Shown here piece after piece: positions 1-64,000 of a DNA stretch of 64,000 bases. Source of the stretch: Evansella cellulosilytica DSM 2522 (GTDB lineage Bacteria; Bacillota; Bacilli; Bacillales; Salisediminibacteriaceae); the NCBI RefSeq assembly GCF_000177235.2, contig NC_014829.1, positions 1,426,001-1,490,000 on the forward strand, given 5' to 3'. The notes beneath the pieces were generated by a model. That model was given only the letters and a program-made list of their open reading frames with translations, made no database searches and had not been told where the DNA came from. Position 1 is the stretch's first letter. Each line of letters begins with the position of its first letter. The position numbers and the translations under genes are program-made.

Positions 1-1
1 G

Positions 2-169
2 AGCGTAGCATGGGACGAAGAGCAATATACTGCTGATGAAATATTACATCACATCATTGCACATGAAATTCACCACGTTGGCCAACTCTCTGTTTGGGCA
101 AGAGAATTACAGAAATCGCCAGTACCTTCTCATTTTGTTGGGAGAAAGTTAAAGTCGATTTTTTCTTAG
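2..169 (+). CDS. DinB-like protein, C-terminal end only
   Basis: Only the last 55 codons are in the window, and the start lies upstream. The visible tail contains ILHHIIAHEIHHVGQLS, a histidine-rich helix of the type that supplies metal ligands in the DinB/YfiT four-helix-bundle superfamily, followed by a short basic end. Family members are damage-inducible or thiol-transferase-like metalloproteins of mostly unknown substrate. The assignment rests on this one motif, so the subfamily cannot be given. No terminator-like hairpin was seen directly after the stop. Confidence 0.55.
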   Translation, partial: SVAWDEEQYTADEILHHIIAHEIHHVGQLSVWARELQKSPVPSHFVGRKLKSIFS

Positions 170-300
170 AATGATAAAGGTTTCGATGAGAAAATTTGAC
201 AAGTGTGTGTACATACTGACTCCTTATTTACCCCCTATGAATAAAAAACTGGTAAAGATCAAACTGATTTCTTTTCAATTGACTGGAAAGGAGGCTACTG

Positions 301-375
301 ATGGATAAGTATGTTTTAAAAGAAGCTGCTATAAAATTTAATGTGGATGTGTCTTCGTTTAGATTAATTGGATAA
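301..375 (+). pseudogene. N-terminal remnant of a phosphotransferase-like gene, cut off at a REP copy
   Basis: A good ribosome binding site (GGAAAGGAGG, 288-297) precedes an ATG with 24 codons starting MDKYVLKEAAIKFNVD and ending in LIG-stop. The start resembles the N-terminus of Bacillus aminoglycoside-phosphotransferase-family proteins, where the peptide continues into the nucleotide-binding loop. Here the reading frame ends exactly where a REP-like sequence begins (about 376), and no continuation is visible downstream. I infer that the rest was deleted or replaced together with the repeat. Family identity is a guess from few residues. Confidence 0.4.
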
Positions 376-440
376 GAGGGACGGTTCTCGTTCGCCAATT
401 TTTTAATAACCAATGGCTGATATGTTTCATGGTACAAGAC
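376..440 (+). repeat. REP-like repeat, left arm with its downstream spacer
   Basis: GAGGGACGGTTCTCGTTCGCC is followed by CAATTTTTTAATAACCAA and a CTGATATGT stretch. The same string of arm plus spacer recurs at 2816-2863, so the repeat unit is longer than the 27-base arm. Confidence 0.7.
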
Positions 441-589
441 ATACTCCTATTATCTACGGGACAGTTTTCGAAATGCACGAACACTAAGCAAATCAAATGA
501 ATTAATTCTTCATGTCACTGTTTTTTCTATAGTTGTTGAGATTCACTTAACAATCTGATATATTCATTTATAAATAAATACACATTAAT

Positions 590-815
590 CAATGAAGTGA
601 CCAAGTAAATAAGAATTGTGAGACAGAAAATATAGCGTTTGCTGAGAGCTATATCACCTCTTCTTATTGAACCCTACCACAGAGATGTTAGTTAAAACTA
701 ACCGAGTAGTTTCGTTACAAACGTTTAGAGGACATAGTATTTTTTATGTCGAACTAAGGTGGTACCACGTCTATTAGCATAAAGACGTCCTTTTTGGACT
801 CTTTATGCTTTTTTT
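590..815 (+). ncRNA. T-box leader of proS (proline-responsive)
   Basis: The region has the parts of a tRNA-sensing T-box. An AGTA motif lies near 605. A stem I is closed by AATAAGAA/TTCTTATT (about 611-618 with 660-667). The 3' side GAACCCTACCACAGAG carries a plausible CCU proline specifier at 673-675. The T-box sequence AAGGTGGTACCACG lies at 756-769, and an intrinsic terminator follows at 777-815. UGGU in the T-box would pair with the tRNA end whose discriminator base is A. Uncharged tRNA-Pro should favour the antiterminator and allow proS transcription. Stem I looks shorter than usual. The specifier assignment is an inference helped by the downstream gene. Confidence 0.85.
777..815 (+). 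terminator. T-box-regulated intrinsic terminator
   Basis: GCATAAAGACGTCC pairs with GGACTCTTTATGC around a TTTT(T) loop and is followed by a run of T. Its 5' arm competes with the 3' part of the T-box antiterminator. Confidence 0.85.
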
Positions 816-910
816 AATAAGTTTGCTGTGGAAATGATACCATGCGTAGCAGGACATCACTCACTACTACTTTAAAGAGAGGTGGCATCATTTCTACACC
901 ACTTCTAAGA

Positions 911-955
911 AAAAACAAAAAACGAGTTTCACCAATCTCGTTTTTTGTTTTTCTT
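911..955 (+). terminator. Second intrinsic terminator-like hairpin before proS
   Basis: A perfect 16-bp stem ending ACGAG/CTCGT (911-926 with 937-952) is followed by a T-rich stretch. It lies downstream of the first terminator and upstream of the proS ribosome binding site. It is preceded by another helix, AGAGGTGG with CCACTTCT (about 879-907), that contains a partial T-box-like GGTGG. A second layer of transcription control is possible. Confidence 0.7.
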
Positions 956-994
956 ATCATCATTAACTCAATTATTAAGGGAGGATCCGCCTTC

Positions 995-2431
995 ATGTCT
1001 CAAAAAAGAGAAGATTTTTCAAAATGGTATATTGATACGATTCAAAAAGCAGATTTATTGGATTACACGCCAGTCCGCGGTTGTATTGCATTTAAGCCGG
1101 ATGGCTATGAATTATGGGAACATATTAAAGAGGAGATGGATAGCCGCTTTAAAGAAACTGGTCACCGCAATGCTTACTTTCCGATGCTAATACCAGAGAC
1201 TTTCTTCCAAAAGGAAAAAGATCATATTGAAGGATTCTCACCAGAGCTTCCTTGGGTAACGGAAGCTGCAGGAGAAAAGCTAGAAGAACGTTTAGCACTC
1301 CGTCCAACTTCAGAAACAATGATTGGACATTTGTATTCAAAGTGGATTAAAAGTTATCGGGACCTTCCTGTTTTAATTAATCAATGGGCAAATGTATTCC
1401 GTTGGGAAAAGAAAACTCTTCCTTTCATTCGTACGTCTGAGTTTTTATGGCAAGAAGGTCACACTGCTCATGTGGATGAAGAAGATGCACGTAAGGAAAC
1501 AATGCAAATGCTTAATATTTATAAAGAAGTCGTAGAAGGATTACTAGCCATTCCAGTCTATGATGGGGAAAAAACACCATCTGAGCGCTTTGCTGGTGCG
1601 GTGGATACTTATTCCATTGAAGCGATGATGAAAGATGGAAAAGCTGTGCAAGCAGGGACATCGCACTACCTTGGTACAAAATTTGCGGAAGCATTCGATA
1701 TAAAATATTTAACTAGAGAAAATAAACATGAAAATGTGCATACGACCTCTTGGGGAACATCGACACGTTTAATCGGTTCGGTTATTATGGTGCATGGTGA
1801 CGAACAAGGACTTGTTTTACCTCCAAGAATTGCGCCGACTCAAGTGGTGTTGATTCCAGTTGGTCCATGGAAGAAGAACCCAGCAATAATTGATAAGTTG
1901 GATGAAATATTTGTCGCTCTAAAAGTGAAAGGAATTCGAGTACGACTTGATGATTCTGACCAATCACCAGGTTATAAATTCAATGAATGGGAGTTAAAAG
2001 GTGTTCCAGTCCGTATTGAACTTGGACCACGTGATTTAGAAGGTAATCAAGTGATGATGAAGGCCCGTGATGAAAGAGAAAAATTAGTCGTATCTTTAGA
2101 CACGGTTGTGGAATCCATTGAAAAAGAATTGAATACAATGCAAACGCGTCTATTTGAAAAAGCAAAAGCTTTTCTAGCAGAAAATTCCCATACACACTTG
2201 GATACAATAGACCAATTAAATCAACATTTAGCAGATGCTGAGAAAAAGGGTCACATTCCTGGATGGGTATTAGCCGGGTGGTGTGGAGACGATGCTTGTG
2301 AAACAAACGTAAAAGATAAAACAAAATTTACAACACGTAACATACCATTCAACCCACCGCAAACAAAACATACTTGCATTAATTGTGGAAATGAAGCAAA
2401 ACACACAGTTTGGTTTGCACGAGCATATTGA
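995..2431 (+). CDS. proS: Prolyl-tRNA synthetase, archaeal/eukaryotic-like type without editing insertion
   Basis: Class II synthetase that charges tRNA-Pro with proline in the cytoplasm. The 478-residue product starting MSQKREDFSKWYIDT is the short type: class II motifs are seen at LRPTSETMIG, VFRWEKK and the WEL/PVRIELG anticodon-binding part. A C-terminal zinc-type cysteine set is present (CGDDACE and CINCGNE near the end). There is no editing insertion, unlike the roughly 565-residue bacterial type. ATG 995 is chosen because GGGAGG stands 9 bases upstream; the longer frame from 842 runs backwards through the leader terminator and is not credible. The T-box leader indicates induction on proline shortage. 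In related bacilli a second ProS of the long type usually exists elsewhere. Confidence 0.95.
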   Translation: MSQKREDFSKWYIDTIQKADLLDYTPVRGCIAFKPDGYELWEHIKEEMDSRFKETGHRNAYFPMLIPETFFQKEKDHIEGFSPELPWVTEAAGEKLEERLALRPTSETMIGHLYSKWIKSYRDLPVLINQWANVFRWEKKTLPFIRTSEFLWQEGHTAHVDEEDARKETMQMLNIYKEVVEGLLAIPVYDGEKTPSERFAGAVDTYSIEAMMKDGKAVQAGTSHYLGTKFAEAFDIKYLTRENKHENVHTTSWGTSTRLIGSVIMVHGDEQGLVLPPRIAPTQVVLIPVGPWKKNPAIIDKLDEIFVALKVKGIRVRLDDSDQSPGYKFNEWELKGVPVRIELGPRDLEGNQVMMKARDEREKLVVSLDTVVESIEKELNTMQTRLFEKAKAFLAENSHTHLDTIDQLNQHLADAEKKGHIPGWVLAGWCGDDACETNVKDKTKFTTRNIPFNPPQTKHTCINCGNEAKHTVWFARAY

Positions 2432-2464
2432 TTAACTAATGTTAAGGATAAGGGGGACCCGTTC

Positions 2465-2814
2465 GAGACTGCTGAAAAAGTAGAAATCTTGATATTTTAT
2501 TGTATTAATATTCAATATATCTAATTATAGAAAAGGTTGATGAGACCGGAGCAAGCGAGGTAAGTGTCTCTTCCTCTACGAGCATATGCTTTGAAGCGTA
2601 TCCGTCGAGACAACTCGAAGCATTAGCGACGAAGCGACGCTCGTTCCTGAGGGAGAAAAGGCAGGGGTGAGACTACGTTAGATGCAAAGCATCAAGGAGG
2701 CTCACCAGCCGCCCGCGGAAAGCGAGTTTGCACAGATCTCATCAACTTCTATATTCAAATAACCTTATATTTATTAGCCTATACTTAAAGGATAAGTACT
2801 TTTTCACTGGTTCC
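2465..2814 (+). mobile_element. MITE-like element A (350 bp) inserted in a REP copy
   Basis: The ends are imperfect inverted repeats sharing TGAAAAAGTA (GAGACTGCTGAAAAAGTA at left, GGAACCAGTGAAAAAGTA read from the right). A 10-bp direct duplication GGACCCGTTC (2455-2464 and 2815-2824) flanks it, and this duplication is part of a REP sequence. No coding capacity. The core (about 2535-2755) begins GTTGATGAGACCGGAGC and ends with the inverse ATCTCATCAAC. It includes GCCGCCCGCGGAAAGCGAG, and the same core occurs in element B at 25785-26050 in the opposite orientation. Confidence 0.75.
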
Positions 2815-2900
2815 GGACCCGTTCTCGTTTGCCAATTTTTAAAATAACCAAGTCTGTTATGTGAACCTTGCAAACGAGAACCGTCCCTTCTTGCCATTCT
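2815..2900 (+). repeat. REP-like inverted pair, interrupted by MITE-like element A
   Basis: The left arm GACCCGTTCTCGTTTGCC is at 2817-2834 and the right arm GCAAACGAGAACCGTCCC at 2871-2888. The right arm abuts the following acetyltransferase start. Confidence 0.7.
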
Positions 2901-2907
2901 TGCCATT

Positions 2908-3741
2908 ATGGAGGGGGAGATTACGATTAGTTTAGTTGTGAATCAAGAATTAGCCGAGAGGTTGGAAAATGCAGAAATTGATACTGTTAAATCAAGATTG
3001 ACAGAAATGCAGAAAATGGATGGCAATCCGATGGAAGTTGACATTCAACATTTCGGGAATGCAACAGCGTTTTCGGTGAAAAACATTCCTGGTCCGTCTT
3101 ATAATACGGTAAAAGGTTTAAAAGCTGGTGATGAAGATCAAGTAGAAAAGGTAATAGATTTTTACAAGAAAAAAGAGATCCCTGTACGCTTTGAATTAAC
3201 ACCAGCACATACCTCTACAAAACTCCTTAGCTATCTTAGTGATGCTGGCTTTTATCATCATGACTTTCATTCAACGCTTTATGCTCCAATTTTGAATTTC
3301 CGCCAAAATAATAAGGAGTTAAAAGAAAAAATAACGATTCGCAAGTTAGAAAGACACGAGTTTGATATTTTTGCAGATATTTATATTAATAGTTTTCAAA
3401 TGCCACAATTCTTGAAAAATGCCGTTGCACAAAATAATGAAGTGCTTTGTAATCATAAAAATTGGATGTTTTATCTCGCAAGCTATGATGGTGAGCCTGC
3501 AGGAATCGGTGTCTTACACATTGATCATGGAGTAGCAACTTTAGCTGCTGCGGCAACGATACCTGGTTTAAGGAATAAAGGCATTCAGAGTGACCTGATT
3601 AAGCAACGCATCCTTCAAGCGTACAAACAGCATTGTGATTTAATTGCAGGACATGCAAAGTTCGGATCGACTAGTCAAAACAACATGGAACGAGCTGGGC
3701 TGAAAATTGCATATACTAAGGCGATATGGATTGAAAGATAA
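2908..3741 (+). CDS. GNAT family N-acetyltransferase
   Basis: A 277-residue protein whose C-terminal half is a GNAT fold. ATLAAAATIPGLRNKGIQSDLI matches the acetyl-CoA-binding beta4/alpha3 region (R/Q-x-x-G-x-A position as RNKGIQ), followed by the typical NNMERAGLKIAYTKAIW end. It would transfer an acetyl group from acetyl-CoA to an unknown amine. The N-terminal half is a less conserved GNAT-like or linker region. The start is uncertain: ATG 2908 has no ribosome binding site, because a REP arm ends immediately upstream. The purine run GGAGGGGGAG (2910-2919) looks like a Shine-Dalgarno sequence for a start further in, ATT 2926 or GTG 2938. A second GNAT gene follows 31 bases later in the same direction. 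Confidence 0.75.
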   Translation: MEGEITISLVVNQELAERLENAEIDTVKSRLTEMQKMDGNPMEVDIQHFGNATAFSVKNIPGPSYNTVKGLKAGDEDQVEKVIDFYKKKEIPVRFELTPAHTSTKLLSYLSDAGFYHHDFHSTLYAPILNFRQNNKELKEKITIRKLERHEFDIFADIYINSFQMPQFLKNAVAQNNEVLCNHKNWMFYLASYDGEPAGIGVLHIDHGVATLAAAATIPGLRNKGIQSDLIKQRILQAYKQHCDLIAGHAKFGSTSQNNMERAGLKIAYTKAIWIER

Positions 3742-3772
3742 ATACTTTTCTCTAACTAGGAAATGAGGGGTA

Positions 3773-4303
3773 ATGATGAACTTTTTCATTGAAAATCTAG
3801 ATGATAAAATGGCTAAACAGATTTTAAGTTGGAAATATGAAAAGCCTTATGATTTTTATAATAATGAAGTTAGTGAAGAAGCATTAAATGAGCTGCTCGA
3901 TGGTTCTTATAAGGCGATAACAACTGATAATGGTGATTTGGTTGGGCCCACTGAAAAAGTGAAAGAACGCCACTTTTTCAGTGCCCTTGATTTGATTGGC
4001 TTTTTTTGTATTGGTCAAACAGCGCAAATACCAATAGGACATCAATATGGTGTGTATCGCGAAGATTGTGTAGATATAGGTCTTGGTATGCACCCCGACT
4101 ATGTCGGAAAGGGATATGGATTTGATTTTTGTACCTATATCATCAAAAATATAAATGAGAATTTTGAGGGAATGGCATTAAGGTTGTCCGTTGCAACGTT
4201 TAATAAAAGAGCTATTCATTTATATGAAAAACTAGGTTTTGTAAAGAAGGACAAGTTCAATACTCCTCGAGCGGAATTTATGACAATGATGATGGATAGA
4301 TGA
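3773..4303 (+). CDS. GNAT family N-acetyltransferase carrying an 18-residue repeat-derived insert
   Basis: A 176-residue acetyltransferase. HPDYVGKGYGFDF is the acetyl-CoA-binding motif, and LSVATFNKRAIHLYEKLGFVK is the standard GNAT C-terminal block. GAGGGG precedes two adjacent ATG codons (3773, 3776). Between DLVG and FFCIGQ, where family members read straight through, codons for PTEKVKERHFFSALDLIG have been added. The DNA for them is a hairpin with CACTGAAAAAGTG arms flanked by an 11-base near-perfect duplication. The insert is a multiple of three, so the frame is intact. Whether the protein still folds is unknown. The target substrate is not predictable. Confidence 0.8.
   Translation: MMNFFIENLDDKMAKQILSWKYEKPYDFYNNEVSEEALNELLDGSYKAITTDNGDLVGPTEKVKERHFFSALDLIGFFCIGQTAQIPIGHQYGVYREDCVDIGLGMHPDYVGKGYGFDFCTYIIKNINENFEGMALRLSVATFNKRAIHLYEKLGFVKKDKFNTPRAEFMTMMMDR
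3946..3988 (+). mobile_element. Palindromic mini-element inside a coding gene
   Basis: CCACTGAAAAAGTG at 3948-3961 and CACTTTTTCAGTG at 3971-3983 form a 12-13 bp stem. Flanking copies GATTTGGTTGG (3935-3945) and GATTTGATTGG (3989-3999) look like a target duplication. Net gain is 54 bp. Its reverse complement closely matches the left hairpin of element C at 45460-45498. Confidence 0.75.
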
Positions 4304-4336
4304 GCTGCTTATTAATAGAGAATAAAATTAGTAGGG

Positions 4337-4381
4337 AGGTTGACTCAAAAGGTAAAAAAAATCGATCTATTGAGACAACCT
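4337..4381 (+). repeat. Hairpin with AGGTTGACTCAA arms
   Basis: AGGTTGACTCAA pairs with TTGAGACAACCT, with one mismatch. The same stem sequence recurs at 13367, 22427 (variant) and 62958. There is no T tract here, so terminator activity is doubtful. Confidence 0.55.
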
Positions 4382-4551
4382 GATAACATTGCGTGGCATA
4401 GTTAATGCCAGGACTTTCGAAAGCTTTTTAAACCCAATTTTAAACAAGTAATAAATTTTGAAAAATCAGTTGGTGACGAATATCACTGTAGTATATCTCC
4501 TTTTTCTATATAATTGTTTGAATTAATAGAATATTATTCGGGGGGATACTC

Positions 4552-4914
4552 GTGAGAAAAAAAGATTTGCCTATTGTTTATTCGTGTTCAGGTTGTTCTT
4601 CCGCAGCGCAAACTGCCAATTCGGTAGCAATAAAAATGGATAGGGAAAGTATTGCAGAGATGTCATGCATTGCAGGGGTTGGTGGTGATGTGAAGCCGTT
4701 AGTTGATACTGCTAAATCAGGCCGTGACATCATTGCAATTGATGGTTGTCCTTTAGCGTGCTGCAAAAATGTGCTTGCTAGACATGACGTAAAGCCAAAG
4801 CATCATTTTGATTTATCGCATTTTAAAATACCGAAAAGAAAGGGACAGGATCCAGATCCAACCAATGTTTACCATGCATATGACCAAGTTTTAGCTAACA
4901 TTTTACAACGATGA
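4552..4914 (+). CDS. DGC-domain putative zinc-binding protein
   Basis: A 120-residue protein. The N-terminal YSCSGCSSAAQTAN, the MSCIAGVGGD segment and IDGCPLACCKNVL are the cysteine clusters of the DGC family (named for the Asp-Gly-Cys triplet), thought to bind zinc. Biochemical role is unknown in the family. The GTG start is preceded by GGGGGG. It is a single-gene unit followed by a hairpin with a T run. Upstream lies about 250 bp without another gene. Confidence 0.85.
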   Translation: MRKKDLPIVYSCSGCSSAAQTANSVAIKMDRESIAEMSCIAGVGGDVKPLVDTAKSGRDIIAIDGCPLACCKNVLARHDVKPKHHFDLSHFKIPKRKGQDPDPTNVYHAYDQVLANILQR

Positions 4915-4943
4915 CGATTAAGTATCATCAAACATATTTTATA

Positions 4944-4977
4944 AAAATTGGTGGTGAAGCTATACCATCAATTTTTT
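4944..4977 (+). terminator. Intrinsic terminator after the DGC gene
   Basis: AAAATTGGTGGT pairs with ACCATCAATTTT (one G-U pair) around a short loop and is followed by T residues. Confidence 0.7.
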
Positions 4978-5153
4978 CGTATGTATGAAAGAGGAAGTGT
5001 GGTTGTTGTCTTTGCTATATCAAACGCGGATATATTCTTCCATATGAAAAAATATTAATCTCTTTTTTACCAATTAATAGGATGTTTTGTAAAATTATGA
5101 TAAATTAAAATATAGTTTTATACGAAAAAAGCTTTGAAAAGGGGGGATAGAAA

Positions 5154-6608
5154 GTGAGGGTGGTAACGCTTACTTTCTTGTTATGCTTTTTTGCCATCAT
5201 GTCACTTGCTTGTAGTGATAACACCGAAGGATTGTCCGATGAAGATGAGGGTCAACTGGAGAACTTAGACGTTGATGAAGAGAAAAACGATGAGAAGGAG
5301 AAACAAGAGGAAGCGGTCGACGAAAATGATTCGTTAGGTGGGGAGGAGCAACAACGTTCTGGTGACTTTGTCATTGATATGTCTGCTAAGGCACATCTTG
5401 AAGATGATGTCATTATTGTTGAGGGGAATAGTAATCTCCTCCCAGGCACGGAGATACACCTCGAAGCCAATACATTAAATGAAATTTCACATAGTATAGC
5501 TTTAAGTAGACTAAGAACGGTTGATGAGGTCAAAGAGGATGGATCATTTCACTTTGAAGTGGATCGTCCTGATGTCGATGTTTTTCGTTTGTATGTAATT
5601 GTTCCAGGGGATCGACTTAGAGACGACATACTTGAACACTATGGTGAAAATGGTGAAAGGATGGAAGGGGCGCATATTGTAAGGACCGAATCTTCCATTA
5701 GAAGAGAGGTTGTAAAAAATGTGCAAATAGAGGCGATCATCTATCTTCAGGAAGATACAACACAATATGCACTGACGTCCCCAGACTTATTTGATCCTCC
5801 TGAAGATTATGGAGATACAGAGGTATGGATTGAAGCGGACTTAACAACGGACCATCGCTATGTGTATGTGGATGGGAGATCAAATTTAGTAGAAGGAACA
5901 AGGTTACGTACGAATTACTGGCGCCATGTTCCATCATCCTTTGTAGGCATGGCAGAGCATATGCACCCTTATTTTACAACAGTGAGGAAGGATGGTCGAT
6001 TTAGTGTTGTCATTCCGTATACAACAATTACAGAGGAGAGCTTTGTCATTGTGGAGGCTGGTCCAACGATACAGTCGGAACTACCGACATTAAGCGAGGA
6101 TGTTTACGGAGAAGACTTTGAGCATATAACAGGTGATATTGTTATTGAAGCAACAGATAATGTAAGGGCTAGAATTGAGGCAAAGCTTTTTTTGGAACCT
6201 CCTGAATTGTCAGTGCCAGAAGAGGTTTTCATTACGAAAGATGACGGGGAAACGATGCTCACTTTTCCGGATGATATTTTATTCGATTTTGATCAAAGTA
6301 GCTTAAAGGAGGAAGCGAAGGAAGTCATAAAAGAGGTGTTGCCAGCATTAGATTCCTTAAAAGACGGGACTATCATTGAAATTCGTGGACATACAGACAA
6401 TGAAGGGGATCCAGACTATAATTACATTTTGTCAGAGGAGCGTGCGGAATCTGTCTACAATTTTGTGCGTAATAGTGGTGAATCACTCGATCATATAGAA
6501 TTTCGAGTAAAGGCTTTTGGAGAAACAGCTCCAATTGCTTCAAACGAAGATGAGGAAGGTCGAGAGCGCAACAGGCGTGTAGAGCTTGTCATTGATCCGA
6601 GAGACTAG
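5154..6608 (+). CDS. Lipoprotein with C-terminal OmpA-like peptidoglycan-binding domain
   Basis: A 484-residue secreted lipoprotein. The signal peptide ends in the lipobox SLAC at about Cys20, followed by a strongly acidic linker (residues 22-70). Two similar beta-rich modules follow: one around VIIVEGNSNLLPGTEI ... VKEDGSFHFEV, the other around VYVDGRSNLVEGTRL ... VRKDGRFSVVI. The last 130 residues are an OmpA/MotB-type domain (ILFDFDQSSLKEEA, IEIRGHTDNEGD, NYILSEERAESV, GRERNRRVELVI) that normally grips diaminopimelate peptidoglycan. It should tether the membrane to the wall on the outer face. GTG start after GGGGGG. It is transcribed alone. The precise role is not known. Confidence 0.85.
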   Translation: MRVVTLTFLLCFFAIMSLACSDNTEGLSDEDEGQLENLDVDEEKNDEKEKQEEAVDENDSLGGEEQQRSGDFVIDMSAKAHLEDDVIIVEGNSNLLPGTEIHLEANTLNEISHSIALSRLRTVDEVKEDGSFHFEVDRPDVDVFRLYVIVPGDRLRDDILEHYGENGERMEGAHIVRTESSIRREVVKNVQIEAIIYLQEDTTQYALTSPDLFDPPEDYGDTEVWIEADLTTDHRYVYVDGRSNLVEGTRLRTNYWRHVPSSFVGMAEHMHPYFTTVRKDGRFSVVIPYTTITEESFVIVEAGPTIQSELPTLSEDVYGEDFEHITGDIVIEATDNVRARIEAKLFLEPPELSVPEEVFITKDDGETMLTFPDDILFDFDQSSLKEEAKEVIKEVLPALDSLKDGTIIEIRGHTDNEGDPDYNYILSEERAESVYNFVRNSGESLDHIEFRVKAFGETAPIASNEDEEGRERNRRVELVIDPRD

Positions 6609-6762
6609 CGGGATGGTTAACATTAATAACTTTCGTTTTCAATAAAAATAAAGATGTAGTGATAAAGCTGTTGAATAGGGATCGTTCGATGAAGTATTGA
6701 TGTAGATGGAAGTGGCAATAATCCTTAGTAGCTTATGAGCTTTACTCAAAGGAGAGTATAAG

Positions 6763-7464
6763 ATGGATATATTAGATCTGCTATTAAGGACGTTTATAAC
6801 GTTTGCTGTATTGTTTACTTTAATGAGGATGCTTGGAAGACAAGAAGTGAGCCAGATGACTTTCTTTAATTTTGTGTCAGCTATTGCGATTGGTTCCATT
6901 GCCGCCAACCTTGTCGTTGATCAGGACACATCAATTATAAACGGTATGATTGCATTGGTTGGGTGGAGTGCTTTTTCTCTTGCAGTGGAATATATTAATA
7001 TTAAATTTAAAAAATCACGAAGGCTACTAGAGGGAGAACCGATCATTGTGATCAAAGACGGTAAAATAATGGAGAAGTCGTTACGGGCAACGAAATTAGA
7101 TATTGATAATTTGCTTTCGATGCTCAGGCAAAAAAATGTTTTTTCTGTAAAAGATGTAGACTACGCTATTTTTGAAACAAGCGGCAAAATATCGGTTATG
7201 AAAAAAGAAGAGGAACAACTCCTTACAAAGGGTGATATGAATATTCCCCAGAAAATAATGAAGGTATATCCTATTCCGACCGAAGTCATATCCGATGGGG
7301 TCGTCAATACAAAAAATCTGTCACGGTTAAACCTCAATCGAGCGTGGCTAACATCGCAACTTTATCAAGCAGGTGTGACTTCCATTTCTGACGTTTTTTA
7401 TGCGGAAGTACAGCAAGATGGCACACTATACATCGATAAAAAACAAGACGCAATGAAAAACTAA
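6763..7464 (+). CDS. DUF421 membrane protein (YetF/YdfR-like), copy 1
   Basis: 233 residues. Three N-terminal membrane segments (to about residue 85) with the family signature RMLGRQEVSQMTFFNFVSAIAIGSIAA. A soluble part follows with EGEPIIVIKDGKIMEKSL, DIDNLLSMLRQKNVFSVKDVDYAIFETSGKISV and a C-terminal second lobe. Family function is not settled; in Bacillus subtilis related proteins are linked to spore or envelope properties. ATG has AAGGAGAG 8 bases upstream. A REP arm starts right after the stop. A paralog of the same length lies at 24837-25538, and they share the TFFxFVxxIxIGSI core. Confidence 0.85.
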   Translation: MDILDLLLRTFITFAVLFTLMRMLGRQEVSQMTFFNFVSAIAIGSIAANLVVDQDTSIINGMIALVGWSAFSLAVEYINIKFKKSRRLLEGEPIIVIKDGKIMEKSLRATKLDIDNLLSMLRQKNVFSVKDVDYAIFETSGKISVMKKEEEQLLTKGDMNIPQKIMKVYPIPTEVISDGVVNTKNLSRLNLNRAWLTSQLYQAGVTSISDVFYAEVQQDGTLYIDKKQDAMKN

Positions 7465-7466
7465 AA

Positions 7467-7496
7467 CGGCTAATGGGGACGGACCTTGTTTGCCGT
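7467..7496 (+). repeat. REP-like repeat, single arm
   Basis: GGCTAATGGGGACGG then ACCTTGTTTGCC starts a few bases after the DUF421 stop codon. Confidence 0.7.
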
Positions 7497-7711
7497 CTTC
7501 TCGGTCCAACTTCCTATAGATAATGAGCGAGGGAATTGAGCGAGGGGGATCTCAATCAAAACCTAAAATTCGTATTTATAGTGCTGCTTTTTGGATGGTT
7601 CTATAATAGAATCTAGGCCTCACGCCCCCTTACTGTTTTTTGAAAGCTAATTTATAATAAAAAAAGGTGATAAACAAAAACGTCACCGCCATTTTTCTGG
7701 AAGTGATTAAT

Positions 7712-8206
7712 ATGAAGACAATAATCTTAACAGTCGTAGCCGTATATACTATAATTTTTCTCCTCATTGTTGCATTTATACACTGTCAAAATAAAAGAGA
7801 GCAAGAAGAAAGAAAGATGAATCTGTTTCTTTTGTTCATCGTTTCAGGCATTCTTTCCTTAGCTCCAACCTCCGTAATTGTTATTATTCTATTTGCGATA
7901 CTAGGCTCCGCCAACATTGTAGATATGGTGTTTTCCTTAGATTTAAGCATGAATCAACTGATTAAGGTTACTATTTTTATATTAATCTACTTATTTACAC
8001 TTGATAGTCTCATAGAAAAAGTAGTACACATTATGACAAGGAAAAACGTTGTTTCACACATTCTTGTTATGCTTTTCCGTACATTTGTATTCTTTTTCAT
8101 TGGGATCTTCATTGGTATAAGTCAAATAAATAGCCTTGTTATATCGATAGGAATCTCCTTCATCATCTTGATGCTTGAGGCGATGTACCACTATCGAAAA
8201 GGCTAA
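7712..8206 (+). CDS. Small polytopic membrane protein, possibly YrvL-like
   Basis: 164 residues from ATG 7712, with four hydrophobic stretches: IILTVVAVYTIIFLLIVAFI, LFLLFIVSGILSL..VIVIILFAILG, VTIFILIYLFTLDSLI and an FFFIGIFIGI..LVISIGISFIILM pair. The pattern and the FAILGSxxIxDMVFSL and LEAMYHYR positions resemble YrvL regulatory membrane proteins of bacilli, but the match is weak. A GTG at 7667 would add 15 residues but has no ribosome binding site. The stop codon TAA lies inside the REP string GGCTAATGGGGACGG, so the repeat may have replaced the original end of the gene. Confidence 0.55.
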   Translation: MKTIILTVVAVYTIIFLLIVAFIHCQNKREQEERKMNLFLLFIVSGILSLAPTSVIVIILFAILGSANIVDMVFSLDLSMNQLIKVTIFILIYLFTLDSLIEKVVHIMTRKNVVSHILVMLFRTFVFFFIGIFIGISQINSLVISIGISFIILMLEAMYHYRKG

Positions 8207-8363
8207 TGGGGACGGACCTTGTTTGCCGGATCACCGCTCATGCAATCGCAAACCTATTGACCTAAAAGCCTCGAGACTTATTACATAGATGTTTATATTG
8301 GATGAAAGCGAACCTTTGCATTTTTATAATGGACTTGGCAACTAAGAACCGTCCCCTTTTGCC
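8201..8363 (+). repeat. REP-like inverted pair with 105-bp centre
   Basis: The left arm GGCTAATGGGGACGG begins inside the preceding gene. The right arm AAGAACCGTCCCC ends at 8363. The centre holds nothing recognisable. Confidence 0.7.
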
Positions 8364-8389
8364 TGAAGTTTAATTAAATCTTTGCATTT

Positions 8390-8416
8390 TGTCACAGAAA
8401 GCTTCTTTACCTCGTC
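8390..8416 (+). promoter_or_regulatory. ECF41-type sigma factor promoter
   Basis: TGTCACA at 8390-8396, then exactly 16 bases, then CGTC at 8413-8416. This equals the consensus reported for ECF41 sigma factors (TGTCACA-n16-CGTC). It lies 33 bases upstream of the first gene of the operon that encodes an ECF41 sigma factor, implying autoregulation. Confidence 0.85.
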
Positions 8417-8449
8417 ATATTGATGAATCAGTATAAGGAGGTAAGTTTT

Positions 8450-9724
8450 ATGATTAAGAAATGGGACGTTGTCATTGTTGGGGGAGGTCTTGCTGGCTAT
8501 GTTGCTGCAAATTACTTAGGGAGGAAAGGAGTGTCTGTTCTACTATTAGAGAAGTCTTCTCAAGTTGGGGGAAGGGCAAGAACGGTTAAGATCAAACAGA
8601 ATTTTTTTAATATAGGTCCACATGCTTTTTATAGTAAAGGACAGGGAAGAGAGATTCTTGAGGAGTTGAAAGTAAAGCTCGTTGGGAAATCACCAAGTAG
8701 ACGTTGCACTCTTGTAAATAATGATCAGTTTTATGATGCTCCGTTTTCCCCTATCAGTATACTGAATACGAAACTATTAAATTGGCATGAGCGTTTTGAA
8801 TGGATTAATTGCCTGTTAAAAATTAATAGAGATATCCCTATAGAATTAGAGAAAATAAACTTCCAACAATGGGTTGAGCAAACGGCCTCATCTGAAAGTG
8901 TAAGGTCATTACTTTATACTTTAGGCAGGTTGGCCACTTACTGTCACGCACCAAGCGATACAGCTGCAAAAGTGATTGTAGCTCAAATGAAGCTCGCTAT
9001 GAAAGGGACCCTTTATTTAGATGGAGGATGGCAAACGATCATAGATCAACTCCATCAGCAGGCTGTTCTTTTAGGTGTCCAGATACAAACGACAGCAACA
9101 GTCACAGAAATTAATTTCCGAGGGATGCAGGCTGGTTTTCATATTTTGTTGGCAGATGGTAAAGAAATTCAGGGAGAAAATATGATCTACACTGCTGAAC
9201 CTAACAAACTAAATACTTTGCTGAAGCAAGCTCCTACTAAAAAGAATACCTTCTATGATCGTGTTATGCCTGTAACGGCAGCAACGTTAGATGTTGCTCT
9301 AACGAATCTCCCTCATCCTAAACAGATATTTTCCATGGGAATAGAGGATGCTCTTTACTTCTCAGTCCATTCCGCCTCAGCTAGGCTTTCTGATCAAGGT
9401 AATCATATCATTCACGTTTTAAAATATTTATCTCCTGATGTGAATATAAATAGCAAAGAGATTAAAAGTGAGCTAGAAAGTTTTTTAGATAAAATTCAGC
9501 CTGGTTGGCAGGAATATAAGGTTAATAGCCGTTTCTTACCGCAGCTCATTGTAAATCAGCGTTTGCCAAAGATAGGAGATGAAAAGAAGCTAGAATCCAC
9601 TGGTATACCTGGATTGTTCCTTGCAGGAGATTGGGCTTCCGCTGATTGGATCTTATCAGAAGGTGCAATTAGAAGTGGGAAAAGAGCAGCAATGGAAATC
9701 GTTCAAAGGAAAGGGAGGAGGTAA
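8450..9724 (+). CDS. FAD-dependent amine oxidase/phytoene desaturase-like oxidoreductase
   Basis: 424 residues. The N-terminal dinucleotide-binding loop VVIVGGGLAGYVAANYLGRKG and the EKSSQVGGRARTV motif are typical of the flavin amine oxidase/phytoene desaturase superfamily. The C-terminal GIPGLFLAGDWASADWILSEGAIRSGKRAA is the FAD-contacting end. The substrate is unknown. ATG 8450 is chosen for AAGGAGG 9 bases upstream; a frame start at 8420 would sit almost at the transcription start. It is first in a tight operon, 1 base before the sigma factor gene. ECF41 sigma factors are typically encoded beside oxidoreductases or carboxymuconolactone decarboxylases, and this enzyme is probably the sigma factor's target. 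Confidence 0.85.
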   Translation: MIKKWDVVIVGGGLAGYVAANYLGRKGVSVLLLEKSSQVGGRARTVKIKQNFFNIGPHAFYSKGQGREILEELKVKLVGKSPSRRCTLVNNDQFYDAPFSPISILNTKLLNWHERFEWINCLLKINRDIPIELEKINFQQWVEQTASSESVRSLLYTLGRLATYCHAPSDTAAKVIVAQMKLAMKGTLYLDGGWQTIIDQLHQQAVLLGVQIQTTATVTEINFRGMQAGFHILLADGKEIQGENMIYTAEPNKLNTLLKQAPTKKNTFYDRVMPVTAATLDVALTNLPHPKQIFSMGIEDALYFSVHSASARLSDQGNHIIHVLKYLSPDVNINSKEIKSELESFLDKIQPGWQEYKVNSRFLPQLIVNQRLPKIGDEKKLESTGIPGLFLAGDWASADWILSEGAIRSGKRAAMEIVQRKGRR

Positions 9725-9725
9725 T

Positions 9726-10613
9726 ATGAAATTTAGTAATGAAGAATACAAAAAATTGCAGCCATTGCTATTTTCTATAGGTTATCGACTTCTAGGCTCC
9801 GTGAAAGATGCAGAAGATGCCGTTCAAGAAGTTTTTTTACGTGGGTATGAAATGGACGGGGATGGTGTTGAAAACAAAAAAGCTTATCTTTGTAAGATGA
9901 TGACAAATCGCTGTCTCGATATTATAAAATCAGCGCAATATAAACGGGAACAATACATTGGTCCATGGTTGCCAGAACCACTCGTAACAGGGGAAGGAGG
10001 AGATATGGATCCAGCAGAAATGCTCATTGAAAAAGAAGGATTGAGTATTAGTTATCTACGAATGATGGAAAACTTAGTGCCTCATGAACGGGCAGTTCTT
10101 TTGTTAAGAGAGGCGTTTCGTTTCTCTTATGCGGAAATTGCTAGTTTTGTAGATAAGCGAGAAGATTATTGCAGGCAGTTATATAGACGCGCGAAAAAAA
10201 AGCTTTCTGCAGTAGAAAAAGAAAGTTTAGATTTTGAGCGGAATAAAACAATGGTCCAACGTTTCATTTCGGCCTTTCAATCAGAAAATATTGAGGAGCT
10301 ATTGGGACTTCTTTCTGAGGAAGTAACGCTTTACTCAGATGGTGGTGGGAAAGTGAAGGCAGCTGTGCGCCCAATTATATCTCGAAACCGTGTGTTATCT
10401 TTCATAAAGGGAGTGATGAATCAAACAACAGAAAAAGTATCGGTATTCATTAGAGAAGTGAATTATCAGCCTGCTATTGTATTTTTTTTAAACGGTAAGT
10501 TGCATAGTGTTGTTAGTTTTTATATATGCAAGGAAACGATTAAGGAAATATATTTAATTATGAACCCAGACAAGCTGCCATTGAAAAAATTTATGTTGGA
10601 AGGAGGTTTCTAA
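9726..10613 (+). CDS. ECF41 family RNA polymerase sigma factor with fused SnoaL-like domain (SigJ type)
   Basis: 295 residues. The sigma2 region is LLFSIGYRLLGSVKDAEDAVQEVFL, and sigma4 includes LVPHERAVLLLREAFRFSYAEIASF. It carries all three hallmark motifs of group ECF41: the linker WLPEP (GPWLPEPLV), DGGGK in the C-terminal SnoaL-like domain and NPDKL at the end. In this group the C-terminal domain acts in place of an anti-sigma factor. AAAGGGAGGAGG precedes ATG 9726. A longer in-frame start at 9621 would overlap the oxidoreductase and is rejected. It likely activates the promoter at 8390-8416. The inducing signal is unknown. Confidence 0.92.
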   Translation: MKFSNEEYKKLQPLLFSIGYRLLGSVKDAEDAVQEVFLRGYEMDGDGVENKKAYLCKMMTNRCLDIIKSAQYKREQYIGPWLPEPLVTGEGGDMDPAEMLIEKEGLSISYLRMMENLVPHERAVLLLREAFRFSYAEIASFVDKREDYCRQLYRRAKKKLSAVEKESLDFERNKTMVQRFISAFQSENIEELLGLLSEEVTLYSDGGGKVKAAVRPIISRNRVLSFIKGVMNQTTEKVSVFIREVNYQPAIVFFLNGKLHSVVSFYICKETIKEIYLIMNPDKLPLKKFMLEGGF

Positions 10614-10615
10614 CA

Positions 10616-11176
10616 ATGAACTATTTTTTTGAAACTGAAAAAGAGAATGAACACGTATCTTTATCTGATTTGCATGCAGAGAAACCAATCTTATTAGTGT
10701 TATTGAGGCATACTGGTTGACCAATTTGTAGAGATTTTCTCGCGCAGTTGCGTGAGCATAAAGCGGATGTTCAGAATATGGGAGTCGACATCGTTGCTGT
10801 TATACCTGCGGGTTCGCAGCACATTAGAGACTTTCTACATGTGTTTGGCCCTTACCCATTTCAAATTTTTGGAGATCCAAATCGTCATTCTTATAAGGGA
10901 CTTCGTCTTAAACGAGTTTCTATAGGTAAATCGACGAAACTCATATCGAATTATCTCTTTTCAGGGAGGTTTAGGGAGATATTCCCAAAGGAAAAGGAAC
11001 AAATGAAGATTGTTAGGCAAGCGATGATGAAACAAGACGTGTACCAGCTAGGGGGCACGTGGTTATTGGACACAACAGGTGAGGTGCTTTGGGAGCATGT
11101 CGATTCAGATCCTTCAGATCATGCTTCTATATCGATGGTTTTAACTAAGTTAAGTGAATGTTTAAAACTGGAATAG
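10616..11176 (+). CDS. Peroxiredoxin-like (AhpC/TSA_2) protein with in-frame UGA at the redox cysteine: candidate selenoprotein
   Basis: Read from ATG 10616 (AGGAGG 10 bases upstream) the frame is open for 34 codons, MNYFFETEKENEHVSL ... ILLVLLRHTG, then UGA at 10718-10720. It continues PICRDFLAQLREHKAD to a normal end at 11176, 186 codons in all. Thioredoxin-fold peroxiredoxin-like relatives have RHxGCxxCR here, so UGA replaces the first cysteine of CxxC, giving UxxC, a classic selenocysteine motif. A 7-bp hairpin follows 18 bases after the UGA. Sequence on both sides is well conserved in style, without other lesions. Alternatives: a nonsense mutation of TGC/TGT leaving a pseudogene, or reinitiation at TTG 10748. 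It is third in the ECF41 operon, suggesting a redox role. Confidence 0.7.
10739..10756 (+). promoter_or_regulatory. Bacterial SECIS-like hairpin
   Basis: CUCGCGC (10739-10745) pairs with GCGUGAG (10750-10756), 7 bp with one G-U, around the loop AGUU. The loop begins 25 bases after the UGA and has G in its second position. This agrees with the known bacterial SECIS pattern (loop 16-37 bases from UGA, G among the first two loop bases). The stretch also codes for conserved LAQLRE, so chance pairing cannot be excluded. Confidence 0.55.
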
Positions 11177-11181
11177 AGGAT

Positions 11182-11353
11182 GATGGGGACGGTTCTTGTT
11201 TGCCGAAAACCAACTCCTACAGAAACTTAAACATATAACCGTTAGCGTACGTAACGTTAACGGTCTTTTAATTCTATAGATTGTTACCTTAAGTTTGTGT
11301 TTTATATACAAGAAATTGGCAAACAAGAACCGTCCCTTCTAGCCCTTTTAGCC
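11182..11353 (+). repeat. REP-like inverted pair enclosing a terminator
   Basis: Left arm GATGGGGACGG then TTCTTGTTTGCC, right arm GGCAAACAAGAACCGTCCC at 11318. The pair starts 6 bases after the operon's last stop codon. Confidence 0.75.
11238..11272 (+). terminator. Intrinsic terminator of the ECF41 operon
   Basis: ACCGTTAGCGT pairs with ACGTTAACGGT around a short loop and is followed by CTTTTAATTCT. Confidence 0.7.
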
Positions 11354-11527
11354 TTGTTACCCTACATATTTGATTAGTTTTGTTTCAAGGAGTATAATTT
11401 ACTATTAGTTTTCATTGAATAAAATGATGTCATTTTTACATTATTTCTTCGAATGTCTTCTATTTATCATTTTCTCCATTGCTACTTGTTTTCTTGTTTT
11501 ATAGATTACTAATTTAGGAGTTTTTTT

Positions 11528-12958
11528 ATGAATAATAATGAAAATTATAGTAAGGTGCTGATTGCAGGGTTATTACTTACTGGCTCTTTTATCGCTGTTT
11601 TAAATCAGACGTTAATGATTACTGCTATTCCTCCGCTTATGGCTGAAATGAATATTACAGAGAATACAGCACAATGGTTAACGACAGTGTTTATGCTTGT
11701 GATGGGAATTATGGTACCGATTTCCGCGTTTCTGATTGAAAAGTTTACGACACGTCAGCTTTTCATGACAGCGATGGGAGTTTTTACATTGGGGACTGTT
11801 CTTGCAGCGGTAGCTACAAACTTTCCGGTTCTTTTATTAGCGCGAATTATACAATCTATCGGTGCTGGTGTGATGATTCCGTTAATGCAAACGGTGTTTT
11901 TATTAATTTTTCCGGTAGAACGGCGTGGAGCTGCGATGGGGTATATTGGTCTCGTCATCTCATTTGCGCCAGCTATTGGTCCTGTATTATCTGGTTGGGT
12001 AACAACGAATTATGAGTGGCGCTACATGTTTATGGGGATTATTCCTCTAGCCGTGATCATGCTCATTGTCGCTTTTTTTAGCATGAGGAATGTAACGGAG
12101 TTAAAAAATCCGAAAGTCGACCCAATTTCGATTATGCTATCTACTTTCGGTTTCGGTGGGCTTCTTTACGGTTTTACGAGTGCAGGGAATAACGGCTGGG
12201 GGAGTCCGATGACGATTATCTTCCTTGCCTTAGGTGTAATTACAATTTATTTTTTCGTGAAAAGACAGCTTGGAATGTCTCACCCGATGCTCGAGTTTAG
12301 AGTGTTCAAAGCAAAAATGTTTAGACTTTCCACGGTGATTTGTAGTATTGGCTTTTTGGGTCTTATTGGTCTAGAGACTCTTATTCCTCTTTACATGTAC
12401 AACATGAGAGGGTTTACTGCTGTAGAAGCCGGAATGGTATTACTGCCCGGAGCAATAATAACAGGCTTCATGGCACCAATAACGGGACGTATTTTTGACC
12501 GTCTTGGTGCACGAGTGCTAGCGATTCCTGGACTAATTATCATGACGATATCGACTTTTGCGTTTCTCTTCATAGATACTACGACGTCACTCGTATATTT
12601 GAGTACGATGTATGCGATCCGCATGTTTGGTTTTTCGATGGTAATGATGCCTGTGAATACAGCAGGATTAAATCAAATTCCGCGTAAGCTCATTCCGCAC
12701 GGATCAGCGGTGACGAATACGATTAGGCAAATGTCAGCTTCGATAGGAACTGGGTTGCTCGTGACAACGATGACAACAGCTGAAAGAGTGGCCGGCAGGT
12801 CGCCAAACATTATTAATCCTGATATTTTCGGTGCGATTATTGCTTTCGGAATGATTGGAGTATTAACCTTAGTGGCATTAATCCTGTCATTTAAAGTAAA
12901 ACGGACATCACCACCAACAGATGAAGAGTGGGAATTATCGGTTAAAGAGTCCGGCTAA
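11528..12958 (+). CDS. MFS drug exporter, DHA2 (EmrB/QacA) family
   Basis: 476 residues with about 14 membrane segments. The N-terminal LNQTLMITAIPPLMAEMNITENTAQWLTTVFMLVMGIMVPI, the RIIQSIGAGVMIPLMQ motif and the GPVLSGWVTTNYEWRYMF segment (motif C region) define the DHA2 proton-driven multidrug family. The closest bacillar relatives export lincosamides and other drugs, but the substrate cannot be told from sequence. Start ATG 11528 follows TTTAGGAG. It stands alone, bounded by a REP pair upstream and a REP hairpin 15 bases downstream. Confidence 0.9.
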   Translation: MNNNENYSKVLIAGLLLTGSFIAVLNQTLMITAIPPLMAEMNITENTAQWLTTVFMLVMGIMVPISAFLIEKFTTRQLFMTAMGVFTLGTVLAAVATNFPVLLLARIIQSIGAGVMIPLMQTVFLLIFPVERRGAAMGYIGLVISFAPAIGPVLSGWVTTNYEWRYMFMGIIPLAVIMLIVAFFSMRNVTELKNPKVDPISIMLSTFGFGGLLYGFTSAGNNGWGSPMTIIFLALGVITIYFFVKRQLGMSHPMLEFRVFKAKMFRLSTVICSIGFLGLIGLETLIPLYMYNMRGFTAVEAGMVLLPGAIITGFMAPITGRIFDRLGARVLAIPGLIIMTISTFAFLFIDTTTSLVYLSTMYAIRMFGFSMVMMPVNTAGLNQIPRKLIPHGSAVTNTIRQMSASIGTGLLVTTMTTAERVAGRSPNIINPDIFGAIIAFGMIGVLTLVALILSFKVKRTSPPTDEEWELSVKESG

Positions 12959-12972
12959 GTTGGCTGGCTAAA

Positions 12973-13003
12973 GGGGACGGTTCTGGCTTGCCAGAACCGT
13001 CCC
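12973..13003 (+). terminator. REP-derived perfect hairpin after the MFS gene
   Basis: GGGACGGTTCTGGC is followed by its exact complement GCCAGAACCGTCCC. This tight form of the REP sequence recurs at 16471 and 22267, each time right behind a stop codon, so it may end transcription, although only the 22267 copy has a clear T run. Confidence 0.6.
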
Positions 13004-13144
13004 GAATTTCAGGCGTTCACTCATAACATAACTGGTTATTACTGAATGTTAACGTTAAATCGGCTGACGGTCGACTTTTAAAAATAACTTGAAGACAGAA
13101 ATAGCGCGATCAACACATTTAATTGAAAGAAGAGGGTTGGTAAT

Positions 13145-13321
13145 ATGAATAAAAGAGAATTAGAGGATTTAATCATGGAGTTAAAAGATGAATATTTACA
13201 ACTTCAAAATAACTTAGAAAAGCTAGAGTCGATTAGTGGAAATCTAGCACCATTAGAAAAAAGATTAGCTGAAATTGAAGAAGAGCTAAAAGTGCTTCAA
13301 GATAAACGAAATGAAGTATGA
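13145..13321 (+). CDS. SE1832-like small coiled-coil protein
   Basis: 58 residues, MNKRELEDLIMELKDE ... LEKRLAEIEEELKVLQDKRNEV, highly charged with a leucine heptad pattern throughout. Length and pattern match the SE1832 family seen in staphylococci and bacilli, whose function is unknown. GAAGAGGGTTGG precedes the ATG. It is probably cytoplasmic. A hairpin follows at 13367. Confidence 0.75.
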   Translation: MNKRELEDLIMELKDEYLQLQNNLEKLESISGNLAPLEKRLAEIEEELKVLQDKRNEV

Positions 13322-13366
13322 GTATATAATTTAAAGGTTTTGTCAAAATAAGTGCTGTGAACGTTT

Positions 13367-13412
13367 GAGGTTGACTCAAAAGGGCGAATTTTTACCTTTT
13401 GTATCAACCTCG
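13367..13412 (+). terminator. Hairpin of the GAGGTTGACTCAAAAGG family
   Basis: GAGGTTGACTCAAAAGG pairs with CCTTTTGTATCAACCTC. The loop holds the T-rich part. It lies 45 bases after the SE1832-like stop. Confidence 0.6.
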
Positions 13413-13722
13413 TCCCTCATTTCGTTTCTAAGTGTATGCCTTATCATCTCCATCGCAGTCCTTTCTTCCCATCAAATCTCAGTTCGCGTTCGGAATAATT
13501 TATCTTCATAGAGCTACATAATAAACCAATCAATTTGGACTAGTCCTCATGCCAACAATCATCCGGCAAACGAGAACCGTCCCTCTTCGCCTCTTTTCAC
13601 TTATTTATTATCTGAATATAAGAATTTTTGTCAAATTTCCTAACATTCTACCTACTATTTTCGATAACTTTATGATATTGTCTAAAGAATACTATCTTCT
13701 GTTTGTGAAGGGAGGTTAAGAG
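13413..13722 (+). other. Non-coding stretch before the DUF5058 operon
   Basis: No open frame with a ribosome binding site was seen. It contains one REP right arm, GGCAAACGAGAACCGTCCC, at 13565-13583, followed by AT-rich sequence that probably carries the operon promoter. Confidence 0.6.
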
Positions 13723-14445
13723 ATGATAGAGGTTATGGAAATTGCGAACAGTGGTGTCATTTGGTTTTTTGCTCTATTAATTATTTCTATTGTTATAATA
13801 CAAGCACTATTGTTTATTAAACTAGCAGCTCATGCAAGCTCTTCAATAAATATGAGTTCAGTAGAGGTGAAGAGTGCGATTAAGACTGGGGCTATTAGTG
13901 CAATTGGCCCTTCACTAGCTATTATGGTCATAGCTGTTTCCTTGATTACTATTTTAGGGGATCCGCTAACATTAATGAGAATTGGAATTATCGGATCAGC
14001 GCCCATTGAGGCTTTAGGTGCAAGTATTGGTGCAGATGCCTACGGTACAGAGTTAGGCTCTAGTAGTTTTACTGCACAAGCTTTAACGACCGTAGTATGG
14101 ACCCTTTGTCTCGGAGGTGCAGGAGGACTATTAGTCGTTGCTATTTTCACGAAATCCTTTGGAAAAATTGAAAAAAGAGTAACTTCAAAAAGTAAAAATG
14201 GAAACGGAATGATAGTGCTCACAACTGCTGCATTAATTGGCGCATTCAGCTTTTTTGTTAGTGGAGAAATGGTTAAAAGCAACGTCCATACTTTTGTTGC
14301 AATTGGTGCTGGCCTCTCCATGGTTGGTATGCTTCAAATAGCAAATAAACGTAATCTCGTCTGGCTCAAGGAATGGTCGTTAGGCATAGCAATTCTCGCT
14401 GGATTATTTGTAGGTTACATCATGACTTTGGGAGGGGGATTATAG
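13723..14445 (+). CDS. DUF5058 family membrane protein
   Basis: 240 residues, six or so membrane segments, with the conserved middle IKTGAISAIGPSLAIMVIAVSLITILGDPLTLMRIGIIGSAPIEALGASIGADAYG typical of DUF5058. These proteins are predicted permease parts without an assigned substrate. AAGGGAGG precedes ATG 13723. Its stop codon overlaps the GTG of the next membrane gene by one base. An M20 peptidase closes the operon, which points to uptake or release of a peptide or N-acyl amino acid. That role is inference. Confidence 0.8.
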   Translation: MIEVMEIANSGVIWFFALLIISIVIIQALLFIKLAAHASSSINMSSVEVKSAIKTGAISAIGPSLAIMVIAVSLITILGDPLTLMRIGIIGSAPIEALGASIGADAYGTELGSSSFTAQALTTVVWTLCLGGAGGLLVVAIFTKSFGKIEKRVTSKSKNGNGMIVLTTAALIGAFSFFVSGEMVKSNVHTFVAIGAGLSMVGMLQIANKRNLVWLKEWSLGIAILAGLFVGYIMTLGGGL

Positions 14446-15146
14446 TGGCTATACAAGACATAACAGAAAAGACAAAACACAATGACGGTATGGAAAAATT
14501 TCATGCTCAAGCCCACTTTTGGGGACGGTTAACACTTGGAATGGTCATTATTCTTTCTATCTTATTGCCCCTGTATCTTTCCTTTGTTCTAGGCTATCAT
14601 CCAGGCTGGGGACCAATTATTTCTGCATATGTTGCCTATGCGATGCTGATGGGACTTGCATGGACGATGGAGCCGGTATTGTATTACCCAACATTAGGGG
14701 TTTCAGGTACATATTTGGCTTTTCTTACTGGGAATATTTCAAATATGTGTCTTCCCTCTGCTGCAGCGGCACAGAATGCCATTGGTGCTGAGCCTGGTAC
14801 AAAAAAAGGAGAAATTACTGCGACGTTAGGTATAGGTGCTGCTTCATTAGTAAATATCATGATTTTAATTCCCATTATTTTTGGGGGATCTTATTTACTT
14901 TCTATTCTTCCGGAATCAGCCCAAGCCATGCTTCAGTATATTTTGCCCGCGATTTTTGGTGGAATACTTGGCCAGTTTGCGATAAAAAAGCCATTGTATG
15001 CTGTAATAGGCATAACGGTAGCCTTGATGATAACGATTCTACCAGTAGGAGCTCTAGAAAACATTTTTGTTAGTATTTTATTGACTGTCCTTATTTGTAT
15101 ATTTTTAGATAAAAAATTAGTGAGGGATAAAAATGGAAAAACATAA
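14445..15146 (+). CDS. Partner membrane protein of the DUF5058 operon
   Basis: 233 residues from GTG 14445, preceded by GGGAGGGGG. A longer in-frame start at 14373 lies inside the upstream gene and lacks support. There is a short soluble N-terminus, then six to seven membrane segments. A conserved-looking central stretch reads YPTLGVSGTYLAFLTGNISNMCLPSAAAAQNAIG and ends in KKGEITATLGIGAASLVNI. The glycine/alanine-rich re-entrant style is that of a transporter. Translational coupling on both sides (1 base with DUF5058, 14 bases with the peptidase) suggests the products form one complex or pathway. I do not recognise a named function. Confidence 0.75.
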   Translation: MAIQDITEKTKHNDGMEKFHAQAHFWGRLTLGMVIILSILLPLYLSFVLGYHPGWGPIISAYVAYAMLMGLAWTMEPVLYYPTLGVSGTYLAFLTGNISNMCLPSAAAAQNAIGAEPGTKKGEITATLGIGAASLVNIMILIPIIFGGSYLLSILPESAQAMLQYILPAIFGGILGQFAIKKPLYAVIGITVALMITILPVGALENIFVSILLTVLICIFLDKKLVRDKNGKT

Positions 15147-16458
15147 ACAAATGATCCATGAAAAACCTGAGGTTATTCTTCAAAATCTTATTAGATTCAA
15201 TACAACTAATCCACCTGGACACGAAAAAGCATGTATAGATTATATTGAATCAATATTAAATGAGTATGGGATAGAATCTACTATCATATCATTAGACCCG
15301 AAACGACCGAACCTTATTGCTAGGTTAAAAGGTGAGGGGAATGCTCCACCACTAATGATGTATGGCCATGTAGATGTAGTAACAACAGAGAACCAAAACT
15401 GGACTCATCCTCCATTCTCCGGTGAAATAATTGATGGGTACGTCTGGGGACGCGGAGCGCTTGATATGAAAAGCGGAGTAGCCATGATGATTGCGGCTTT
15501 CCTTCGAGCGAAAAAAGAAGAGACAAAGTTGCCGGGAGATATTCTTCTCGTCGTCCTAAGTGATGAAGAAAACGGAGGTAATTACGGAGCTAAGTTTTTA
15601 GTGGAAGAGCATCCTGAGCTCTTTGAAGGAGTAAAATATGCTTTTGGTGAATTTGGTGGATTCTCAATGGAATTGGATAAAAAACGATTTTATCCAATTA
15701 TGGTAGCTGAAAAACAGTCTAGTTGGGTAAAGTTAACTATAAAAGGGCAAGGTGGGCACGGGTCAATGCCGGTTCGCGATGGCGCCATGGCCAAGCTGTC
15801 TCGTTTACTTGATCGTTTAAACAAGCCCTTACCTGTTCATATTAATCCAGTAGTAAGAGACATGGTGAAGGCTATTGCAAAAGAAATGTCATTGCCGAAA
15901 AAAATTGCACTTAAACAGCTCTTGAATCCGAAGAAAACAGAGAGGATACTAAAGCTTCTTGGCCCAAAGGGCAGTTTATTTGAAAGCCTACTCCATCATA
16001 CTGTTTCACCGACAATCATTAGGGCGAGTGATAAAATAAACGTGATTCCGGGGGAAATTACCGTTGAGGTTGATGGTAGAATACTTCCAGGATTTACAGA
16101 AGAGGATTTTGAAAAAGAGTTAACGGCATTGATCAATGATCCGAGTATTAAGATCGAATTTATCCGATCTGATATTGTAAAGACAGAACCAGATATGACA
16201 TGGTTTAATACACTCGGAACCATTTTAAAGGAAAGCGACAAAAAGGCGAAACCAATACCTTATGTATTACCTGGAGTGACAGACAGCCGCTTCTTCTCCA
16301 GCTTAGGAATCCAAACATACGGCTTTACACCTATGAATCTTCCAGCAGACTTTAATTTTACGCAAAGTGTTCATGCAGAAGATGAAAGAATTCCAGTGGA
16401 ATGCGTTTCCTTCGGGGCAAATGCTCTATTTAAAGCAATTCAACGGATTGGAAATTAG
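15133..16458 (+). CDS. M20 family metallopeptidase / deacylase
   Basis: 441 residues. Zinc ligands and catalytic residues of the ArgE/DapE/CPG2 group are visible: GHVDVV (His, Asp base), GRGALDMKSG (bridging Asp), SDEENGG (Glu-Glu), and a late His in FTQSVHAEDERIP. The bacterial dimerisation domain follows GGHGSMP. It would cleave a peptide or N-acyl amino acid in the cytoplasm using two metal ions. ATG 15133 overlaps the upstream membrane gene by 14 bases, with GAGGG as ribosome binding site. The substrate is probably whatever the two upstream membrane proteins carry. Confidence 0.88.
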   Translation: MEKHKQMIHEKPEVILQNLIRFNTTNPPGHEKACIDYIESILNEYGIESTIISLDPKRPNLIARLKGEGNAPPLMMYGHVDVVTTENQNWTHPPFSGEIIDGYVWGRGALDMKSGVAMMIAAFLRAKKEETKLPGDILLVVLSDEENGGNYGAKFLVEEHPELFEGVKYAFGEFGGFSMELDKKRFYPIMVAEKQSSWVKLTIKGQGGHGSMPVRDGAMAKLSRLLDRLNKPLPVHINPVVRDMVKAIAKEMSLPKKIALKQLLNPKKTERILKLLGPKGSLFESLLHHTVSPTIIRASDKINVIPGEITVEVDGRILPGFTEEDFEKELTALINDPSIKIEFIRSDIVKTEPDMTWFNTLGTILKESDKKAKPIPYVLPGVTDSRFFSSLGIQTYGFTPMNLPADFNFTQSVHAEDERIPVECVSFGANALFKAIQRIGN

Positions 16459-16464
16459 GCGAAT

Positions 16465-16505
16465 GGCTAATGGGGACGGTTCTGGCTTGCCAGAACCGTC
16501 CCCAT
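16465..16505 (+). terminator. REP-derived perfect hairpin after the M20 gene
   Basis: GGGGACGGTTCTGGC is followed directly by TTGCCAGAACCGTCCCC, 7 bases behind the stop codon. It is the same compact form as at 12973 and 22267. Confidence 0.6.
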
Positions 16506-16809
16506 TTCCAATCAATTTGTGAACAAGGCCAATAAAAACAGTTTCATTAACAACAGTATAGGCCAAATAAAGGCGAATGAGAACCGCAGCTAATGTGTCT
16601 ATTTGTGTTTGGATTTGGCTAACGAGAACCGTCCCCATTAGCATTTGTCGTTCCCATTAATAGTAACTTTTCCCAAGTAAATAGGACTTCTGTATATATA
16701 GCAGTTAAATCTTTGACAATGAAAATCTTGATTAGTAGAATGATATTTAGCTAAACTAAATAAACATTATATTTTCTTTATTAATGTCTAACTTCTCATG
16801 TTAGAGTAA
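16506..16809 (+). other. Non-coding stretch with a REP right arm
   Basis: GGCTAACGAGAACCGTCCCC lies at 16617-16636, and a degenerate arm AGGCGAATGAGAACCG at 16571. The remainder is AT-rich and shows no gene. Confidence 0.6.
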
Positions 16810-16824
16810 TTTTAAGCGCTTTCC
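16810..16824 (+). promoter_or_regulatory. cre-like site 1 (CcpA)
   Basis: TTTAAGCGCTTTCCT resembles the catabolite-responsive element WTGNAARCGYWWWCA, with mismatches at the ends. Confidence 0.45.
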
Positions 16825-17009
16825 TGATAGATTATCAGATGCTAGTATATGATTGCGCTCCCCTATAAGTTAGTTCATCGATTTTTTAGAGTGAGATTAT
16901 GTTGTAACTACTCAACAGAACAACCTTATTAATTTCCCAAAATTCTTGGTGAGATGCTATAACTAATAGCATTTACCATACTGGAATGAATTTATTATTT
17001 TGATAAATT

Positions 17010-17023
17010 CGAAAGCGCTTTGG
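17010..17023 (+). promoter_or_regulatory. cre-like site 2 (CcpA)
   Basis: CGAAAGCGCTTTGG has the perfect palindromic core AAAGCGCTTT of strong CcpA sites. Confidence 0.55.
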
Positions 17024-17117
17024 TGTCCATTACAAATGTTATTTTTTCACGAGTTCTTTAACTTAAGCACGAATACATTTAACGTAAGTGTTGAATAAAA
17101 TTTCAATTATGTTTTCT

Positions 17118-17154
17118 TGTAAGTGTTTTCATGATAATATTATTTTGATATAAT
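17118..17154 (+). promoter_or_regulatory. cre-like site 3 overlapping a sigma-A-like promoter
   Basis: TGTAAGTGTTTTCA (17118-17131) differs from the cre consensus at one central base. TATAAT at 17149-17154 stands 17 bases after TTTTCA, a candidate -35 within the cre site. Binding of CcpA here would block the promoter of the glucanase gene. Confidence 0.5.
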
Positions 17155-17263
17155 ATTAACAGCGTGGACATATGAAGATTGCTTGTCCAACTGTTGAATA
17201 TAAAACCTACTTTGAAATGGAGGGTAGTGAAGAAACTAAAATTATCTTTGGAGGTTAGTGTAC

Positions 17264-20200
17264 ATGGGGAAAACTATGAAACAATTGAAAAGGCTTACAG
17301 CAATGATGCTAGTTTTTATCCTATTGATAGGTACATCTTTTACTAATGTAAACATTGCTTACGGTGAGTCAAGTAATTTTGAATATCGGACGACATTAGA
17401 AGGAACAAGCTTTGTTGGTCCACAGGATGAAATTTTTAAAACAGCAAACATAGAAGGTGCTGTTCCAACGAACAAATGGTGGAGCTCTGCTATTTGGAAT
17501 GAACATTCTAGTGCAATGTATCCACATCCATACTCTGTTCGCGCTTATGAAAGCGGTTTGGGAGTATCTTACCCAGACGTTGATGTCGTTAATCATGATA
17601 ATTATCCTGATGTAGACACATTAATGATCGATGCTCGCTATGACGAAGCTGACTTAGTCATTGGTGGTGAAGGTTTAACATCCAATGAAGCTTTAGTAGA
17701 TGGGTACGGTGATTGGACAATTGATCTTCTTTTTGAGAATGACGACCAATCCCAATCAATGACAACTACTACAGGATTAGGTGTTCCTTATATTTATGTA
17801 AACTATGAAAATACTGTTCCAACGATAGATTTAAATGGTGATGGCACTGTCTGGAGCGGTGACGATGGACAAGACCACGTGCTTGGTTTGACAATCAATG
17901 ATCGTCACTATGGAATTTTTGCACCGACAGGCACAACTTGGAGTGGAATCGGTGATTCTACATTAGTTGCTGATTTACCTGAAGGAAGCGACTACTTATC
18001 CGTTGCTTTACTACCAGATAATGCACAATCAACGTTAGATTTATTTTCAGAACATGCTTATACATTTGTTACAAATACGGTAGCAGATTTCACGTATGAT
18101 GAAAATACAAGTAAGGTCACAACTACATTCCATGTTGAAACTGATGTGAAGGAAGGAAGTAGCACTGAAACAATCTTTGCTCTTTATCCACATCAATGGA
18201 ACAACACGAATGACACTTATTCAGATGAACTAAAATATCATTCTCCACGCGGTACAATGAAAACGCTTATAGGCGAGAGCTTCACAACGGAAATGACATA
18301 TAACGGTATTATGCCGCATTTGCCAAATTCGAATGTTGATGAAGAATTACTTCAAGATTTATTTAACGATGTAATGAATAGTCAAAATGCCGAATTTAGA
18401 GCTGGACCAGAAGAGCCTTTTGGAACTTACTGGTACGGGAAAAACTTCGGAAGAATTTCACAATTATTACCTATTGCTCGTTCTTTAGGTGATGACGATG
18501 CTGCAGAAGCACTTATTGCAGAAATGAATGATGTGTTTGATCTTTGGTTTGATCCAAGCGGAGACAACTTTTTCTACTATAATGATAACTGGGGAACTTT
18601 AATCGGTTATCCAAACGGACATGGTGCCGGTGAGTGGTTAAATGACCATCACTTCCACTTTGGTTATTGGGTATATGGAGCAGCTATGATGGCACTCGAT
18701 GATAGTAGCTGGTTAGATAACGAACCGAGAGCTGAAATGGTTGAATTAATGCTTCAAGATTATGCAAACTGGGATCGTGAAGACGATAAATTCCCATATT
18801 TAAGAAACTTTGAACCATATGCGGGACATGCTTGGGCATCTGGTAATGCAACTGATTTAGGTGATATTCAGCCAGGTAATAACCAAGAATCTTCCTCTGA
18901 GTCTATTAACGCATGGGCTGCGATGATTATGTGGGGAGAAGCGACTGGGAATCAAGAGATTTTAGAAACAGGTATCTATTTATATACGACAGAAGTAGAA
19001 GCGATTAATCAATATTACTTTGATATTGAAGGTGAAAACCTACCAGAAGAGTATCCGTATGGATATGTTCCGATGCTATTCTCATCTGGAGCAGAATATA
19101 GAACGTGGTGGACTACTGGAAAAGAAGAAACGCACGGTATTAATATGTTACCAATTACTGCGGCATCTTTCTATTTAGGTCAAAGTCCAGAATATGTTCG
19201 CGCCAACTACGACATGATGATTGATCAAAAAGGTGGGGGACAAGAGACAACTTGGCGAGATATCATTTGGATGTACCAAGCATTAGCCGATCCAGATGTT
19301 GCGATGGATAAGTTTATGACTCAAATTGATACGTATGGCGCTGAGTTTGGTCATAGTAAGCCACACACGTATCAATGGATTTCTAACTTAACAGAGTGGG
19401 GCCATGTTGACACAACAGTAACAGCTGATACTCCTTTCTATTCTGTTTTTGATAATGAAGGTGTGAAAACATACCTTGCATATAATGGAAGCGGAGAAGA
19501 AAAGACAGTTACGTTCACTGATCATGGTGGAAATCCTACAGTTGAATTAACTGTACCAGCGGGTTCTACAGCTACTACGGTTAGAAATACAAATTTAGAA
19601 GATGTTGATTTACCAGATCTTGTAGTGAAGGATATTACTTGGCAACCGAGCAACCCTCATCCTGGTGATAACGTTACTTTCCAATTAGTCGTTCAAAACC
19701 AAGGATATGCTGAAGCGAAAAATGACGATGATTCTGTTGGAATGGTTATTAGTGTTGAAGGCTATGAAGGTGGCCCTGAAGATAATCCAGAATTAATTGG
19801 CTGGGGCGGAGTAAGTGATCCAATACCACCTGGTGAGACAGTAACGATGACGTTACGTGGTGACTGGGAATCTCCAGCGACGAGCTGGCAAGCAGAGCTT
19901 GGTACACACAATGTAATCGGTCATGTTGATAACCAAGATGATATTGATGAAGTAAATACAGATAACAATGTTATTGAGAAAGAAATTGTTGTAACAGAGG
20001 CACCGGCAACAAATGAACTGTATGTGAGAGACTTAGGTTCACTACCAGTTCAATCACTTTCAATTTCACAAGGTAGTGGTACTGAAAGTGCTGAATTACC
20101 AACTAATGGAGACCCACTAACATATGTCGTTAGAGATATTTCAGGTGAGCATATTCCTGGAGATGATAGTGCGTACTCGATTTATGTAGATGCAGGTACA

Positions 20201-22261
20201 GATGAAGGAATGACTGTTCAAGCTGACATCTCATTTGATTTCGAAGGCGATGGTGAGTGGGATAAAGTAGTATCGTCTAATATCACAGCTTTAGATGCCT
20301 CAGAAGGCTGGGAAGCGATTGACTTTAGTTCTGCTGACGTAGAAGGATCATTTACGGACCTTGTTAATGGAAAAATTCAAGTGGAAGTAAGCGTAGTAGA
20401 TGGAGATGGAACGGTTGACTTAAAAGTGAATGCGCAAGATTCTCCATCAAAGCTACAGCTACCTTATGAAACGTTAGTAGTTGATAGAAAAGCGGACCTT
20501 ACAATTAATGAAGTTTGGTTAGACCCTGAAAATCCTGAAACAGGTGAAAACATTCGTTTTAACGCTTCTGTAACGAACTTAGGTGAGCGCGTAGCAGCAG
20601 ATGGGAACGGTGCTGTAGGTATCGAATTTGTTGTTTATAAGGATGGCTCCCAAGTAGATGCAACATGGGGTTGGATTACTTACCAAATTGATCCAGGTGA
20701 AACAGAAGTATTAGCAAATCTTGGTGGTCAAGGACCAGCACTAAGTCTTGATGCACCAGGTGAGTATACGGTAGTAGCACATGTAGATAATCAAAATCAA
20801 ATTAGTGAGTATAACATTGACAATAATCAGTTTGAGTATACCTTTGTAGTTGAAGGAGACGCAGATGATAGTGATACTCCGTCTGATCCAGATACACCAT
20901 CTGATCCAGGTCAAGATAAAGAATGGGAAGAGGTTGGAGAAAACCTTCTTTCTAATGGTTCATTCGAAAATGGATTAGAGAATTGGGCTACTCATAATCA
21001 AGGAGACCATGAAGGTGGTGCTGGTCTAGCATCCTTCATAGTAGAAAACGATCAGCTTGAAATTGAAGTAGAACAAGTTGGTTGGGACTGGTGGCACATT
21101 CAACTTTTCCAAGAGGATGTTGAAGTACCAAGTGGAACGTATAAAATTGAATTTGACATGAGCTCTGAAGAAGAGAGACCAGTGTATGTTGAACTAACAG
21201 GCTCTGGAACAGGAATACAAGAGTTTGAAGTAGATGCTTCGATGACAACGTATGAAACGGTTGTACAAGTTGATGATGAGGGTAGCTACAACCTGTTGTT
21301 TGGCTTAGGAAGAAACTCTGGCGATCCAGAACCAGAAACTCCTTATACTATTACTTTAGATAATGTAAGGCTAGTAGAAGTACAAGAAGTTGAAGGAACT
21401 GACCCAGTGGAGCCAGCTCCAGAAGTTGATGTAGAAAGTGGCGTATCTACTCCAGTTTTCGCTAATCAAGTAGTTAAGTTACAAGATACTAACGCATCCA
21501 TTAAAATGCCTGAGAACTTACCAGAAGGTACAACGATTTCTATTGAGCTAGATGATAGATCTACTGAAGGACTAGTAAAAGCTGGTGATGTGGTTAAGGT
21601 AAACCTTGAATTACCAGAAGGCTTTGATGAAGCGCTAGAATATGAGTTAACGTTATCTTATGATGACCAATACGAAAGTGTTGCAATCTACTACTATAAC
21701 GAAACGAATGAAGAGTGGGAGTATGTTGGTGGTGACATGAACCAAGATACAAATACAATCACTGTATCTGTAGACCACTTCTCAACTTATGGTGTTTTTG
21801 AAATTACCGAAGAGCAAGAAAAGATTCATGAGTTAGAAGAGATTATTGCAGACCTACAAGATAGAATTTCAGAGTTAGAAGATAGCTCAGATATTGTTGA
21901 ACTAGAACTAAGAGTAGCAGAATTGGAAGGTCAATTAGTTGCTCTTCAAGCGCAATATAGTGACCTAGAAGATTTCGTTGCTGAGCTAGAGCAACGTATA
22001 AGTGACTTAAGAAGTGAACTAGAAGAACTAAAAGAGGATATCTCCGAGTCAACAGAATCAGGAGATAATGGAACTGTATCTGATGAAGATGGTACAGAGG
22101 AAGACACAGAGTCAGAGGAGTCGTCTAAAGAAGAAGGTTCTAAAGATGGCGATGAGCTTCCTGACACTGCAACAAACGCATATAACTATTTAATGGTAGG
22201 TATGTTATTACTATTAATCGGTGGCGTTACATTCTTCATAAGAAGAAAGCAGTTAGGATAA
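17264..22261 (+). CDS. Wall-anchored multidomain GH81 endo-beta-1,3-glucanase
   Basis: 1665 residues, exported. Signal peptide to about residue 34. Residues 40-770 are a GH81 laminarinase domain (PTNKWWSSAIWNE, YWYGKNFGRISQLLPIA, NDHHFHFGYW, NNQESSSESINAW; the Asp of NDHHF and the Glu of QESSS sit where GH81 acid/base residues are). Then a CARDB module (783-910), a beta-module possibly binding glucan (915-1065), a second CARDB (1074-1205), a CBM4/9-like module (1225-1380), another beta domain (1394-1500), an 85-residue coiled coil and an acidic linker. The end is LPDTA, a hydrophobic helix and RRKQLG, a sortase signal. ATG 17264 has GGAGG 9 bases upstream. Three cre-like sites upstream suggest catabolite repression. 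It would degrade laminarin or fungal/algal glucan at the cell surface. Confidence 0.93.
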   Translation: MGKTMKQLKRLTAMMLVFILLIGTSFTNVNIAYGESSNFEYRTTLEGTSFVGPQDEIFKTANIEGAVPTNKWWSSAIWNEHSSAMYPHPYSVRAYESGLGVSYPDVDVVNHDNYPDVDTLMIDARYDEADLVIGGEGLTSNEALVDGYGDWTIDLLFENDDQSQSMTTTTGLGVPYIYVNYENTVPTIDLNGDGTVWSGDDGQDHVLGLTINDRHYGIFAPTGTTWSGIGDSTLVADLPEGSDYLSVALLPDNAQSTLDLFSEHAYTFVTNTVADFTYDENTSKVTTTFHVETDVKEGSSTETIFALYPHQWNNTNDTYSDELKYHSPRGTMKTLIGESFTTEMTYNGIMPHLPNSNVDEELLQDLFNDVMNSQNAEFRAGPEEPFGTYWYGKNFGRISQLLPIARSLGDDDAAEALIAEMNDVFDLWFDPSGDNFFYYNDNWGTLIGYPNGHGAGEWLNDHHFHFGYWVYGAAMMALDDSSWLDNEPRAEMVELMLQDYANWDREDDKFPYLRNFEPYAGHAWASGNATDLGDIQPGNNQESSSESINAWAAMIMWGEATGNQEILETGIYLYTTEVEAINQYYFDIEGENLPEEYPYGYVPMLFSSGAEYRTWWTTGKEETHGINMLPITAASFYLGQSPEYVRANYDMMIDQKGGGQETTWRDIIWMYQALADPDVAMDKFMTQIDTYGAEFGHSKPHTYQWISNLTEWGHVDTTVTADTPFYSVFDNEGVKTYLAYNGSGEEKTVTFTDHGGNPTVELTVPAGSTATTVRNTNLEDVDLPDLVVKDITWQPSNPHPGDNVTFQLVVQNQGYAEAKNDDDSVGMVISVEGYEGGPEDNPELIGWGGVSDPIPPGETVTMTLRGDWESPATSWQAELGTHNVIGHVDNQDDIDEVNTDNNVIEKEIVVTEAPATNELYVRDLGSLPVQSLSISQGSGTESAELPTNGDPLTYVVRDISGEHIPGDDSAYSIYVDAGTDEGMTVQADISFDFEGDGEWDKVVSSNITALDASEGWEAIDFSSADVEGSFTDLVNGKIQVEVSVVDGDGTVDLKVNAQDSPSKLQLPYETLVVDRKADLTINEVWLDPENPETGENIRFNASVTNLGERVAADGNGAVGIEFVVYKDGSQVDATWGWITYQIDPGETEVLANLGGQGPALSLDAPGEYTVVAHVDNQNQISEYNIDNNQFEYTFVVEGDADDSDTPSDPDTPSDPGQDKEWEEVGENLLSNGSFENGLENWATHNQGDHEGGAGLASFIVENDQLEIEVEQVGWDWWHIQLFQEDVEVPSGTYKIEFDMSSEEERPVYVELTGSGTGIQEFEVDASMTTYETVVQVDDEGSYNLLFGLGRNSGDPEPETPYTITLDNVRLVEVQEVEGTDPVEPAPEVDVESGVSTPVFANQVVKLQDTNASIKMPENLPEGTTISIELDDRSTEGLVKAGDVVKVNLELPEGFDEALEYELTLSYDDQYESVAIYYYNETNEEWEYVGGDMNQDTNTITVSVDHFSTYGVFEITEEQEKIHELEEIIADLQDRISELEDSSDIVELELRVAELEGQLVALQAQYSDLEDFVAELEQRISDLRSELEELKEDISESTESGDNGTVSDEDGTEEDTESEESSKEEGSKDGDELPDTATNAYNYLMVGMLLLLIGGVTFFIRRKQLG

Positions 22262-22312
22262 GGCTAATGGGGACGGTTCTGGCTTGCCAGAACCGTCCTT
22301 ATTTTTAATGTA
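22262..22312 (+). terminator. REP-derived hairpin terminator of the glucanase gene
   Basis: GGCTAATGGGGACGG starts at the base after the stop codon. GGACGGTTCTGGC pairs with GCCAGAACCGTCC and is followed by TTATTTTTAAT, so this copy has the look of a true terminator. Confidence 0.7.
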
Positions 22313-22426
22313 TTAAAGGGTTTCCTATTAACTAATTAAATGTTAATAAAATGGCGATACTCACTTCATATCCAGACTTATAATAGAATTTCAAAGTGAT
22401 TACGGCAACTTTACATAAAAACTTAG

Positions 22427-22470
22427 AGGGGGATTCAAAAGGGTGTTTTACCTTGTTGAATCCCCTTTAT
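22427..22470 (+). terminator. Second hairpin terminator-like structure
   Basis: GGGGGATTCAA pairs with TTGAATCCCC, followed by TTTATTAT. It belongs to the same structural type as the AGGTTGACTCAAAAGG hairpins. Confidence 0.6.
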
Positions 22471-22505
22471 TATCCCTCTTCACCTCAAGGATGTAGAACA
22501 TTGTC

Positions 22506-22532
22506 GGCTAATGAGAACCGTCCCCGCTGACC
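22506..22532 (+). repeat. REP-like repeat, right arm
   Basis: GGCTAATGAGAACCGTCCCC then GCTGACC. Confidence 0.65.
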
Positions 22533-22616
22533 AAACCAGTCGATAGCGTTATATCTATATCTTTTTTTTGGTATTATTATACTTAGAAGGTAGATATTGA
22601 GGAGGTGGTGTTAATC

Positions 22617-24065
22617 ATGAGTAAGCGAAATCAGAAATGTCCTTGTGGAAGTGGTAAAAAGTATAAGCATTGCTGCAATGTGATAGATATACATAGGCAA
22701 AAAGAAGAAAATTTTTATGAGCAGAAGGATGTCCTAGTAAGAATGATGACAGATTTTGTTTGGGGTAAGTGGAGTCCACGTGATCACGAACGGATGCAAT
22801 CCATTTTTCAAATAAAAACTGGAAATAAACTTAGTGATGATGAACAACCAATGCTGTTTCATTTCTTTAGCTTATTTATGCATCGCTATGAAAATGGCCT
22901 TCGAGGGGTAGAGTGGTTTTGGAAAGACCGCGGAGTGCGCTTAGATAAAAATTTAAGAGCAATTGCGAAAAATTGGCCGAAATTAAATTTTCACCTCGTG
23001 CAATGTATTGAAAAGTCCGGTGATATCGTACTATTTCAAGATGTTATAACGAATAAAACATATCCTGTTGCGAATATAGAAAAAAATGTACCAAAAAATT
23101 TGACTTTATTAGATGGAACAATAGGCTTGCTAGAATTACATAATAACAAATACTACTTTAATGGAGTGCGAGTAATTCAGGGGCCGCATGAAGTTGCAGA
23201 AGCGAAGCGAAAAATAGGGTCGCTCATGAAGGAAACGGGACTAAGCTATGAGGAGGTATTAATGGAATATCCGCTCGAAGTATTAATGGTAATGTTAAAT
23301 TATCAACATTGGAACTTCAAAAGAAAGGATATTCCACTTTTAGAAGAGCTTGGTTTAGAGCACCTACCAGCATACGCAGAAGACTTTTTTCTATTTTACA
23401 AAGAGAAAACAGCTGGGAAAAAGGCGAATACAATTAGGAAATACCGCGAGAGCTTGTATGAATTAAATGAAGTTTTAAAGAGAAATCATTTTCTTCATTT
23501 AGATGATGTACAGCCTGATGAGTGGGCGAGGCTACTTTCAAAGGACTATTTTGAATTGTTTGAGACAATGACAAAAACACAAATAACAGATTTAATTAGT
23601 GTGTTGAATGCATTCGTAAAGTGGCACAAAAGTAATAACAAGTCGAAGTTATGGAACGGTCTAAGTGAATTTCTGAATAACGAGGAAGTCCAATTCCTCC
23701 ATGCTGTACAATTCCAAAATTCATTTTTCCCTAACCGAGGCTCTTATAAGATGAATGAGTTTGTAAAAATGCTAAAAGGTGATATAACGCCTGATAGTGA
23801 GAAGGAAGAAGGGGTATTTGAGATTATAAAGCGGAATAAACAAAGTTTTCGTGTAACAAAATGGAGTAATAAGAGCAATAAAGGAGCAGAATACACCATT
23901 TCTGGAGCGGATGTTAACATCGATTATGTAGAAGAAGGACTCATTTTTTCTGGGAAAATAGCTAAAGGGCGTATCAACATGTGGGAATTAATCGAATTAG
24001 AAAGCGTTTATCCACGAACTGCGAAGAGATTCCTTACAATCAAGGATACAGTTCGGAGCAGGTAA
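22617..24065 (+). CDS. SEC-C motif protein of unknown function
   Basis: 482 residues from ATG 22617 (GAGGAGG upstream). The N-terminal SKRNQKCPCGSGKKYKHCCN is a complete SEC-C zinc-binding motif, as at the C-terminus of SecA, where it binds SecB or ribosomes. The rest contains no domain I recognise: an alpha-rich middle with WFWKDRG, a region KANTIRKYRESLYELNEVLKRN that resembles a recombinase-type helical core domain, and a basic C-terminus. A role as an adaptor that recognises nucleic acid or ribosomes is only a guess. It is a single gene flanked by REP sequences on both sides. Confidence 0.75.
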   Translation: MSKRNQKCPCGSGKKYKHCCNVIDIHRQKEENFYEQKDVLVRMMTDFVWGKWSPRDHERMQSIFQIKTGNKLSDDEQPMLFHFFSLFMHRYENGLRGVEWFWKDRGVRLDKNLRAIAKNWPKLNFHLVQCIEKSGDIVLFQDVITNKTYPVANIEKNVPKNLTLLDGTIGLLELHNNKYYFNGVRVIQGPHEVAEAKRKIGSLMKETGLSYEEVLMEYPLEVLMVMLNYQHWNFKRKDIPLLEELGLEHLPAYAEDFFLFYKEKTAGKKANTIRKYRESLYELNEVLKRNHFLHLDDVQPDEWARLLSKDYFELFETMTKTQITDLISVLNAFVKWHKSNNKSKLWNGLSEFLNNEEVQFLHAVQFQNSFFPNRGSYKMNEFVKMLKGDITPDSEKEEGVFEIIKRNKQSFRVTKWSNKSNKGAEYTISGADVNIDYVEEGLIFSGKIAKGRINMWELIELESVYPRTAKRFLTIKDTVRSR

Positions 24066-24098
24066 ATGGGGGCAGTTCCGGCTTGCCAGAAGCTCCAA
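24066..24098 (+). repeat. Degenerate REP-derived hairpin
   Basis: GGGGGCAGTTCCGGC then TTGCCAGAAGCTCC right after the SEC-C gene. It is a decayed version of the compact hairpin form. Confidence 0.5.
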
Positions 24099-24136
24099 CT
24101 CCTCATGCCGACACAAATATATAGGAGGTATTGATA

Positions 24137-24610
24137 ATGACGAAGAAGTTAAACCTTCGAGAACTTGTAGAGCATATGGATTTTCAAATAGAAGAATTCT
24201 CTAATTATGTCAATATACAAACGGGAGAAGTCGTTTCGATTTCAAATGATATTTTACTTAAAGTTGAAGATGATGAAATTGATTTGGACAATCATCCAGA
24301 GTGGGAACATGAAATGATACATGAAGCTATCGATTTACTTGAAAATGATGGGGATTACATAGAGGTTCCTTCAAAGTATGAAATTAATGAATATGGTATT
24401 ATGGAGGATTTTGCATTCAATGTGAAACCTGATAAAGTAAGTGATAAATTGTCTCGTGCCATCCAAGGGAGGGGAGCCTTTAGAAGGTTTAAAGATACAA
24501 TTGATGAACTCGGAGTGACAGAGGAATGGTACAAATATAAGCGTGAACGTTTGAAAGAAATGGCAATAAAGTGGTGCCAACGGAATGGGATTGAATATAG
24601 AGAAGAATAA
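24137..24610 (+). CDS. UPF0158 family protein
   Basis: 157 residues from ATG 24137, with ATAGGAGG 9 bases upstream. The pattern of an N-terminal VNIQTGEVVSI strand, the acidic centre, a helix RAIQGRGAFRRFKDTIDELGV and the end EWYKYKRERLKEMAIKWCQRNGI is that of UPF0158, a soluble family of unknown function. Both IQGRGAFRRFKD and WCxxNGI are family hallmarks. Transcribed with or just after the SEC-C gene, with 71 bases between. Confidence 0.85.
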   Translation: MTKKLNLRELVEHMDFQIEEFSNYVNIQTGEVVSISNDILLKVEDDEIDLDNHPEWEHEMIHEAIDLLENDGDYIEVPSKYEINEYGIMEDFAFNVKPDKVSDKLSRAIQGRGAFRRFKDTIDELGVTEEWYKYKRERLKEMAIKWCQRNGIEYREE

Positions 24611-24690
24611 TAGGTAATGGTTATTTTTTGATTATGAGATTTTGTATTAATTTCAGTAAGATTAGATGAAAAACCTTGTGAACAGAAGTG

Positions 24691-24742
24691 ATGGGGGCGG
24701 TTCTCGTTTGTTAATTTGGCAAACGAGAACCGTCCCCATTAA
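24691..24742 (+). repeat. REP-like inverted pair, short form
   Basis: GGGGGCGGTTCTCGTTTG and GGCAAACGAGAACCGTCCCC are only a few bases apart and can fold into one long hairpin. Confidence 0.75.
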
Positions 24743-24836
24743 CTTATTACTAGAAAAATATAACGATAATTTTTGCTTATTTGGGAAATTTTAATCATGG
24801 AATAACAATTTATCTATTGCTGGTGGAGGACTTTAA

Positions 24837-25538
24837 ATGACTTTTTTAGATATTTTTATTCGGACAACCGTTGCCTTTCTTGTTTTGTACATATTGTGCC
24901 GACTTCTCAATAAAAAATTGATAGCGCAAATGACATTTTTTGATTTTGTCGCAGGGATAACGATTGGATCTATTACTGCAAGTGCTATGTTACAGCCGAA
25001 TACACCTCTATCTATAAGTATGGTTGGATTAGTTTTGTTTTGTATTTATACGTTTATCACGAGCGTGATTGCTATTAAAAGTCTTCGTGGGAGAAAGATT
25101 TTAGAGGATGAACCAACGTTTCTAATAGATAAGGGAAAGGTTTTAGAGAATGGGTTGAAGAAAAGCCGGATGACGATGGATAGCTTACTAACAAATTTAC
25201 GGAAAAGAGGAGTTTTTTACGTTGATCAAGTTGAAACAGCTATTCTAGAAACAGATGGTACGTTATCTGTATTGAAGAAGCCGCAATATTTAGATGCCAT
25301 GAAAAAGGATATTAATCAATTTCAGTCTAGTCGAGGTGTGCCACAGGCCTTTATTATCGACGGTAAGCTTTTGCAAAGCACATTAGAAATACTGGGGAAG
25401 GATAGGGAATGGGTTATGAATATATTAAAGAAAAATAGTGTGAAAAAGGTAGAAGACGTGTTCTTTGCTCAAATAGACCAGCAGGGCAATGTGTACATTG
25501 ATAAAAGAGAAGATGGGAATGTTTCTTCGTTTGATTAA
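24837..25538 (+). CDS. DUF421 membrane protein, copy 2
   Basis: 233 residues, paralogous to the protein at 6763-7464. Three N-terminal membrane segments with LLNKKLIAQMTFFDFVAGITIGSITASAML, then the soluble domain EDEPTFLIDKGKVLENGLKKSRMTMDSLLTNLRKRGVFYVDQVETAILETDGTLSVLKK. The two copies differ at most positions outside the core, so this is an old duplication rather than a recent one. TGGAGGA precedes the ATG. Function is unknown. No partner gene nearby; the downstream 660 bases hold repeats. Confidence 0.85.
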   Translation: MTFLDIFIRTTVAFLVLYILCRLLNKKLIAQMTFFDFVAGITIGSITASAMLQPNTPLSISMVGLVLFCIYTFITSVIAIKSLRGRKILEDEPTFLIDKGKVLENGLKKSRMTMDSLLTNLRKRGVFYVDQVETAILETDGTLSVLKKPQYLDAMKKDINQFQSSRGVPQAFIIDGKLLQSTLEILGKDREWVMNILKKNSVKKVEDVFFAQIDQQGNVYIDKREDGNVSSFD

Positions 25539-25602
25539 ATAAAACTGTAGATTTTAGGGAGCGGTGGTCTTTAATCTGTGCGACTTTCTATGAATCAGGG
25601 GC

Positions 25603-25632
25603 GTTGTTTCGCATAACGCTCTGTTTTGCTTG
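25603..25632 (+). terminator. Weak intrinsic terminator
   Basis: GGGGCGTT ... AACGCTC with TGTTTTGC afterwards, 65 bases behind the DUF421 stop. The stem is short. Confidence 0.4.
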
Positions 25633-25765
25633 TTTTAAAACTTAAATATTTAATAATTAGGGTCTGTGAAAATCTTTGAATACGAATTATGAAAAAAATT
25701 TGTACTGCATTCCCCTTCAAATTCTTTGGTTTAAGTAAAGTGAGAGCCGTTCCTATTAGCCTTTT

Positions 25766-26067
25766 TGGCAAACGAGAACCGTCCGGAATCAGTGAAAAAG
25801 TACTTGCAATTAGAGATCCTCCTAATAAATATAAGGTTATTAGAATATAGGGGTTGAAGAGACCTATGCAAACTCGCTTTCCGCGGGCGGCTGGTAAGCC
25901 TCCTCTATGCTGCGCATCTGCGGGGTCTTACCTCTGCCTTTACTCCCGCAGGAGTCTCGTTTGCTCCGGTCTCATCAACTCTTTCTCTAATTAGGTCCTC
26001 TGAATAATCATGCAACAATATATTAATTTTTACACTTTTTCAGCGGTCTCGAACCGTCCCCACTAGC
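25766..26067 (+). repeat. REP-like copy split by MITE-like element B
   Basis: GGCAAACGAGAACCGTCC stops at 25784, and the REP sequence resumes as GAACCGTCCCCACTAGC at 26051. The overlapping 9 bases GAACCGTCC are present on both sides. Confidence 0.8.
25785..26050 (-). mobile_element. MITE-like element B (266 bp)
   Basis: The ends GGAATCAGTGAAAAAGT and, read inward from the right, GAGACCGCTGAAAAAGTG are imperfect inverted repeats. The flanks carry a perfect 9-bp duplication GAACCGTCC. The core is the inverse of element A's core: on the minus strand it reads GTTGATGAGACCGGAGCAA ... GCCGCCCGCGGAAAGCGAG ... GGTCTCTTCAAC. It lacks the extra 100 or so bases present in element A. No coding capacity. 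Confidence 0.8.
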
Positions 26068-26199
26068 ATTATTTCTTTATTATTTGTTTTTTATATTTGG
26101 TAAACTAGTAATTGGTAAATGGTGAGGGTGTTCATGAGTTTTTACGTATTTTGAATCGAAGGAAGTAAGCTTTGCTGATATGTTAATAGGAGGAAGATA

Positions 26200-26646
26200 A
26201 TGGATATTATAAGAGATACAGGAAGAAGTTTTGATTTGGAAACTTTTCTATTAAAGCCGTTAGTGGCGCATTTATCAACAGTAGATATTGATGTACCTAA
26301 AGATTCTCCCGTTTGGTTTTATTGGCAGGATAAAAAAATTTGGATAATTGGAACTGAGAGTGATACATTTCCGAAGAGAATACATCAGAATCCTAATTGC
26401 GCCATTGGTATTGTAGACTTTAACATAGAGACAGGATTGTTTTTACATGCAGGATTTAGAGGTAAAGCAACGGTTAAATCGTTTAACAAGAAGATTGCCA
26501 ATCAATTGATATCTCGTTACTTAGGAAAAGACGAAGAACGGTGGGATCCTCGTTTTAAAAATTTGGATGATAAGAATGTGTTAATCTCATTTATCCCTGA
26601 TACAGTAGTCGTCCGAGATCAATCCTATACATTGAATGAGAATTAG
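26200..26646 (+). CDS. Pyridoxamine 5'-phosphate oxidase-like (split-barrel flavin) protein
   Basis: 148 residues. VAHLSTVDIDVPKDSPVWFYWQDKKIWIIGTESDTFPKRIHQNPNCAIGIVDF is the typical N-terminal half of FMN- or F420-binding split-barrel proteins, followed by GFRGKATV and a DPRF motif. Members reduce or oxidise small molecules with a flavin, and this one is probably not a true PdxH. AGGAGGA precedes ATG 26200. It is a single gene between a repeat cluster and the efflux operon. Confidence 0.8.
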   Translation: MDIIRDTGRSFDLETFLLKPLVAHLSTVDIDVPKDSPVWFYWQDKKIWIIGTESDTFPKRIHQNPNCAIGIVDFNIETGLFLHAGFRGKATVKSFNKKIANQLISRYLGKDEERWDPRFKNLDDKNVLISFIPDTVVVRDQSYTLNEN

Positions 26647-26716
26647 GACGTGGTGAGGATATTTGTTCAACTATTATAAAATGTAGCTACTCGTCTCCCC
26701 TGTGCCTAAACTGCCG

Positions 26717-26742
26717 CAAATGGCAATCGTCCCCATTCGCCA
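26717..26742 (+). repeat. Degenerate REP right arm
   Basis: AAATGGCAATCGTCCCCATTCGCC keeps the CGTCCCCATT core only. Confidence 0.45.
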
Positions 26743-26919
26743 AATGGTTGTAAACTTTGGTATGATAAAAAATAGATTTATCACATAAGATTAAACGATA
26801 AAATGAGCATTAACAAACATTTACAGGGGCAATAGAGCTAAGTGTAGCCTACGTTTTTATATTTAGCGATGAATATACGATGGTTCTAAAGTTCTAATAG
26901 AGAAATAGGGTGGGAGAGA

Positions 26920-28248
26920 ATGAAAGTTAATTTAAAAAGGTTAAAGGTGATAACTGTAAGTATGTTAGCTAGTACAGCTTTATTATTAGCTGGCTGTAAT
27001 GGTGATGGGGAAGACGCGACAGCGCAGGCTGATTCCGAGGAAAGTGCAGCTATTTTTCCAGTGGAAATTGGGATGGTAGAAAAGGGGATATTAAGCAGTG
27101 AATCTCGTATTTCCGGAAATGTGATGGCCGAAAAGCATATGCCTGTTTTGTCAATGTTAACAGGAGAGGTTACTGAAGTTCATATTAGTAACGGAGATAT
27201 AGTTGAAAAAGGTGATATATTAATTGAATTAAATGCGACGGACATGGAGCTAAATATTTCGCAGGCACGTGCAGGCTTGCAAGCGGCAGAAGCAAATTAT
27301 AACAGTGCAAAATCAATGAGAGAGCAAGGAATAAAACAAGCAGAGCTTCAGTTGGAGCAGGCGGAGGATGCATACGACATGCTAGATGACATCATTAATG
27401 GGGATGGCATCGAGTCCGAGCAGGATTTAGATTTGGATAAAATACCTGAGGAGCTTCAAGAAGTTTTTACTAGAATTTTGATGAGCAATAATAATATGCC
27501 AACAGAGCGAGATCTCTCTCAGGCAGAAATGGCTGTAAAACAAGCAGAAATAGCGCTAGAACAAGCACAATCTAATGCTCAAGTAGAAGCTGCAGAAGCT
27601 TCAGTTAAGCAAGCAGAAATTTCATTGGAAATGGCTGAATCTCAAAAAACAAATGCTGTTATTACGGCACCGATGTCAGGAGAAGTAACGAACTTCAACA
27701 CGATTGTCGGGGAAACTGTTTCACCACAAGCGCCACTGATGCAGCTCGTGAAGATGGATGAGCCTATCGTAAGAATAGATGTCAATGAATCAATGCTACC
27801 AAACTTAGAAGTAGATCAAGAGATTAATATTTTTATACCTTCCTATAACAAAACTTACGAAGGCGTTGTGAAATATATTAGTATTATGCCAGGCGAACAA
27901 TCTCGATCTTATCCTGTAGAAATTGGGATCGTAAATCCTGATCATGATCTTCGTATTGGTATGCATGCGCAAGCGGTCTTAAATCTGGAGATTACAGAAG
28001 AGCAGCTATTAGTACCAGTTCGTGCAGTAGTTGACGAAAACGGAGAGAAATATGTGTACGTCACTTCTGATGGTGAACGTGTGGAGCAAAGGCTGATCAC
28101 AATTGGAAATGAAACCTCTGATTTATTTGAAGTAGTGAGCGGTCTTCAAGAAGGAGAATTCATTGTGGAGAATGGTATCCATCAACTATATGATGGAGCT
28201 AACGTCAACGTTCGTAACGGAGAAGAGTTCGGTTTTTCCAGTAATTAA
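26920..28248 (+). CDS. RND efflux periplasmic-adaptor-type lipoprotein (HlyD family)
   Basis: 442 residues. The signal peptide ends in lipobox LLLAGC (Cys25). It has a split lipoyl half (MLTGEVTEVHISNGDIVEKGDILIELNA and APMSGEVTNFNTIVGETVSP). Between the halves lies a long coiled-coil hairpin rich in AEAA/KQAEI repeats. Beta-barrel and membrane-proximal parts follow (VRIDVNESMLPNLEVDQEINIFIPSY, LLVPVRAVVDENGEKYVYV). In Gram-positive bacteria such adaptors sit on the outer membrane face with an RND pump. The permease gene starts 46 bases downstream, so the two form an operon. Confidence 0.9.
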   Translation: MKVNLKRLKVITVSMLASTALLLAGCNGDGEDATAQADSEESAAIFPVEIGMVEKGILSSESRISGNVMAEKHMPVLSMLTGEVTEVHISNGDIVEKGDILIELNATDMELNISQARAGLQAAEANYNSAKSMREQGIKQAELQLEQAEDAYDMLDDIINGDGIESEQDLDLDKIPEELQEVFTRILMSNNNMPTERDLSQAEMAVKQAEIALEQAQSNAQVEAAEASVKQAEISLEMAESQKTNAVITAPMSGEVTNFNTIVGETVSPQAPLMQLVKMDEPIVRIDVNESMLPNLEVDQEINIFIPSYNKTYEGVVKYISIMPGEQSRSYPVEIGIVNPDHDLRIGMHAQAVLNLEITEEQLLVPVRAVVDENGEKYVYVTSDGERVEQRLITIGNETSDLFEVVSGLQEGEFIVENGIHQLYDGANVNVRNGEEFGFSSN

Positions 28249-28294
28249 TTTTCCACAAAAAAGGCTGTAAGCTGTAGGTAAACGGAGGTACACT

Positions 28295-31200
28295 ATGAAA
28301 CTTATAAAACAATCAGTAATGCGACCTGTCGGGGTTATTATCGCTGCGCTAGTCATGATCATACTAGGTAGCGTTTCCCTGTCTGGCCTAAAAGTAGATT
28401 TAATGCCAGAATTAGACTTGCCGATAGTTGCGGTGTCTACACCGTACCAAGGCGCTGCGCCTCAAGAGGTAGAAAACCTAGTTACGCGTCCACTTGAAGG
28501 GGTTTTATCATCAACAGAAGGTGTTTCCACGATTCAATCAATCTCTACACAAAATCAATCATTGATTTTATTAATGTTTGATTTTAATACCGATTTAGAT
28601 TCCGTTATGCTTGATTTACGTGATCGAATTGATATGGTAAACCAATCATTACCGGACGGTGCAAGCAGTCCGACACCGATGCGATTTGATCCAAACCAAA
28701 TGCCAATCATGCAAATTGGAATCTCAGCAGATATGAATTTGACTCGCTTAACGAGCATCGCGGAAGATTCCATTATTCCGCAAATAGAAAGAATTCCTGG
28801 CGTTGCTTCTGTTAATTTAACAGGTGGACAGGAGCGTGAAATCATTGTAGAGCCTGATTTAGCTTTATTACAACGGTACGGTCTTACCATCTCTCAGCTT
28901 TCACAAATTATTGGCGGGGAAAACATTAGTGCTCCTGCTGGTGAAATTGAGCGCGGCGGACAAGAAATGGCTCTTCGGATCGTTGGAGAGTTTAGAACAG
29001 TTGATGAACTTGAAAACATAAATGTGCCACTTCGGACAGGGGAAATCATAAAACTTTCCGATGTTGCTGAAGTGAGGGATACATTTAAAGAAAATACATC
29101 GTATGCTTATGTAAATGGAGAGCCAACGTTAAGCATGGATATTACGAAGCAATCTGATGCAAATACAGTGGAAGTGGCAAATGCTGTTACTAGAGAATTG
29201 GAACGATTACAGCAAAACATCACCCAAGGCGTATCTTTAACGCCAATCATGGATTCTTCCGTATTCATAACTGATTCGATCGATAGTGTGGCAGTGAATA
29301 TGCTTCTCGGTGGATCAATGGCTTTACTCGTATTGCTATTGTTTTTACGAAGCTTCCGAAGTACGTTAATAATTGGATTATCCATACCAATTGCCGTTAT
29401 TTCGGCATTTACGCTCCTCTACTTTGCCGGGGAAACGATCAATATTATTACGCTCGGTGGGCTAGCATTAGGGATTGGGCTATTGGTGGATAACTCGATC
29501 GTTATTTTGGAAAATATTTATAAGTTTCGTGAACGTGGCTACAGTAAAAAAGACGCAGCTATTAACGGTGCGAAGGAAGTTGCCTCCGCCGTCATTGCTT
29601 CAACAATGACAAGTATGGTTGTGTTCGTACCAATCGTGTTTACGGATGGGATTGCATCAGAGCTATTTATTCCATTAGCTTTAACGGTTGGTTTTACACT
29701 ATTAGCTTCGTTAGTCGTTTCGTTAACAATCGTTCCGATGCTTTCAGGCTTGTTACTCCCAGATTTGGTACGAGCACAAGCGGAGGAGGAGCAGGCGAGA
29801 GGAATTAGGAAGATTGGTGTAGGAATTGGACACATATTAGAAAAAATAACGAATGCTTATGGAAAAGTGCTGAAATGGGCGATTAACCATAAAAGAACTG
29901 TTGTTTTATCGACAATTATTCTTTTAGTTGCTAGTCTAGGGACTGTTCGTTTGGTCGGAATGGAGCTTATCCCGGGATTTGACCAAGGGGAAATTTCTGC
30001 AAGCTTTGAAACGCCTCCAGGGACTTCCTTGGAGGAAACGAGGTTAGCTGTAGCGGAAATTGAGGAGTACTTGATTAGTTTAGATGAGGTAGAAGTTGCT
30101 TATACGACTATTGGCGGTGGCGGAATGATGGGGCAGCCAACAGGCTCGAACTCCGGTGACTTTTATATAAGGCTTGTCTCTCAAGACGAGCGGTCATTAT
30201 CAACGAATGATGTCATTAGAGATTTTAGTGAATTTACAGATACGCTAGCCAATATTGATGTTAACGTATGGGCGTTTGAGAGTGGTGGAATGGGTGGCGA
30301 CGCGATAAGTTTGGAAGTACGTGGTGATGACTTTGAAACACTCAATTTCATTGCTGATGACTTAAGAGATATTATTAGTGATATCCCAGGCGCAGAAAAC
30401 ATCACGCATTCTATGGGAGATACAAGACCTGAAATGCAGCTTCACGTGAATCGAGATCTGGCTATGCAATACGGTTTATCCTATGCAGAGATCATGGATA
30501 CTGTAAGAGGAAGTGTCAGTGGTCAGGTAGCCTCGCTTATGCGTGTGGAAGGACAGGAAATAGAGATTTCTGTTATTTTACCTGAGGATTATCGCAATAA
30601 TTTCGATCGTCTACAAGAGCTACCGATCTTAACACAAACGGGTGATATTGTTCCATTATCGGCGATAGCTCGATTTGAACAAGTTGAAGGACCGACAACA
30701 ATCACTCGTCAAAACCAATCACGTGGAGTCTCCATTACTGGAGATATTATGGATCGGGATTTAGGTAGCGTGATTGCGGATATAGAAGAGGAATTAAACA
30801 ACTATATATTTCCAGAGGGGTATGACTATAACATCGGTGGAGAATTTGAAATGATGATGGATGCCTTTACTGACTTAGTGCTTGCACTGTTATTGGCGAT
30901 CTTTCTCGTGTATGCAGTAATGGCATTTCAGTTTGAGAAGGTTTTATATCCATTTATCGTCATGTTTAGTTTACCAGCAACCTTCATTGGTATTATGATA
31001 GGCTTCTTAATTACAGGAAGACCACTAAGTGCACCAGCATTTATTGGGGTCATCATGCTCTCAGGTATTGTTGTAAATAACGCAATTGTTCTAGTAGATT
31101 ACATTAATAAATTAAGAGAAAGAGACTATTCAAGAGAAGAGGCCATCATTGAGGCAGGAAAAACTCGTTTACGTCCTATTCTCATGACGATGCTCACAAC

Positions 31201-31426
31201 GGTTTTAGCCATGGTACCACTTGCAATTGGCATTGGTGAAGGAGCGGAACTACAAGCACCAATGGCGACAGTCATCGTCTTTGGATTATCCTTTGCGACA
31301 TTGATCACATTACTTCTCATACCAGTAATGTACATCTACACAGATAAATTCACAGAGTGGATAAAAGGAAAATTTGGAGCAAATGAGGCGAATGGGGACG
31401 AGGCGAATGGGGACGGACCTCGTTAG
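28295..31426 (+). CDS. RND family efflux permease (SwrC/AcrB-like)
   Basis: 1043 residues, 12 membrane segments with two large outer loops, organised as in AcrB and the Bacillus SwrC/YerP pump (surfactin and drug export). Visible hallmarks: N-terminal VMRPVGVIIAALVMIILG, LGIGLLVDNSIVILENI in TM4 (proton relay Asp), GGEFEMM loop, and the C-terminal block IGVIMLSGIVVNNAIVLVDYIN. The final residues NEANGDEANGDGPR are encoded by REP sequence, including a 15-base tandem duplication, so the repeat has replaced the natural C-terminus. GGAGG precedes ATG 28295. It works with the upstream adaptor; no outer-membrane partner is needed. Confidence 0.92.
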   Translation: MKLIKQSVMRPVGVIIAALVMIILGSVSLSGLKVDLMPELDLPIVAVSTPYQGAAPQEVENLVTRPLEGVLSSTEGVSTIQSISTQNQSLILLMFDFNTDLDSVMLDLRDRIDMVNQSLPDGASSPTPMRFDPNQMPIMQIGISADMNLTRLTSIAEDSIIPQIERIPGVASVNLTGGQEREIIVEPDLALLQRYGLTISQLSQIIGGENISAPAGEIERGGQEMALRIVGEFRTVDELENINVPLRTGEIIKLSDVAEVRDTFKENTSYAYVNGEPTLSMDITKQSDANTVEVANAVTRELERLQQNITQGVSLTPIMDSSVFITDSIDSVAVNMLLGGSMALLVLLLFLRSFRSTLIIGLSIPIAVISAFTLLYFAGETINIITLGGLALGIGLLVDNSIVILENIYKFRERGYSKKDAAINGAKEVASAVIASTMTSMVVFVPIVFTDGIASELFIPLALTVGFTLLASLVVSLTIVPMLSGLLLPDLVRAQAEEEQARGIRKIGVGIGHILEKITNAYGKVLKWAINHKRTVVLSTIILLVASLGTVRLVGMELIPGFDQGEISASFETPPGTSLEETRLAVAEIEEYLISLDEVEVAYTTIGGGGMMGQPTGSNSGDFYIRLVSQDERSLSTNDVIRDFSEFTDTLANIDVNVWAFESGGMGGDAISLEVRGDDFETLNFIADDLRDIISDIPGAENITHSMGDTRPEMQLHVNRDLAMQYGLSYAEIMDTVRGSVSGQVASLMRVEGQEIEISVILPEDYRNNFDRLQELPILTQTGDIVPLSAIARFEQVEGPTTITRQNQSRGVSITGDIMDRDLGSVIADIEEELNNYIFPEGYDYNIGGEFEMMMDAFTDLVLALLLAIFLVYAVMAFQFEKVLYPFIVMFSLPATFIGIMIGFLITGRPLSAPAFIGVIMLSGIVVNNAIVLVDYINKLRERDYSREEAIIEAGKTRLRPILMTMLTTVLAMVPLAIGIGEGAELQAPMATVIVFGLSFATLITLLLIPVMYIYTDKFTEWIKGKFGANEANGDEANGDGPR

Positions 31427-31463
31427 CCGGCAAAAGGCTAATAGGGACGGACCTTATTAGCCA
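31387..31463 (+). repeat. REP-like arms overlapping the 3' end of the RND gene
   Basis: GAGGCGAATGGGGAC is duplicated in tandem, followed by GGACCTCGTTAGCCGG. Then a second arm GGCTAATAGGGACGG then ACCTTATTAGCC lies at 31436-31462. Confidence 0.75.
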
Positions 31464-31517
31464 ATTATGAAAGAGTAACACGTAGTTCTATTTTGTGATT
31501 TAAATGTAGTAAGACGA

Positions 31518-31566
31518 AGGTTCTCGTTGGACAGCTGTCATTGTTGTTAACGAGAGCCTCGTATTA
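31518..31566 (+). terminator. Hairpin, terminator-like, after the RND operon
   Basis: AGGTTCTCGTT pairs with AACGAGAGCCT (one T-G pair), followed by CGTATTATT. The T run is weak. Confidence 0.5.
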
Positions 31567-31595
31567 TTAAAGGGGTATAAGGGAGAGTAGCAATT

Positions 31596-31979
31596 ATGAA
31601 TTATACAAAACTGTTATTAGTAACATCTGCTATTTTTGGGGTTATCGGTGTGGGGATCGGTGCACATATGGCTGGATCAATGTCCTATGCATTTAGACCA
31701 ATTCATGCTCATATGCTCGTTTTAGGTTGGTTAACACTTTTTGGCTGGGCAATCTACTATAAAGTTTTTCAACCAAAAAGCAAGCGATTAATGGCTTGGC
31801 ATGCGTGGTCTGCAATCATTGGTGCTATAGGTTTAATAGTCGGTATGTGGTTTTATGTTCTTAACCCATTATCATTACCAAGTACATTCAACCTCATTTT
31901 TTATATAGTAGGTGGGATGTCTGTCGTTCTAAGTTTTATATTATTTCTAATTATGGCCATTCTGCAAGACACAAAGTGA
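31596..31979 (+). CDS. Small four-helix membrane protein resembling a haem-copper oxidase subunit I fragment
   Basis: 127 residues, four hydrophobic segments. The stretch FRPIHAHMLVLGWLTLFGWAIYY, with two histidines at the membrane edge, resembles the second helix region of cytochrome oxidase/NorB subunit I proteins, where such histidines bind haem. Only that segment is similar; the metal site of a real oxidase is absent. It may bind a haem or act as a small redox or assembly factor. GGGAGAG precedes ATG 31596. A second small membrane gene follows 84 bases later. Confidence 0.6.
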   Translation: MNYTKLLLVTSAIFGVIGVGIGAHMAGSMSYAFRPIHAHMLVLGWLTLFGWAIYYKVFQPKSKRLMAWHAWSAIIGAIGLIVGMWFYVLNPLSLPSTFNLIFYIVGGMSVVLSFILFLIMAILQDTK

Positions 31980-32063
31980 AGTTGAGAAATGCAAGACGTA
32001 ATGAGCGAGGTTAGATGCAGGAGATTATTGCGTCTTGTGTATATTAAGTAAGGAGCTGTTTAA

Positions 32064-32327
32064 ATGGCGGATTTTCTACTTAAAAATGATACAGATCGTT
32101 CACGAGTGTTATTTTTAATTTTAGCTACAACAATATTTTTGTTAGGGTTTTATTTTGAAAAACCATTTTTATTCATACTAATAGCGACTGCTCTAATGCT
32201 GAATTCCAAAATGGAAAGAAGTCAAAATACATATATCAAAGTATATGGTACGGTTTTATATATCATCATTATCGCGTGGTATTTATTTCAATTTGTACTG
32301 TGGTTATATACTAGTTTCATAAAATAG
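32064..32327 (+). CDS. Small hypothetical membrane protein
   Basis: 87 residues with three hydrophobic stretches (VLFLILATTIFLLGFYF, FLFILIATALML, YGTVLYIIIIAWYLFQFVLWLY). AAGGAG is 11 bases before ATG 32064. No family recognised. Same direction as the preceding four-helix membrane protein, possibly in one transcript. A strong bidirectional terminator lies at 32436. Confidence 0.6.
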   Translation: MADFLLKNDTDRSRVLFLILATTIFLLGFYFEKPFLFILIATALMLNSKMERSQNTYIKVYGTVLYIIIIAWYLFQFVLWLYTSFIK

Positions 32328-32435
32328 AAGAATGGACTATTTGGTTTGGAGTAATTTTTGTTGAATGTTGTATGATAGAGCTTATGAATAGATTATGATA
32401 GAACTTAGATAGGAGACGAAGGATCAAAGAAAACG

Positions 32436-32467
32436 AAGCACAACAAGGCTATACTTGTTGTGCTTTT
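32436..32467. terminator. Bidirectional intrinsic terminator
   Basis: AAGCACAACAAG and CTTGTTGTGCTT form a perfect 12-bp stem with A and T runs on either side. It serves the small membrane gene on the plus strand and the 40-residue gene on the minus strand. Confidence 0.8.
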
Positions 32468-32496
32468 AACTTTCAATTAGCATCAATATATGGGAT

Positions 32497-32619
32497 TTAC
32501 TCGTCTCTACCTTCAATTTTCCCTGCTCGTGAAATAGTAGTTCTCTCTTTACCATTACTAGGCTGTGCTGCGTCCTTACTTTTAATCATATTGCGTTTAG
32601 ACTTTGATTTTTTACTCAC
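32497..32619 (-). CDS. 40-residue basic protein, possible spore-associated peptide
   Basis: Minus-strand GTG start at 32619 with AAGGAAAGG upstream, product MSKKSKSKRNMIKSKD ... ISRAGKIEGRDE. It is very basic at the N-terminus, without hydrophobic parts. Composition is like the tiny sporulation-associated proteins of bacilli, but no family was recognised. The gene is closed by the bidirectional terminator at 32436-32467, which supports it being real. Confidence 0.5.
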   Translation of the reverse strand: MSKKSKSKRNMIKSKDAAQPSNGKERTTISRAGKIEGRDE

Positions 32620-32707
32620 GCTATATCATTCCTTTCCTTCTATACAATTGTTCGCATATATTTTGATCTTAATCGCTCGATTTATGTATGGCTAAAAGTG
32701 GATAATT

Positions 32708-32734
32708 GGCTAATAGGGACGGACCTCATTTGCC
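32708..32734 (+). repeat. REP-like repeat, left arm
   Basis: GGCTAATAGGGACGG then ACCTCATTTGCC, upstream of the first IS copy. Confidence 0.65.
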
Positions 32735-32988
32735 AAATCCAAAGTACAGACAACATATTTAAAATCCTTTTTAGAGGTAAAGTTTATATTAAATAGTGTT
32801 TAAATCCATTGAGAAAGGTCCACCAACCTGAGCGTAGATAAAAAATGATTTATCTAAGATAGTTCGCTTCATTAGCGAATTTATTTTTCTGGAAAAAAGT
32901 CTGTATTTTTGCATTTGAATCAATTTCATAATTATTGGCCCTTATGGGCCAAGGGTTTCAGAACATGAAAAAAGGAGTACCTCCCCAA

Positions 32989-34407
32989 ATGTCGAATTTA
33001 GTAAGTGACGAACAAACCAATTCGAATGGGAGGAAGCCCCTTATGTCTATTGTACGACAAGAGAGCCTTTTTAGCATGCAAATTTTATTTGACTTAGAAC
33101 CTACCCAACGTTATGATGAGATTTTTTCAGCGATTGATATTCATCCCATCCTCACTATCGTAGTGAAAAGATCTAATTTAGGTAGACCTGTAGAATTAAA
33201 CTATCCTGCAATGATTCAAGCACTCGTGGTGAGGCTTGTTGAGAGAATTCCCGAGATGCAACTCCTAGTTGAACGTTTAAACACCGACCTTAAGTTTAAG
33301 CTGGACTGTGGCTTTTTGATATCTGATCCAGTCCCTTCTGAAGCTTCATTTTCAAGGATGATTACAAAAATTAAAGATACAGACATTCTTGAAGAGGTAA
33401 ACTCTCAAATAATAACTGATGCAATCAACGAAGAATATATTACAGATCCTAATATTGCGATTGACTCTGGTCACTTCGAGGCGAGAGATCAGGCTCCTTC
33501 AAAAAAAGAAGAGAAACCAAAGTCTGAGCCAAAGAAACGTGGGCGTAAATCAAAGGCCGAACATGAACAATGGTTAAAAGAGAAAGAAGCTAAGGAAGCA
33601 TCCTTGTCTATTTTTGAAAAGAAAATTGAAGATCAACTAGACGTTTCTTACGATGAACTTCATGATCAAATGCCACTTCATCCTACATGGGGCGTGAAGA
33701 AAAATAGTGAAGGGAAAAATGTGTTTTGGTTTGGTTATAAAGGTCATTTAGCTGTTGATACCAAAACTCAGTTTATTCTTCATTCAATGATTTCCTCAGG
33801 TAGGCTAAACGATGGTAAAGCTGCTATACCTTTATTAAAAGGAATAGAGAGAAACTTTTCGGAACTTAGGATGATCTATGCACTAATGGATGCAGGATAT
33901 GATTACGATGCAATCTATGAACAAGTCCATCGAATGAAAGGATATTCCATCATTGCTTATAACAAAAAAAATGAATCAGAGCCAATTGGGTTTGATGAAA
34001 ATTTCGCTCCAACGTGTGTAAGGGAACATTCCTATCGATACGATAGCTTTGATAAAAAATACCAAACCTTAAAATACACACGTCCAAAAGAGTGTAGGGA
34101 TTGTCCTCTAGCTGAAGATACATTATGCCAAAAGGTCTACAAGATAAAAATAGAGTCGGATTTACGCCGGTACAGTGCACCCGCACGCGGTTCAGTTGCC
34201 TGGAAAGATAGATTTAAGGAACGGAGTTCCGTTGAAAGGGTCATTGGATACCTAAAAGAATTCTTTCAGTTGAACAATGTAAGATATCGAACAGGAAAAC
34301 GAGCTAAAGTCCATTTTGATTTGGTTACCATGGTGTACAATGGAATGAAATTAGCTAGCATGAGACTTGCTCAAAAACAATATTCAATGAATTCAGTAGC
34401 AGCTTAA
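32989..34407 (+). CDS. DDE transposase of the IS (IS1182/IS5-like), copy 1
   Basis: 472 residues from ATG 32989, preceded by AAAAAAGGAG; the frame is open from TTG 32935. The N-terminal ELNYPAMIQALVVRLVERIPEMQLLVERLN is a DUF772-like helical domain. NIAIDSGHFEARD holds the first catalytic Asp. LHPTWGVKKNSEGKNVFWFGYKGHLAVDTKTQFIL and IYALMDAGYDYDAIYE hold the second Asp region. SSVERVIGYLKEFFQLNNVRYR carries the Glu. A Cys pair CRDCPL...C lies before the last block. It is intact and should be active. The exact IS family name needs a database. Confidence 0.88.
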   Translation: MSNLVSDEQTNSNGRKPLMSIVRQESLFSMQILFDLEPTQRYDEIFSAIDIHPILTIVVKRSNLGRPVELNYPAMIQALVVRLVERIPEMQLLVERLNTDLKFKLDCGFLISDPVPSEASFSRMITKIKDTDILEEVNSQIITDAINEEYITDPNIAIDSGHFEARDQAPSKKEEKPKSEPKKRGRKSKAEHEQWLKEKEAKEASLSIFEKKIEDQLDVSYDELHDQMPLHPTWGVKKNSEGKNVFWFGYKGHLAVDTKTQFILHSMISSGRLNDGKAAIPLLKGIERNFSELRMIYALMDAGYDYDAIYEQVHRMKGYSIIAYNKKNESEPIGFDENFAPTCVREHSYRYDSFDKKYQTLKYTRPKECRDCPLAEDTLCQKVYKIKIESDLRRYSAPARGSVAWKDRFKERSSVERVIGYLKEFFQLNNVRYRTGKRAKVHFDLVTMVYNGMKLASMRLAQKQYSMNSVAA

Positions 34408-34439
34408 TCCTTTTGTAAAAGGACCAATGTTATTTTAAA

Positions 34440-34575
34440 ACAGCGTTGATTGGAGCTGAAGGTACGAGACGCCTGCGGGAAAAGCAACAGCTGAAGATCC
34501 CGCAGGGTGGGTTTCCCGAGGAAGCTGAAGCGTTGCCCGCGGCAAGCGAGTATCCTTAAGAGGAAATCAACACAA
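34440..34575 (+). repeat. GC-rich structured tail of the IS, copy 1
   Basis: GCGTTGATTGGAGCTGAAGG to GAGGAAATCAACAC can close a long stem (GTTGATT with AATCAAC). Inside are CCTGCGGGAAAAGC, GATCCCGCAGG and GCCCGCGGCAAGCGAG, modules also seen in the cores of MITE-like elements A and B. Confidence 0.65.
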
Positions 34576-34760
34576 ATTTAAAGTAACTGATTTAAAAAAC
34601 GATATAACTATTAATTCTGAAAGTGTTGGCTTTTTTATAAAAGTGAATTATGAAATTGATTCATTTATAAAATTATTAGATTGAATATCTTTCCTATTTG
34701 GCTATACTTAATATATAATACAAGGGAACATAAGTTCTCACTTGAAGGGGAGAATAGTTT

Positions 34761-35120
34761 ATGTGGAAAAGAATAGAATGTGTTGCAATTTATACAGAGG
34801 AAATTGAAAAGTCGGTAAAATTTTATCAATCTTTAGGTTTAACTAAATCTTGGGAAACCTTTCAAGATGAAGAAAAACAATGGAGACTAATTGGGATGAA
34901 ATTTCCTAATGGTAATTCAGAGTTAGTATTAAAGAATAACCCTAATTTGAACTTTTCTGAAACTGAGATTGTTGTTGAAAACGTTCGTGAAACTTACGAA
35001 GCATTAAAATCTAACCCTGATGTTCAGTGGATTCGTCCTCCATTTCCGAACTCTTTAGGTGGTTATGTAGCTGTAATGCAAGCACCAGACGGAAATGTAT
35101 TTGTTTTAGTAGGTAAATAA
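34761..35120 (+). CDS. VOC family (glyoxalase-fold) protein
   Basis: 119 residues forming two beta-alpha-beta-beta-beta units: IECVAIYTEEIEKSVKFYQSLGL ... and FSETEIVVENVRETYEAL ... GGYVAVMQAPDGNVFVLVGK. Such proteins are metal-dependent lyases, dioxygenases or antibiotic-binding proteins. Few classical metal ligands are visible, so a binding role is possible. GGGGAG precedes ATG 34761. It is located just downstream of the IS and followed immediately by a GyrI-like pseudogene. Confidence 0.8.
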   Translation: MWKRIECVAIYTEEIEKSVKFYQSLGLTKSWETFQDEEKQWRLIGMKFPNGNSELVLKNNPNLNFSETEIVVENVRETYEALKSNPDVQWIRPPFPNSLGGYVAVMQAPDGNVFVLVGK

Positions 35121-35122
35121 GT

Positions 35123-35585
35123 ATGAAATTTAAAAAAGTTATAAAGAGTTCGTTTGTGTTAATTGGTTTTAGTTCGGGAGGAAAATGGAGTGGCAATATT
35201 GTTTATCCAATTCCAAAATTATGGAATAAATCCAATAAATTTATCAGTGTGCATAATGTGGATGAAATAGTAGGAGTATGACTTCCTCCAAAAAGTGACC
35301 ATTATTTTTATACTTGTGGATTCGAGATAGAGTCTGTTGATTTCAATAAAGTTGAACAAGGAATGACTTTGCATACTTTTCCTAAACAAAAATATGTCGT
35401 ATTCAAACATATTGGTCAGGCTAAAGAAATTCCGAACACTTACAGGGAATTTATGGAAGGTGTTTGACAAGGAAAGTTATAAAATTAAAAAAGGAATGCC
35501 CGAAATTGAAAAAGTGAAAACTATTATGTTCGGTAAAGAAGAAACAGATGAATATGAAATGGAAATTTGGATACCTATTGAATAG
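35123..35585 (+). pseudogene. GyrI-like effector-binding domain protein, broken
   Basis: The conceptual protein MKFKKVIKSSFVLIG ... VHNVDEIVGV is interrupted by UGA at 35279-35281, continues LPPKSDHYFYTCGFE ... NTYREFMEGV to another UGA, and the remaining part KVFDKESYKIKKGMPEIEKVKTIMFG ... EIWIPIE is in a different frame. The conserved order of GyrI-like blocks shows a single ancestral gene with one nonsense change and one frameshift near 35455. No hairpin follows the first UGA. It was probably a small-molecule-binding regulator or SbmC-like protein. A start without a ribosome binding site also fits decay. Confidence 0.7.
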
Positions 35586-35640
35586 AAGTATATCCTTCAA
35601 TAAAGAAGGTATTAATTGAAGAACAAAAATTAATCACAAT

Positions 35641-35676
35641 AAAAACGCTTGGAGAAATACCTCCAAGCGTTTTTAT
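35641..35676 (+). terminator. Intrinsic terminator (bidirectional look)
   Basis: AAAAACGCTTGGAG pairs with CTCCAAGCGTTTTT around a 6-base loop. It could also stop the minus-strand tRNA transcript. Confidence 0.85.
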
Positions 35677-35812
35677 ATTGCTAAATTAATTATTAATTCT
35701 AATGCTTTTTTAATTGCTTTTTGTAATGGAAAAAGAGATGTGAATTTCTATTTTCTCCACGTTAACTGAACTACTGAACTACTTAGTTAAATTTACAGTA
35801 ACTATTTATTAT

Positions 35813-35888
35813 TGGCTCCACAGGTAGGACTCGAACCTACGACCGATCGGTTAACAGCCGATTGCTCTACCAACTGAGCTACTGTGGA
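35813..35888 (-). tRNA. tRNA-Asn (anticodon GUU)
   Basis: On the minus strand the 76-base cloverleaf reads TCCACAGTAGCTCAGTTGG ... CTGTTAACC ... GGTTCGAGTCC ... CTGTGGAGCCA. The acceptor stem TCCACAG/CTGTGGA, D and T loops, anticodon GTT and an encoded CCA end are all present. It stands alone rather than in an rRNA-linked tRNA cluster. Confidence 0.97.
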
Positions 35889-36248
35889 ATAGATAAAAGC
35901 TAATCATAAAAACTTGCTCTTTCATAGCTAATGATAGCATGGATAAAACATTGAGCATTTAAACGTTATTATTAAAAATACTGCAATTAACACTTTTCAG
36001 AAATTATAATTAATCAGGAGTGCGAGACTAATTAAAGTAAATAAAACGAAGCCAATTTCGATGCTGCAATATATCTCATAACCCTCTCTCTTCTTGGGAA
36101 TTACCGTTAAAACGTATATAATTACTGCTCCGGCCCCACCCTTCCAACCGTTACATTTGTAACTACTCCGAATAGATCCTATTTTGTATTATTATATTTG
36201 CAAACAAACAATAAAAGTTGGGGCCGGCCGGATGCCTGAGGTAAACAA
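35889..36248 (+). other. Non-coding stretch with promoters for tRNA-Asn and the ABC operon
   Basis: No gene seen. CCGGCCCCA (about 36131) and TGGGGCCGG (about 36220) form a distant inverted repeat, and CCGTTACATTTGTAAC near 36158 is a partial palindrome that could be a regulator site for the operon. Function unproven. Confidence 0.45.
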
Positions 36249-36275
36249 GGCAAACAAGAACCGTCCCCGTTAGCC
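36249..36275 (+). repeat. REP-like repeat, right arm
   Basis: GGCAAACAAGAACCGTCCCC then GTTAGCC, ending 17 bases before the ABC ATPase start. Confidence 0.7.
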
Positions 36276-36292
36276 GATGAGGAGGTTTATGG

Positions 36293-37240
36293 ATGTCTAT
36301 TGTTGATATGAAAAATATTGTGAAACGGTATGGAACGAATTTAGCGCTTGATTATGTGGATTTAGATATTGCTGATGGTGAGATTTTAGGTTTGTTAGGT
36401 CCGAATGGGGCGGGAAAAACGACGTTAATTCATGCATTAGCAGGAATTATTCGTATTGATTCTGGTGATATTAGTGTTTTTAATAAGAAGCAAAAAGGAG
36501 ATGCGCTTGATATAAAGAGGCAAATCGGTCTTGTTCCCCAGGAAGTCTCTTTTTTTACTGACTTAACAGCACAGGAAAACTTAGCTTTCTTTGGAGGGAT
36601 ATACGGTTTAAAGGGTGAAGCCTTAAAGAAACGAATCGAAGAAACTCTTGCTTTTGTTGGATTAAAAGAGCATGCTCGTAAGCTGCCAGGGAAGTTTTCT
36701 GGTGGGATGAAGCGAAGACTAAACATTGCTTGTGCTCTTGTACATCGTCCGAAGCTCTTAATTATGGATGAGCCAACAGTTGGAATTGATCCACAATCCA
36801 GAAATCATATATTGGAGACGATCCGTAAACTGAATAATAATGGCACTACAATTGTGTATACAACTCATTATATGGAGGAGGTCCAAAGCATAGCGTCTCG
36901 GGTTGTTATTATGGATCAAGGACATGTTATTGCTGAGGGCACGGTCGATGAACTCGTAGAGAAAATACAGCATGAGGAAAAAATTAAGCTTCAAGTTTCA
37001 GAGCCGGAAGGTGGACTAATAGAGAAGCTGAGAAAACTAGATGGGGTAAAACACGTAACGGTAGCTGGAAAGGAGATTCAAATCATATCACAAGTTGGGG
37101 CAGGAACACTCGACAGAGCTCTTTCCATCGCTAAAGAATTCGGAGGTATCCATTCTGTCACGGCAGAAAAGCCGACACTTGAAGATGTATTCCTTACGCT
37201 TACAGGAAAAAGGCTGCGAGACGGAGGTGAGAATACATGA
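36293..37240 (+). CDS. ABC transporter ATP-binding protein (LnrL/DrrA-like)
   Basis: 315 residues. Walker A GPNGAGKTT, Q-loop VPQE, signature FSGGMKRRL, Walker B LLIMDEP and H-loop THYMEE are intact. A C-terminal extension of about 90 residues ends TLEDVFLTLTGKRL, typical of the drug/linearmycin exporter subgroup. GAGGAGG precedes ATG 36293. The two ABC-2 permeases and a two-component pair downstream reproduce the content of the Bacillus linearmycin-resistance locus (LnrLMN with LnrJK), in a different order. It probably exports a membrane-active antibiotic or lipid-like compound. Confidence 0.88.
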   Translation: MSIVDMKNIVKRYGTNLALDYVDLDIADGEILGLLGPNGAGKTTLIHALAGIIRIDSGDISVFNKKQKGDALDIKRQIGLVPQEVSFFTDLTAQENLAFFGGIYGLKGEALKKRIEETLAFVGLKEHARKLPGKFSGGMKRRLNIACALVHRPKLLIMDEPTVGIDPQSRNHILETIRKLNNNGTTIVYTTHYMEEVQSIASRVVIMDQGHVIAEGTVDELVEKIQHEEKIKLQVSEPEGGLIEKLRKLDGVKHVTVAGKEIQIISQVGAGTLDRALSIAKEFGGIHSVTAEKPTLEDVFLTLTGKRLRDGGENT

Positions 37241-37974
37241 TGGTGCTAAGATCGAGTGCTTTTATGTTTCGAAGAATGCTAAGAAATTATGTGAGCCTAT
37301 GTATATTGTTATTAACGCCGATCGCTTTAATTACAGTACTTGGTTTTCTAGCTGATGATGCAATGAATGAGCAGCTTGGCATTTTAATAAAGGCAGAGGT
37401 TGCTGTCACGATGATATTTGCATTTCAGCTTTTTAGTGGGTTCAATACAATGGAGTATGTAAAAGGAGACCTGATGTCTTCAACAAAATGGAGAATGTAT
37501 TCCCTACCTCTAAAAATACAGCAGCATGCGGCATCGATTTTAATTGCGTGTACCGTGTTTAGTGTGTTGCAAGGATATATTATCGTTTTATATACACAAT
37601 TCATGTATGGCATTGATTGGGGGAATCATGTATTCATTTTGTTAGCGCTATTAGCTGTGGCATTCCTCTCCCAACTCGTTTTTATTAACATTGTTTTAGG
37701 TGTAAAAGTATATAAGACTGCAGAAAGACTAGGTACAACCTTTGGACTTGTCAGCCTATTGTTAGCCGAGGTTTGGTTTCCACTACCAGACAACGTGATT
37801 TTTAACTTTTTATCTACTTATGGGAATCCGCTTTCGCTCGTAGAAAACATGGTCTATGCGACGATGACGGGGGAAAACGTTGAAAGTGCGATAATCAGTA
37901 TTGTAATCATTATAACTGTATCCATTTTATTAGTTATTTTATCTTCATTCCTCGGAAGGCGGAGACTTGTATGA
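37237..37974 (+). CDS. ABC-2 type permease, first subunit
   Basis: 245 residues, six membrane segments (for example YVSLCILLLTPIALITVLGFL, HVFILLALLAVAFLSQLVFINIVLGV and a C-terminal ISIVIIITVSILLVILSSFLG). ABC-2 family exporters form the channel for the ATPase. ATG 37237 overlaps the upstream stop by 4 bases, and its own stop overlaps the next permease by 4 bases, so translation is coupled. LnrM-like by position and size. Confidence 0.82.
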   Translation: MMVLRSSAFMFRRMLRNYVSLCILLLTPIALITVLGFLADDAMNEQLGILIKAEVAVTMIFAFQLFSGFNTMEYVKGDLMSSTKWRMYSLPLKIQQHAASILIACTVFSVLQGYIIVLYTQFMYGIDWGNHVFILLALLAVAFLSQLVFINIVLGVKVYKTAERLGTTFGLVSLLLAEVWFPLPDNVIFNFLSTYGNPLSLVENMVYATMTGENVESAIISIVIIITVSILLVILSSFLGRRRLV

Positions 37975-38657
37975 CCGTATTTACTTTTGTTTTCAAGCGG
38001 TTTTTTCGTAAAAAATCTAATTTTATTTATTTGCTCCTTTTACCCATTGGTGTTGTTTTCCTTCCCGAAGCGGAATGGCCTGCAATCCCATTAGGCTTTC
38101 AATATTATGGTGTAGTACTTCTGTTTTTAGCATCCAAACTCGGAGCAATCATTCTTGAGGATCGGACGGACAATGTGTTGATTCGCATGAGTGTTTCGCC
38201 GATTACTCACTTTCGATACTTGTGGGAAAACCTATTAGCGTATTCTATCATTCTTACTAGCGTAAACATCATTGCCATCATCATTGGCGTCATGTATCAT
38301 GGCAATGCTGTACCGTCACCAATCCTGCTGTTTATTATTTACTCTATTTTTTCCATGACTGCTCTTGGGTTTTCATTAGCTTGGTATTCTCTATTCCGCA
38401 ATAGAGAAACAGCGTTTGCGATTATTGGAATAATCGTGATACTCATGGCTATGTTAGGTGGAGTGATGTGGCCAGTTGAACTCATGCCTGACGTACTGCA
38501 ACGTGTTGTCATGTTGCTTCCAACCTTTTGGTATGCTGAAGCGATGCACCTTTTATCCTTGGAAGAACCAATGGGGAAAATAATGATACCATTAATAATG
38601 ATGATTTTGTTCAGCATTGCCTTTCTCCTTATTGGAAGCAGAAGAAGGATTGCATAA
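37971..38657 (+). CDS. ABC-2 type permease, second subunit
   Basis: 228 residues, six membrane segments. The last part FSLAWYSLFRNRETAFAIIGIIVILMAMLGGVMWPVELMPDVLQRVVMLLPTFWYAEAM is the conserved ABC-2 signature region (NxR..., GGxxWP, LP..W). It pairs with the preceding permease to make the heterodimeric channel of the LnrLMN-like exporter. The histidine kinase starts within about 90 bases downstream. Confidence 0.85.
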   Translation: MTVFTFVFKRFFRKKSNFIYLLLLPIGVVFLPEAEWPAIPLGFQYYGVVLLFLASKLGAIILEDRTDNVLIRMSVSPITHFRYLWENLLAYSIILTSVNIIAIIIGVMYHGNAVPSPILLFIIYSIFSMTALGFSLAWYSLFRNRETAFAIIGIIVILMAMLGGVMWPVELMPDVLQRVVMLLPTFWYAEAMHLLSLEEPMGKIMIPLIMMILFSIAFLLIGSRRRIA

Positions 38658-38746
38658 TTTGCTATAATATAGATAGATGAGGTAAGTAACATAAACGACT
38701 TCTATGTTACCAGTTGAATGTTAAAAGGAAAGTGTGTGCGACAATC

Positions 38747-39856
38747 ATGAATGTATTTCAATGGACATCTCAAAATGCAACTATTATATGGCGAACGACA
38801 GGATTACTCTTACTTTTTTTCCTATGGCTTATGAGCGATAGCAGAGAAGTAGGTGTAATCCTTCTGCTGTTTCTCGCCATTATGAGTGGCGCACGTGCGC
38901 GCTTTCGATTACCTGGATGGACTTCGATCATAGATCAAGCTGCCTGCTTTATTGCTATGCTTTATTGGGAACCTGCTGCTTTTTTTCTTGCAATCCCATT
39001 ATTCGAGGCATTCCTTTCGAGAAAAATAATGTATAGCATTCCAATCATGATTTTTCCATTCGTTTATTCCGAACTGTTGTCACTCACTTTGATTGTCGTT
39101 TATATCCAATCGGCTTTGTCAGGTGCGATGATTAGCGGTTGGAGGAAGGAAGCAACAATATATTTGCAGGAAGCAGATCGGCAGCGCAAGGATCGTTACG
39201 AATTAGAAAGCTTAAAGGAGGAGTTGCTTTTTGCCAACGTGGAAGGAGCTAGAATGGCTGAGCTTTCGGAAAGAAACCGAATCGCTAGACAGCTTCACGA
39301 TGATGTCGGCCACGAACTTACTGCTTCGGTATTAGCATTGCAAGCATTTGAACAGCTGTGGAAGGAAGGGGATCCGCAGGCAAAGGAAATGTTTACACAA
39401 GTGCAACAAAGAATGACGAAGAGCGCCGAGTATTTAAGAGAAACTGTACATAATTTAAAGCCCGTACAGGAGTTTGGTGTGGAAGGCATAGAAGAGATTA
39501 CCCGCCATTTTTCAATATGTCCAGTGGCTTTACACGTATATGGTGACACGTCAAAGGTACCACCTTATTTATGGAATATTCTTTATCCGTGCTTGAAAGA
39601 AGCTCTCACGAATATTGTGCGTCATGCAGAACCAACGAAGGTCGACGTGACTTTAGATGTCAGTACTCATATCGTTAGGCTGTCCGTTTACAATGACGGG
39701 GTGGTAGAGCAGAAAAAGGATGTTGGTGTTGGGCTCAGAAATTTACGTCAGAGAGCGAAGGCTGTTGGAGGCAGTATAGCGATTGATGGTGATGAAGAAG
39801 GTTTTCGGTTTATTTGTGTACTTCCGTTGGAAAATAACGATAAAAGGAGATCGTGA
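38747..39856 (+). CDS. Sensor histidine kinase, NarL/LiaS-type
   Basis: 369 residues from ATG 38747; the frame is open from TTG 38714, and neither start has an ideal ribosome binding site. Five or six N-terminal membrane segments act as the sensor. A short coiled coil follows, then the dimerisation domain with RNRIARQLHDDVGHELTASV (phosphorylated His in the HDxxH motif) and an HATPase_c domain (LKEALTNIVRHAEP, VGLRNLRQRAKAVGG). The multispan sensor without extracellular domain is as in LnrJ-type kinases that detect membrane-active antibiotics. Its stop overlaps the response regulator start. Confidence 0.88.
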   Translation: MNVFQWTSQNATIIWRTTGLLLLFFLWLMSDSREVGVILLLFLAIMSGARARFRLPGWTSIIDQAACFIAMLYWEPAAFFLAIPLFEAFLSRKIMYSIPIMIFPFVYSELLSLTLIVVYIQSALSGAMISGWRKEATIYLQEADRQRKDRYELESLKEELLFANVEGARMAELSERNRIARQLHDDVGHELTASVLALQAFEQLWKEGDPQAKEMFTQVQQRMTKSAEYLRETVHNLKPVQEFGVEGIEEITRHFSICPVALHVYGDTSKVPPYLWNILYPCLKEALTNIVRHAEPTKVDVTLDVSTHIVRLSVYNDGVVEQKKDVGVGLRNLRQRAKAVGGSIAIDGDEEGFRFICVLPLENNDKRRS

Positions 39857-40467
39857 TGAAAATTTTGATTGTTGATGATGACCCGCTCGTTTGTCAAAGC
39901 TTAAAGGTACTCCTTTCCCGTGAAAAAGACATGGAGGTCATTGGCACCGCTCAAAATGGTGCCGAAGCAGTTGCTTTCTGTCAAAAGGAATTGCTGGATG
40001 TTGTTCTCATGGATATTCAAATGCCTATCATGGATGGCATTCAAGCTACGAGACAAATAAAGCTAGACCTTCCTAAGGTGAGAATCATGATGCTAACGAC
40101 TTTTAAGGACGAAAAAAACATTCGTATGGCAATCTTAGCAGGCGCGGAAGGATATTTAATAAAATCAACTTCGGTTACGAGTATGGCACAGCAAATACGT
40201 GCACTTATGTCAGGGTCAACAGTACTAGATGCCGATGTGCTTAAAGAATTAACAGAGCCTTCGAATAATGAAGAATTAGACCAACTAACCCCTCGAGAAA
40301 AAGATATTGCAGAACTTGTTGCACAAGGATTATCCAATCGTGAAATCGCGGAGCAACTCTATATAGGTGAAGGAACCGTCCGTAACAACTTATCGATCAT
40401 ATTGGAAAAATTAGATTTGCGCGACAGAACGCAGTTAGCGATTTACTATTGGAAAAAGGTGAAGTGA
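39856..40467 (+). CDS. Response regulator, NarL family
   Basis: 203 residues. The receiver domain has the acidic pair DDD, phosphorylation Asp in VLMDIQMPIMDG, Thr in MLTTF and Lys in LIKS. The C-terminal LuxR-type helix-turn-helix is LTPREKDIAELVAQGLSNREIAEQLYIGEGTVRNNLSIILEKL. AAAGGAGA precedes ATG 39856, which shares a base with the kinase stop. With the kinase it should control the exporter genes upstream in the same cluster. Confidence 0.92.
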   Translation: MKILIVDDDPLVCQSLKVLLSREKDMEVIGTAQNGAEAVAFCQKELLDVVLMDIQMPIMDGIQATRQIKLDLPKVRIMMLTTFKDEKNIRMAILAGAEGYLIKSTSVTSMAQQIRALMSGSTVLDADVLKELTEPSNNEELDQLTPREKDIAELVAQGLSNREIAEQLYIGEGTVRNNLSIILEKLDLRDRTQLAIYYWKKVK

Positions 40468-40699
40468 GGGAAGGTGTTGAACATATAGTAAATAATTGAA
40501 AAGCGCTTCGAAAAAGATTGAAAGCATTTTGAGGTGGAAATGTTGAATAAGTAACGAAAAAAATTATATACAAGCAGTCTACTTTTTATACGCCTCTAAG
40601 AAGAAAGTAATAGCTGTTTTTGGAAGCATTATTTTGACATTAATTCACCGAATAATTATCAATTTCCTTCTGAATAATAATGTCGAAGGAGTGATGAAT

Positions 40700-40870
40700 A
40701 TGGCTAAACGTTCTGGAAAAACAGATGCACAGCAAAAAAATAAGCAAGGGTTTGATGCAAGTAAAACAGATTCTGAATTCTCTAAAGAGCTAGGTGCTGT
40801 AGCAGCAAATAGGGAGCACAAAGAAAAAGCGAAAAAGAAAAGACAGTTAAGAAACGGGCATAACCAATAA
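40700..40870 (+). CDS. Small hydrophilic protein, gamma-type SASP-like
   Basis: 56 residues from ATG 40700 (AAGGAG 8 bases upstream): MAKRSGKTDAQQKNKQGFDASKTDSEFSKELG ... KKKRQLRNGHNQ. The TDAQQKNKQ stretch resembles the NAQQVRKQN repeats of gamma-type small acid-soluble spore proteins, and the EFSKELG part resembles their spore-protease-site surroundings. It lacks their tandem repeat, so it may be another small sporulation protein. A strong terminator follows directly. Confidence 0.55.
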   Translation: MAKRSGKTDAQQKNKQGFDASKTDSEFSKELGAVAANREHKEKAKKKRQLRNGHNQ

Positions 40871-40872
40871 TG

Positions 40873-40918
40873 AAAATGGACCTGTACCCCATGTTAAAGG
40901 AGCAGGTCCATTTTGTTT
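40873..40918. terminator. Bidirectional intrinsic terminator
   Basis: AAAATGGACCTG pairs with CAGGTCCATTTT, and TGTTT follows. It separates the small spore-like gene from the convergent minus-strand gene at 40946. Confidence 0.85.
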
Positions 40919-40945
40919 AAAAGCATAGAAAGGGTGGTTGGAATT

Positions 40946-41323
40946 TTAATCATTCCAATGCTGATATAGTTCCTCCCAGTTCACTTTTTTCTTAACGGGT
41001 TTAGGTTTGCGTGCGTAGGTGAGATAAAGGTTTTGCGTGCTAATCAATTCGCCAAGAATGTTTCGTTTAACAGTAGGAAAAATAAAGCTTACATAATCAT
41101 CAAGGTGTTTACAGCTTGGCCTTTCATCCATCGATACTTTCAGCTTTGCGACAACCCTGACACTTAGTCCATTCCCATTCTCAAAGGGGGTTCCTATGCT
41201 TATCGTTTCTTCTGTTTGTAATGTACCTTTCAATCCGCTCAAGTAATGGGAAATTTTATTGTTATAATCATCTTCACTTTCTAAATCATAATAAAAGTGA
41301 ACAATAGTTTCTGCTTGTACCAC
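40946..41323 (-). CDS. Hypothetical protein, soluble
   Basis: 125 residues, minus strand, GTG start at 41323 with TGGAGTG 9 bases upstream. It begins MVQAETIVHFYYDLES and ends PVKKKVNWEELYQHWND. Mixed alpha/beta composition without signal peptide or membrane segment. No family recognised. Good ribosome binding site, convergent terminator and normal codon use argue that it is real. It is isolated from other genes. Confidence 0.6.
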   Translation of the reverse strand: MVQAETIVHFYYDLESEDDYNNKISHYLSGLKGTLQTEETISIGTPFENGNGLSVRVVAKLKVSMDERPSCKHLDDYVSFIFPTVKRNILGELISTQNLYLTYARKPKPVKKKVNWEELYQHWND

Positions 41324-41762
41324 GTAAAGTCACTCCATTTTTGACAAGGAATTAATAGTAATAATCATAACATATGTAAAGTAATTTCTTGTACAAAATA
41401 GCATGAAGGAAGTAAGGGGTTTTAAGTGTGGTGTATAGTATACTACAAGATTGTTCATTTTGTGTTCATATTTATTTTATATAATATTTTAGTTGTTAAA
41501 TTTTTTTAATTGCTATGTTTGTATAAACGTATGACATTGCAGCGTTATGATAAATTTGCGGGAATATTTTATTATAAAATGTTATTAACACAGTACGGTG
41601 TTACATCATCATTAACGTTGAATTCTCATCACCTTAAGGGCTATTTTCATAGCTCATGAGGAATCTAGAATAGCGGGAAAACTATGTGCCTTTTTGTTAC
41701 TGAAGTTTATATATGGTATGGCTAAATGAATTTACTGTATACTGAAAAAAGTGTAATAAAAT
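41324..41762 (+). other. AT-rich intergenic region
   Basis: Divergent promoter region between the minus-strand hypothetical gene and the ABC exporter operon. Long AT tracts (41440-41580) are present. I see no open frame with a ribosome binding site and no RNA structure I can name. Confidence 0.5.
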
Positions 41763-41811
41763 GGCAAGGGAGAACCGTCCCTATTAGCCAGGGAGAACCG
41801 TCCCTATTAGT
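41763..41811 (+). repeat. Two REP right arms in tandem
   Basis: GGGAGAACCGTCCCTATTAG occurs twice in direct succession, ending 11 bases before the ABC exporter start codon. Confidence 0.75.
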
Positions 41812-41822
41812 GTGGTTAGTTT

Positions 41823-43553
41823 ATGTTGAGAATGATGGGTTATTTAAAAGAGTATAAGTGGTTTGTTGTGCTTATTATTTTGCTTACTTTAATGAGTACG
41901 TTATTGGAGTTATTGTTGCCGACGCTCATGGCAAATGTGGTGGATATCGGTATTGTAAATGGAGATATTTCTTACATATTAAGTACTGGTGGAGTGATGA
42001 TAGGTATTTCCATCCTTGCCATTCTTATAACGATTACTGTGATTTTTTTAGCTGCGAAGGTTGGACAAGGCTTTGGAAAAATGGTAAGACGCGATTTATT
42101 TGTTCATGTGCAAAATTTTTCTCTAGAAAGCTTCAATAAAATAGGAACAGCCTCATTGATTACGAGAACGACAAACGATATTAAACAAATACAAGATGTC
42201 TTAAATATGATGCTTCAAATGATGACGAGGGCGCCTCTTATGCTTATTGGTGGGATTATTCTTGCTGTCACAAGAGAAGCAACACTTTCTCTCATCTTTT
42301 TAGTGGCGTTACCTGTTCTCGTGTTATCTATATTTCTTATTGCTAGAAAAGCAATTCCTCTTTTCACAACGCTGCAAAAGCGGACAGACAGATTGAATTT
42401 AGTTATTCGAGAAAGTCTTACGGGTGTGCGAGTCATTCGTGCGTTTAACCGTGTAGAGGATGAGAAGGAACGCTTTAGTGAAGCGAATGAGGCATATCGA
42501 GACACAGGGATTAAAGTAAATAGAATTTTGGCTGCACTTTTTCCAGTGCTTATGATCATCATGAATTTTACGAACATTGCGATCGTTTGGTTTGGTGCGA
42601 TACGAATCGATCAAGGAGCCATGCAGGTTGGTAATATGATGGCATTTTTACAGTATGCGATGATGATTCTCATGTCCTTAGTCATGTTGTCCATCACGTT
42701 TATTATGATTCCTCGTGCACAAGCCTCAGCAAAACGTGTAAACGAAGTGCTTCAGCTGAAAGGAACGATTGCTGATCCTGAAGGGGAAGAAGTCGATACG
42801 GGGCAACGGGGGCATGTGCAATTTAACGATGTTACGTATCGTCATGCAGGAGCTGAAAAGCCAGCTATCCAAAACATTTCGTTTCAGGCTAAGCCTGGGG
42901 AGACAACAGCAATTATTGGGAGTACAGGTGCAGGGAAGTCGACGTTAATTCAACTGATTCTTCGATTTTACGATCCAGAATCAGGAACGATTCTAGTAGA
43001 CGGTGTGAATACGAAGGAAATGACACAAAAGTTACTAAGGCAAAAAATTGGCTATGTCCCTCAGAAGGCGGCGTTGTTTAATGGAACGATCGCTGAAAAT
43101 ATTCGTTATGGGAAGGCAGATGCGAAAGATGAGGAAGTGCTTGAAGCACTAGAAATAGCCCAAGCAACCGATTTTGTAAATGAAAAAAAAGACGGCATTC
43201 ATTCGATACTACAGCAATCGGGGGGGAATTTGTCAGGTGGTCAAAAGCAACGACTATCTATTGCACGAGCACTCATTCGTAAGCCTGAAATCTATATTTT
43301 TGACGATAGTTTCTCCGCCCTTGATTACAAAACAGATGCAAAGCTAAGAAAGGCACTAAAGGAAAAAATTAACGATGCGACGATGATTTATGTGGGTCAA
43401 AGAATCACGACGGTAAAAGATGCCGACCAAATTCTAGTGTTAGATCACGGGGATCTAGTAGGCATTGGTACACATGAACAGCTACTTACGGATAATAGAG
43501 TTTACCAAGAAATTGTGGAATCGCAGCAGACGGAGGAGGGTCATCATGGCTAA
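41823..43553 (+). CDS. Heterodimeric ABC exporter, subunit with degenerate catalytic site
   Basis: 576 residues: six-helix exporter domain (residues 1-320) fused to an ATPase domain. Walker A GSTGAGKST and signature NLSGGQKQRLS are intact. After Walker B the usual catalytic Glu is Asp (YIFDDSFSALD), the mark of the degenerate half of heterodimeric exporters such as BmrC/BmrD and YfiB/YfiC. ATG 41823 has only a weak ribosome binding site because two REP arms end just upstream. It overlaps the partner gene by 8 bases. Probable multidrug or lipid export. Confidence 0.9.
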   Translation: MLRMMGYLKEYKWFVVLIILLTLMSTLLELLLPTLMANVVDIGIVNGDISYILSTGGVMIGISILAILITITVIFLAAKVGQGFGKMVRRDLFVHVQNFSLESFNKIGTASLITRTTNDIKQIQDVLNMMLQMMTRAPLMLIGGIILAVTREATLSLIFLVALPVLVLSIFLIARKAIPLFTTLQKRTDRLNLVIRESLTGVRVIRAFNRVEDEKERFSEANEAYRDTGIKVNRILAALFPVLMIIMNFTNIAIVWFGAIRIDQGAMQVGNMMAFLQYAMMILMSLVMLSITFIMIPRAQASAKRVNEVLQLKGTIADPEGEEVDTGQRGHVQFNDVTYRHAGAEKPAIQNISFQAKPGETTAIIGSTGAGKSTLIQLILRFYDPESGTILVDGVNTKEMTQKLLRQKIGYVPQKAALFNGTIAENIRYGKADAKDEEVLEALEIAQATDFVNEKKDGIHSILQQSGGNLSGGQKQRLSIARALIRKPEIYIFDDSFSALDYKTDAKLRKALKEKINDATMIYVGQRITTVKDADQILVLDHGDLVGIGTHEQLLTDNRVYQEIVESQQTEEGHHG

Positions 43554-45354
43554 GGATCAGAAACAAGCACCTAAAGAGATGAAGCCACCAATGGTAGAAA
43601 AGCCATTGGAGTTCAAAAAAACATTGAAGCGATTAGCTAGCTACTTAAAGCCTGAACGTAAAAAGCTCATTGCAGTGGCGATCTTTGCTGTGTTGTCTAC
43701 GATATTTAACGTCCTTAGTCCAATCATATTAGGGACAGCAACAACCTCCATTTTTGACAGTGTAACGACAGGAACTGCTGTTGACTTTGGGTTTATAGGC
43801 CAGGTAGTGATGACTTTAGTTTTGCTTTATTTATTAGCATCTTCCTTTGCTTTTTTACAGCAATCATTAATGGCTGGTGTTTCGCAACGGACGATTGCAA
43901 CTTTAAGGAAGCAAGTAACGGATAAGTTAACGCGAGTTCCGTTAAAGTATTACGATCAGAATTCCCACGGTGATTTGTTAAGTCGTGCAGTAAACGATAT
44001 TGATAATATAAACAACTCCTTACAGCAAGGGTTATCACAGATCATTACATCCGTTTTTACGGTGCTTGGTATTATTGTGATGATGCTATTCATTAGTCCA
44101 TTATTAACACTCGTTATTTGTATTACGATTCCGTTAAGTTTGATTTCTGTAAGAACTATTGCGTCTTATTCACAAAACTATTTTAGGAACCAGCAAAACG
44201 AGGTTGGTCAAATTAACGGTCATGTCGAGGAAATGTACGGTGGACATCATGTCGTAAAAGCGTTCGGATACGAGAAAACGTCGATTGAGCGATTTGATGA
44301 AGTGAATGAGCGTCTTTATAAAGCGGGATCTCGTGCACAGTTTATTTCTGGAATTATGATGCCTGTGATGATGTTTATCGGAAACTTAGGATTCGTTTTC
44401 GTTAGTATTGTTGGTGGTGTGCTTGTTATCAATGGAAGCATCGTGATCGGGAATGTGCAAGCCTTTATTCAATACACGCAACAAATTTCTCAACCCATGA
44501 ATCAAATTGCAAGCATTGCGAATATGATTCAAAACGCCTTAGCATCAGCAGAGCGAGTTTTTATATTGTTGGATGAGGCTGAAGAGAAAAGAGAAGAAAG
44601 GTTACCGGTCAATCTAGATGAGGTGAAAGGGAATGTCTCCTTTGAACATGTCGGCTTTGGATATGAGGAAAATGAGGACATCATAAATGATTTAAATATT
44701 GAAGTAAATCAAGGGCAGATGGTTGCGATCGTTGGTCCAACTGGTGCCGGAAAAACAACACTCATCAATTTACTCATGCGCTTCTATGAAATAAACCGTG
44801 GGAAACTTCGAATTGGCGAGGTCAACTCGATCGACTTATCTCGGGAACAGGTTCGTAGTATTTTTGCGATGGTTTTACAAGATACGTGGCTGTTTAGTGG
44901 GACGATCAGAGAAAATATCGCATACGGGAAAAAGAATGCGACGGAAGAGGAAGTGATCGCAGCAGCACGAGCAGCTTATGCTGACGATTTTATTCGTACT
45001 TTGCCAAATGGGTACGATACGGTATTGGAAAACGATGCTTCGAACATTTCACAAGGGCAAAGACAGCTATTAACAATTGCCCGGGCAATCATTTCTGATC
45101 CAAAAATTTTAATTCTTGATGAAGCAACAAGCAGTGTCGATACACGAACAGAGCTTCAAATACAAAAAGCAATGAAGCAAATGATGAAAAATCGCACGAG
45201 CTTCGTGATCGCTCATCGACTATCTACAATTAAGGATTCAGATGTAATCTTAGTCATGAACAAAGGGGACATCATCGAAAAAGGAAACCACAGAGAGCTA
45301 TTGGAGCAAAAAGGATTTTATGCAGACCTCTACGAAAGCCAGTTTGCACAATAG
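43546..45354 (+). CDS. Heterodimeric ABC exporter, catalytic subunit
   Basis: 602 residues from ATG 43546 (GGAGGAGGG upstream); the longer in-frame start at 43465 is inside the first subunit gene. Six-helix exporter domain followed by an ATPase with Walker A GPTGAGKTT, Walker B/Glu ILDEATSSVD and H-loop IAHRLS. The signature is altered to NISQGQRQLL (SQGQ), complementing the partner's LSGGQ. This is the usual pairing in which one site hydrolyses ATP. The YfiC-like N-terminal KPPMVEKPLEFKKTLKRLASYLKPE also fits. Confidence 0.9.
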   Translation: MAKDQKQAPKEMKPPMVEKPLEFKKTLKRLASYLKPERKKLIAVAIFAVLSTIFNVLSPIILGTATTSIFDSVTTGTAVDFGFIGQVVMTLVLLYLLASSFAFLQQSLMAGVSQRTIATLRKQVTDKLTRVPLKYYDQNSHGDLLSRAVNDIDNINNSLQQGLSQIITSVFTVLGIIVMMLFISPLLTLVICITIPLSLISVRTIASYSQNYFRNQQNEVGQINGHVEEMYGGHHVVKAFGYEKTSIERFDEVNERLYKAGSRAQFISGIMMPVMMFIGNLGFVFVSIVGGVLVINGSIVIGNVQAFIQYTQQISQPMNQIASIANMIQNALASAERVFILLDEAEEKREERLPVNLDEVKGNVSFEHVGFGYEENEDIINDLNIEVNQGQMVAIVGPTGAGKTTLINLLMRFYEINRGKLRIGEVNSIDLSREQVRSIFAMVLQDTWLFSGTIRENIAYGKKNATEEEVIAAARAAYADDFIRTLPNGYDTVLENDASNISQGQRQLLTIARAIISDPKILILDEATSSVDTRTELQIQKAMKQMMKNRTSFVIAHRLSTIKDSDVILVMNKGDIIEKGNHRELLEQKGFYADLYESQFAQ

Positions 45355-45361
45355 ACTAAAA

Positions 45362-45459
45362 GGCTAATGGGGACGGACCTAGTTTGCCAAAAACAGTACA
45401 AATAAGGAGGCAATTGCTAAGAGGGACGGATCTAGTTTGCCGAAAACATTGCAAATAAG
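45362..45459 (+). repeat. Two REP left arms, each with an identical tail, in tandem
   Basis: GGCTAATGGGGACGG then ACCTAGTTTGCC with tail AAAAACAGTACAAATAAGGAGG (given here in parts) is followed at 45416 by a variant arm with a similar tail ending GCAAATAAGG. The unit of about 54 bases is duplicated, and element C is inserted at the end of the second tail. Confidence 0.7.
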
Positions 45460-45629
45460 GAGGGCGCTGAAAAAAATGGTTCTTTCACTTTTTCAGTGTC
45501 CCTAAGTAATGTGTGTAGCCGTCGCAATCGTTAAAAGCCTGATAGGAGTGGGTTTTTCCTATCAGGCGAGCGACTGCAATACAAGTAAAAGGCACTGAAA
45601 AAGTTTCTCTGTACTTTTTCAGTGGCCTC
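45460..45629 (+). mobile_element. MITE-like element C (170 bp)
   Basis: Perfect 9-bp flanking duplication GCAAATAAG (45451-45459 and 45630-45638). Each end is itself a hairpin: left CGCTGAAAAAAATGG with TTTCACTTTTTCAGTG, right GGCACTGAAAAAGT with ACTTTTTCAGTGGCC. The centre holds CCTGATAGGA/TCCTATCAGG. The left hairpin matches the mini-element in the acetyltransferase gene at 3946-3988 in reverse. No coding capacity. Confidence 0.8.
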
Positions 45630-45655
45630 GCAAATAAGAAGCCTCTTGTTTACCT

Positions 45656-45686
45656 GAGCTAAGGATATGTAGCATTTCCTTAGCTC
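45656..45686. terminator. Perfect hairpin between convergent genes
   Basis: GAGCTAAGGA pairs with TCCTTAGCTC. It lies between the ABC exporter operon and the convergent EamA gene. No long T run on either strand. Confidence 0.5.
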
Positions 45687-45690
45687 GTTT

Positions 45691-45717
45691 GGCAAAAAAG
45701 AACCGTCCCCATTAGCC
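45691..45717 (+). repeat. REP-like repeat, right arm
   Basis: GGCAAAAAAGAACCGTCCCC then ATTAGCC, ending 5 bases before the stop codon of the EamA gene on the minus strand. Confidence 0.7.
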
Positions 45718-45721
45718 CACA

Positions 45722-46597
45722 TTAGCCTGTTAGAGATATGATTACTGCTCCGAGGAATACGATGGTGGCTACGAAAACAACCAATTTCGAAACAGATTCT
45801 TCTTTTTTCATGAAAAAAGAGACGAGGATTACGGTTAGTACTGGGTCTACTGCAAGGATGGCAACGGCATAGCTTACTGGTATATAGGACACAGAAAGGT
45901 AGAAGAAAAGTAGCGCTAAACTCGTTGTAACTCCTGCCCAAATATAATAAGGGTTCTCCCTAGCTGAATGAAGGTGTTTACGAATTTTGCCTCTGGAAGC
46001 TTCGATAATCGTCAATACTACAAAGGCCGCGAGAATTCCTACGAATACTCCTAGGAAGGGGTTCGGCACATATTCCATTGCTTGTTTAGACATCCCTTGG
46101 CCTATTCCATATCCAAATGCTGATAAAAGTGAAATCACATACCCAAGTTTGTATATTTGTTGAGAGGATTGGTGGAAGAATTGAATACCTAACAATATTA
46201 ATCCAGTAAATATAAGTACAATTCCTATGAAAGGAAACATTGTTATTTGTTCGTTAATCACAACGATTGCAAATATAAAAGTAATGATTGGGGCAGAGTT
46301 TTTTATAGCAACTGCCTTTGAAGAACCAATATGTCTAATCCCCATATATAAAAGACCTCGGCCAAAAACGTTAATAAAAATACCTGATAGTATAAAAATA
46401 GTGAGACCAAGAGGATGAAGAGAGATGGGAACATCTAGTAAATATATTGAAACCAATAATATAATGCCTAAAATCAACATGTTAATGAATGTAATGATCC
46501 ACACGCCGTTGTGTTCTGAATGATGCATACCCTTTTTCAAAATGATGTTCGTAATGGAAAAACATAGGGCTGATAAAAAAGCCAAAACAAATCCCAT
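45722..46597 (-). CDS. EamA/DMT family permease
   Basis: 291 residues, ten membrane segments in two EamA repeats: first SALCFSITNIILKKGM ... VINEQITMFPFIGIVLIFTGLILLG, second LLSAFGYGIGQGMSKQAM ... PVSYAVAILAVDPVLTVILVSFFMKKEESVSKLVVFVATIVFLGAVIIS. DMT permeases export or exchange amino acids, nucleotides or other metabolites; the substrate is unknown. The ATG on the minus strand follows GGGGGA. The ends touch REP arms on both sides. Confidence 0.85.
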   Translation of the reverse strand: MGFVLAFLSALCFSITNIILKKGMHHSEHNGVWIITFINMLILGIILLVSIYLLDVPISLHPLGLTIFILSGIFINVFGRGLLYMGIRHIGSSKAVAIKNSAPIITFIFAIVVINEQITMFPFIGIVLIFTGLILLGIQFFHQSSQQIYKLGYVISLLSAFGYGIGQGMSKQAMEYVPNPFLGVFVGILAAFVVLTIIEASRGKIRKHLHSARENPYYIWAGVTTSLALLFFYLSVSYIPVSYAVAILAVDPVLTVILVSFFMKKEESVSKLVVFVATIVFLGAVIISLTG

Positions 46598-46670
46598 AAC
46601 TAGTCCCCCGTTTATTTCGTGAAGTATAATAGCCTATGTCATAACAGGGATTTGTTGCACGTACGAAAAT

Positions 46671-46762
46671 ACTAATAGGGACGGTTCTCGTTTGCATAAA
46701 CTGGTAAGTGAGGATGTTTCACATTCCGACTCGTTTCGCAAAGGAGAACCGTCCCCGTTAGC
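46671..46762 (+). repeat. REP-like inverted pair, 92 bp
   Basis: Left arm CTAATAGGGACGG then TTCTCGTTTGC, right arm GCAAAGGAGAACCGTCCCC then GTTAGCC. The right arm ends at the base next to the stop codon of the lipoprotein gene. Confidence 0.75.
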
Positions 46763-47290
46763 CTATTCTACTTCAATGGATCCGGTTACGTCGCCATCAA
46801 CTGTTGCAGATGCTTCAAAATCAGCATTAGCAAAGATGAGATTGCCATCAATAGTAGCTGTCTCATGCAGTGTAAAACCGTTTTCTTCTACAAGAACGTC
46901 ACCATCAATTGTTCCACCTTGGACAAGTAGATTTTCACTTTGTACCGTTAGTGTTGAAACAGATAATGTATGTGTCTCAGTAATATTTCTATCTTCATCT
47001 TGCTCATAAAGGGCAAGCTTACGATAAATATCATCTGCTTGGTCACCTCTTTGGTGGAACTGACCTGCAATAATGACATCATCTTCAATTGAAATGTCAT
47101 CTAAGGTTGCAATAATCCACTCTCCATCTTCACTGACAGCATTCAAAAATGCATCAGAATCATTTACAATAGATGCTGTTGTCACTACGTCTGGCTCATT
47201 ATTATTTGATGCTTCATCTTCCGTACTACATGCGATTAATACTGTTGCAGAAATTCCAATTACTACAATCCCTTTTAATAAACTTTTCAT
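46763..47290 (-). CDS. Lipoprotein with bactofilin-like beta repeats
   Basis: 175 residues. Signal peptide with lipobox VLIAC (Cys21), an acidic linker, then short repeated strands in the second half: LVQGGTIDGDVLVEENGFTLHETATIDGNLIFANADFEASATVDGDVTGSI. This right-handed beta-helix-like pattern (xxDGDVxx) is similar to polymer-forming bactofilins. It is exposed outside the membrane. No known partner. IS copy 2 is inserted 112 bases upstream of its start and may have separated it from its original promoter. Confidence 0.7.
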   Translation of the reverse strand: MKSLLKGIVVIGISATVLIACSTEDEASNNNEPDVVTTASIVNDSDAFLNAVSEDGEWIIATLDDISIEDDVIIAGQFHQRGDQADDIYRKLALYEQDEDRNITETHTLSVSTLTVQSENLLVQGGTIDGDVLVEENGFTLHETATIDGNLIFANADFEASATVDGDVTGSIEVE

Positions 47291-47475
47291 TTTTAAACAT
47301 TCCCCCTAATAAAGTTTGTTAATATTTTCACTAATTGATTTTATCACTAATATTAGGGGCATGTTCATGAAGATTTTGACCTTTTCATGAACCTTTTATA
47401 TATGAATCAATTTCATAATTATTGGCCCTTATGGGCCAAGGGTTTCAGAACATGAAAAAAGGAGTACCTCCCCAA

Positions 47476-48894
47476 ATGTCGAATTTAGTAAGTGACGAAC
47501 AAACCAATTCGAATGGGAGGAAGCCCCTTATGTCTATTGTACGACAAGAGAGCCTTTTTAGCATGCAAATTTTATTTGACTTAGAACCTACCCAACGTTA
47601 TGATGAGATTTTTTCAGCGATTGATATTCATCCCATCCTCACTATCGTAGTGAAAAGATCTAATTTAGGTAGACCTGTAGAATTAAACTATCCTGCAATG
47701 ATTCAAGCACTCGTGGTGAGGCTTGTTGAGAGAATTCCCGAGATGCAACTCCTAGTTGAACGTTTAAACACCGACCTTAAGTTTAAGTTGGACTGTGGCT
47801 TTTTGATATCTGATCCAGTCCCTTCTGAAGCTTCATTTTCAAGGATGATTACAAAAATTAAAGATACAGACATTCTTGAAGAGGTAAACTCTCAAATAAT
47901 AACTGATGCAATCAACGAAGAATATATTACAGATCCTAATATTGCGATTGACTCTGGTCACTTCGAGGCGAGAGATCAGGCTCCTTCAAAAAAAGAAGAG
48001 AAACCAAAGTCTGAGCCAAAGAAACGTGGGCGTAAATCAAAGGCCGAACATGAACAATGGTTAAAAGAGAAAGAAGCTAAGGAAGCATCCTTGTCTATTT
48101 TTGAAAAGAAAATTGAAGATCAACTAGACGTTTCTTACGATGAACTTCATGATCAAATGCCACTTCATCCTACATGGGGCGTGAAGAAAAATAGTGAAGG
48201 GAAAAATGTGTTTTGGTTTGGTTATAAAGGTCATTTAGCTGTTGATACCAAAACTCAGTTTATTCTTCATTCAATGATTTCCTCAGGTAGGCTAAACGAT
48301 GGTAAAGCTGCTATACCTTTATTAAAAGGAATAGAGAGAAACTTTTCGGAACTTAGGATGATCTATGCACTAATGGATGCAGGATATGATTACGATGCAA
48401 TCTATGAACAAGTCCATCGAATGAAAGGATATTCCATCATTGCTTATAACAAAAAAAATGAATCAGAGCCAATTGGGTTTGATGAAAATTTCGCTCCAAC
48501 GTGTGTAAGGGAACATTCCTATCGATACGATAGCTTTGATAAAAAATACCAAACCTTAAAATACACACGTCCAAAAGAGTGTAGGGATTGTCCTCTAGCT
48601 GAAGATACATTATGCCAAAAGGTCTACAAGATAAAAATAGAGTCGGATTTACGCCGGTACAGTGCACCCGCACGCGGTTCAGTTGCCTGGAAAGATAGAT
48701 TTAAGGAACGGAGTTCCGTTGAAAGGGTCATTGGATACCTAAAAGAATTCTTTCAGTTGAACAATGTAAGATATCGAACAGGAAAACGAGCTAAAGTCCA
48801 TTTTGATTTGGTTACCATGGTGTACAATGGAATGAAATTAGCTAGCATGAGACTTGCTCAAAAACAATATTCAATGAATTCAGTAGCAGCTTAA
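47476..48894 (+). CDS. DDE transposase of the IS, copy 2
   Basis: The protein sequence is identical to the transposase at 32989-34407. One silent C-to-T change was seen (Leu codon CTG versus TTG). Start chosen in the same way, at the ATG after AAAAAAGGAG. It is intact, with all catalytic blocks present. Because both copies face the same way, recombination between them would delete everything from tRNA-Asn to the beta-helix lipoprotein gene. Confidence 0.88.
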   Translation: MSNLVSDEQTNSNGRKPLMSIVRQESLFSMQILFDLEPTQRYDEIFSAIDIHPILTIVVKRSNLGRPVELNYPAMIQALVVRLVERIPEMQLLVERLNTDLKFKLDCGFLISDPVPSEASFSRMITKIKDTDILEEVNSQIITDAINEEYITDPNIAIDSGHFEARDQAPSKKEEKPKSEPKKRGRKSKAEHEQWLKEKEAKEASLSIFEKKIEDQLDVSYDELHDQMPLHPTWGVKKNSEGKNVFWFGYKGHLAVDTKTQFILHSMISSGRLNDGKAAIPLLKGIERNFSELRMIYALMDAGYDYDAIYEQVHRMKGYSIIAYNKKNESEPIGFDENFAPTCVREHSYRYDSFDKKYQTLKYTRPKECRDCPLAEDTLCQKVYKIKIESDLRRYSAPARGSVAWKDRFKERSSVERVIGYLKEFFQLNNVRYRTGKRAKVHFDLVTMVYNGMKLASMRLAQKQYSMNSVAA

Positions 48895-48926
48895 TTCTTT
48901 TGTAAAAGGACCAATGTTATTTTAAA

Positions 48927-49062
48927 ACAGCGTTGATTGGAGCTGAAGGTACGAGACGCCTGCGGGAAAAGCAACAGCTGAAGATCCCGCAGGGTGGGTT
49001 TCCCGAGGAAGCTGAAGCGTTGCCCGCGGCAAGCGAGTATCCTTAAGAGGAAATCAACACAA
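48927..49062 (+). repeat. GC-rich structured tail of the IS, copy 2
   Basis: Same sequence as 34440-34575 in copy 1, with the CCTGCGGG and GCCCGCGG modules. Confidence 0.65.
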
Positions 49063-49200
49063 ATTTAAAGTAACTGATTTAAAAAACGATATAACTATTA
49101 ATTCTGAAAGTGTTGGCTTTTTTATAAAAGTGAATTATGAAATTGATTCATATAATAAATTTAATTAAATAAAATATAAACAAAACAAAGGGATTAATTT

Positions 49201-49280
49201 GGCAAACGAGAACCGTCCCCGTTAGCCCCGTTAGCCAACAAAAATAGGGACAGTTCGCGAATAAGAACCGTCCCCATTAG
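49201..49280 (+). repeat. REP-like right arms, two
   Basis: GGCAAACGAGAACCGTCCCC then a duplicated GTTAGCCCC, followed by TAGGGACAGTTCGCGAATAAG and AACCGTCCCC. They end just before the stop codon of the S9 peptidase on the minus strand. Confidence 0.75.
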
Positions 49281-49288
49281 TATTTCTA

Positions 49289-51289
49289 TTAGTTTTTGCG
49301 GTCTTCGAACCACCCGATTAAATGCGCTAATCTTTCTAGGCGATGCTTCGGTTTTCCAGAGCGTGAGAGGTCGTGATTTTCATCTGGGAAGCGTACCAAT
49401 TTTGTTTCGACACCTAGACGTTTAAGGGCAATGTACCATTGCTCTGCTTGCTCCATTGGGCAACGTAGATCCTGTTCACTGTGTAGGATGAGCGTCGGTG
49501 TTTTGACATTACGAGCATGCGTAAGTGGAGAGAGTTCCAATAGCTTTCCTACATCATCCCATAAGTCGGCATGCCCGTGCTGCCACTCTGTGAAGAGGAA
49601 ACCGATATCACTCGTTCCATAGAAGCTATGCCAGTTACTGATACAGCGTTGCGTTACCGCTGCTTTGAATCGATCTGTACGTGTGACGATGACGTTCGTC
49701 ATGTATCCACCGTAGCTTCCGCCAGTGACAAAAAGCTGATCGTTATCGATGTAGCTGAAGTTATCCAGTGCATAATCGACACCAGCCATAATATCCTCAT
49801 AATCCATTCCGCCGTAATCACCGATAACTGCATTTACGAAGTCATGTCCATAGCCGTGACTCCCGCGAGGATTCGTGTAAAGTACCACATAGCCTTTGGC
49901 AGCCATTAACTGCATTTCGTGGTGGAGTCCGTTACCGTATGCTGTAGCTGGACCGCCATGGATTTGAAGAATCATAGGATACTTTTTGCCTTCTTCATAT
50001 CCAAAAGGCTTCATCACCCAACCTTCAATATCCCAACCATCCGTACTTTTATAATGGAAATTTTCAGGCGTACTTAAATGCACCTCGTCATAGAGAGCTT
50101 CGTTCCAGTTCGTAAGCTTCACTACGCTTTTTACATCTGTTAAATCTTGAGTAACGACATCGCCTGTAGAATGAGGAGTAGCAAGCACTAGAACTGCTTT
50201 ATCGTCATTTACGATATCGTAAGAAGTTACTGACGCTACGGATGGAGATAAGGAATCCGAAACTTCACCTTTCAGATTTACTCTGAATAATTGGCAATCT
50301 CCACCAACTGTCGCGATGAAGTAAATGTGCGAGCTTGTAGCATCCCAAGTTAAGTTTCCTCCGCCTGTGTCGTACTTCGCATCTACACCTACAAGATTCC
50401 CAACCGTGTAATCAAAGTTTTCCGTTAAATTCTTTAACTCTCCTGTTTCATAGGATAATAGCAGTACATTCGCATTACCTTGGCTTCTTTCACCACGATT
50501 ATGACCAGCAAAGGCCAACCACTTTCCGTCAGGTGAAAAAGAAGGTGCGTAAATATAACCATTTCCTTGGTAAAAAAGCGCTTCTTCTTTTTTCTCAATG
50601 TCATATTTCCATATTGCAGGAAGGTAGCCCCATTCTTTATCTTCTGCCTTTGTACCGATGTAAATTAAAGAAGCCCCATCTGGAGAAAAACGTGGTTGAC
50701 CAAAGTCATGATCGCCTTCTGTCACCTTCGTATATTCCTTCGTATTGACGTCAAAAAGATAGACGTGTGTACGATCATCGTTATATATCCCAGCACCGTC
50801 TCCTTTATAACGTAGTCTCGTAATGACCTTCACATCACTTTTTTCTTCCTTCTTTTCTTCGTCCTTATCGGTTGAAAGCTTAAACTCTCCACGAATCGTT
50901 AAAACAAGCTTGCTTCCATCTGGTGACCAATCGTAGTCACCGACACCTTGCTTCACATCAGTTAACTGAATTGCTTCCCCACCATCTGTATGTAATAGAT
51001 ACACTTGATTTTTCCCAGTGCGGTTAGAACGAAATGCGAGCGAGCTTCCATCTGGAGACCACTTCGGCGCAGCATCAACAACTAATTTATCCTCTTTTGC
51101 GTAGTGAGAGGTGAATTGTCTTCCAGGTCCTTTAAGGTCAGTAACGTAAATATTTGAGTAGTAGCCATCCTTTTCCTTATCCACATGTGTTAACACGTAG
51201 GCCGCTTTGTCTTTGTTAGGAGACACTTGAGGGTCGCCAACAAACTTAAACTTCACTAAATCTTCAGCAGTAATCGAACGTTTCGTCAT
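49289..51289 (-). CDS. S9 family serine peptidase (acylaminoacyl-peptidase/YuxL-like)
   Basis: 666 residues. The N-terminal beta-propeller has repeated WSPDGSxLAF blades (residues 20-390). The C-terminal alpha/beta hydrolase contains HGGPATAYG, the nucleophile elbow GGSYGGY, Asp in LILHSEQDLRCPMEQAEQ and His in PDENHDLSRSG. It resembles Bacillus YuxL closely in order and length. It cleaves short peptides in the cytoplasm (no signal peptide). The start is ATG 51289, with GGAGG 7 bases upstream; a frame start at 51304 is that same purine-rich region. Single gene. Confidence 0.92.
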   Translation of the reverse strand: MTKRSITAEDLVKFKFVGDPQVSPNKDKAAYVLTHVDKEKDGYYSNIYVTDLKGPGRQFTSHYAKEDKLVVDAAPKWSPDGSSLAFRSNRTGKNQVYLLHTDGGEAIQLTDVKQGVGDYDWSPDGSKLVLTIRGEFKLSTDKDEEKKEEKSDVKVITRLRYKGDGAGIYNDDRTHVYLFDVNTKEYTKVTEGDHDFGQPRFSPDGASLIYIGTKAEDKEWGYLPAIWKYDIEKKEEALFYQGNGYIYAPSFSPDGKWLAFAGHNRGERSQGNANVLLLSYETGELKNLTENFDYTVGNLVGVDAKYDTGGGNLTWDATSSHIYFIATVGGDCQLFRVNLKGEVSDSLSPSVASVTSYDIVNDDKAVLVLATPHSTGDVVTQDLTDVKSVVKLTNWNEALYDEVHLSTPENFHYKSTDGWDIEGWVMKPFGYEEGKKYPMILQIHGGPATAYGNGLHHEMQLMAAKGYVVLYTNPRGSHGYGHDFVNAVIGDYGGMDYEDIMAGVDYALDNFSYIDNDQLFVTGGSYGGYMTNVIVTRTDRFKAAVTQRCISNWHSFYGTSDIGFLFTEWQHGHADLWDDVGKLLELSPLTHARNVKTPTLILHSEQDLRCPMEQAEQWYIALKRLGVETKLVRFPDENHDLSRSGKPKHRLERLAHLIGWFEDRKN

Positions 51290-51599
51290 ATTGAATTCCT
51301 CCATTTTGAATATTAAAAAAATCTATTAATCTATTTTAACATTTCGATATTCGAAATAAAAGAAGTAAGTAATGGGACAATTCTCACATCTTTGTTTATG
51401 TGGAAAGCTTTCACTTCAATATCCATTTACCAAAATGACGTCATTTTATATCTTTACATTTTACACTTTGTCTAATGTATTACCTAAAAGATAGATATAT
51501 ACTGTTATGAAAGTTAACAAAATGGGTTTTGAATCCAAAAATAATTAAAAGATTGTGTTAGATTATTTTACAAAAATGGTAGTGTAGCAATTATTTTGG
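51290..51599 (+). other. Divergent promoter region
   Basis: About 310 AT-rich bases between the S9 peptidase and the pyrimidine ABC operon. I saw no gene and no riboswitch that I recognise. Confidence 0.5.
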
Positions 51600-51625
51600 T
51601 GAATAAGAACCGTCCCCATTAACCC
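51600..51625 (+). repeat. REP-like repeat, right arm (last copy in the window)
   Basis: TGAATAAGAACCGTCCCC then ATTAACCC, 22 bases before the ABC ATPase start. No further copy was found downstream of this point. Confidence 0.65.
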
Positions 51626-51646
51626 TAAGCGAAAGGAGAGGTTTGG

Positions 51647-52429
51647 ATGGCTGTAGCAAAAGTGTTTACTCCTGAGATAGAGCTTGAGGAAGTAAGCATG
51701 CGATTTCAGACGGATAAGACGGAAGTGTTAGCTCTGGATAATGTGAGTGTTGCCATTCAGAAGGGCGAATTTGTTTCGTTATTAGGCCCTTCAGGCTGTG
51801 GGAAAACAACGTTATTAAGAATTATGGCTGATTTGATTCAGCCGACATGGGGTGAAATAAAAGTAGCTGGTAAAACTGCGAAGGAGGCGAGACTAGCCCA
51901 GAAGTATGGCATTGTTTTTCAAAGTCCTGTTTTATATGACTGGAGAAAAGTAAAGGACAACATTACGCTGCCTTTAGAAATGATGGGGACGAAAAAGTCC
52001 GAAAGAGAAAGTCGAGTCGATCATTTGCTAGAGTTAGTAGGTCTGAAAAAGTTTAAGGATAAGTATCCATGGCAGTTAAGTGGTGGGATGCAGCAACGTG
52101 TTGCGATTGCAAGAGCGTTAGCAATGGAGCCAGAAATACTGCTAATGGATGAACCATTTTCTGCTTTAGATGAATTTAGTAGAGAGAGATTAAATGAAGA
52201 GCTACTGTCCATTTGGAGTAAAGTAAACAACACAGTTGTATTCGTTACCCATAGTATTACTGAGGCAATATTTTTATCAGATCGTATATTTGTTCTTTCC
52301 CCTCACCCAGGTAGATTGTCATCGGTTGTTGAAGTACCATTACCGCGACCACGGACGGCAGATATGAGGCAAAGTCCAGATTTTTATGAGCTCATATCAC
52401 GTATTCGAAATCTATTTGAAGGGGTGTAG
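51647..52429 (+). CDS. ABC importer ATPase, nitrate/taurine/pyrimidine (NitT/TauT) type
   Basis: 260 residues. Walker A GPSGCGKTT, signature LSGGMQQRV, Walker B ILLMDEPFSALDEF and switch THSITEA. The family energises import of aromatic and N-heterocyclic compounds, sulfonates or nitrate with NMT1/THI5-like binding proteins. GGAGAGG precedes ATG 51647. First gene of a four-gene importer cluster in front of pyrimidine degradation genes, so uracil, thymine or dihydropyrimidines are likely cargo (inference). Confidence 0.9.
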   Translation: MAVAKVFTPEIELEEVSMRFQTDKTEVLALDNVSVAIQKGEFVSLLGPSGCGKTTLLRIMADLIQPTWGEIKVAGKTAKEARLAQKYGIVFQSPVLYDWRKVKDNITLPLEMMGTKKSERESRVDHLLELVGLKKFKDKYPWQLSGGMQQRVAIARALAMEPEILLMDEPFSALDEFSRERLNEELLSIWSKVNNTVVFVTHSITEAIFLSDRIFVLSPHPGRLSSVVEVPLPRPRTADMRQSPDFYELISRIRNLFEGV

Positions 52430-52434
52430 CTGTT

Positions 52435-53241
52435 ATGAAAAACAGAGGACCTCTTCAGCGATGGGCCCAAAAGATCACTTGGATTTTTGGAATTCTGATT
52501 ATTTGGGAAATTTGCTCCTGGTTACTATTAAACGTTTTTCAAGTGCGGCTAGCACAATCGAAGCTACCTTATATACACAAATTAATCGAAACGTTGACTA
52601 GTTATTGGGGGACACTCTTTTCGGAGGGTTGGGTCACTTTTGCTAATGCGAGTATTGGTTTTGCGGCAGGAGCTTCTGCAGGTATATTGTTAGCCATTCT
52701 CATGAGTTCTTCAAGATGGATCGAGCAACTTACATTTCCTTATGCTGTCGCCTCTCAAATGATTCCGATATTAGGGTTAGCTCCGATCGTCTATGGGATA
52801 GTACGGGATGTTCAATTAGCTCGAATATTAATTGCAGGTTATATTACTTTTTTTCCTGTTGCCATGAATGTTTTAAGAGGTCTTCGAAGTGCGGAGCCTA
52901 CTGCAATGGAGTTGATGCATTCTTACGCAGCGAAGCCGTGGACGGTCTACTGGAAACTAAAATTCCCAGCTGCTTTGCCAGGATTATTTAGTGGCTTGAA
53001 GATTGCTGCTCCATTAGCAGTTACAGGTGCTATTTTAGTCGAGCTAATGGGAGCATCCAATGGACTCGGTGTCATTATGTTACGAAACCTTTATTACGGG
53101 CCATCACATATTTACATGTTTTGGTTAACCGTCATACTAGGAGCACTACTGGGCATTCTTAGTTACTTTATTATTACTATTATCGAGCGTTTAGTAACCC
53201 CTTGGCAACCAGAGTTTCGCTCATTAGGAGGTGACGACTAG
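52435..53241 (+). CDS. ABC importer permease 1
   Basis: 268 residues, about six membrane segments. The cytoplasmic EAA loop is LRSAEPTAMELMHSYAAKPWTVYWKLKFPAALPGLFSGLKIAAPLA, the BPD_transp_1 signature. It starts 5 bases after the ATPase gene and is followed directly by a second permease, so the membrane channel is a heterodimer. Substrate as inferred for the ATPase. Confidence 0.88.
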   Translation: MKNRGPLQRWAQKITWIFGILIIWEICSWLLLNVFQVRLAQSKLPYIHKLIETLTSYWGTLFSEGWVTFANASIGFAAGASAGILLAILMSSSRWIEQLTFPYAVASQMIPILGLAPIVYGIVRDVQLARILIAGYITFFPVAMNVLRGLRSAEPTAMELMHSYAAKPWTVYWKLKFPAALPGLFSGLKIAAPLAVTGAILVELMGASNGLGVIMLRNLYYGPSHIYMFWLTVILGALLGILSYFIITIIERLVTPWQPEFRSLGGDD

Positions 53242-54129
53242 ATGCAAGGCGGTCCTGCAGAGAAAAATGCGAGTTGGATGGAGCAACCAACGATAAGTAA
53301 ATCGAACGTAGAGGGGACAGGGGAAAATAGAATAGAAGCCAATAATAAAAATCATAAAAGAATGGTAGAAAAAGCGAGAATGATCGTACTTCCGGTTATT
53401 GCTGGAATTCTGTTTATTGTCCTATGGGAACTGCGATTTTTTCATACTATTTTTCAGCTAGAAACGTATCAATTACCTCTCCCATCAGCGATATTAGAAG
53501 CCTTATTGGCCAATATGTCGACTTTAATCTCCTATACCGGTTATACGCTAACAGAAGCTGTTGTTGGTATGCTTTTAGGCTCCTCACTAGGTTTTATTGT
53601 TGCGTTAGTCGCTACCGCATGGCCGAAATGGGGGAAGGGGAGTTTAACGGTTGTTGCCTCACTCAATGCTGTTCCTATTGTCGCGCTAGCTCCAATCATG
53701 AACCTTTGGTTTGGTAGTGGGATTGGTTCAAGAATTGCGATTGTAACCATCATGACAATGGCTGCGATGGCAATCAATGCCTACAAAGGAATGAATAATG
53801 TCCATCCGTTCGCGTTAGATTTAATGCATTCCTACGCTGCGACGAAATTTGAAATTTTTAAGTTTTTAAGAATTTTTAATAGTTTACCTTACGTGTTTAC
53901 TGCGTTAAAAATAAATGCCACAGCAAGTATGATTGGAGCGATCGTTGGGGAGTTCTTCTTCTCCTCCAGAGGCTTGGGTTACCTCTTGTCTAATTCCATC
54001 AAAATAGGACGAATGCCTTTAGGTTGGGCGTGCATTATTATGGCTGCAATAGCAGGTATCTTGTTTTATTTCATAGTAGAACGACTAGAGAAAGTGTTTT
54101 TGAAATGGCATGCTTCTGAGAGAACGTAG
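53242..54129 (+). CDS. ABC importer permease 2
   Basis: 295 residues. There is a hydrophilic 45-residue N-terminal extension, then six membrane segments and an EAA loop MNNVHPFALDLMHSYAATKFEIFKFLRIFNSLPYVFTALKINATA. It starts right after the stop of permease 1, with GGAGG in front of ATG 53242. The repeated LMHSYAA motif in both permeases shows they are paralogs. Confidence 0.88.
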   Translation: MQGGPAEKNASWMEQPTISKSNVEGTGENRIEANNKNHKRMVEKARMIVLPVIAGILFIVLWELRFFHTIFQLETYQLPLPSAILEALLANMSTLISYTGYTLTEAVVGMLLGSSLGFIVALVATAWPKWGKGSLTVVASLNAVPIVALAPIMNLWFGSGIGSRIAIVTIMTMAAMAINAYKGMNNVHPFALDLMHSYAATKFEIFKFLRIFNSLPYVFTALKINATASMIGAIVGEFFFSSRGLGYLLSNSIKIGRMPLGWACIIMAAIAGILFYFIVERLEKVFLKWHASERT

Positions 54130-54231
54130 CTTACTATCATTATTGTTGTGTTCCAATTGTGCGACACATAGCACAAATCGAATAATATAGCGGAACTAGA
54201 AAAAAGGATGATATTAAGGGAGGGTTAATGA

Positions 54232-55260
54232 ATGAAAACGAAAACTAACTATGGAAGTAAGTTCGGCATTTTAATTGTGTTGTTGTTAAGTGTGTTGCTT
54301 GCCGCTTGTGGGGAAGAGGAAACGAGCTCTGAGGAGTTAACACCAGTGAGTATTCAGTTGAAATGGGTTCCTCAAGCACAGTTTGCAGGTTATTTTGTAG
54401 CGTTAGAAAATGGCTATTATGAAGAAGAAGGGTTAGATGTAACAATTGTACCTGGCGGACCGGACATCGTTCCTGAGCAGCAGGTAGCGAACGGATCAGT
54501 AGATATTGGTGTAAATTGGGTAGCTAGTCTTCTTGCTCACCGCGATGAAGGATTCCCATTAGTTCAGATTTCACAAATCTATCAAAATAGTGGTCTTGTA
54601 CTCGTGTCGTATAAAGAGGATGGGATAGCATCGCCAGCTGACTTTGCCGGGCGCACGGTTGGAAACTGGATGGGGGGAAATGAATTCGAAGTGTTAGCTT
54701 TATTTGATAAATATGGGCTTGACCCATACTCCGATCTAGAATTTAGTTCTCAAGGGTTTACGATGGACCAATTTTTCACAGGAGATATTGAAGTGGCTTC
54801 AGCGATGACATATAACGAATTTCAGGTTGTATTGGCAGAAGGGGTATCTGAAGATGAGTTAGTTGTATTTGATATGAACGAAGAAGGGGTTGCCATGCTT
54901 CAAGATAATTTATTTGTTAATAGTGAATGGATTGAGGAAAACAAAGAGGTTGCAGCGAAATTTGTTCGTGCTTCCATTAAAGGGTGGCAATCTGCCATTG
55001 AGGATCAAGAAGCAGCCGTTGACGCTGTAATGAATGCTGTAGAGGAAGGTAGCTCCGATCGTGAGCACCAAGTGAAAATGATGGAGGAGGTAGCGAAGCT
55101 TGTTGCTCCAGATGGATTTGATCCTGCGAATATTGGAATGATTGATGATGCGATGTTTAAACAAACGGCAGATATCGCGCTCGAATTCGGGGTCATTACG
55201 GAAGCGGCAGATTTAGATGCATCGTATACGCATGAAATTATGGAAATGGTAACGGAATAG
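54232..55260 (+). CDS. ABC importer substrate-binding lipoprotein, NMT1/THI5-like
   Basis: 342 residues. Signal peptide with lipobox LLAAC (Cys26), acidic linker, then the NMT1/THI5 fold: VSIQLKWVPQAQFAGYFVALENGYYEEEGLDVTIVPGG, followed by VNWVASLLAHRDEG and GRTVGNWMGGNEFEVLALF. This family binds pyrimidine-like ligands such as formylaminopyrimidine or HMP, riboflavin and other N-heterocycles. It lies 102 bases after permease 2. A hairpin follows the stop codon. In this setting a pyrimidine base is the likely ligand. Confidence 0.88.
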   Translation: MKTKTNYGSKFGILIVLLLSVLLAACGEEETSSEELTPVSIQLKWVPQAQFAGYFVALENGYYEEEGLDVTIVPGGPDIVPEQQVANGSVDIGVNWVASLLAHRDEGFPLVQISQIYQNSGLVLVSYKEDGIASPADFAGRTVGNWMGGNEFEVLALFDKYGLDPYSDLEFSSQGFTMDQFFTGDIEVASAMTYNEFQVVLAEGVSEDELVVFDMNEEGVAMLQDNLFVNSEWIEENKEVAAKFVRASIKGWQSAIEDQEAAVDAVMNAVEEGSSDREHQVKMMEEVAKLVAPDGFDPANIGMIDDAMFKQTADIALEFGVITEAADLDASYTHEIMEMVTE

Positions 55261-55272
55261 ATACACGGGAGG

Positions 55273-55310
55273 GGTTGTCCTATTAGGTTTCTATCCCTTA
55301 TAGGACAACC
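55273..55310 (+). terminator. Hairpin after the binding-protein gene
   Basis: GGTTGTCCTAT pairs perfectly with ATAGGACAACC around a 16-base loop. There is no T run, so it may stabilise the upstream mRNA or attenuate transcription rather than stop it. Confidence 0.5.
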
Positions 55311-55612
55311 AAATAATGTAAGACAATAGATTTCATTCTCATTCAAGGATGTTTGTGAACTATCATGACACGGTAGACAATAATCGACAGTTTCATACTG
55401 GAAGATTACCTAACTGTATCAAGATTGTTTTTGTTAGATCGTGGTACTATTTATACAAATTTAAAGGGAATCTCACATTTTTTTTACACAATGGTTGAAA
55501 AGTGGTGAAGATCATCTAACGATCTGTGTAATGAAAAGCCGCTTAACTGAATTTAGAATGATAGGAATAGCTTACTAGAAAAAAGCAGAAAACTATTCAT
55601 TTAATAGGAGGG
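55311..55612 (+). other. Intergenic stretch between importer and catabolic genes
   Basis: AT-rich, no gene recognised. It may carry a promoter for the degradation genes. Confidence 0.45.
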
Positions 55613-55618
55613 GTGTAC

Positions 55619-56509
55619 ATGTCAGACAAGATAGTAATCGGATTAATTCAAGCAAAGAATGATGTGCATGGAGATCAACCAGTGGAGGTCCATAAGGAAA
55701 AGGCAATTGAAAAGCATATAAAGCTTGTAAAGGAAGCAAAACAGAAGGGTGCCCAGATTGTCTGTTTACAGGAAATTTTCTATGGACCATATTTCTGCAC
55801 AGAGCAATCAACGAAGTGGTATGAAGCTGCTGAAGAAATACCAAACGGCCCAACAACGAAACTTTTTCAAGAGCTTGCTAAAGAGCTTAGTATTGTCATC
55901 ATACTGCCAATCTATGAAAGAGAAGGTATTGCCACGTATTATAATACTGCTGCTGTCATCGATGCGGATGGTTCTTATTTAGGGAAATACCGCAAAACAC
56001 ATATCCCTCACGTGGGGGTGGAAGCTGAGGGCTGCGGCTTTTGGGAAAAATATTATTTCAAGCCTGGCAATCTAGGCTATCAAGTATTTGACACAGCATT
56101 TGCTAAAGTAGGCGTCTATATTTGCTATGACCGTCATTTTCCAGAAGGCGCAAGATTACTTGGTTTAAAAGGAGCAGAAATTGTCTTCAATCCTTCTGCA
56201 ACAGTAGCTGGATTATCGGAATATTTATGGAAGCTTGAGCAACCAGCACATGCGGTGGCTAACGGATATTACTTAGGCGCAATAAACCGTGTTGGAGTCG
56301 AAGCGCCTTGGAACATGGGTGAATTTTATGGCCAGTCTTATTTAGTAGATCCAAGAGGTAGTTTTGTATCGACAGGCTCAAGAGATAGTGATGAGGTAAT
56401 TATTGGAGAAATGGATAAAAAAATGATACGAGAAGTTCGTGATACATGGCAATTTTACCGTGACAGACGTCCGGAAACATATGAAGAAATGACAGCACTT
56501 CTACCTTAA
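55619..56509 (+). CDS. Beta-ureidopropionase-like carbon-nitrogen hydrolase
   Basis: 296 residues, nitrilase superfamily. The catalytic triad is visible: Glu in CLQEIFYGPYF, Lys in KYRKTHIPH, Cys in VGVYICYDRHFPEGARLL. The VYICYDRHFPE and EPGLSEYLWKLEQPAHAVANGYY-like region match beta-ureidopropionase/N-carbamoyl amidohydrolases. It would turn N-carbamoyl-beta-alanine into beta-alanine, CO2 and ammonia, the last step of reductive pyrimidine breakdown. AGGAGGGG precedes ATG 55619. PreT follows 190 bases later. Confidence 0.88.
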   Translation: MSDKIVIGLIQAKNDVHGDQPVEVHKEKAIEKHIKLVKEAKQKGAQIVCLQEIFYGPYFCTEQSTKWYEAAEEIPNGPTTKLFQELAKELSIVIILPIYEREGIATYYNTAAVIDADGSYLGKYRKTHIPHVGVEAEGCGFWEKYYFKPGNLGYQVFDTAFAKVGVYICYDRHFPEGARLLGLKGAEIVFNPSATVAGLSEYLWKLEQPAHAVANGYYLGAINRVGVEAPWNMGEFYGQSYLVDPRGSFVSTGSRDSDEVIIGEMDKKMIREVRDTWQFYRDRRPETYEEMTALLP

Positions 56510-56699
56510 GAGAATGTGTAAGTTGGTTGGAATAGAGAAAGAATAGAAGACTGAGAGATTATTCAGTTACCTATTCTTTTTCTATAGGCTGCATCTATCG
56601 TAGCATAATATCTTTTAACCGGAATTGATGATTTTTTTTAAAGTGATTAGATTTTAAAAATTGCGATTGAACTATCTCGCTGAAAGGAGGGTTTTGACA

Positions 56700-58058
56700 T
56701 TGACAAGTAAGCTAAAATCCATTGATATGTTGAGGAAAAACTTTGAAGAAATATCGCCAGGCTTGAAAAATCAAGAAGCTTTGGAAGAATCGAATCGTTG
56801 CTTGTATTGCTATGATGCCCCCTGTATTCAAGCTTGTCCCACAGGCATTGATATTCCTACCTTTATTAAAAAGATTGCCTCCGGTAATTTGAAAGGATCA
56901 GCAAAAACAATCATGTCTGCAAATCCGGTCGGAGCTAGTTGCGCTAGAGTTTGCCCAACAGAGGAGCTTTGTGAAGGAGCGTGTGTTCTCAATGCTTCAA
57001 CGAAACCAATTGTGATTGGTGACCTTCAACGATATGCCACTGACTGGGCGATTCATAATGAACAAGTGCTGTTTAAAGCTGGTAAGAAGAATGGTAAAAC
57101 GGTGGCGATTGTAGGTGGAGGACCCGCTGGATTATCGGCTGCTCGGGAATTAGCACTTCTAGGATATAAAGTAACAATATTTGAAGCTGAAAAAGAGGCC
57201 GGTGGCTTAAATACGTATGGAATTGTTTCTTTTCGGCTACCTCAAGCAATATCATTTTGGGAAGTAGAGCAAGTGAAGAGCCTTGATGTGGAGATCCGGA
57301 CGAATATACGTGTTGGAGAAGATGTATCTGTTAGAAAATTAATAAAAGACTATGATTCTATTGTGTTAGCAATAGGCATGGCCAATGTACCAAAGCTTGG
57401 GATTAAGGGAGAGGACCTAGATAACGTATATGACGCGATTGAGTTTGTAAAGAAAACAAAGGAAGACATCCCAACAAGTTTTATCGGCAAAAAGGTCGCA
57501 GTTATTGGCGCAGGAAATACAGCGATAGATGCTGCAACGTCCTCAGTTCGTTTAGGTGCTGAGAATGTAAAAGTAGTATACCGTCGGACTGTAGATGAAA
57601 TGTCTGCCTATGATTTTGAATACGAATTTGCAAAGCAAGAAGGGGTGGAGTTTAGGTGGTTAACGACACCAAAAGAAATGATTAGTGATGAAAACGGAAA
57701 AGTAAAAGGCATCATATGCAGCAAAAATGAACTTCAGGAGCAAGCGGATGGCTCTGTTCGCCCTGTGCCAATAGATGGTACTGAATTTACGATGGATGCT
57801 GATGTTGTCATTCGAGCCATTGGGCAATCCCGATATGTTGATTTAATAGAAGCGTTTCAGTTGGAACATACGAACGGTGTTGTTCAAGTAAGAAAAGGAA
57901 CGTTTCAAACCTCAAATGACAAAGTTTTTGCTTGCGGAGATGTAGTTTTTGGGAATGGTCAAGGCGACGCGATGGTTGTTACTGCTGCGGAGCAAGGAAA
58001 ACAGGCGGCGTATCAATTACATGAAAAGCTAATGAAAAAGGTGACGGAAACAGCTTAA
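56700..58058 (+). CDS. preT: Dihydropyrimidine dehydrogenase (NAD+) subunit PreT
   Basis: 452 residues from TTG 56700, with AAAGGAGGG 9 bases upstream. The N-terminal double 4Fe-4S domain has CLYCYDAPCIQACPTGIDIP and CARVCPTEELCEGACV. The FAD loop is VAIVGGGPAGLSAARELALLG, the NAD(P) loop is VAVIGAGNTAIDAATSSVRLGAENV, and the C-terminal FAD contact is KVFACGDVVFGNGQGDAMVV. It passes electrons between NADH and PreA for reduction of uracil and thymine. PreA follows after 54 bases, so they form a heteromeric enzyme. Confidence 0.92.
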   Translation: MTSKLKSIDMLRKNFEEISPGLKNQEALEESNRCLYCYDAPCIQACPTGIDIPTFIKKIASGNLKGSAKTIMSANPVGASCARVCPTEELCEGACVLNASTKPIVIGDLQRYATDWAIHNEQVLFKAGKKNGKTVAIVGGGPAGLSAARELALLGYKVTIFEAEKEAGGLNTYGIVSFRLPQAISFWEVEQVKSLDVEIRTNIRVGEDVSVRKLIKDYDSIVLAIGMANVPKLGIKGEDLDNVYDAIEFVKKTKEDIPTSFIGKKVAVIGAGNTAIDAATSSVRLGAENVKVVYRRTVDEMSAYDFEYEFAKQEGVEFRWLTTPKEMISDENGKVKGIICSKNELQEQADGSVRPVPIDGTEFTMDADVVIRAIGQSRYVDLIEAFQLEHTNGVVQVRKGTFQTSNDKVFACGDVVFGNGQGDAMVVTAAEQGKQAAYQLHEKLMKKVTETA

Positions 58059-58112
58059 TTTAACTATCTAGAAGGAAGTTTTATGGAAAAACTACGAAAA
58101 GGAGGTCTGAAA

Positions 58113-59381
58113 ATGGCAGATTTACAAATTAACCTTGCAGGAATTAAATCCCCCAACCCATTTTGGTTGGCATCAGCGCCTCCAACGAACTCTGGCTATC
58201 AAGTCCAACGTGCATTTGAAGCCGGCTGGGGTGGGGCTGTTTGGAAAACGCTAGGTGACCCCATTATTAATACGACATCAAGATTTGCGGCCGTTAACTT
58301 TAACGGGCAACGTGTTGCTGGTTTTAATAATATTGAATTAATTACCGATCGCCCGTTAGAAGTAAATTTAAAAGAAATCTATGAAACGAAGAAAAGATTT
58401 CCTGATCATGCCATCGTCGCATCATTAATGGTCGAACCGCAACAAGAGAAGTGGCATGAAATAGTAAAAAGAGTAGAAGATGTTGGGGTGGACGGTCTTG
58501 AATTAAACTTTGGTTGCCCACATGGAATGGCGGAACGAGGAATGGGATCCGCTTCTGGTCAAGTACCCGAGCTAGTAGAAAAGCAAACATACTGGGTAAA
58601 GGAAGTAGCGACAACTCCTGTCATCGTTAAGTTAACCCCTAATATAACAGATATTACAGTGACAGCCGAAGCAGCCGTTCGAGGTGGGGCTGATGCTGTA
58701 AGTATGATTAATACGATTAATAGTTTAGCAGGTGTCGATATTGATACATGGAATACCATACCAAATGTTGCAGGGAAAGGGGCACATGGAGGCTATTGTG
58801 GGCCAGCTGTTAAGCCTATCGCTCTAAATATGGTCGCAGAATGCGCTCGAAATCCTTTAGTGAATGTACCGATTTCAGGAATTGGTGGCATATCAAATTG
58901 GAAGGACACTGTGGAGTACTTATTAATGGGAGCAACTGGTGTACAAGTTTGCACCGCAGCCATGCACCATGGCTTTCGAATAGTAGAAGATATGATAGAA
59001 GGTCTATCCAATTATCTTGATGAAAAAGGTATTTCTGCTGTCATGGATCTCGTCGGAAAATCAGTTCCAAAATATTCTGAATGGGGAAATCTTGATTTAA
59101 ATTATAAAGTTGTCGCCCAGATTAACAATGATGTGTGCATCAATTGTAATAAATGCCACATTGCCTGTGAAGATGCCTCTCACCAATGTATTGATATGCT
59201 AAAGGACGCTAACGGTACCGCGTATTTAAAAGTACGAGAAGAGGATTGTGTTGGCTGCAACTTATGTTCAATTGTTTGCCCTGAGGAAGGTGCCATTAGC
59301 ATGGTCGAGGCGAGTAGAGAACATCCTCCGATAAGCTGGAATGAACGTCAGGAAATTGTAGGAGCGATTCTATCGAAGTAA
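58113..59381 (+). CDS. preA: Dihydropyrimidine dehydrogenase (NAD+) subunit PreA
   Basis: 422 residues from ATG 58113 (AAGGAGG 9 bases upstream). It has an FMN-binding TIM barrel of the dihydroorotate dehydrogenase family (NPFWLASAPPTNSGYQVQRAFEAGWGGAVWKT, LELNFGCPHGM, PVIVKLTPNITD). The lid-loop active-site Cys is likely in GCPHGMAERGMGSASGQ or nearby. Two 4Fe-4S clusters lie at the C-terminus (CINCNKCHIACEDASHQC and CVGCNLCSIVCPEEG). It reduces uracil/thymine to the 5,6-dihydro base or works in reverse with PreT. Confidence 0.93.
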   Translation: MADLQINLAGIKSPNPFWLASAPPTNSGYQVQRAFEAGWGGAVWKTLGDPIINTTSRFAAVNFNGQRVAGFNNIELITDRPLEVNLKEIYETKKRFPDHAIVASLMVEPQQEKWHEIVKRVEDVGVDGLELNFGCPHGMAERGMGSASGQVPELVEKQTYWVKEVATTPVIVKLTPNITDITVTAEAAVRGGADAVSMINTINSLAGVDIDTWNTIPNVAGKGAHGGYCGPAVKPIALNMVAECARNPLVNVPISGIGGISNWKDTVEYLLMGATGVQVCTAAMHHGFRIVEDMIEGLSNYLDEKGISAVMDLVGKSVPKYSEWGNLDLNYKVVAQINNDVCINCNKCHIACEDASHQCIDMLKDANGTAYLKVREEDCVGCNLCSIVCPEEGAISMVEASREHPPISWNERQEIVGAILSK

Positions 59382-59406
59382 CTGAGATAAACAAGGAGGG
59401 GATAAA

Positions 59407-60825
59407 ATGAAGAAGGTAATAAAGAACGGATTCATTGTTACCGCAGCAGATACTTATGAAGGGGAAATACTTATTGAAAACGAAAAAATAGTTGCCATTG
59501 GGTCTCATCTTGATGCAGATGGGGCAGAGGTTATCGATGCAAAAGGGTGCTATGTTTTTCCAGGAGGAATAGATCCCCATACACATCTCGAAATGCCATT
59601 TGGAGGTACCGTTTCAAAAGATGATTTTGAAACGGGAACGATTGCAGCTGCTTTTGGAGGGACAACGACAGTTATCGATTTTTGTTTAACAAATAAAGGG
59701 GAACCGTTGAAAAACTCGATTGATACTTGGCATAAAAAGTCCAAAGATAAATCAGTTATTGATTATAGTTTTCACCTCATGATCTCAGAGATTAACGATG
59801 AAGTGCTTGGGGAGCTTCCACAGGTTATCGACGAGGAAGGGATCACCTCCTTTAAAGTGTTTATGGCATATAAGCATGTTTTCCAAGCAGACGATGAAAC
59901 ACTGTTTCGAACTTTAATTTCAGCAAAGGATTTAGGGGCACTCGTCATGGTGCATGCGGAAAATGGTGATGTGATTGACTATTTGACGAAAAAAGCATTA
60001 GAGGAAGGGAATACGGAACCAATCTATCACGCGTTAACTCGACCTCCTGAAGTAGAAGGGGAAGCAACTGGACGTGCGGCACATCTGACAGGGCTTGCCA
60101 ATTCTCAGCTATACGTCGTTCACGTGTCCTGTGCGCAGGCGGTCGAACAAATTGCCGAGGCGAGAAACAAAGGCTTTAACGTCTGGGGGGAAACTTGTCC
60201 TCAATATTTAGTTTTAGATAAAACGTATTTAGAAAAGCCGGATTTTGAAGGTGCGAAATATGTTTGGTCTCCACCACTTCGAGACAAGGAACATCAAGAG
60301 GTGCTTTGGAATGCGTTGAAGAGTGGTCAGCTACAGACATTAGGTTCTGACCAGTGTTCCTTTGATTTCAAAGGGCAAAAGGATTTAGGAATGGGTGACT
60401 TTACGAAAATACCGAATGGTGGCCCGATCATTGAGGATAGGCTACCTATTCTTTTCTCTGAAGGTGTGAAAAAAGGGAGGATTACGTTAAACCAATTCGT
60501 GGAAATTACTTCTACAAGAATTGCTAAGCTGTTTGGATTATTCCCGCAAAAGGGCACGATTGCCGTAGGATCAGATGCGGATATTGTTATATATGATCCA
60601 AATGTTGAAAGGGTCATTTCTGCTGATACACATCACATGGCGGTTGATTATAACGCGTTTGAAGGAATGAAGATTACTGGAGAGCCAGTATCTGTTTTAT
60701 CTCGAGGCGAATTTGTGATTCGCGATAAGCAATTTGTAGGTAAGTTAGGTAGTGGGAAATATCTTAAACGCGCAAAATATGGAATGAGAAAGGGAGAAGA
60801 GAAGGAAGAAATAGTATCGATGTAA
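59407..60825 (+). CDS. hydA: Dihydropyrimidinase
   Basis: 472 residues, amidohydrolase superfamily. Metal and active-site motifs: PGGIDPHTHLEMPFGG (two His), FKVFMAYK (carbamylated Lys), VHAENGD, YVVHVSC (His), TLGSDQCSF (Asp). It opens the dihydropyrimidine ring to N-carbamoyl-beta-alanine, the substrate of the hydrolase encoded at 55619. AAGGAGGGG precedes ATG 59407. Gene order PreT-PreA-dihydropyrimidinase is the common pathway order in bacilli. Confidence 0.94.
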   Translation: MKKVIKNGFIVTAADTYEGEILIENEKIVAIGSHLDADGAEVIDAKGCYVFPGGIDPHTHLEMPFGGTVSKDDFETGTIAAAFGGTTTVIDFCLTNKGEPLKNSIDTWHKKSKDKSVIDYSFHLMISEINDEVLGELPQVIDEEGITSFKVFMAYKHVFQADDETLFRTLISAKDLGALVMVHAENGDVIDYLTKKALEEGNTEPIYHALTRPPEVEGEATGRAAHLTGLANSQLYVVHVSCAQAVEQIAEARNKGFNVWGETCPQYLVLDKTYLEKPDFEGAKYVWSPPLRDKEHQEVLWNALKSGQLQTLGSDQCSFDFKGQKDLGMGDFTKIPNGGPIIEDRLPILFSEGVKKGRITLNQFVEITSTRIAKLFGLFPQKGTIAVGSDADIVIYDPNVERVISADTHHMAVDYNAFEGMKITGEPVSVLSRGEFVIRDKQFVGKLGSGKYLKRAKYGMRKGEEKEEIVSM

Positions 60826-60886
60826 AAAGAATGCCTTGTGTCATACGCATCGGCTATGCCTACTTTAATGTAAGGAGGGAGAGGAG

Positions 60887-61111
60887 ATGTCTGATTACCA
60901 AGAATATCTTTCAGAGTGGGAAAAAATTGATTACTTAGTGGAGCAAGGATATCGCATTGTTCGTGTAAAGGAGAGCCTGAGTGGCGATATAGTTGATTTT
61001 GAACTTTCAGAAAAAAATGGGGTGGAAATACTCCATATTAAGACAGCGGAAGGCAGGAAATACTATGCTAATTTGTTGATGCAAGAGAAAACGAACCTTT
61101 CCAAGGTGTAG
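60887..61111 (+). CDS. Small conserved-looking soluble protein of the pyrimidine cluster
   Basis: 74 residues, MSDYQEYLSEWEKIDYLVEQGYRIVRVKESLSGD ... NLLMQEKTNLSKV, with a fine ribosome binding site (AAGGAGGGAGAGGAG) before ATG 60887. No membrane segment and no known motif. A beta-hairpin-like second half (VDFELSEKNGVEILHIKTAEGRKYYANLL) suggests a compact fold. It lies 61 bases after the dihydropyrimidinase gene and before a terminator, so probably in the operon. I do not recognise it; a regulatory or assembly role is only a guess. Confidence 0.65.
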   Translation: MSDYQEYLSEWEKIDYLVEQGYRIVRVKESLSGDIVDFELSEKNGVEILHIKTAEGRKYYANLLMQEKTNLSKV

Positions 61112-61165
61112 TTGACCATTTGCTCAGACGATGGTAATAGGAGGAGACTATATTTTAAAATTGTA

Positions 61166-61200
61166 AGCTAGGGCATAATATGTCCTAGTTTTTTCTTGGA
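61166..61200 (+). terminator. Intrinsic terminator of the pyrimidine degradation operon
   Basis: GCTAGGGCAT pairs with ATGTCCTAG around a short loop and is followed by TTTTTTC. Confidence 0.85.
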
Positions 61201-61323
61201 AAGCCTCTTACAGGTTTCTTCCGAACAAACTATTATGTAAGAAAACATCACCGAGATCAGGTTTTAAATAAACGAGCGTATTATAATCTGCATATAGCTC
61301 CTAAATAAAAAGAAGGTGATGTG

Positions 61324-62940
61324 ATGAAATCATTGATTTCCTTAGAGGAAATTTTGAAGAGGAAGTATTTTGACAAATCTGAAGTAGTTGTAGGAAAGGA
61401 GATTTTATATCGTCGACAAGTGAAGTGGGTCCATGTTGTAGAGGTTACTAACCTAACAAATCTTTTAAAAGGAAGAGAACTCATTCTTACAACCGGATTA
61501 GGCTGGAAACAGGACACTGACATCTTTCATTCTTTCGTTACACAGCTCATTGAACACAAAGCTGCTGGACTTTGTATAGAGATGGGAACGTATATGAACT
61601 TCATACCTCAATCAATCATTGCATTAGCGGAAAAACATCATTTTCCTATCATTTTATTTCATGAAGAAGTCCCCTTTGTAGAAATCACACAAGACATCCA
61701 CTCTATTCTTATTAATAAACAATATGAATTGATCTCCAAATTAGAAAACTACTCTCAATTACTAAATAAAAACCTCCTTGAAATAGATAACCACCAAGAA
61801 ATATTAACATTCTTACAAGAGTATTTGGATATGCAGGTTGTCACTATTTTTAATGACAATCAAGTGGAGTTTTATCCTAATCGTTCAAAACCTGAAAGGG
61901 AGGAATTGTTAGATAAAATTAATCAATCTAACAATAAAGATGACGCTTCAATTGCTAAGCTACCAGTTCTTATTTTAGGGAAACGGTTCGCTCAACTTGT
62001 TATTGTTACTAACAATAAAGATATAACAGAGTTTGAGCTACTCATTTTAGACAGAACAGCAACTGCGTTAGCTCAGCATTTGCTTCGTGACTTGTATGTA
62101 GAAGAGAAAAAAATGGCACAAGAAAGCGAATGGCTTACAAGCTGGCTTGAAGGGAAATATAGTGATGAAGTACTACATGATCATATATCCTTTATTGATC
62201 CTAAGCTGGTCATTCAAGGTGGAGTCGTTTGTGTTTGTAAACAAATGACAATTGCTCACTCGCGAGATATTGACGGAACATATTTTAAATTATTATTTCG
62301 AACGGTATTAGAGAGGTACGGCTTTTATCTATTTTCTACGGAAATACGGCATCATGTTATTTTTATCATAGGAGACAAACGACCGGCGGATAATTGGAAA
62401 GAACGAATGATGGCGGCATTTAATCGGTTAAACAAAGATAGCTCTGGTAGAATACGAATGTCCAATGTATCAATCGGGGTAGGGAAATATGTGCATGCAT
62501 TATGTGATATGCATAAAAGCTATGAAACGGCGAAAGAAACATTACTATTGCAAGAGTCATTAACTAAGGAGAACAGCAGCTATTTTTATGATGATCTCCA
62601 TATGTACAGAATAATAGCTTTAACAAAAAAGCATAGTAACTTAACAGAAATCGTGAATGATTATTTAGAGCCTGTCATTGCTTATGATAGAAAATACAAT
62701 GGAGATTTATTAAAGACGTTAAAGACATATTTATCATGTAACGGTTCTAAACAGGAAACGGCGAAAAAGCTTTTTATTGTTAGACAAACGTTATACCATC
62801 GTATTGATAAGTTGGAAAATTTATTAGGGAATGATTTCATGAGTTCCGAACGACGTGTAGCGATTGAATTTATGCTAGTCGCTTATGATTACTTAACGAC
62901 AAGTAAAAATAATAAGCTTCTCCAGTATAATAGAGTTTAA
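61324..62940 (+). CDS. PucR family transcriptional regulator
   Basis: 538 residues from ATG 61324 (GTG 61321 is an alternative), with GAAGGTGATG upstream. The N-terminal PucR domain (LISLEEILKRKYFDKSEVVVGKE ... GRELILTTGLGW) senses a purine- or pyrimidine-related effector. A middle domain resembles the GGDEF-like CdaR fold, and the C-terminal helix-turn-helix (LLKTLKTYLSCNGSKQETAKKLFIVRQTLYHRIDKLENLLG) binds DNA. It is the likely activator of the importer and degradation genes around it. Single transcription unit with terminators on both sides. Confidence 0.9.
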   Translation: MKSLISLEEILKRKYFDKSEVVVGKEILYRRQVKWVHVVEVTNLTNLLKGRELILTTGLGWKQDTDIFHSFVTQLIEHKAAGLCIEMGTYMNFIPQSIIALAEKHHFPIILFHEEVPFVEITQDIHSILINKQYELISKLENYSQLLNKNLLEIDNHQEILTFLQEYLDMQVVTIFNDNQVEFYPNRSKPEREELLDKINQSNNKDDASIAKLPVLILGKRFAQLVIVTNNKDITEFELLILDRTATALAQHLLRDLYVEEKKMAQESEWLTSWLEGKYSDEVLHDHISFIDPKLVIQGGVVCVCKQMTIAHSRDIDGTYFKLLFRTVLERYGFYLFSTEIRHHVIFIIGDKRPADNWKERMMAAFNRLNKDSSGRIRMSNVSIGVGKYVHALCDMHKSYETAKETLLLQESLTKENSSYFYDDLHMYRIIALTKKHSNLTEIVNDYLEPVIAYDRKYNGDLLKTLKTYLSCNGSKQETAKKLFIVRQTLYHRIDKLENLLGNDFMSSERRVAIEFMLVAYDYLTTSKNNKLLQYNRV

Positions 62941-62955
62941 TGAATACATTAAGAA

Positions 62956-63006
62956 GAGAGGTTGACTCAAAAGGTAGATGTTTTACCTTTGAGTCAACCT
63001 CTTTCT
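62956..63006 (+). terminator. Intrinsic terminator of the GAGGTTGACTCAAAAGG family
   Basis: AGAGGTTGACTCAAAGGT-type arm pairs with ACCTTTGAGTCAACCTCT across a short loop and is followed by TTCT. This is the best-formed member of the family also seen at 4337, 13367 and 22427. Confidence 0.85.
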
Positions 63007-63135
63007 ATGAAAACTGATTGGAATACTTTATCAAAATGTCCTGTCATTCTTATTTTTTGTTTTACATACTGTCTAATGATTCATGATGAGTCCTAATGGA
63101 TAATGAATATATCACGAGATAGAGGAGGAGTGGAT

Positions 63136-64000
63136 TTGAAGACAATTGATAAGATGGAGGTTCTTCATAATTTCATTGGTGGAGAATGGGTTCGTTCATC
63201 AAGTACAGAACACTTGGACGTAATTAATCCTGCAACGAATGATGTTTTAAGTAAGGTGCCAATATCCTCTAAGGAAGATGTCGATAAAGCAGCGAAAAGC
63301 GCTAGAGTGGCTTTTCAAATATGGAAGAAGGTTCCGGTTCCAAAACGAGCAAGAATTCTGTATAAATACCATCATTTATTAACAGAAAACCACGATGAGT
63401 TAGCAAATCTAATTGTTTTAGAGAATGGAAAAGCGTATAAAGAAGCGTATGGAGAGGTACAGCGCGGTATTGAATGTGTTGAATTCGCAGCAGGAGCACC
63501 TACTTTAATGATGGGAGAGACATTGTCTGGCATTGCGGAAGAAATTGATTCAGAAATGTTTCGTTATCCTTTAGGTGTTGTCGGAGGAATAACGCCTTAT
63601 AACTTTCCAATGATGGTTCCTCTTTGGATGTTTCCTCTTGCAATTGCATGTGGCAATACATTTATTTTAAAACCTTCGGAAAGAACGCCTCTATTAGCAA
63701 CGAAACTAGTTGAAATGTTTACGGAATCAGGTGCTCCCCCTGGTGTTCTAAATGTAGTTCATGGTGCTCACGAAGTGGTGAACGGTCTTCTAGACCATGA
63801 AGACATCAATGCCATTTCGTTTGTAGGCTCTCAGCCAGTTGCTAAGTATGTGTACGAAAGAGCAGCAAGCCAAGGGAAACGTGTGCAAGCACTAGCAGGG
63901 GCGAAAAACCATCATGTCGTCATGCCAGATGCTAATAAAAGTAAAGCGATTCAACATATTATTAGTTCAACTTTTGGTAGTGCTGGACAACGGTGTATGG
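63136..64000 (+). CDS. mmsA: CoA-acylating methylmalonate-semialdehyde dehydrogenase, 5' part
   Basis: TTG start at 63136 behind GAGGAGGAG; 288 codons visible, cut by the window edge (full length about 485). [70 protein letters not shown] and the catalytic FGSAGQRCM Cys are those of MmsA/IolA aldehyde dehydrogenases. In this cluster it would oxidise malonate semialdehyde, made from beta-alanine, to acetyl-CoA and CO2. The beta-alanine transaminase that should precede it is not in the window and may lie just downstream. Confidence 0.9.

Follow-up and report, generated by a model that had tools for sequence, protein, structure and literature searches.

A putative SelL-like selenoprotein gene in a predicted ECF41 operon of Evansella cellulosilytica

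The window considered in this study, a stretch of 64,000 nucleotides of the Evansella cellulosilytica DSM 2522 genome (1426001-1490000 of its one contig of 4,681,672 bases), carries a group of three genes in which a sigma factor of the ECF41 type is followed by a gene with an in-frame TGA codon. The genes and the elements that accompany them are as follows (positions are those of the window):

8390..8416, forward strand: ECF41-type promoter, exact match to the consensus TGTCACA-N16-CGTC
8450..9724, forward strand: flavoenzyme of the FAD-dependent amine oxidase type (PF01593), encoded first in the operon, from Pfam and homologs
9726..10613, forward strand: ECF41 sigma factor (TIGR02957, 350.1 bits against a cut-off of 323.25), extended at the C-terminus and bearing the linker motif WLPEP
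10616..11176, forward strand: putative SelL-related/PRXL2-like selenoprotein gene, 186 residues, predicted Sec35 in RHTGUPICR, from frame, profile matches and orthologs
10718..10720, forward strand: TGA codon 35, taken as selenocysteine
10739-10745/10750-10756, loop AGTT at 10746-10749, forward strand: bacterial SECIS-like hairpin, from covariation and loop conservation
11238..11264, forward strand: terminator-like hairpin 3' of the operon, a pattern match only and at chance level (3 sites versus 2.3 in shuffles)

The operon is flanked at 8197-8363 and 11177-11348 by inverted repeats of about 150-170 nt that are MITE-like or REP-like and have ends near GGGACGGTTCTTGTTTGCC. Sites of this type occur 25 times in the window at up to three mismatches (0 in shuffles) and 107 times in the genome at up to one mismatch; among the approximately 100 matches listed, most lie at 1.12-1.48 and 4.13-4.35 Mb.

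The frame of the third gene, described in an earlier note on this DNA as intact save for one UGA, is indeed open from 10616 to the TAG stop at 11174-11176, and TGA codon 35 is its sole internal stop. Its ATG lies 9 nt 3' of a GGAGG sequence and 2 nt 3' of the ecf41 stop codon. Standard gene calling cuts the gene at the UGA and yields only a 142-residue piece starting at TTG, a case that the present analysis settles. The encoded protein matches PF13911 (AhpC-TSA_2) with 53.2 bits, over the gathering cut-off of 27, and it is likewise matched by the Pfam families AhpC-TSA (PF00578) and Redoxin. The best curated profile is NF040769, SelL-related redox protein, which covers residues 9-177 with 114.8 bits; since this is below the cut-off of 120, we describe the protein as SelL-like and do not assign it to NF040769. 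The closest solved sequence is a prostamide/prostaglandin F synthase (PDB 9us9, E 6.1e-10, profile positions 11-180), a likeness from sequence alone that does not imply a common reaction. This family is akin to PRXL2 and fish SelU. PF00578 and PF13911 agree with the initial description as peroxiredoxin-like; the nearest curated profile is SelL-related, and the nearest solved structure is that of a prostamide/prostaglandin F synthase and not of a classical peroxiredoxin.

The TGA codon is conserved at every taxonomic depth up to the order. Among the nine genomes of the genus, three other full orthologs (72, 55 and 56% identity) have one TGA each, and the 35 genomes of the family hold 20 full-length orthologs, counting that of the window, and every one of them has a single TGA, down to 34% identity. 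Six remote rows under 1e-3 were excluded as orthologs; three of them have one TGA (L023-L025) and three no stop (L050-L052). In the 397 genomes of the order, 74 profile matches were obtained at 1e-10, and 69 of these are full length with E values of 8.2e-56 or better: an in-frame TGA is listed in 69/69, and 14 of them list an additional stop. The position of the codon was read directly in 43 order genomes, 34 of which are among the 69, and in all 43 the TGA is the U of RHxGUPxC. The remaining five matches are partial or remote and were left out of the count: G206 has a TGA and a TAG, G311 covers just the C-terminal part and contains a TAA, one TGA each is found in G051 and G065, and G377 has no stop. 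In the comparison of homologs proposed in the earlier note, all full-length relatives found in family and order list a TGA; for this peroxiredoxin-like selenoprotein, no Cys form was found among the 69 full-length matches in the order's 397 genomes. A Cys at the Sec site is present in two remote homologs from the phylum, L097 (RYASCPLC) and L098 (RYYGCSLC), both of them below the NF040769 cut-off and the latter without the hairpin. The statement that relatives have a Cys at this codon is therefore correct for these two remote proteins but not for the near relatives, which carry TGA. Beyond the TGA, dN/dS is about 0.10, 0.25 and 0.18 in three pairs, with dS near saturation in two, values that indicate purifying selection downstream of the UGA.

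A second UGA-containing Prx-like family (RxTFUPNC/SR, one member with UxxS) was observed in the genus relatives G004, G006 and G008, with a predicted hairpin 3' of the UGA (L023 at 1555 and L024 at 1555 on the forward strand, L025 on the reverse strand).

A search of the complete genome for the Sec-decoding machinery, as had been suggested, identified all four components: selB (348.7 bits, cut-off 242.25), an adjoining tRNA-Sec gene, and selA and selD at most 10 kb from selB, the last two named by reading of their sequences. Moreover, selD itself (L017 13416-14297 and upstream, reverse strand) has an in-frame TGA in SSKAGUGCK, and standard calling therefore gives a short, TTG-started product; this TGA is an internal example of Sec use in the genome. 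Formate dehydrogenase was considered as a further selenoprotein and rejected, as the two FdhA-like matches of the genome have no internal stop. The tRNA-Sec gene is adjoined by a tyrosine-recombinase-like gene (L017 7937-8911), and conjugation-type genes are found farther off, both being named by sequence reading; the arrangement would fit the integration of a mobile element at the tRNA-Sec gene. The idea that Sec use is rare in this group did not stand: a selB above the cut-off is present in 179 of the order's 397 genomes. For the genomes with a full-length match the figure is 69/69 (hypergeometric 1.8e-28, uncorrected for relatedness); since the genomes are related, the TGA and selB counts are not independent events.

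In bacteria, a SECIS element is a hairpin shortly 3' of the UGA with a G within the first two loop positions. The hairpin CTCGCGC-AGTT-GCGTGAG has a 7-bp stem at a distance of 18 nt from the TGA and a loop at 25 nt, exactly as first reported, and with the position of its AGTT loop and its covarying stem it agrees with the general rules for such elements, by which it was judged here. The corresponding pattern CTNNCGCAGTTGCGNNAG has a single occurrence in the 4.68 Mb genome, and the reversed-pattern control has none. The proposed check for conservation among relatives was carried out, and the hairpin is kept with covariation: in an alignment of 19 rows, 98.5% of the hairpin cells are paired, and the covariation score, which depends on few columns and is compared with shuffles in a test weakened by the kinship of the genomes, was matched by 0 of 500 shuffles and lies above all six slid controls. 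RNAalifold recovers the identical seven pairs unaided. Two of the seven pairs vary on both sides and three are invariant; 13 of 500 shuffles attained the count of pairs changing on both sides, as did the +3 slid control, and 19 of 500 attained that of further pair types. A metagenome-assembled Bacillus sp. (L018) likewise has the TGA together with the hairpin CTGACGC-AGTT-GCGTGAG. Among 44 distinct genes (43 from the order and L093 from outside it), the AGTT loop is present in 44 and the complete set of seven pairs in 42; this set includes L048 (UPICQ), which has the TGA and is absent from the alignments A1 and A2 because of their motif filter. Moreover, the CAG-TTG codons that flank the loop are fixed in 44/44, whereas elsewhere in these genes TTG makes up 12.3% of the Leu codons and CAG 55.2% of the Gln codons, and swaps of GAG to AAG (Lys) or CAG (Gln) change the residue yet preserve the stem. 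These patterns indicate that the hairpin is under selection at the RNA level.

The sigma factor was identified by TIGR02957, which we take to be equivalent to ECF41. The promoter at 8390-8416 ends 33 nt 5' of the flavoenzyme ATG at 8450 and is the one exact site in the 64-kb window (0.018 expected by base composition); with up to two mismatches there are 11 sites, a chance number (46 of 100 shuffles). Homologs of the flavoenzyme were found in L053, L054 (51%), L089 (51%) and L090 (38%). Promoter, flavoenzyme and ecf41 are present in five of the nine genus genomes, and the promoter is kept in 5/5 genomes of the genus that have this ECF41: in G003, G005, G007 and G002, TGTCAC-N17-CGTC precedes the flavoenzyme gene. 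In all five units, the promoter ends 32-34 nt 5' of the homologous start, which was set at WDVV in four and at YDVA in G002. The selenoprotein gene is third in three of the five, i.e. in the window's genome (G000), G003 and G005, which share the order flavoenzyme, ecf41, selenoprotein, each behind an ECF41 promoter. The genomes G007 and G002 have promoter, flavoenzyme and ecf41, and a genome search finds no selenoprotein match in them. In G008, the source of the closest relative of the window's protein (72%), there is no ECF41 in the 12 kb examined and no match in the genome at 1e-40. Beyond the genus, the association is lost from view: ECF41 and the flavoenzyme neighbour 3 of the 20 family orthologs and none of 30 order loci, seven of these loci being from genomes among the 20; the flanks compared measured about 1.5 kb in both sets, and less where some contigs end. 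A general link of this selenoprotein family to ECF41 was thus rejected; the link to ECF41 drawn in the earlier note is real, but its scope is narrow. The tree unites the four genus proteins in a single clade (long stem of 1.35 changes per column, support 100/100) in which G000 is sister to G008 (support 99/97). By this topology, a single gain of the ECF41 link followed by a loss in G008 would be as simple as two gains.

How, then, is the TGA at codon 35 to be understood? It could be a genuine stop in a decaying gene, and a lone in-frame stop does resemble a fresh nonsense mutation. A pseudogene is however hardly conceivable for a codon that is TGA in 20/20 family and 69/69 order full-length relatives, with purifying selection acting beyond it and selB in 69/69 of the genomes; this reading was rejected on TGA conservation and purifying selection. 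Alternatively, readthrough of the UGA might insert a different amino acid, e.g. Trp by a near-cognate tRNA, the hairpin being a readthrough signal or a consequence of constraint on the protein. The hairpin overlies conserved residues, L42, Q44 and L45, which are invariant in alignment A1, and part of its conservation is therefore driven by the protein. Constraint on the protein does not account for the synonymous constraint on CAG-TTG or for the residue changes (AAG or CAG for GAG) that retain pairing, and the complete Sec machinery, the UxxC position and the Cys in two remote homologs point away from another residue. Readthrough of this kind is thus very improbable, and the suppressor reading was rejected on TGA conservation, hairpin covariation, the CAG-TTG constraint and purifying selection. 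The TGA at codon 35 is almost certainly read as selenocysteine, as had been claimed, given the machinery, the TGA in all full-length relatives and the covarying hairpin. Taken together, TGA conservation, co-occurrence with selB, the hairpin and the fixation of CAG-TTG argue for a UxxC peroxiredoxin-like (SelL-related, PRXL2-like) selenoprotein.

A genuine selenoprotein might still have its own promoter and be a neighbour of ECF41 by accident: apart from the window's own, the family has 19 orthologs, and 17 of them, the closest one (G008) included, are without ECF41 in the flanks examined. Set against this are the gap of 2 nt to ecf41 on a common strand and the three-gene order in G000, G003 and G005, each time preceded by an ECF41 promoter. 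We therefore consider an incidental neighbourhood unlikely. Most likely, ECF41 transcribes the three-gene unit from 8390-8416, presumably as one transcript.

We are highly confident of the explanation as a whole, for which sequence comparison is the basis: a thioredoxin-fold oxidoreductase with selenocysteine at position 35 would be made by means of SelB and the hairpin from a three-gene unit transcribed by ECF41. SelB and Sec-tRNA-Sec would decode UGA 35, since the hairpin 18 nt downstream would serve as the SECIS element, and the product would be a protein of 186 residues with selenocysteine in a UxxC motif. In this lineage of the genus, the selenoprotein gene has its place as the third gene, after those for the flavoenzyme and the ECF41 sigma factor. 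If ECF41 transcribes all three genes from the promoter at 8390-8416, the synthesis of the selenoprotein would thus be coupled to the signal that activates ECF41. The UxxC motif and the nearest solved relative, prostamide/prostaglandin F synthase (6.1e-10), suggest that the predicted role is to reduce a peroxide or disulfide through a selenol; by analogy with this synthase, the substrate may perhaps be a lipid peroxide. It is tempting to speculate, although we would put somewhat less than even trust in it, that ECF41, with both a flavoenzyme and an obligate selenoprotein under its control, joins selenium supply to a redox response in one inducible unit, which might serve to repair lipids or isoprenoids that have been peroxidised. 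If this were true, the entry of the gene into the operon would have brought a change of function, and the long stem of the genus clade would be its trace. ECF41 would gain a well-defined redox output, and the genus offers natural comparisons, with three ECF41 units that include the selenoprotein, two that do not, and one selenoprotein without ECF41.

The selenoprotein itself is of a known kind, and its regulatory setting is lineage-specific and, as far as our literature searches reach, undescribed. These searches, judged by titles and the opening of abstracts and with most subscription journals outside their scope, found nothing on this selenoprotein gene, no paper joining ECF41 or an ECF sigma factor to a selenoprotein, and no paper with the phrase 'SelL-related redox protein'. 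At 1e-20, NF040769 matches 6 of 398 phylum genomes, the window's own included, with a TGA in four and none in two. The matches over the cut-off in the 398 genomes (L093 and L094) resemble the window's protein in having TGA at this site (RHLGULLC and RHLGUMLG), whereas the proteins of the window's genus form a separate, long-stemmed clade. In both of these remote genomes (L093, reverse strand; L094, forward strand), two UGA-containing Prx-like genes are adjacent, one with SSGUASCR and the other with RHLGULLC or RHLGUMLG, and the RHLGULLC gene of L093 carries the identical CGCAGTTGCG hairpin core.

Prx-like UxxC selenoproteins are already on record in PMC2398784, PMC1794560, PMC9312934 and PMC13188914, and the window's protein is similar to the Prx-like thiol:disulfide oxidoreductase selenoproteins (PF00578, UxxC/UxxU) in the tables of PMC2398784, PMC9312934 and PMC13188914. 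The PF13911/cd02970 selenoprotein of the published tables has UxxS, the window's protein UxxC. The main text of PMC13188914 contains seven NF0407 entries, none of which is NF040769, and the 2006 survey PMC1794560 tallies three selenoproteins of three families for the Bacillales. As for the regulator, the main text of PMC3426412, in which words starting with 'selen' do not occur, gives TGTCACA-n16-CGTC as the target promoter consensus of ECF41, calls the inducing signal unknown and presents the neighbouring genes as ECF41 targets, as tested on carboxymuconolactone decarboxylase genes in two species. Compared with the ECF41 operons in that text, the one in the window is similar in having an oxidoreductase gene followed by the sigma factor gene, the WLPEP motif and the promoter consensus; it differs from them by the addition of a third gene, that of the putative selenoprotein.
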